Assembly: GCA_028712045.1 (NCBI GenBank)
Contig: JAQTRA010000011.1
Span: 1 to 18,677 of the forward strand
Direction: 5' to 3'
DNA from: Candidatus Omnitrophota bacterium
Lineage (GTDB): Bacteria; Omnitrophota; Koll11; Gygaellales; Profunditerraquicolaceae
Length of the DNA: 18,677 nucleotides
Positions within the stretch are counted from its first letter, which is position 1. The number at the start of each line of letters is the position of its first letter. The translations under genes and the position numbers were made by a program. Shown one piece after another: positions 1 to 18,677 of the stretch. A model generated the notes under the pieces. The model searched no databases. It was not told the origin of the DNA and saw nothing but the letters and a program-made list of their open reading frames with translations.

Positions 1-359
1 TGCCAATCATAAGAAAAACCCATCCGCTTTAATTCCGTTTCCATATCTTTGATGCACTTATGCGTCCAGATATCCGGCTTAGTCTTATTTTTAATCGCGG
101 CGTTTTCCGCTGGCTGGCCAAAAGCATCAAACCCCATGGGATGCAGGACATTATAACCCTGCAATCTTTTAAAACGGCTGGCGACATCGCCAATAGCATA
201 ATTACGCACATGGCCCATATGGATTTTTCCCGACGGATAAGGAAACATTTCCAGCAGGTAATATTTCTTGCGCGTTTCATCCACTTGCGCGCGAAACGCC
301 TGCTCTTTGAGCCAATTATTTTGCCATTTTTCTTCGATTTCTTTAAAATTATAAAACAT
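1..359 (-). CDS. leuS: Leucine--tRNA ligase, N-terminal part (cut by left window edge)
   Basis: Only the first 119 residues are in the window; the rest lies to the left. LeuRS charges tRNA-Leu in the cytoplasm. The class I signature is clear: [12 protein letters not shown] at about residues 39-50, with HMGH as the HIGH ATP-binding motif, then the LeuRS-typical stretch containing [25 protein letters not shown]. The start [12 protein letters not shown] is usual for the family. An AGGAAA Shine-Dalgarno sequence lies in the last codons of nfo, whose stop is 2 bases upstream, so the two genes are probably co-transcribed and translationally coupled. A tRNA-Leu gene lies about 1.1 kb away but is transcribed in the opposite direction. 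Confidence 0.97.
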
Positions 360-361
360 AT

Positions 362-1210
362 TTATTTCCTGGCTAGTTTTCTAACCATCGCTAAATTTTC
401 TTTATCACTGTTTTCAGTGCTCTTAGGCGTTTCTAAAATCATCGGGATATTTTTTAGTTTTGGATGATTAATGATCCTTTTCATCCCACTTTGCCCAATA
501 TGGCCTTTACCAATATGGTCATGCCGGTCATGGTGGCATCCAAGCTCGCCAGCTGCATCATTAAGGTGAATTAACTTGATCAATTTTACCCCCACCAACT
601 CCTCAATTTCATCAATCATTTTTTCTAAACCGGCTTTAGTGGATAGATCATAACCGGCCAGATAAGCATGCGCAGTATCCAAACACAAACCCACACGGGC
701 TTTATCTTTTAAACCCTTTAAAATTTTTTGCTGATGATAAAACCTGTACCCCAGCCAGGAACCGCTGCCGGAGGTATTCTCCAGCAATATCCCGACGCCA
801 GAACCTTTAGTTTGCTCTAATATCTTATCCAGAGCCGCAACCAGCCGCTTGATCCCGGCATCCTCGGAAGTTTCTTTATGGCTGCCCATATGCGTAACAA
901 TATAGTCAGCGTTTAATTTATCCGCTTCCTGGATGTCTTCAATATAAGCCTTAATTGAACCATTGTAAAGGCGCATATCCGGAGAGGCCAGATTGATCAG
1001 GTAAGATATATGGATAAAAACCGGGTTGATGTTAAATTTTTTACGCCGCAAATTAAACTCGGCGATATCGCCCGCATCCAGCTGTTCTTGATTTCTCCAA
1101 CGCTGCGGAGAGCGGCTGAAAAACTGCATAGTCTTACAACCCAAAGCCTGCGCGATATCTAAAGTTTCATAAATCTTCTTTGCCCCGGAAACGTGCACGC
1201 CAAGAATCAT
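362..1210 (-). CDS. nfo: Deoxyribonuclease IV (AP endonuclease, endonuclease IV family)
   Basis: 282 residues, close to the E. coli enzyme (285). It cleaves the backbone 5' of abasic sites in base-excision repair with a three-metal centre in a TIM barrel. Visible family motifs are the start [24 protein letters not shown] from about residue 67, THMGSH (about 106-111), LLENTSG with the metal-ligand Glu144, [12 protein letters not shown] with Asp178 and His181, the histidine-rich [10 protein letters not shown] segment followed by [14 protein letters not shown], and the final ILETPK Glu. leuS follows 2 bases after the stop. A near-consensus promoter ends about 9 bases before the ATG, so the transcript should have almost no 5' leader; the AGGAG found further upstream lies inside the promoter spacer and is unlikely to act as a ribosome site. 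Confidence 0.96.
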
Positions 1211-1219
1211 AGTATTTAG

Positions 1220-1248
1220 ATTATACTCCTGCTGGAAATCAGCGTCAA
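1220..1248 (-). promoter_or_regulatory. Sigma-70-type promoter of nfo-leuS
   Basis: On the minus strand a -35 box TTGACG (1243-1248) and a perfect -10 box TATAAT (1220-1225) are separated by exactly 17 bases. The predicted transcription start is near 1213, about 3 bases before the nfo ATG (1208-1210), which implies a leaderless or nearly leaderless message. The promoter sits downstream of the tRNA-Ala terminator, so nfo-leuS is an independent unit. This is seen by eye and not experimentally shown. Confidence 0.75.
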
Positions 1249-1260
1249 TAACTTATAAAA

Positions 1261-1289
1261 CAAAAAGGCGGAGATTATCCGCCTTTTTG
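1261..1289 (-). terminator. Rho-independent terminator after tRNA-Ala
   Basis: A perfect 12-bp stem (arms 1261-1272 and 1278-1289, core GGCGGA/TCCGCC) closes a 5-base loop (1273-1277). On the minus strand the 3' arm ends in a T run continuing into TTTTGTTTTAT. It begins 8 bases after the 3' end of tRNA-Ala and precedes the nfo promoter. The stem has A and T runs on both sides, so it could work in both directions. Confidence 0.88.
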
Positions 1290-1297
1290 CATAAAAT

Positions 1298-1373
1298 TGG
1301 TGGAGCTGAGGAGGATTGAACTCCTGACCCCTTGCATGCCATGCAAGTGCTCTCCCAGCTGAGCTACAGCCCC
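1298..1373 (-). tRNA. tRNA-Ala (anticodon GGC)
   Basis: Full cloverleaf on the minus strand: acceptor GGGGCTG/CAGCTCC with one G-T wobble at the third pair, D arm GCTC/GAGC, anticodon stem CTTGC/GCAAG with loop ATGGCAT (anticodon GGC, complement of 1338-1340), and T arm AGGAG/CTCCT with TTCAATC loop. The 3' CCA is encoded (1298-1300). It reads GCC and GCU alanine codons. Confidence 0.96.
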
Positions 1374-1385
1374 AGAATTAATCTA

Positions 1386-1414
1386 TTGACCTTTGCTATT
1401 TTAGAATATAAAAT
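1386..1414 (+). promoter_or_regulatory. Promoter of tRNA-Leu (half of a symmetric divergent pair)
   Basis: -35 TTGACC (1386-1391), 17-base spacer, -10 TAAAAT (1409-1414), on the plus strand. The predicted start near 1421 gives a leader of about 19 bases before the tRNA. The elements interleave with those of the tRNA-Ala promoter around a dyad centred on base 1406. Confidence 0.75.
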
Positions 1415-1426
1415 AGACGACGTCAA
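1398..1426 (-). promoter_or_regulatory. Promoter of tRNA-Ala (half of a symmetric divergent pair)
   Basis: On the minus strand: -35 TTGACG (1421-1426), 17-base spacer, -10 TAAAAT (1398-1403). The predicted start near 1391 is about 17 bases before tRNA-Ala. It mirrors the tRNA-Leu promoter: TTGAC/GTCAA and CTATTTT/AAAATAG are symmetric about base 1406. Confidence 0.75.
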
Positions 1427-1439
1427 CTTAAAAAATCAT

Positions 1440-1522
1440 GCCGAAGTGGTGGAATGGCATACACGTCGGTCTCAAAAACCGATAAGGGCAACCTTGTAAG
1501 GGTTCAACTCCCTTCTTCGGCA
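1440..1522 (+). tRNA. tRNA-Leu (anticodon CAA)
   Basis: Type II tRNA on the plus strand, the only clear plus-strand gene here. Acceptor GCCGAAG/CTTCGGC, anticodon stem TCGGT/ACCGA with loop CTCAAAA (anticodon CAA, reads UUG), long variable arm with stem AAGG/CCTT around GCAA, and T arm AAGGG/CCCTT with TTCAACT loop. Discriminator A at 1522. CCA is not encoded (ACT follows), unlike the neighbouring tRNA-Ala, so a CCA-adding enzyme is needed. A short T5 run follows (1524-1528). Confidence 0.95.
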
Positions 1523-1534
1523 CTTTTTAAAGAT

Positions 1535-1584
1535 AATTGGGGTCGGATCTATTTTCCTGAAATTAAATAGATCCGACCCCAATT
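1535..1584. repeat. Perfect 20-bp-arm palindrome between tRNA-Leu and feoB
   Basis: Arms 1535-1554 and 1565-1584 are perfect reverse complements with core GGGGTCGGATCTATTT and a 10-base loop (1555-1564). It sits between the converging tRNA-Leu and feoB genes and touches the first base of the feoB stop codon on the plus strand. It could fold as a strong hairpin in either transcript and work as a bidirectional transcription barrier, but no good U tract follows on either side. The GGGGTC-type ends resemble REP/RAYT-associated palindromes scattered in many environmental genomes; that link is from memory. Confidence 0.8.
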
Positions 1585-3311
1585 TAATGAATGGTAAAAT
1601 TAAGCAACGTTCCGCAAACTAAAGCAACAACCAGCATAATCAGGGTAGCTTTAATTAAATCCTTTAACCCCAACTCCTTAAAAAACACGATAAAAGTCGC
1701 CACGCAGGGAAAGGATATCGCTAAAAGCACAGCAGTAATAAACAACTGCTTAGCAGAAAGCGCCAGCGGCATAAGCATACCCACTGCCACATCTTTTCTA
1801 AATAACCCCATCACTAAAGAAATCACTGCTTCTTTGGGCAAGCCAAAAAGGCCTTTAACTACCGGGGCAAATATACTAGTAAAAAAATCAAACAACTTAA
1901 AATATAAAAGTATATTAACTATTAACACGCCTAATAAAACTAACGGCGCAGCCTCAATCAAGAAACCCTTAATGCGAAAAAATAATTTCTTCCACAATGT
2001 AACCAGCGACGGAAGCCGGTAAGGAGGTATCTCAACTAAAAGTTCCGGGCTGTAGCCTTTAGTTGTCTGATTAAGGATCACACCCAAAACTAACCAGATC
2101 GCTAATAAAACAAAATACACCCCCGCAACATAATACCCGGAAAATTTCCCTAATAAACCAACGATCATCGCCTGTAATGCAACGCAAGGCACTCCTATTG
2201 AAATCAATGTCGCGGCAATAAAACGCTCACGCTTAGACTCTAAATTACGCGTAGCTAAAATCCCGGGAACATTACAACCTAATCCTAAAAGCACAGGTAT
2301 GATCGCAAAACCGTGTAGGCCAATACGGTGTAAAAGATTATCCAAAAGCATGGCTAAACGCGGCAAGATTCCTATATCTTCCAATAAACCTAAAACAAAG
2401 TAAAACGAAATTATATAAGGCAAGACCATAGCAAATTCAATATAAGGAGCAGTAGTTAATATGCCTAAGGATTGTTTAAAATCAATCTTGCTATTAATTA
2501 AATCCCCGATTAACAAGTGATGGATAAAACTTTCTTCGCCTAAGAATGAACTGAACTTGATTAAAAGCGGCTGATAAAAATTAAAAAATATCGGATCGGC
2601 AATTCTGTTGATCAAGTTCTCACCGATAAAACGCACAATTTGAAAAGAAGCCAGAATCACTCCTACAGCAATAAGCGCGCCGCTGAATGGTTTTAACGAA
2701 GCATCCTCCAGAATCTCACGAAAAGTATGATGCCGATGGGTTAGGCGTTGCACCTGTTCAATGATCACACCGATCTCCTGCCAGCGTTCCCGATGCGAAA
2801 ATTTCTGGCTTAAAACCGGCTTACTTTCATGGATCCTGGCCAGAAGCAGTTTTATGCCTAAGCCGGTAATCGCGCAAGTTGAGATTACCGGAACCTTTAA
2901 GATCTCTTCCAGTTTATCAAGCTCCAGGCTGACTCCGTGATGTTTAGCTTCATCACACATATTTAATGCCACCACCACCGGTAATCCGGCCTCAAGTAAC
3001 TGCAAAGTTAAATAAAGATTACGCTCTAGATTAGTGGAGTCAACAATGTTAATCACCACCATTTCATCTTTAGCGCACTCATTTAGCAACGATACCGCGA
3101 CCTCTTCGGCTTTAGAACTAGGTTCAAGCGAATATGTCCCCGGAAGATCTACGACTTCGATCTCCTGATCCGCAAGTTTTAAAACCCCGCGCATAATCTC
3201 AACCGTTGTGCCGGAATAATTAGAAGAAATAACCTGCACTCCGGTAAGCCGGGAAAAAACCACGCTTTTACCAACATTAGGGTTACCAATTAAAAATATT
3301 TTTTTAATCAT
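1584..3311 (-). CDS. feoB: Ferrous iron transport protein B (short form)
   Basis: 575 residues; imports Fe(II) across the inner membrane. The N-terminal G domain has G1 GNPNVGKS (9-16), G2 SNYSGTT (29-35), G3 DLPGT (55-59), G4 NMCD (117-120) and G5 STCAITG (about 144-150). The membrane domain follows, with LGLGCNVPGILATR, the first gate motif GVPCVALQAM and the second gate motif FPCVATFIVFFKELG near the C terminus. The protein is shorter than common FeoBs (about 650-770), apparently through compact linkers and a short C-terminal tail, as both gate regions are present. The start overlaps the feoA stop as ATGA (3308-3311), so translation is coupled. It is the last gene of the long minus-strand operon. 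Confidence 0.96.
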   Translation of the reverse strand: MIKKIFLIGNPNVGKSVVFSRLTGVQVISSNYSGTTVEIMRGVLKLADQEIEVVDLPGTYSLEPSSKAEEVAVSLLNECAKDEMVVINIVDSTNLERNLYLTLQLLEAGLPVVVALNMCDEAKHHGVSLELDKLEEILKVPVISTCAITGLGIKLLLARIHESKPVLSQKFSHRERWQEIGVIIEQVQRLTHRHHTFREILEDASLKPFSGALIAVGVILASFQIVRFIGENLINRIADPIFFNFYQPLLIKFSSFLGEESFIHHLLIGDLINSKIDFKQSLGILTTAPYIEFAMVLPYIISFYFVLGLLEDIGILPRLAMLLDNLLHRIGLHGFAIIPVLLGLGCNVPGILATRNLESKRERFIAATLISIGVPCVALQAMIVGLLGKFSGYYVAGVYFVLLAIWLVLGVILNQTTKGYSPELLVEIPPYRLPSLVTLWKKLFFRIKGFLIEAAPLVLLGVLIVNILLYFKLFDFFTSIFAPVVKGLFGLPKEAVISLVMGLFRKDVAVGMLMPLALSAKQLFITAVLLAISFPCVATFIVFFKELGLKDLIKATLIMLVVALVCGTLLNFTIH

Positions 3312-3544
3312 TGTACCTCGATGACAATTTTGTTCGCTACGCCATGGCCCAAAACTAATACGCTGCGGCCGACTTTAATCGCTACCGGGCCTTTCAACCC
3401 GATATGGCTGATCTTAGTAACCTCCCGGCCCTTATAAATACCCATACTCATAAATTTATTCTGCAAAGCTGCGCCGGCAGAGATATCGTAAATCATCCCT
3501 TTTTGCTTTCCGTGCATCTGGGTTAAGCTTATTTTCTTAGCCAT
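3308..3544 (-). CDS. feoA: Ferrous iron transport protein A (SH3-like)
   Basis: 78 residues, the normal FeoA size. It is a small cytoplasmic beta-barrel protein that assists FeoB. The family pattern is visible: hydrophobic strands ending in a basic/Gly loop (MHGKQKG), FMSMGIYKGREVTKI, GLKGPVAIKVGRSVLVLGHGVANKIVIEV. It overlaps feoB by 4 bases and its ATG overlaps the stop of the upstream SGNH gene by one base (TAATG), so the three genes are translationally coupled. Confidence 0.94.
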   Translation of the reverse strand: MAKKISLTQMHGKQKGMIYDISAGAALQNKFMSMGIYKGREVTKISHIGLKGPVAIKVGRSVLVLGHGVANKIVIEVQ

Positions 3545-4152
3545 TATTTTATATAGCAGGCTATCGCCTTATACACCCGGCTGGCCACAATTTTATAACC
3601 CCGCGCATTTGGATGCAAAAAATCACTTTTCATCGCCGGATTAGTAATAATCCTGTTTAAAACTCCGGGAATAAAAATTACTTTTTCCTCAGCGGCTAAC
3701 TTCTTAAACGCAGCCCGATACTCACTAAAAAACATCCCCGCGCTGATATCCACTAAAGCCACCATCGCGCCTTTTGCCTGAATACGTTGGATGATCGTTC
3801 TTAAATTCCTGACCGTATCTTCTTTAGGAATCTTTTTTAAAAAATCATTACCGCAAAACTCCACAATAACCAACCGCGGATTTTTAAGCAAAACATCATT
3901 TTCCAGCCGGCCTAAAGCAGAAAAAGTCGTATCACCATCAACTCCGGCATTAATCACCGGAAACTTAACCATGCTTCTTAAAGCCGTAGGATAATCCTCA
4001 CCGGAATTTGCTCCATAGCCGAAAGTAATGCTATCTCCGAAACAAATAATATTTGCGCCGGTAGCATCAAGATTTTTAATCTCTAGCTTAAAACATCCGA
4101 CAAGAAGAATACTCAAAATAACCAAAATATATTTTAATTTATTCATTTTCAT
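3544..4152 (-). CDS. SGNH/GDSL-family esterase, predicted lipoprotein
   Basis: 202 residues. A short signal peptide ends in the lipobox LVGC (Cys20), so the protein is probably an acylated envelope lipoprotein. The SGNH blocks are all present: GDSITFG with nucleophile Ser41, NAGVDGDT (block II Gly), FCGND with Asn102, and DFLHPN with Asp177 and His180. It resembles the TesA/arylesterase branch; substrate unknown (lysophospholipid, acyl or acetyl ester). The ATG at 4150-4152 overlaps the end of rlmN by 14 bases; an in-frame ATG at 4144-4146 is an alternative. No signal ties it to iron transport beyond operon position. Confidence 0.88.
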   Translation of the reverse strand: MKMNKLKYILVILSILLVGCFKLEIKNLDATGANIICFGDSITFGYGANSGEDYPTALRSMVKFPVINAGVDGDTTFSALGRLENDVLLKNPRLVIVEFCGNDFLKKIPKEDTVRNLRTIIQRIQAKGAMVALVDISAGMFFSEYRAAFKKLAAEEKVIFIPGVLNRIITNPAMKSDFLHPNARGYKIVASRVYKAIACYIK

Positions 4153-5170
4153 GCCTTAACCTCAATTGCCCGCAAGCAGCAGAAATATCCTGCCCCCGTT
4201 CTTTTCTTAAAGTAACATTAATCCCGGCGCTAAACAACTTATCTTTAAAAAAAAGTACCTCGCGCGGCGTTGGAGGAAAAATCTTTAATTCTGTAATCGG
4301 ATTTGCCGGTATCAGGTTTACCTTGGCTAACCTTAAATCTTTTAAAAGAGAAATTAATTTTTCGGCATCGCATGCCTCAGAATTAAAACCCTTAACCAGA
4401 ATATATTCAAAAGTAATCTGCCGATTGGTTTTAGCAATATACTCCTGGCAGGATTTAATTAACTCAGCTAAGGGATATTTTTTATTTACCGGCATAATCT
4501 GCGAGCGTAATTTATCGTCGGCAGCATGCAAAGATATGGAAAGCTCAACCTGCAAATCTTCAAGAATAAGTTTTTCCATACCCGGGATAATCCCGCAGGT
4601 TGAAATAGTTATCCGCCTGGCGCCGATATTAAACCCCTGCGGCGAATTAATTATGCGAATCGCTCTAAGTACAGCATCGTAATTGTCCATCGGCTCGCCA
4701 GTGCCCATAAACACAATATGCGTTAAACCTGCTTCACCGGAGTTATTCTTCAGATAAAGCACTTCATCTAAGATCTCACCTACGCTTAAATTACGCTTAA
4801 AACCGCCTAAGCCGCTGGCGCAAAATTTACAGGAAAATTTACACCCTACCTGCGAGGAGATGCAACCGGTAACCCGCTGGCTAAAAGGTATATTTACTGC
4901 CTCAATAAAATTCTCATCCTTAAGTTTAAAAAGAAATTTAGTTGTCCCATCACTGGATTCCTCTAAATCCGCGATCTCTAAACCTAAAATGTAAAATTCT
5001 TCATCAAGTTTCTTTCTTAAGGCAACCGGCAGATTACTCATATTGCTAAATTCATAAGCGCCTTTTTGGTAGATCCAGGCAAATATCTGGCTGGCATGGT
5101 ATTTCGGCTGCCCCCAAGAAAGCAGTTTAACTTCCAGCTCTTTCAAACTTAACTCTTTAATATCCTGCAT
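4139..5170 (-). CDS. rlmN: 23S rRNA A2503 / tRNA A37 C2-methyltransferase, radical SAM
   Basis: 343 residues, normal for RlmN, which methylates C2 of A2503 in 23S rRNA and often A37 of some tRNAs. Visible: GCISSQVGCKFSCKFCASG with the 4Fe-4S ligands Cys110, Cys114 and Cys117 (CX3CX2C), the MGTGEPMDNYDAV SAM-binding segment, SLHAADD, and RGQDISAACGQL near the C terminus with the methyl-carrying Cys at about 333. Cfr, the antibiotic-resistance paralogue, is a less likely reading; the RlmN-like C-terminal ISAACGQL favours RlmN. It starts 6 bases after the ligase stop with only a weak SD (AGAAAG), so coupling is likely. Its reaction releases 5'-deoxyadenosine, the proposed substrate of the upstream salvage genes. 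Confidence 0.95.
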   Translation of the reverse strand: MQDIKELSLKELEVKLLSWGQPKYHASQIFAWIYQKGAYEFSNMSNLPVALRKKLDEEFYILGLEIADLEESSDGTTKFLFKLKDENFIEAVNIPFSQRVTGCISSQVGCKFSCKFCASGLGGFKRNLSVGEILDEVLYLKNNSGEAGLTHIVFMGTGEPMDNYDAVLRAIRIINSPQGFNIGARRITISTCGIIPGMEKLILEDLQVELSISLHAADDKLRSQIMPVNKKYPLAELIKSCQEYIAKTNRQITFEYILVKGFNSEACDAEKLISLLKDLRLAKVNLIPANPITELKIFPPTPREVLFFKDKLFSAGINVTLRKERGQDISAACGQLRLRHENE

Positions 5171-5176
5171 AATTAT

Positions 5177-6679
5177 TTACTTTCTTAGTAATTCTTTATC
5201 TATTTTACCGGTGCGGTTTTTAGGAAGTGCCGGCCAAAACTCAAAATAATGCGGAATCTTAAAATGCGCTAAATGCAGGCGTAAAAAATAACGTAAATCT
5301 TCTTCGCTGATGCTTTTACCTTCTTTAAGGACCAGGAATGCCTTGGGCACCTCTCCTCTTAACTTATCCGCCACCCCGATTACCGCGGCTTCCGCAATAT
5401 CCGGATGCTTTTGCAGGACCGACTCAACTTCAGGCTCAAAAACAATTTCCCCGCCCACCTTAATCATCTCTTTTTTCCTGCCCACAATATAAAGAAAACC
5501 TGCCGCATCAATTTTCCCCAGGTCCCCCGTATAAAACCAGCTATTGCGGATAGTTTGGCCGGTTAATAGATCATCCTTAAAATAGCCGTCAGTAACTACC
5601 CAGCTTTTTACCGCCACTTCACCTGGCGAGCCAGCGGGTAATTCACGGTCGGTTTCATCAAAAATCTTTACCTCAATCCAAGGCGCTGGCCGGCCCACGC
5701 TTTCAATATTTCTTGACCCCATCGGCAAAACTACCGTCGGAGCATTCGTTTCAGTAAGCCCCCAACCATTTAAAAGAAAAGCCTTGGGGCAAAATTGCTG
5801 GAACCGGCGTAAGGCATCCGGCGAATTAGACGCGCCAAAAGTAACGATCCAGCGTAAACTTGATAAATCAAATGTCTCAAACTCTTTTAACTGTAAAAGC
5901 GCGTAATACATCGAAGGGACAATCCAGAAAAAATTGACTTTATGATTCTGGACATTTCTTAAAAAATCTAAAGGCGCAAACCTCTCCATTAAAACCAGGG
6001 TTAAGCCAAAAGTAATCGTATTCTGGATATAAATTAATCCGCCTAAATGCGAAAAAGGCAAAGCGCAAAGCGCAGTATCTTTAGCCCCAATATCGGCGTT
6101 AACAAAAAAAGCCATGGATTTCGGCGGGGCATCCAGCTGGGTATAGTTTATTAAAACCCCTTTGGGTTTTCCGGTTGTGCCGGAAGTATAAAAAATTATC
6201 GCGTAATCTTTATCCTCAACTTTGATTTTTGGGGCTTGCGGCTGGCTTTGATTTAAAAACTCTTCAAAACTTAAAACATCAGCTTCCTGCGCCTGGCAAG
6301 AAATAATATTTTCTAAAGAACTTACTTTATCCCTAAGGCTGGCAAATGAAATATTAGCCTTATGCTTAGTAATTAATAGTTTGGTTTCCGAGTGATTAAG
6401 GCAAGTGACTAATTCATCTTCGGTAAGCATGAAATCTAGCGGCACGCAGCAGGCGCCCACCGACCAGATCGCCAGATAACTGTAAATATACTCCGGCCAA
6501 TTGGGAAGATAAATCGCTATTTTATCCCCGCGTTTTATTCCCAGTTTCAGCAGGCTTTGGCTAAGAGAGAAAACTTTATCTTTGAGTGTAGTAAAAGAAA
6601 TCGGTTCGTCGCGGAAGATAATCGCGGGCTTACTGCTATATTTTTCGGCTGCCTGCTCTAAAACACTGATGACATTCAT
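5177..6679 (-). CDS. AMP-forming acyl-CoA synthetase / acid-CoA ligase
   Basis: 500 residues, class I adenylate-forming superfamily. It activates a carboxylic acid as acyl-AMP and transfers it to CoA. Core motifs: P-loop YTSGTTGKPKG (164-174), GWGLTETN, YTGDLGKID, the hinge region GRKKEMIKVGGEIVFEPEVE, and PKNRTGKIDKELLRK with the catalytic Lys at about 492. Substrate is not readable by eye; it is of the medium-size acyl/aryl-CoA ligase type rather than classic Acs (about 650 residues). The ATG follows the aldehyde dehydrogenase stop without a gap (TAAATG). Context suggests it activates the acid made by that dehydrogenase; supplying a starter for the nearby polyketide genes is a second possibility. 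Confidence 0.9.
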   Translation of the reverse strand: MNVISVLEQAAEKYSSKPAIIFRDEPISFTTLKDKVFSLSQSLLKLGIKRGDKIAIYLPNWPEYIYSYLAIWSVGACCVPLDFMLTEDELVTCLNHSETKLLITKHKANISFASLRDKVSSLENIISCQAQEADVLSFEEFLNQSQPQAPKIKVEDKDYAIIFYTSGTTGKPKGVLINYTQLDAPPKSMAFFVNADIGAKDTALCALPFSHLGGLIYIQNTITFGLTLVLMERFAPLDFLRNVQNHKVNFFWIVPSMYYALLQLKEFETFDLSSLRWIVTFGASNSPDALRRFQQFCPKAFLLNGWGLTETNAPTVVLPMGSRNIESVGRPAPWIEVKIFDETDRELPAGSPGEVAVKSWVVTDGYFKDDLLTGQTIRNSWFYTGDLGKIDAAGFLYIVGRKKEMIKVGGEIVFEPEVESVLQKHPDIAEAAVIGVADKLRGEVPKAFLVLKEGKSISEEDLRYFLRLHLAHFKIPHYFEFWPALPKNRTGKIDKELLRK

Positions 6680-8167
6680 TTAGAATCCATACCAGTAGTT
6701 CACCAATGGCTTGCCTTGTTCAGATTGGTCTAAAATTACATTTTTAATCCGGGTATATTCTAAGAAGCCTTCTTTGCCTAATTCTTTACCAAAACCGCTC
6801 TGCTTAAATCCGCCGTAAGGTAGTTGATTATAAAACATACCGTAAGTATTGATCCAGATTGTCCCGGCATTGATTTTTTTAGCCAGTTCCTGGGCTAAGA
6901 ACAAATCACTCGTCCAGATACAGGCCGCTAAACCAAAATCTACGCTATTGGCTAAAGATGCTGCTTCATCGGAACCGGAAAATTTATGGATCAAAACCAC
7001 CGGGCCGAACACCTCTTCCTTAAATATATGCGAATGCGCGCTGACATCAACTAAAACTGTCGGCTCAAAAAAATAACCGTTTTTAAGCTCCGGCTGATCC
7101 GGAATTTTCCCCCCGCAGAGCACCTTAGCTCCCTCGGCTTTTGCTTTTTCAATATAAGCCACTACTTTTTTACGCTGGGCGTCGCTGATCAAAGGGCCCA
7201 TCTGAGTTTGAAAATCATCAGCTAAACCCAATTTTATTCGTTTAGCCTTTTCTACAAAACTTGCCACAAATTTATCATAAATATTTTCCTGGACAAAAAT
7301 ACGCGACATCGCCGTGCACATCTGCCCCTGGTTTAAAAATATCGAAACTAAAGAACTATTTACCGCGACATCTAAGTCAGTATCGCCAAATACCAGGCTG
7401 GCGGATTTACCGCCTAGCTCCATAATCGATTTTTTTACATTTTTAGAAGAATATTGCAGGATCTGCTTGCCTACTTCATTGCTCCCGGTAAAAGAAATCA
7501 TATCCACCCGTTTATCCGCGCAAAGCAATTCACCTATTTTCATGCCGGGTGCGTTAATTACATTTACTACCCCGGCGGGCAATCCGGCCTGATGAATGAT
7601 TTTAGCCAGCTCTAAAGCCGTAAGCGGGGTAAGGCTAGAAGGCTTTAAAATAACTGTATTGCCGGCAGCTAATGCCGAAGCTAATTTCCAGCAGGCAATT
7701 AAAAGCGGATAATTCCAGGGGATGATCAAAACTACTACGCCTAAAGGCTCACGAGTTAATTTAGCTTTGGCATCCTCCGACACATGGATATCTTCGGCTT
7801 CCAGATAATCAATAAAATTATTAGCCACAAACTCAAATGTCTTAGCACTCGAAGGAATATCCATAAAAGTGGTTTCTTTGATGGGCTTGCCGGAATTTTG
7901 CATCTCCAGTTGGGCAAGATTAGCGGCGTTATCTAAAATTCCCTGGGCAATTTTAAAAATAAACTCTTTACGCTGGGCTAAAGAAAACTGCGGCCAGGGG
8001 CCATGGTCAAAAGCCTCTCTGCTGCTAGCCAAAGCTAACTCTACTTCTTTGGTTGAAGCCAGCGAAGCTTCAGCAATAACTTTGCCGGTGGAAGGATTAA
8101 TAATATTCTGTTTATCTAAAGTTTCGATAAACTGTCCATGAATAAATAACGGGCATTTTAAATTCAT
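6680..8167 (-). CDS. NAD(P)-dependent aldehyde dehydrogenase
   Basis: 495 residues, full-length ALDH superfamily protein that oxidises an aldehyde to its acid. Motifs: INPSTGKVI, IIPWNYPLL (oxyanion Asn about 152), SFTGSNEVGK, MELGGKSA with general base Glu250, FLNQGQMCTA with catalytic Cys284, EEVFGPVV, and the C-terminal GGFKQSGFGKELG. All catalytic residues are present. The start overlaps the aldolase stop (ATGA, 8164-8167) and the ligase begins directly after its stop. Between an aldolase that should release an aldehyde and an acid-CoA ligase, the likely substrate is a short aldehyde such as acetaldehyde or methylthioacetaldehyde; this is inference. Confidence 0.94.
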   Translation of the reverse strand: MNLKCPLFIHGQFIETLDKQNIINPSTGKVIAEASLASTKEVELALASSREAFDHGPWPQFSLAQRKEFIFKIAQGILDNAANLAQLEMQNSGKPIKETTFMDIPSSAKTFEFVANNFIDYLEAEDIHVSEDAKAKLTREPLGVVVLIIPWNYPLLIACWKLASALAAGNTVILKPSSLTPLTALELAKIIHQAGLPAGVVNVINAPGMKIGELLCADKRVDMISFTGSNEVGKQILQYSSKNVKKSIMELGGKSASLVFGDTDLDVAVNSSLVSIFLNQGQMCTAMSRIFVQENIYDKFVASFVEKAKRIKLGLADDFQTQMGPLISDAQRKKVVAYIEKAKAEGAKVLCGGKIPDQPELKNGYFFEPTVLVDVSAHSHIFKEEVFGPVVLIHKFSGSDEAASLANSVDFGLAACIWTSDLFLAQELAKKINAGTIWINTYGMFYNQLPYGGFKQSGFGKELGKEGFLEYTRIKNVILDQSEQGKPLVNYWYGF

Positions 8168-9159
8168 TGGATCCTGACCTCTTTAAATAAAGCAAATAAC
8201 CTGGTAAACGGAACATACCATTTGGAAAGCTGGCCTAATTGGCCGGTTAATTTCATTTTTCCCTGGGTCACCGCCACAAAACAATCTAATTTCCCTAAAA
8301 ATACCTGTTCCCAGACTAAAGCCGGAGCCGAAATCACAAAAGGCGCGTCGCTATCTGTATCTAATTTAACAATTTTACCTTTTTCAAAATTAAATTTAAA
8401 AACATTATCACTGGCATCAAGTTTAATGGCTAATTTTAAAGTTAAATCCAGCTCTTTGCCTTTTTGAGCAATGAATTCATCTTTGTTCACTAAATCTACA
8501 ATCGCCTGGATATGCGGTTGGCTAAACATAATGTACGCCGGTTGATCGCGCTTTAAATCATTTTTCAAAGCTGTATCTAAATCATCCAGAATATCCTTAT
8601 CAAAAAGCCGGGCCAAGGCTGCGGACTTAACTGCCTCTTCTAAGGCTTCCGTAAGGCTTAAAGCCTCCTGAAAATTATCCGCGATCGCGACTGTGCCATG
8701 ATTTTTTAAAACCACCAGATTATTAGTTTTTAAAGCGGCGATAACTGCTCCCGGATCAGTAACCGTCGGAGTTTCCTGAAGGATCACCGGAATATCCCCC
8801 AGGTAAAATTTAGTTTCAAAACTCATCGCCTTAAGAGTTTTACTCACGGCAAAATATCCGTTGATTAACGGCGGATGGCAATGCACCACTACTTTTGCCG
8901 GAAAGTTTTTATAGACTAAAGCGTGTAAAGGCAGCTCTGAACTGGGCTTGACGGCGCCGATATATTTGCTGTCAGCTAAATTTACTTTAACAATATCGTT
9001 TTCGCTTAACTGGCCAAGATACGTACCGGTCGCAGTAATCAAAATATTTTCTGCGTCTAATTTCGCGCTTAAGTTACCGGATTTAGCCACGGCTAGGCCC
9101 GCATCATAAAGGCGCTTACCGACTTTGATTATCTCCAACTTTAATTCTTGTTCATTCAT
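8164..9159 (-). CDS. Class II aldolase fused to a C-terminal SCP2-like domain
   Basis: 331 residues. Residues 1 to about 205 form a FucA/AraD-type class II aldolase: KSGNLSAK, ITATGTYLG, SSELPLH with Glu75, VVHCHPP with metal ligands His93 and His95, and LKNHGT with His154. The rest (about 215-328) is not part of ordinary FucA-type aldolases (about 215 residues) and looks like an SCP2 sterol-carrier-like domain: alternating strands KFNFEKGKIVKL, PFVISAPALVWEQVFLGKLD, VTQGKMKLTGQLGQLSKW. With an MtnA-like isomerase and a nucleoside phosphorylase directly upstream, the aldolase is likely the Ald2 step of the DHAP shunt, splitting 5-deoxyribulose-1-phosphate or its methylthio analogue into DHAP and an aldehyde. 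L-fuculose-phosphate aldolase is the alternative, but no fucose kinase or isomerase is present. Confidence 0.88.
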   Translation of the reverse strand: MNEQELKLEIIKVGKRLYDAGLAVAKSGNLSAKLDAENILITATGTYLGQLSENDIVKVNLADSKYIGAVKPSSELPLHALVYKNFPAKVVVHCHPPLINGYFAVSKTLKAMSFETKFYLGDIPVILQETPTVTDPGAVIAALKTNNLVVLKNHGTVAIADNFQEALSLTEALEEAVKSAALARLFDKDILDDLDTALKNDLKRDQPAYIMFSQPHIQAIVDLVNKDEFIAQKGKELDLTLKLAIKLDASDNVFKFNFEKGKIVKLDTDSDAPFVISAPALVWEQVFLGKLDCFVAVTQGKMKLTGQLGQLSKWYVPFTRLFALFKEVRIQ

Positions 9160-9161
9160 AT

Positions 9162-10076
9162 TTAGACCTTTAAATAAATGTGCTTGGTAATTAATTTTGC
9201 CGGGGTAACATCAAAAGCCGGATAATACGCTTTAACTTCTTTGGGCGCAAGGAGCAACCCCTGATAAATTTTAAGCTCATCATCCGGCCGGATTTCTATT
9301 TTAATATCTTTGCCTGTTTTTAACTTTGATGGCGGCGGGCAAAGGACATAAAAAGGAATTTTAAAATAATTAGCCACTACCGCAATCTGATAGGTGCCAA
9401 TTTTATTAGCAATATCGCCGTTTAAGGTTAAGTGGTCTGCTCCGACGATAACTTTAGTAACTTTGCCTAAGGATAATAAATATGCCACCATATTATCAGT
9501 AATAATCGTCACCTCAAAACCCGCGCGCATAATCTCCCAGGCAGTGAGCCGGGAACCCTGCAAATACGGCCGGGTTTCTGTAACGTAAAAATTTATTTTC
9601 TTACCCTGCTCTAAAGCAAATTGCGCGATTAACGGCATTAACCCGCTGACATTACAATGCGTTAAAATTACATCCCCATCTTTTAATAAATCTGCCGTAT
9701 CGTGCGCTTGCTGAATTCTTTTTTGCTTAAGCATCTCTAAAAAACCAAAAATAGTTTTTTCTAAAGGAGCACCGCTTTTTTCCCACCCTAAAACTATCTC
9801 GGTTAAAGATTTAAAAGACAAAGTCGGCCGGGTGGCATTAAGTGCTGCGGCAACATCCGCCAGATTTTTATTCTGTTGTTTGCTTAAAATAAAAGTATAC
9901 ATTACCAAAAGTACCTGGCCCACAGCGCGGGTTTTCATCTGCTTAATTGCGCTGCATGCCTGTAAGTAATTTTTAGCCTTGATATAGACGAGCTTTTGCG
10001 GAAGCTGGGTCTCATCCAGGATAGAAATCGTATTAGCTTTTAATTGAATCGGCCAGAAAAGCGGAGAAAATTTCAT
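9162..10076 (-). CDS. MtnA-like methylthioribose-1-phosphate / 5-deoxyribose-1-phosphate isomerase
   Basis: 304 residues, aIF-2B/MtnA family. MtnA converts 5-methylthioribose-1-phosphate to the ribulose-1-phosphate; some members also act on 5-deoxyribose-1-phosphate. Strong matches: ILDETQLPQ near the N terminus, ATRPT (81-85), ILTHCNVSG with catalytic Cys141, ETRPYLQGSRLTAWE, ITDNM, and GADHLTLNGDIANKIGTY with catalytic Asp214. The protein is about 40 residues shorter than usual MtnA, and the MRGAPAIG phosphate-loop region is degenerate (KTRAVGQV, 49-56). Catalytic residues are retained, so it is likely active. It abuts the phosphorylase upstream (TAAATG), with the aldolase 2 bases downstream. 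A non-catalytic eIF-2B-like protein is less likely. Confidence 0.88.
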   Translation of the reverse strand: MKFSPLFWPIQLKANTISILDETQLPQKLVYIKAKNYLQACSAIKQMKTRAVGQVLLVMYTFILSKQQNKNLADVAAALNATRPTLSFKSLTEIVLGWEKSGAPLEKTIFGFLEMLKQKRIQQAHDTADLLKDGDVILTHCNVSGLMPLIAQFALEQGKKINFYVTETRPYLQGSRLTAWEIMRAGFEVTIITDNMVAYLLSLGKVTKVIVGADHLTLNGDIANKIGTYQIAVVANYFKIPFYVLCPPPSKLKTGKDIKIEIRPDDELKIYQGLLLAPKEVKAYYPAFDVTPAKLITKHIYLKV

Positions 10077-10826
10077 TTATTTTCCTTCTAATTTTTTAAC
10101 TAATTCTAAGGCGATTTTGATCAAATTCGACTCAGCCATATAATAAAGTGGATTCATAAAGCCCATTTCCCCGGTAATGACATTGTCGCTTACCGCTAAT
10201 ATAGAACAAGCCTTAATATTATAGGTCTGACAAATGGTTAAAAGGGTTGAGGAAACCATATCCACAGCCCGGGCGCCTTCTTTACGTTTAGCTTCGACGA
10301 TCTCGCGTGTTTCGCGTAATAAAGCATCCGTGGTCCAGGACTTACCGCGATGCACAGTTAAGCCCATGCCCTGAGCAATCTCAAACAAAAGATCAGATAG
10401 CTTCTTATCACTTACGGTCTTAAAATCTTTACCCACATAATATGGCGTTACCCCGTCGCCGCGGATAACCTCATCCACCACAAATAAATCCCCTACCTTA
10501 ATATTCTCATCAAGCGACCCACAGGTGCCGACACGGATAATATTCTGGATTCCCGCGTTGCACATTACTTCCGTAGTAATCGAAGTATCCGTAGAAAACC
10601 TACCACCATTGATCCCGGTAACTTTAATTCCTTCATAGGTGCCGGTATACATAGTGTATTCCATAAAAGAAAAATTGCGCACGGGATTCTCAATTTTCTT
10701 CATTAAGACATCCAGCCGGTCACGCGGCCCGGGCACAATCGCATATTTACCCACATCAGCCGGCCTCAACTGCACCATCTCCGTTAAATCTCTTCCAGTT
10801 AAATGAACATTTTTCTGCATTTGCAT
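10077..10826 (-). CDS. Nucleoside phosphorylase (PNP/uridine phosphorylase family)
   Basis: 249 residues from the chosen ATG. NP-I family; phosphorolyses a nucleoside to base and (deoxy)ribose-1-phosphate. Motifs: IVPGPRDR near the N terminus (phosphate loop), TGTYEGIKVTGINGG, NIIRVGTCGSLD (phosphate Arg and the family Gly turn), VDMVSSTLLT (about 188-197) and ILAVSDN. In most family members the fourth motif reads EMES or EMEA; here the second Glu, which contacts the ribose hydroxyls, is Val191. A longer in-frame TTG start (10842-10844) is rejected because a strong SD AAGGAG lies 7 bases before the ATG at 10824-10826. First gene of the salvage operon; 5'-deoxyadenosine or methylthioadenosine is the substrate suggested by the neighbours, uridine by sequence style. 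Confidence 0.87.
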   Translation of the reverse strand: MQMQKNVHLTGRDLTEMVQLRPADVGKYAIVPGPRDRLDVLMKKIENPVRNFSFMEYTMYTGTYEGIKVTGINGGRFSTDTSITTEVMCNAGIQNIIRVGTCGSLDENIKVGDLFVVDEVIRGDGVTPYYVGKDFKTVSDKKLSDLLFEIAQGMGLTVHRGKSWTTDALLRETREIVEAKRKEGARAVDMVSSTLLTICQTYNIKACSILAVSDNVITGEMGFMNPLYYMAESNLIKIALELVKKLEGK

Positions 10827-10833
10827 TTTATTT

Positions 10834-10839
10834 CTCCTT
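10834..10839 (-). promoter_or_regulatory. Shine-Dalgarno site that fixes the phosphorylase start
   Basis: AAGGAG on the minus strand, 7 bases upstream of the ATG at 10824-10826. It overlaps codons of the longer TTG-initiated frame, which argues that the shorter protein is real. Confidence 0.85.
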
Positions 10840-10872
10840 ATCAATTAACGCGGCTGTCTTGTCTTGTTTCTC

Positions 10873-11011
10873 GCGGGACGCTTGTTTTGCCCCTGCGAGG
10901 CAAAACTGCGCTCGCGTCGGATGGCGTCGCTCTGCCGTGCTTCGTAATAGCCGGGCAACCGTGCCCGCTCCTGGCCTCCACGCCCGCTCGAAATCAAGCC
11001 AAGCCACCCGC
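10873..11011. repeat. GC-rich intergenic repeat, copy A
   Basis: The roughly 210-base gap between the amidohydrolase and the phosphorylase holds a segment much richer in GC than its surroundings. It begins GCGGGACGCTTGTTTTGCC and ends AAATCAAGCCAAGCCACCCGC region-wise with inverted GCGGG/CCCGC ends. It shares both ends with the segment at 16442-16504 read on the other strand (GCGGG, CTTGTTTT, AAATCAAG, GCCACCCGC). Inside are an 8-bp hairpin (10884-10891 with 10899-10906, GTTTTGCC/GGCAAAAC) and two copies of GCCCGCTC (10963-10970, 10982-10989). No gene or clear promoter is seen in this gap. The hairpin may reduce read-through between the two operons. Confidence 0.65.
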
Positions 11012-11039
11012 TATAAATAAAATTTATCTCGCTAAAATA

Positions 11040-11951
11040 CTAAAGAGCAAATATTCTCTCTAAATTTTTACCCAAAATACTTTCCTTATCATCCCCGGAT
11101 AAATCTAAATCCTTGACCGCTTTAATGCCACTAGCAATATCTTGCTTTGCCGGCCAGTCACTGCCCCATAAAATCCGCCGGGCACCCATAAGTTCCAGGG
11201 CAAGCGCAAAATTCGCTTTCGTGGTATCCCCGCTGGTATCCACGTAAATATTTTTAAAATATTCTGATGGCGCGGCCTGCAGATCCTTAACAAAATTCAT
11301 TCCCCGCAGCATCGCATAAGTCGCATCAAATCGCTGCTTGAGATAACAGATCGCTCCGCCAAAATGCGCAAAAACAAAATTTACTTTGGAATAAAGCCGC
11401 AAAACATCCGACATCAGCAATTTTCCGATTGAAATAGTCGTATCAAAAACATATTCCACCACCGGAGTAAGCAAAGGGTCTTTAACCCGCTCATAACCTA
11501 TAGGATTAACAATTTGCGAGTGCACAAAAATCGGGATATTCTTCTCGGCTGCTTGTTTATACACCGGTAAAAACATCAGGTCATCCAGATAGATCCCGTT
11601 ATAACTGGAAGCCAGGGAAATCGCCTTAAATCCCAATTCTTCCGTCGCCCGCTTGATCTCTCCAATCATATCAATAGAATTATCTACCGGTAAAATTGCC
11701 GCGCCGATAAACCGATTACCATAACGTTTAAGGATTTTGCCTACATTATCATTATAAATATGCGCCACTTCACTGATACTGCCTAATTTTAAATGCGCAT
11801 CCGTAGTCGGATAACTCAAAACTGCCTTGTCAATTCCTGAGCTATCCATCATTTTAAGCTGCGCTTCAATATCACCCCACCCCTTATGAAAAAAATGGGA
11901 GTTGGTGATAATTTCATCCGGCAGCCAATGGCTATGCGCGTCAATTAACAT
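11040..11951 (-). CDS. Amidohydrolase 2 (ACMSD-type) metal-dependent hydrolase or decarboxylase
   Basis: 303 residues, TIM-barrel amidohydrolase family PF04909. Metal-site motifs are present: DAHSH at the N terminus (His6, His8), FVHSQ with His144, FAHFGGA with His196, and WGSDWP with Asp265. This family contains aromatic decarboxylases (ACMSD, gamma-resorcylate and carboxyvanillate decarboxylases) as well as hydrolases. The ATG directly follows the stop of the 137-residue gene (TAAATG). At the end of a putative aromatic polyketide operon it could decarboxylate or hydrolyse the aromatic product; this is inference. A GC-rich repeat follows its stop codon. Confidence 0.87.
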   Translation of the reverse strand: MLIDAHSHWLPDEIITNSHFFHKGWGDIEAQLKMMDSSGIDKAVLSYPTTDAHLKLGSISEVAHIYNDNVGKILKRYGNRFIGAAILPVDNSIDMIGEIKRATEELGFKAISLASSYNGIYLDDLMFLPVYKQAAEKNIPIFVHSQIVNPIGYERVKDPLLTPVVEYVFDTTISIGKLLMSDVLRLYSKVNFVFAHFGGAICYLKQRFDATYAMLRGMNFVKDLQAAPSEYFKNIYVDTSGDTTKANFALALELMGARRILWGSDWPAKQDIASGIKAVKDLDLSGDDKESILGKNLERIFAL

Positions 11952-12365
11952 TTAGTGCTCCGTGCTCCTTAAAATACGCTGCAGCATCTCTCTTTCATAA
12001 AGCCTTTTAATATCTTCTAAGGCCCTTCTGCCCAGTTCTTTGGCAATTAATTTCTCAATAGCGTTGAGTTTCATATCCAGAAAAATAAAATCCGGGTTTG
12101 TTTTCTTACCCTGGTATTTTAAATCCATACAGGCTTTTTCTTTACTGGAGATATAATCCCGGAAACCATCAATAAGCTTCTCTAATTCAACTTTTTCATG
12201 CGGTAAATAAGCACCCAGAAGCGTGCTTTCCAGCTCACTTAAAATATCTTTATCAATCTCAGTTTGCGTAAACTTACGCTCGTATTTATCAAACGCCTCT
12301 TTGGTAGTTTTATACAACCAGACAAAATACCTTTTTTGTAAATTCCTTACGTCTTGTTTGTTCAT
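11952..12365 (-). CDS. Small helical protein of unknown function
   Basis: 137 residues, not recognised. It is charged, rich in Lys, Glu and Leu, and predicted by eye to be almost wholly alpha-helical with heptad-like stretches (for example LNAIEKLIAKELGRRALEDIKRL as a pattern, positions about 100-122). It has no signal peptide, no membrane segment and no conserved cysteine pair; the single Cys is about residue 79. A good SD (GGAGGT) precedes the ATG. It sits between the secreted CBM-like protein and the amidohydrolase, without gaps that would suggest its own promoter, so it is likely co-transcribed with the polyketide genes. Confidence 0.8.
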   Translation of the reverse strand: MNKQDVRNLQKRYFVWLYKTTKEAFDKYERKFTQTEIDKDILSELESTLLGAYLPHEKVELEKLIDGFRDYISSKEKACMDLKYQGKKTNPDFIFLDMKLNAIEKLIAKELGRRALEDIKRLYEREMLQRILRSTEH

Positions 12366-12375
12366 CTTACCTCCG

Positions 12376-12987
12376 TTATTTTTTCACCAGTTCCACTGTG
12401 TCAAAATAAAGCGTGCCTTTAGACCCGGGAAGCGGCTCAAACTGGCAAACCTTGATCGGAAAATCAATCTGCCCGTTTTTATCCGCGCCATCCGGCTGCC
12501 AATCATCCCGCACCGCGAATTTATCAAAACTGCAGACTACTTTTTTCCATCCCTTAAAATCATCTTCGACGATAAAACGCCAGATCTCTGAACCGCTATC
12601 CTTAATATCAAAAGCAATCTTGGCCTTAGAATTTGTCCCGTAAATATAAAAAGATAAGGCACTGTAATTTTCCCACTTTACATCTGATGGTTTAAGCGTC
12701 CAATTCGCGTTCTTAGCATCCAGGCCGGTACCGCGGGCAACATAAATATAACCTCCGGCAACAGCATCATAAACTACTTTTAACGATTGGTTGCCGCTAT
12801 TCTTAATATCCGTAGATTGGGTTACTTCCACTGCCGAGCCGTTACCGGCGCCAAAATCAACTGTCCCCTCCGGGCCGCTGGAAACTGAAATCTCAAAATC
12901 ATCAAGTAATAAATCATCACCTTCGGCTGAACAAGGTTGCGCAGTTAATAACATTGCCAAAGCTGCTAAAAATGCGAATCTTTTCAT
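12376..12987 (-). CDS. Secreted protein with a CBM11/CIA30-like beta-sandwich domain
   Basis: 203 residues. A typical signal peptide (MKRF, hydrophobic AFLAALAMLL, then PCSA with cleavage after about Ala21) directs export. The mature part begins LLLDDFE and reads as one beta-sandwich of the kind seen in CBM11, CIA30 and related galactose-binding-like domains: NQSLKVVYD, YSALSFYIYG, KIAFDIKDSG, KGWKKVVCSFDKF, and the C-terminal GTLYFDTVELVKK. Ligand unknown; carbohydrate or a lipophilic compound are possible. It lies in the middle of the putative polyketide operon, 21 bases after the dehydrogenase gene, with its own SD (AAGGAG). Its role there is not clear. Confidence 0.82.
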   Translation of the reverse strand: MKRFAFLAALAMLLTAQPCSAEGDDLLLDDFEISVSSGPEGTVDFGAGNGSAVEVTQSTDIKNSGNQSLKVVYDAVAGGYIYVARGTGLDAKNANWTLKPSDVKWENYSALSFYIYGTNSKAKIAFDIKDSGSEIWRFIVEDDFKGWKKVVCSFDKFAVRDDWQPDGADKNGQIDFPIKVCQFEPLPGSKGTLYFDTVELVKK

Positions 12988-13008
12988 TTCCCTACTCCTT
13001 TTTTGTTG

Positions 13009-13785
13009 TTACTTCGTTGGATGTTGTTGTTTAAATGGTATTACCGGAGCTGTCCAGGGAGTTTGCTGATTAATTACGGAAATCTCCAAAGGACAGACAT
13101 TCGCCGGCACAGTTAAAGCAAAACGCACCGCGTCTTCTATTGCCTGTGTACTCATTAAACGCGAATTATCATTAGTAATATCTTTAAGTTTGCCGGTTAA
13201 ATCCGTATCAGTTACTCCGGGCAAAATTGAAGTCACTTTAATCCCGTGATCACGCAACTCCCAGAACAAACCTTTGGAAAAGGCCCGCAAACCCACTTTA
13301 AGTGAACTGTAAACAATAAAATTTCTCGGCACCGGGTCAACCAAAGTTGAACCGGAAACAATATTGATGATTGCTCCGGATTTTTGGCTGATCATATCAT
13401 TAATTACCAGCCGGATCAGACGCACATACCCCAGATAATTCGTATGCGCTAATTTTTCAAAATCTTCAACCGGCTGTTTTTCAAATGCATACTGGCTGGA
13501 TACTCCGGCGCAATTAATTAAAATATCGATCTTGCCAAACTTTTCTTTGGTTTTGCTGACCAAATTCTCTAAATCCTCTAACTTGGCCACATCACAGGGA
13601 AGGGCTAAAACCTCAACTTTGTATTTCGATTTAATTTCATCGGCAGTTTCTTTTAAAGGGCCCTCACCGCGCGCCGCAATCGCCAGGTTAATCCCCAGGC
13701 TGGCAGCAGTACAAGCCAACGCCTTGCCAATACCCCGGCTAGCGCCGGTAAGAATCGCAACTTTACCTTTTAAATCCGTGCTCAT
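13009..13785 (-). CDS. Short-chain dehydrogenase/reductase, candidate polyketide ketoreductase
   Basis: 258 residues, classical SDR. Cofactor motif TGASRGIG (13-20) with an AAR stretch at the end of strand 2 that favours NADP(H), NCAG (91-94), catalytic Asn116, Ser144 or Ser146 in NIVSGST, and YSSLK with Tyr159 and Lys163. The PGVTDTDLTG segment follows. Substrate is not readable from sequence. In the neighbourhood of a chain-length factor, ACP and aromatase, it is the natural candidate for the ketoreductase acting on a nascent poly-beta-keto chain, but its C-terminal part is more like general SDRs than like actinorhodin KR. SD GGAGG lies just upstream of the ATG. Confidence 0.9.
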   Translation of the reverse strand: MSTDLKGKVAILTGASRGIGKALACTAASLGINLAIAARGEGPLKETADEIKSKYKVEVLALPCDVAKLEDLENLVSKTKEKFGKIDILINCAGVSSQYAFEKQPVEDFEKLAHTNYLGYVRLIRLVINDMISQKSGAIINIVSGSTLVDPVPRNFIVYSSLKVGLRAFSKGLFWELRDHGIKVTSILPGVTDTDLTGKLKDITNDNSRLMSTQAIEDAVRFALTVPANVCPLEISVINQQTPWTAPVIPFKQQHPTK

Positions 13786-13799
13786 AATTGCCTCCGTTA

Positions 13800-14921
13800 T
13801 TATTTTTCAAATCGAAAAATTTTTTCCAGAAATAAAATTAAAAGCAGCGCACTGCCAAAAACAATAAAGCCTAAATTAAAACTTCTCTGCATCACTAAAC
13901 CGCCTAAACTTACGCCCAGGCCGCCGGCAATAAAACGCACTCCGCTATTTAAGCTGGCCGCTTCATTTAATAATTCAGCCGGTAAATCAGTCAGCATAGT
14001 CGCCAAACCTACATGATTAAAGGTCCAACCCAGGCCCCAGATAATCATAATTAAACCAAGTAAAATTAAAGGCAGCTTTAATAAAAGCAGCGCGATACAA
14101 AAAACCATAGCGATGATACCCAGGTTTACCACCCGCAGCCTGCCTATCTTATCCGCAAGATGCCCGCCGAAAAATTCGCCAAATATTCCGCTGAAACTAG
14201 TCAGGGTAATCAACATGCTGATCGTAAACTGGTTTAGAAAACGCTGCGTTGAAAAATATACCCCTAACCACTGCTGCACCGCATGATAAATCAGGCTAAG
14301 AAGAAAAATATAGATAAAGATCCTGATTACTTTTTTATTTTTAAACGCGGCAAAGTATCCAAACCGTAAACGGCCTAAATCTTCATTAAAACGCGGCAAA
14401 TAAATATACATAAAAATCCAAAGCATAAAACCCAAAACCGCAGGAATAATAAAAATCAGGCGCCAGGGAATAATCCCGCTCAAGAACAAACCTAATAAAG
14501 AAGCAATAAAAGTAGAGCCGAAAAATACGCCAATATAGCCTCCCCGCTTATTTTGGTTTACGCGTTTAGCAATCAAGATCAGCCCCAGCGGAATAACCGA
14601 AGCGCCAAACAAACCCATCAGGAACCTGGCGATAAAAAGCGTGGTGATATTTTGCGCTAACCCGGCCAGAAAGTTGGCCAAAGAAAACAAGAATATGCAA
14701 ACCAGCTCTACTTTGCGGGCATCAAAAGCGCGCACCAACGGCCCATAAAAAAATGCTGCCAGGCCATAGGGAAGCATATACAGCCAGATAATTTTACCTA
14801 CCGCAAACTGAGAAAGAGCAAAATCAGCAGCAATAGAAGGGATCAACGCTGCGGCTGCGGCAACATTAAAAGATAAAAGCGAACCTTCTAAACAAAGAAT
14901 ACTAAAAGTGGTTTTCTTCAC
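13800..14921 (-). CDS. MFS transporter, probable exporter
   Basis: 373 residues with about 12 hydrophobic segments, major facilitator superfamily. The loop motif between TM2 and TM3 is loosely kept (GPLVRAFDARKVE), a charged central loop occurs near residues 178-200 (PRFNEDLGRLRFG), and GGHLADKIGRLRV marks the second-half repeat motif. It starts with GTG (14919-14921), overlapping the cyclase stop as GTGA. Coupled translation with the aromatase/cyclase gene suggests export of the pathway product; drug-efflux type is the closest style. Substrate not determinable. Confidence 0.9.
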   Translation of the reverse strand: MKKTTFSILCLEGSLLSFNVAAAAALIPSIAADFALSQFAVGKIIWLYMLPYGLAAFFYGPLVRAFDARKVELVCIFLFSLANFLAGLAQNITTLFIARFLMGLFGASVIPLGLILIAKRVNQNKRGGYIGVFFGSTFIASLLGLFLSGIIPWRLIFIIPAVLGFMLWIFMYIYLPRFNEDLGRLRFGYFAAFKNKKVIRIFIYIFLLSLIYHAVQQWLGVYFSTQRFLNQFTISMLITLTSFSGIFGEFFGGHLADKIGRLRVVNLGIIAMVFCIALLLLKLPLILLGLIMIIWGLGWTFNHVGLATMLTDLPAELLNEAASLNSGVRFIAGGLGVSLGGLVMQRSFNLGFIVFGSALLLILFLEKIFRFEK

Positions 14922-15355
14922 TTACTTTCTTTTTCGATAATCTCTTTAAAAATTTTCAGATTATGCTGCGAGCCTTCATTAATAAACCCTTCAATCTGAG
15001 AATCATTAAATTTAGCTTTAGCTTCCATTTCAAAATGCTGGATCCAGGCCATCTCTACTCCCTCAGGCTTAGGAGTATAAAGCCAGATAATCTTCATATA
15101 TTTAAAAGGAAATTTCGGCTCTTCTCTTTCGGCGTAAGCAAAAAACTTATCTTTAAAAAGCAGGCGCCAGGATTGCCAGGATTTATCATCTTCGTCAGTC
15201 AGGCGAAAGGTAATTTTGTTCGCTTCTTTTTTGACTACCTCGGCTTTTTTATATTCACTGCCGAATAATTCTGTCCAACGAATAATATCATTGGAAATAT
15301 CAAAAACTAAATCATACGGCGCGTTAATAATTATAGAATTACAGGTATGTCCCAT
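14918..15355 (-). CDS. TcmN/WhiE-like polyketide aromatase/cyclase (SRPBCC fold)
   Basis: 145 residues, START/SRPBCC domain. The N terminus MGHTCNSIIINAPYDLVFDISNDI, then WTELFGSEYKKAEVVKK and KITFRLT, closely follows the pattern I recall for aromatase/cyclases of bacterial type II polyketide clusters (TcmN N-terminal domain, WhiE-ORFVI: GHTDNSIVIDAPMDLVWD-like start, WPELFSEY). Further on, FKYMKIIWLY and GVEMAWIQHFEM match the FEYM-IHW and GVEMRWVQDFAM segments. Such proteins fold the poly-beta-keto chain and close the first ring in a hydrophobic pocket. An AGGAGG SD overlaps the stop of the upstream PF04199 gene. General coenzyme Q-binding or lipid-binding SRPBCC proteins are the alternative. 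Confidence 0.85.
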   Translation of the reverse strand: MGHTCNSIIINAPYDLVFDISNDIIRWTELFGSEYKKAEVVKKEANKITFRLTDEDDKSWQSWRLLFKDKFFAYAEREEPKFPFKYMKIIWLYTPKPEGVEMAWIQHFEMEAKAKFNDSQIEGFINEGSQHNLKIFKEIIEKESK

Positions 15356-15364
15356 GCTGTCCTC

Positions 15365-16162
15365 CTAAATAATTGCGACTACTCTGGCCCAGGCGGCACC
15401 AGTATTCTTAATGCGGATCGGAAAACAAAGTATTTTAAACCCGCAATCCGGCAGCTTTTCTAAATTAGCTAACCGCTCAATATGAATAAACTCTTTAATC
15501 CTTCCGTAAAAATGCGCCGGATAAAATTGTTTGGGGTCTTTGGTTTTTAAAAACTCGCTTAACATAAACCTATACGGCCGGTCAATGCCCATGGTATCTA
15601 CCCCAAAAATCTTAATCCCCCGCGCTAAAAGATAATCAATCGCCGTCGGGTCAACACCGGGATAATCCGCAAAATATTTCGCTCCCCCATATAATTTATC
15701 CGCGCCGGTATGCAATAAAACGATATCCAAGGGCTTTAACTGATAATTTATCTTCTTCAGCGCCGCTTCAATATCCTCTGCCTTAATTACTTCATTTGGT
15801 TTTTTATGCCTTAAATCTAATTTCACTCCATTTTGATAACAATACTCTAAGGGTATCTCATCGGCAGTTTTAGAGGCCCTGCCTTCTGATTTAGAGCCGT
15901 AATGGAAAGAATAATCCAGATGCGTGCCGATATGCACCGGCGAATGTACAATTTCCAGTGATAGAAATTCTTCATCCGGAAGGTCAACGGGTTTGATAAT
16001 GCGCTGGCCGAAAATATATTTGATCCTGCCCCAGAAAGTCTTACCCATAATTACCCGGTTAAATTTTTTGACCCCGGCTTTATGGGTTACGCGTTCAATA
16101 TCAACCTTGTGCACCTCAAAGGCTTTTTCGTCAATGGGCAGGCTTAAATCAACTATTTTCAT
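15365..16162 (-). CDS. PF04199 cyclase family protein (kynurenine-formamidase-like fold)
   Basis: 265 residues. The family metal motif HIGTHLD is present (His77, His81, Asp83), followed by His87; the DLSLPI start and the VLLHTGAD and FGVDTMGID segments are also typical. Members include arylformamidases and proteins of antibiotic clusters called cyclases. The ATG overlaps the ACP stop (ATGA, 16159-16162), and the TcmN-like gene follows 9 bases after the stop. This tight coupling with an ACP and an aromatase suggests a step on the ACP-bound or just-released polyketide, such as ring closure or hydrolytic release. Exact reaction unknown. Confidence 0.88.
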   Translation of the reverse strand: MKIVDLSLPIDEKAFEVHKVDIERVTHKAGVKKFNRVIMGKTFWGRIKYIFGQRIIKPVDLPDEEFLSLEIVHSPVHIGTHLDYSFHYGSKSEGRASKTADEIPLEYCYQNGVKLDLRHKKPNEVIKAEDIEAALKKINYQLKPLDIVLLHTGADKLYGGAKYFADYPGVDPTAIDYLLARGIKIFGVDTMGIDRPYRFMLSEFLKTKDPKQFYPAHFYGRIKEFIHIERLANLEKLPDCGFKILCFPIRIKNTGAAWARVVAII

Positions 16163-16395
16163 TTGCTTAATTTGGCTCCAATATTGCTTACAATATCATT
16201 GATCGTGGAATTTTTAGTAATCTCTTTCGGGCTAAGTTTCACCGCAAAAGCCTTTTCTAAAGCAATCACTGACTCCACCATCTCAGTAGAATCCACGCCA
16301 ATGCTATTGATCAAAGACACATCGTCCTTTAACTCCTCGATTTTTACTTTTAATAAATTCGCCAACACATCTTTAACTTTAATCTTAATATCCAT
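16159..16395 (-). CDS. Acyl carrier protein (polyketide/fatty acid type)
   Basis: 78 residues, a single ACP domain. GVDSTEMVE carries the phosphopantetheine attachment Ser36 (DS, followed by Thr where fatty-acid ACPs have Leu). Four-helix pattern with acidic helix II is visible. The DST variant and the location next to a chain-length factor and cyclases suggest a dedicated polyketide ACP rather than the housekeeping AcpP (usually DSLD). SD AGGAGG is 5 bases before the ATG. It is separated from the radical SAM gene upstream by 114 bases holding a palindromic repeat. Confidence 0.92.
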   Translation of the reverse strand: MDIKIKVKDVLANLLKVKIEELKDDVSLINSIGVDSTEMVESVIALEKAFAVKLSPKEITKNSTINDIVSNIGAKLSK

Positions 16396-16434
16396 ATTTT
16401 CCTCCTAATACTTTAAAAAAACATTAAGAATAAC

Positions 16435-16511
16435 AAATTTTGCGGGTGGCGAGACTTGATTTGAGCCGCGGTGTGCGGCGAAAACAAGGCTCGACAGGAC
16501 CCGCAAAATTT
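16435..16511. repeat. GC-rich intergenic palindromic repeat, copy B
   Basis: Perfect 13-bp inverted ends AAATTTTGCGGGT (16435-16447) and ACCCGCAAAATTT (16499-16511) enclose a GC-rich core with a small inner hairpin GCCGC/GCGGC (16465-16469 with 16475-16479). The right arm overlaps the stop codon of the radical SAM gene (16510-16512). Read on the minus strand it shares GCGGG, CTTGTTTT, AAATCAAG and GCCACCCGC with copy A near 10.9-11.0 kb. In the transcript it would form a large hairpin between the radical SAM gene and the ACP gene, which may stabilise or attenuate the message. The rest of the 16396-16509 gap is AT-rich with no evident gene. Confidence 0.75.
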
Positions 16512-17970
16512 ATATCTGCACTTCGCCTTTAGTCGCGGCAGCTTCCCATTTACCGATCCCATCCATAACATCTTTAAAACAAAGCTTAGCTAGCGGATCA
16601 AAATCACTCTCCATGATCCGGTTAATCCTGCCCGGCTTTGAGAAAAATTCACGCATACACCAGGAACCCAGGCGGCCAAGATCTTCGGTAGTTAAATGAT
16701 CCGTGGGAATTACCGGATGCAGAAAATCCCATTGGCTAAAATCTACTTTTTTAGGATCAATCCAGTTTTTCTTTAAAGCGATCCTCCACATCGGTGAATT
16801 CGGAGCGGGGGTAACATAACCCACCCACAGAATATCCGGGTCAACCTGGTCAGTAAACTCAAAACGCTGTTTGATAATCTCTTCAGTATCATAATCAAAC
16901 CCCATCATAATATCGGCGACAATGGCGATATCGTTTTTGCGGAACATATCGATGGTTTTTTTAATCTGATCAATAGTAATGCCTTTGGCGATTTTCTTAA
17001 GCTCTGACTGCGTGGTAACTTCAATGCCGAAAACACCCATAATTAAACCATTCTCTTTCATCATCGGCAGGATAGATTCGCAATTAACCCAATCCGTGGC
17101 CCGGCCTAAAGATACCCATTTGATCGGATTATTCGAGGCTTTTTTAAGTTCACAGAACTTCCGCACCCTTTCCGGATCAACATTAAAATTGTCATCCTGG
17201 ATAACCACGACTTTAACTCCGTACTTCCTATGCAGGATATTCAGCTCTTCCATTACTCTTTCCGGGGACTTCGCGCGCCATTTTAAAAAGTCCGAAGGCG
17301 AGCGCGGGTCAAATTGGTCCCATTCATAGCAAAAGGTACACGCTGAAGGGCAGCCGCGGGAAGTAACCATATCCACAAAAGGCTTCCAGTAAGTATGCCC
17401 GACATATTTATCCATCGGAAATAAATCATAGGCTGGCAAAGGAAGTTTATCTAAATCTACCATCAACGGTTTATGCGGGCCCATAACAATTTCGCCATTT
17501 ATGCGAGAAGTAACGCCTCCCACATCTTTAAGAGGTTTATTTTTATCGATTGCTTCCAGTAAATCTCCAAAAGATTCTTCTTCGCCCATAACTATAAAAT
17601 CAACCTCAGGAATTTCTTCTAATGTCGGCACTGGCATGGCTGAATACCATAATCCACCCAGGATTATTTTTGTTTTAGGCAGGGCTTTTTTAATCCCGAT
17701 AGCCGCGTCTTTAAAATGCCTTAAAACCCCGTATCCGCCATAACCGTGCAACTGCTCACCCATCACTACGATATCCGGATTTTTAAGTTTTACCTGTTCG
17801 ATAAGCGCGTCCATAGGAATCTGGTCTGCTTTACCGTCTAGGACCGCGACATCCGTATAGCCTCTTTCACGCGCGTAGGCTGCCCAATGCGCGTATAACT
17901 GGTTTGGAGAACGGTGGATTCCATGGGTTGCCCAAGCGCCGACTTTCGGCATAACAAATAATATTTTCAT
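16510..17970 (-). CDS. B12-binding-type radical SAM enzyme (BchE/HpnJ-like class B architecture)
   Basis: 486 residues. An N-terminal Rossmann domain (about 1-145; MKILFVMPKVG, PDIVVMGEQ, KIILGGLWYSAMP, DFIVMGEEE) matches the cobalamin-binding domain of class B radical SAM enzymes; the classical DxHxxG His is not visible. The radical SAM domain has TSRGCPSACTFC with Cys207, Cys211 and Cys214, an IQDDNFN segment and MMGFD. Family members include methyltransferases and BchE-type oxidative cyclases that work without oxygen. SD GGAGG lies before the ATG, 12 bases from the upstream ketosynthase-like gene. Context suggests oxygen-independent methylation, oxidation or ring modification of a polyketide. 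Substrate is unknown. Confidence 0.9.
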   Translation of the reverse strand: MKILFVMPKVGAWATHGIHRSPNQLYAHWAAYARERGYTDVAVLDGKADQIPMDALIEQVKLKNPDIVVMGEQLHGYGGYGVLRHFKDAAIGIKKALPKTKIILGGLWYSAMPVPTLEEIPEVDFIVMGEEESFGDLLEAIDKNKPLKDVGGVTSRINGEIVMGPHKPLMVDLDKLPLPAYDLFPMDKYVGHTYWKPFVDMVTSRGCPSACTFCYEWDQFDPRSPSDFLKWRAKSPERVMEELNILHRKYGVKVVVIQDDNFNVDPERVRKFCELKKASNNPIKWVSLGRATDWVNCESILPMMKENGLIMGVFGIEVTTQSELKKIAKGITIDQIKKTIDMFRKNDIAIVADIMMGFDYDTEEIIKQRFEFTDQVDPDILWVGYVTPAPNSPMWRIALKKNWIDPKKVDFSQWDFLHPVIPTDHLTTEDLGRLGSWCMREFFSKPGRINRIMESDFDPLAKLCFKDVMDGIGKWEAAATKGEVQI

Positions 17971-17982
17971 TTCTTCCTCCTG

Positions 17983-18677
17983 TTATTTTTCAACTACTAA
18001 TGCTGCGTTAATCCCGCCGCGGCCCCGGGAAATAATTAAAGCTTTATTTATTTTGTATTCTTTGGCTTCGCCAGTTACATAATTTAATCCATTAACGCCT
18101 GGCACATCCAAATTTAAGGTAATCGGAACCAGGCTATGCTCCATAGCTAAAATAGTAGTGATCATATCTACTGCTCCTGATGCCCCTAGCAAATTGCCAA
18201 ACATTGATTTCGGACAGCTCATCGGGATATCTTTTAGCCTGGGCCCAAAAACTATTTTTAAGGCATTAATTTCAGAGTTATCCCATAAATCCACAGCTAA
18301 ACCATCTAAACTAATATAATCTATTTGCTCAGCATTAACTTGCGCGTCAATTAACGCATTGTTTATCGCCCGGGCTAATTGTTTGCCATCACTGACGCAA
18401 TTTATTCTATCCACTCCATCGCAAGATGTGCTGTAACCGCTGATATAGCCTAAAATACTGGCGCCTCTTTTCTTCGCCCGCGCAATACCTTCCATCACCA
18501 CGATCCCGGAACCCTCTCCGATAACAAAACCATCGCGTTTTTTATCAAACGGCCGGTAAGCTGCCTGCGGATCGTTATTATTTTTAGAAAGTGCGCCATA
18601 AGTATTGCAACATAATAATGCGTACGGCGTAACCGGAGCTTCCATCCCCCCGCCTAAAATCATATTTAATTTACCTT
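17983..18677 (-). CDS. Type II PKS ketosynthase-beta / chain-length factor, C-terminal part (cut by right edge)
   Basis: The reading frame runs through the right edge; the internal ATG at 18661-18663 is not the start, as the frame continues upstream with GKLN before MILGGGMEAPVTP. The 230 visible residues are the C-terminal half of a beta-ketoacyl synthase: GGGMEAP, DPQAAYRPFDKKRDGFVIGEGSG, CPKSMFGNLLGASGA. Both catalytic His are lost: HGT of active KS is YISLDGLA (Asp at visible residue 124) and GHLLGAAG is GNLLGASG (Asn at 161). The end RGRGGINAALVVEK resembles chain-length factors (actinorhodin-type RGRWGFNSAAV) rather than the GFGGxN end of FabF. It would pair with a KS-alpha, expected upstream off the window, to set polyketide length. 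The normal active-site Cys position is outside the window. Confidence 0.85.
   Translation of the reverse strand, partial: GKLNMILGGGMEAPVTPYALLCCNTYGALSKNNNDPQAAYRPFDKKRDGFVIGEGSGIVVMEGIARAKKRGASILGYISGYSTSCDGVDRINCVSDGKQLARAINNALIDAQVNAEQIDYISLDGLAVDLWDNSEINALKIVFGPRLKDIPMSCPKSMFGNLLGASGAVDMITTILAMEHSLVPITLNLDVPGVNGLNYVTGEAKEYKINKALIISRGRGGINAALVVEK

What the first reader, a model, noticed from the sequence alone, without database searches (positions are those of the whole stretch)
11040..18677. Partial type II (aromatic) polyketide synthase cluster in a probably anaerobic, non-actinobacterial genome
A chain-length-factor-like ketosynthase, a stand-alone ACP, a PF04199 cyclase, a TcmN/WhiE-like aromatase/cyclase, an MFS exporter and an SDR lie in one direction with coupled or near-coupled starts. 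Seen directly: the motifs and overlaps. Known: this gene set defines type II PKS clusters, which are rare outside Actinobacteria. Inference: the product is an aromatic polyketide. This combination, with a B12-type radical SAM enzyme and an amidohydrolase, does not match a cluster I know.
Basis: partly seen in the sequence, partly recalled or inferred. Interest (0 to 1): 0.88.

Follow-up and report, generated by a model that had tools for sequence, protein, structure and literature searches.

The report
Conserved anaerobic aromatic polyketide operon
This DNA carries part of a gene set for building ring-shaped (aromatic) polyketides, probably without oxygen, and a little-studied, uncultivated bacterial phylum called Omnitrophota has kept nearly the same set in many of its members, which suggests a real physiological role rather than an occasional antibiotic.

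Summary
The window ends inside a chain-length factor (KS-beta) of a type II polyketide synthase, followed on the same strand by a cobalamin-type radical SAM enzyme, ACP, PF04199 cyclase, TcmN-like aromatase (E=4e-25), MFS exporter, SDR and amidohydrolase. In relatives the missing KS-alpha (Cys-His-His) lies upstream, next to KS-beta in 64 of 71 loci. Trees put both KSs with type II PKS pairs, apart from FabF and two aryl-polyene KSs. The contig is Omnitrophota-type: 75 of 80 related loci bear that name; 84 of 235 Omnitrophota genomes carry the aromatase. The operon is larger than reported: downstream follow a nucleoside phosphorylase, MtnA-like isomerase, aldolase, aldehyde dehydrogenase and acyl-CoA ligase. 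With the radical SAM enzyme these form a separable module: six loci have it without PKS genes, each beside an MMPL/LolA-like/DUF1302-type set. The aldolase carries an SCP2 lipid-binding domain. Product and role are unknown; menaquinone replacement was tested and is not supported. KS-CLF hits in Omnitrophica were in a 2023 catalogue; the searches made here found no description of the operon or module. A new variant of a known kind, with one possibly new pathway inside it.

The parts
17983..18675 (-). KS-beta / chain-length factor, C-terminal 230 residues (N-terminal half lies beyond the window)
   Evidence: PF00109+PF02801; both catalytic His columns changed to Asp and Asn; in 14 of 14 picked relatives the Cys column is Arg/Lys; full-length relatives group with CLFs
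16510..17970 (-). radical SAM enzyme with B12-binding-type N-terminus, BchE/HpnJ-like
   Evidence: PF04055 72 bits, PF02310 34.8 bits; NCBIfam best BchE 203 bits (cut-off 481), HpnJ 152; best matches 47-96% identical in 82 of 84 aromatase-bearing genomes, a few split or partial
16159..16395 (-). stand-alone acyl carrier protein with DS attachment motif
   Evidence: PF00550 41.9 bits
15365..16162 (-). PF04199 cyclase-family metal hydrolase
   Evidence: 104 bits; in 37 of 37 well-covered loci
14918..15355 (-). TcmN-like aromatase/cyclase (SRPBCC)
   Evidence: PDB phmmer TcmN 2rez E=4.2e-25; Pfam PF03364 27 bits
13800..14921 (-). MFS exporter
   Evidence: PF07690 136 bits; 24 of 37 well-covered loci
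13009..13785 (-). SDR ketoreductase-like
   Evidence: PF00106 170 bits; 34 of 37 loci
12376..12987 (-). secreted CBM11-type domain protein, variable member
   Evidence: PF03425 71 bits; 18 of 37 loci
11952..12365 (-). unknown 137-aa protein, variable member
   Evidence: no family; 23 of 37 loci
11040..11951 (-). amidohydrolase-2 family protein (a fold family that includes decarboxylases, recalled)
   Evidence: PF04909 96 bits; 36 of 37 loci
10077..10844 (-). nucleoside phosphorylase, own subfamily
   Evidence: PF01048 119 bits; DeoD's SD motif kept, DeoD EME aligned to DMV; 32 of 37 loci
9162..10076 (-). MtnA-like (deoxy/methylthio)ribose-1-phosphate isomerase
   Evidence: PF01008 190 bits; PDB 1t9k E=3e-50; 31 of 37 loci
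8164..9159 (-). class II aldolase fused to a C-terminal SCP2-like lipid-binding domain
   Evidence: PF00596 120 bits; C-terminal 128 residues modelled alone match sterol carrier protein 2cx7, TM 0.81; 33 of 37 loci
6680..8167 (-). aldehyde dehydrogenase
   Evidence: PF00171 554 bits; 30 of 37 loci
5177..6679 (-). AMP-forming acyl-CoA ligase
   Evidence: PF00501 280 bits; 22 of 37 loci

Best explanation
The window holds the 3' part of a long operon of Omnitrophota. Most likely a KS-alpha/CLF pair and ACP build a poly-beta-keto chain from malonyl-CoA; the TcmN-like protein and the PF04199 protein fold and aromatise it; the SDR and the PanE-like protein reduce it; the amidohydrolase removes a carboxylate; and MFS exports it in the lineages that have it. 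The B12-type radical SAM enzyme carries out an oxygen-free step (oxidation, ring closure or side-chain chemistry) where actinobacterial clusters would use oxygenases. The phosphorylase, isomerase, aldolase, aldehyde dehydrogenase and ligase act on the adenosyl-derived product of that enzyme, at the least its by-product 5'-deoxyadenosine. Shown here: the gene set, the catalytic columns of both KSs in relatives, the KS phylogeny, the TcmN match, the linkage and the spread. Inferred: all reactions, their order, the product and the role.
For: KS-alpha with intact Cys/His/His and KS-beta with Cys to Arg/Lys, His to Asp, His to Asn in 14 of 14 picked pairs. KS-alpha groups with act KS, Streptomyces, Azospirillum and Priestia KS-alpha at 100/97 and KS-beta with CLFs at 100/100; FabF-type KSs from the same phylum group elsewhere. 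TcmN E=4e-25. A Priestia megaterium plasmid carries the same PF04199-SRPBCC pair beside its KS pair. Conserved linkage in 37 well-covered loci and in 20 divergent loci that I chose. 84 of 235 Omnitrophota genomes have the aromatase, 82 of these the radical SAM (expected 32.5) and 81 the aldolase (expected 35.0). AccA, a malonyl-CoA supply gene, lies in 16 of 98 aromatase loci. Radical SAM divergence tracks a housekeeping protein (Spearman 0.75, n=74), so inheritance looks mostly vertical.
Against: No product is known. KS-alpha scores above the FabF subfamily cut-off NF005589 (446 against 387 bits) and could be annotated FabF. The radical SAM falls far below the BchE equivalog cut-off (203 against 481), so its reaction is open. 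The N-terminal half of KS-beta and the KS-alpha of this very contig are not seen. Radical SAM identity reaches 75% in genomes whose RlmN is only 40-50% identical, so some transfer is likely. Nine genomes with an aldolase match have neither radical SAM nor aromatase (several of these matches are partial or carry stops). The Fisher tests treat related genomes as independent.
Confidence: 0.75

Rival explanations
1. The nucleoside phosphorylase, isomerase, aldolase, ALDH and ligase are an ordinary DHAP shunt: they recycle free 5'-deoxyadenosine made by the radical SAM enzyme into adenine, DHAP and acetyl units, and have nothing to do with the product's structure.
Against: An SCP2 lipid-binding domain on the aldolase has no obvious use in acetaldehyde chemistry; the ligase is nearest a long-chain fatty-acyl model, below its cut-off; the phosphorylase is far below the MTAP cut-off (24.6 of 274.9 bits) and has DMV where DeoD has EME. 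Nine genomes have an aldolase match without the radical SAM or aromatase.
Confidence: 0.42
2. The polyketide is a quinone that replaces menaquinone in respiration.
For: Aromatase and futalosine-pathway genes (PF02621) co-occur in 0 of 235 genomes, 16.8 expected. Two aromatase genomes with full-strength NuoH (G094, G156) show neither MenD over cut-off nor PF02621.
Against: 12 of 15 genomes with MenD over cut-off also carry the aromatase; 7 of the 9 aromatase genomes with NuoH at E<1e-95 (my threshold) have MenD; 70 of 84 aromatase genomes show neither (counted). So the polyketide coexists with menaquinone and the exclusion looks like a clade effect.
Confidence: 0.05
3. The KS pair makes a lipid or polyene (specialised fatty acid or aryl-polyene type), not a cyclised aromatic.
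For: KS-alpha passes a FabF subfamily cut-off; no ring-forming step has been assayed.
Against: CLF partner without catalytic residues, TcmN-like aromatase and PF04199 in all 37 well-covered loci; the two aryl-polyene KSs tested group elsewhere; no dehydratase was recognised among the recurrent families that I scanned.
Confidence: 0.08

Closest known systems
Actinobacterial type II PKS (actinorhodin, tetracenomycin)
   Same: KS-alpha/CLF/ACP, TcmN-type aromatase, SDR, exporter; homologous KS and CLF and aromatase
   Different: CLF active-site Arg/Lys instead of Gln; no oxygenase found among the genes scanned; radical SAM instead; carried by about a third of sampled genomes of a phylum
Non-actinobacterial type II PKS (Priestia and Azospirillum plasmid clusters; clostrubin from anaerobes)
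   Same: CLF 'DRAS' motif shared with Priestia and Azospirillum; Priestia has the PF04199-SRPBCC pair and an AMP-binding protein; clostrubin shows anaerobes make such compounds (PMC5321127, PMC11747023, passages)
   Different: in the annotated stretches those clusters carry methyltransferases or monooxygenase-type proteins and no radical SAM or phosphorylase-aldolase module is listed (gene tables there are incomplete); the clostrubin cluster was not compared
KS-CLF hits listed for Candidatus Omnitrophica (PMC10132072)
   Same: same phylum and protein kind; one of 14 phyla in that catalogue (passages)
   Different: its main text names the phylum once, in the list; operon, spread and partners are not described in the passages read
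BchE / HpnJ cobalamin radical SAM enzymes
   Same: best two NCBIfam models; this non-methylating group does ring formation or rearrangement (PMC13142503, preprint, passages)
   Different: below the equivalog cut-offs; no hopanoid context (PF13249 cyclase domain 0 of 42 genomes)
DHAP shunt
   Same: phosphorylase, MtnA-like isomerase, class II aldolase
   Different: different phosphorylase subfamily, SCP2 domain on the aldolase, extra ALDH and ligase, operon with PKS

Membership tests
Type II PKS | KS-alpha with Cys-His-His next to a KS-beta | tested here: met
   in relatives (within 150 nt in 64 of 71 loci); in this contig it lies beyond the window
Type II PKS | KS-beta (CLF) lacking catalytic residues | tested here: met
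   window: His to Asp and Asn; relatives also Cys to Arg/Lys
Type II PKS | stand-alone ACP | tested here: met
   16159-16395, PF00550
[quoted passage not shown]
   only two aryl-polyene KSs and ten reference PKS rows were used, and the aryl-polyene rows are long branches
Type II PKS | aromatase/cyclase homologous to a characterised one | tested here: met
   TcmN E=4e-25; pocket W, Y, W and first R columns (roles recalled) kept in all 8 rows aligned to TcmN, a second R is Lys in two
Type II PKS | makes an aromatic polyketide | not testable with these tools
   needs enzymes or cells
Type II PKS | malonyl-CoA:ACP transacylase available | not tested
   none seen in the operon genes scanned; housekeeping FabD not searched
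BchE | score above equivalog cut-off TIGR02026 | tested here: not met
   203 bits against 481
Cobalamin-type radical SAM | CxxxCxxC plus B12-binding domain | tested here: met
   motif SRGCPSACTFCYEW (translation); PF04055 and PF02310 both above cut-off in the window; in the PKS-less L142 PF02310 is just below
DHAP shunt | MTAP/MtnP-family phosphorylase | tested here: not met
   TIGR01694 24.6 bits against 274.9
DHAP shunt | MtnA-family isomerase | tested here: inconclusive
   above TIGR00524 (201.9 against 185.9), below the equivalog TIGR00512 (218 against 279)
DHAP shunt | class II (FucA-like) aldolase | tested here: met
SCP2 domain | sequence and fold match of the aldolase C-terminus | tested here: met
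   PF02036 27.5 and 23.6 bits in L142 and L077 (cut-off 21.3), 20.8 in the window, just below; fold match to 2cx7

The most novel reading that the evidence does not exclude
The separable module is a new pathway that lengthens a hydrophobic molecule by two carbons taken from the ribose of SAM. The radical SAM enzyme joins its 5'-deoxyadenosyl group to a lipid or polyketide carbon; the phosphorylase removes adenine; the isomerase makes a ribulose-1-phosphate; the SCP2-aldolase, holding the greasy part, splits off DHAP and leaves a -CH2-CHO end; the ALDH and ligase turn it into an acyl-CoA. In PKS-less Omnitrophota that acyl chain would go to an MMPL/LolA-like/DUF1302-type export set; in the others it would feed or finish an aromatic polyketide, giving a lipid-aromatic hybrid that many members of the phylum have kept even in genomes near 1 Mb. 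Adenosylation by a cobalamin-type radical SAM enzyme would itself be new, as far as I recall.
Probability: 0.22. Interest if true: 0.92.

Novelty: new variant of a known kind. Interest (0 to 1): 0.72.

Why it matters
Type II polyketides are best known as sporadic actinobacterial antibiotics made with oxygenases. Here a deep-branching KS-CLF lineage is carried by 84 of 235 sampled genomes of an uncultivated phylum, including genomes near 1 Mb, looks mostly vertically inherited, and sits beside an oxygen-free radical enzyme. That points to a physiological role and gives a tractable set of enzymes for oxygen-free aromatic chemistry. If the SCP2-aldolase module works on a lipid-linked adenosyl product, it would be a new way to extend carbon chains.

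Tried and rejected
Quinone replacement: looked attractive from the exclusion with futalosine genes, then weakened by MenD co-occurrence. UbiA matched in 164 of 235 genomes and was not analysed further. Hopanoid origin of the phosphorylase: not supported, HpnH over cut-off in 0 of 42 (40 of 42 had weaker hits; the 14 control genomes also gave 0 over cut-off, so no positive control) and PF13249 in 0 of 42 genomes (control rang in 1 of 14). The second look on the whole aldolase listed aldolase-fold proteins only, so the C-terminal part was modelled alone. Promoter and terminator scans were at or below shuffle level (42 against 43.7; 14 against 21.3). Literature searches that gave nothing on this operon: (0 papers), 26, 122 and others named in the report. 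An intergenic repeat idea at 10845-11039 found no exact copy of one piece in 155 loci.

Rows dropped: the KS tree left out three near-duplicate KS pairs and the partial window row; seven of fourteen extra genome KSs failed my motif filter. One search's counts include one contig twice (L047 and L138); one search recounts without it and is the one cited. ACP is undercounted there because antisense frames win in my ORF caller.

Of nine radical SAM-positive, aromatase-negative genomes two are truncated PKS loci (L147, L148) and one (G079) has no aldolase match; six are counted as PKS-less. Their whole genomes were not searched for other KS genes.

Full report
Observation. The window's minus strand carries a run of close-set genes from 18675 down to 5177, with further same-strand genes after it. 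The amidohydrolase and phosphorylase are 195 nt apart; the other downstream genes are 0-2 nt apart or overlap by 4 (coordinates). No whole genome is held for the window.

Where it comes from. The aromatase has 1278 database relatives; the best 120 are listed and every listed one with an organism name is Omnitrophota. A scan of genome contigs with an alignment of the window protein and 19 of these gave 109 confirmed places, 80 kept; 75 of the 80 titles read Omnitrophota or Omnitrophica, four read 'bacterium' and one Planctomycetales.

The missing half. tblastn of 15 window proteins against the 80 loci shows one main gene order, with a variant in six loci. ORF clustering adds upstream a small DUF2621-like protein, a PanE-like reductase, a doubled TIGR04076 protein and a KS-alpha. 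In 37 distinct loci with at least 7 kb on each side of the aromatase: KS-alpha 37, KS-beta 37, PF04199 37, radical SAM 36, amidohydrolase 36, PanE 36, SDR 34, aldolase 33, phosphorylase 32, isomerase 31, ALDH 30, ACP 28 (undercounted), MFS 24, ligase 22 of 37. KS-alpha and KS-beta lie within 150 nt in 64 of 71 loci that hold both. Twenty divergent loci that I chose keep the core: all 20 have KS-beta, PF04199 and aromatase.

Is it a type II PKS? KS-alpha keeps Cys, His, His; KS-beta has Arg or Lys, Asp, Asn at those columns in all 14 picked pairs, and the window shows the last two. Azospirillum and Priestia KS-beta share the DRAS motif; the actinobacterial CLFs used have Gln. Two trees agree: KS-alpha within the PKS KS-alpha group, KS-beta with CLFs, FabF-type KSs of the same phylum with E. 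coli and Thermus FabF. The second tree includes two E. coli aryl-polyene KSs, which fall outside the PKS groups, on long branches. The aromatase finds TcmN at 4e-25 among solved structures. Against this reading, KS-alpha passes a FabF subfamily cut-off. On balance it is a genuine but deep-branching type II PKS.

Spread. In 235 Omnitrophota genomes drawn evenly, with completeness of at least 80 requested, 84 have the aromatase, 91 the radical SAM at E<=1e-60 and 98 the aldolase at E<=1e-20. Overlaps: aromatase and radical SAM 82, aromatase and aldolase 81, radical SAM and aldolase 88, against 32.5, 35.0 and 37.9 expected; related genomes are not independent. Nine genomes have an aldolase match but neither of the others; several of those matches are partial or carry stops. 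Aromatase genomes reach down to about 1.0 Mb (size column). Identity of the radical SAM to the window protein follows that of the housekeeping RlmN (Spearman 0.75, n=74) and is higher in 62 of 74. Some genomes break the trend.

The separable module. Nine genomes have the radical SAM without the aromatase. Six of them (L141-L146) carry ligase, radical SAM, phosphorylase, isomerase and aldolase together, four of these also the ALDH, with no match to KS, ACP, PF04199 or aromatase in the DNA held. In L142 the next genes are an MMPL transporter, a LolA-like protein and a DUF1302 protein; homologues follow in all six. That trio occurs in one further locus, L147, a truncated PKS-type locus, and in none of the other loci held then. 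Of the remaining three genomes two are truncated PKS loci and one lacks an aldolase match.

Roles tested. A menaquinone substitute is not supported: 12 of 15 MenD genomes carry the aromatase, and 70 of 84 aromatase genomes show neither MenD nor full-strength NuoH; two genomes with NuoH and no known pathway gene remain unexplained. Hopanoid metabolism is not supported.

Prior knowledge. PMC10132072 (passages) lists Candidatus Omnitrophica among 14 phyla with KS-CLF hits. PMC9902471 (passages) reports Omnitrophota gene-cluster expression in general and ladderane-type hits; the passages do not mention this operon. PMC5383146 (passages) reports Omnitrophica bins with a complete B12 pathway, which fits a cobalamin enzyme. 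PMC5462960, PMC12632272 and PMC13014828 were opened for passages and changed nothing. Searches were made; no paper on this operon was seen among those opened. Most papers listed were not opened, and subscription journals are not held.

Verdict. The PKS is a new variant of a known kind; the module is the most interesting unknown.

Noticed in passing
P0060, P0095, P0112; aromatase matches in L016, L032, L063, L075, L076: Some aromatase genes are longer than the rest; three aligned proteins carry an in-frame insert near residue 100 with a similar ALATGSQTT-like text, as if a short dispersed repeat had landed in the gene. The longer genes in the listed loci were not compared.
   Followed up: no
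window 10845-11039: The widest gap in the run is G+C-rich and repeat-like; no exact copy of a 21-base piece in 155 loci.
   Followed up: partly
window 1535-1584: Perfect 20-base inverted repeat with a 10-base loop between the Nfo and FeoB genes.
   Followed up: no
L022: A MAG titled Planctomycetales carries the Omnitrophota-type cluster; its KSs sit among Omnitrophota rows, so the title may be wrong.
   Followed up: partly
L095 (G077, contig C1 near 437 kb): A second KS-alpha of the same group lies about 550 kb from that genome's PKS locus.
   Followed up: no
16 loci (such as L008); L141, L142, L144: AccA and a PadR-type regulator sit upstream of PKS versions and of three PKS-less versions, suggesting one ancestral site (PadR was scanned in one locus and otherwise judged by family or length).
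   Followed up: partly
G004 contig C22 (L135): In one genome a complex I-type NuoH gene lies about 14 kb from the KS-alpha of the PKS operon.
   Followed up: partly
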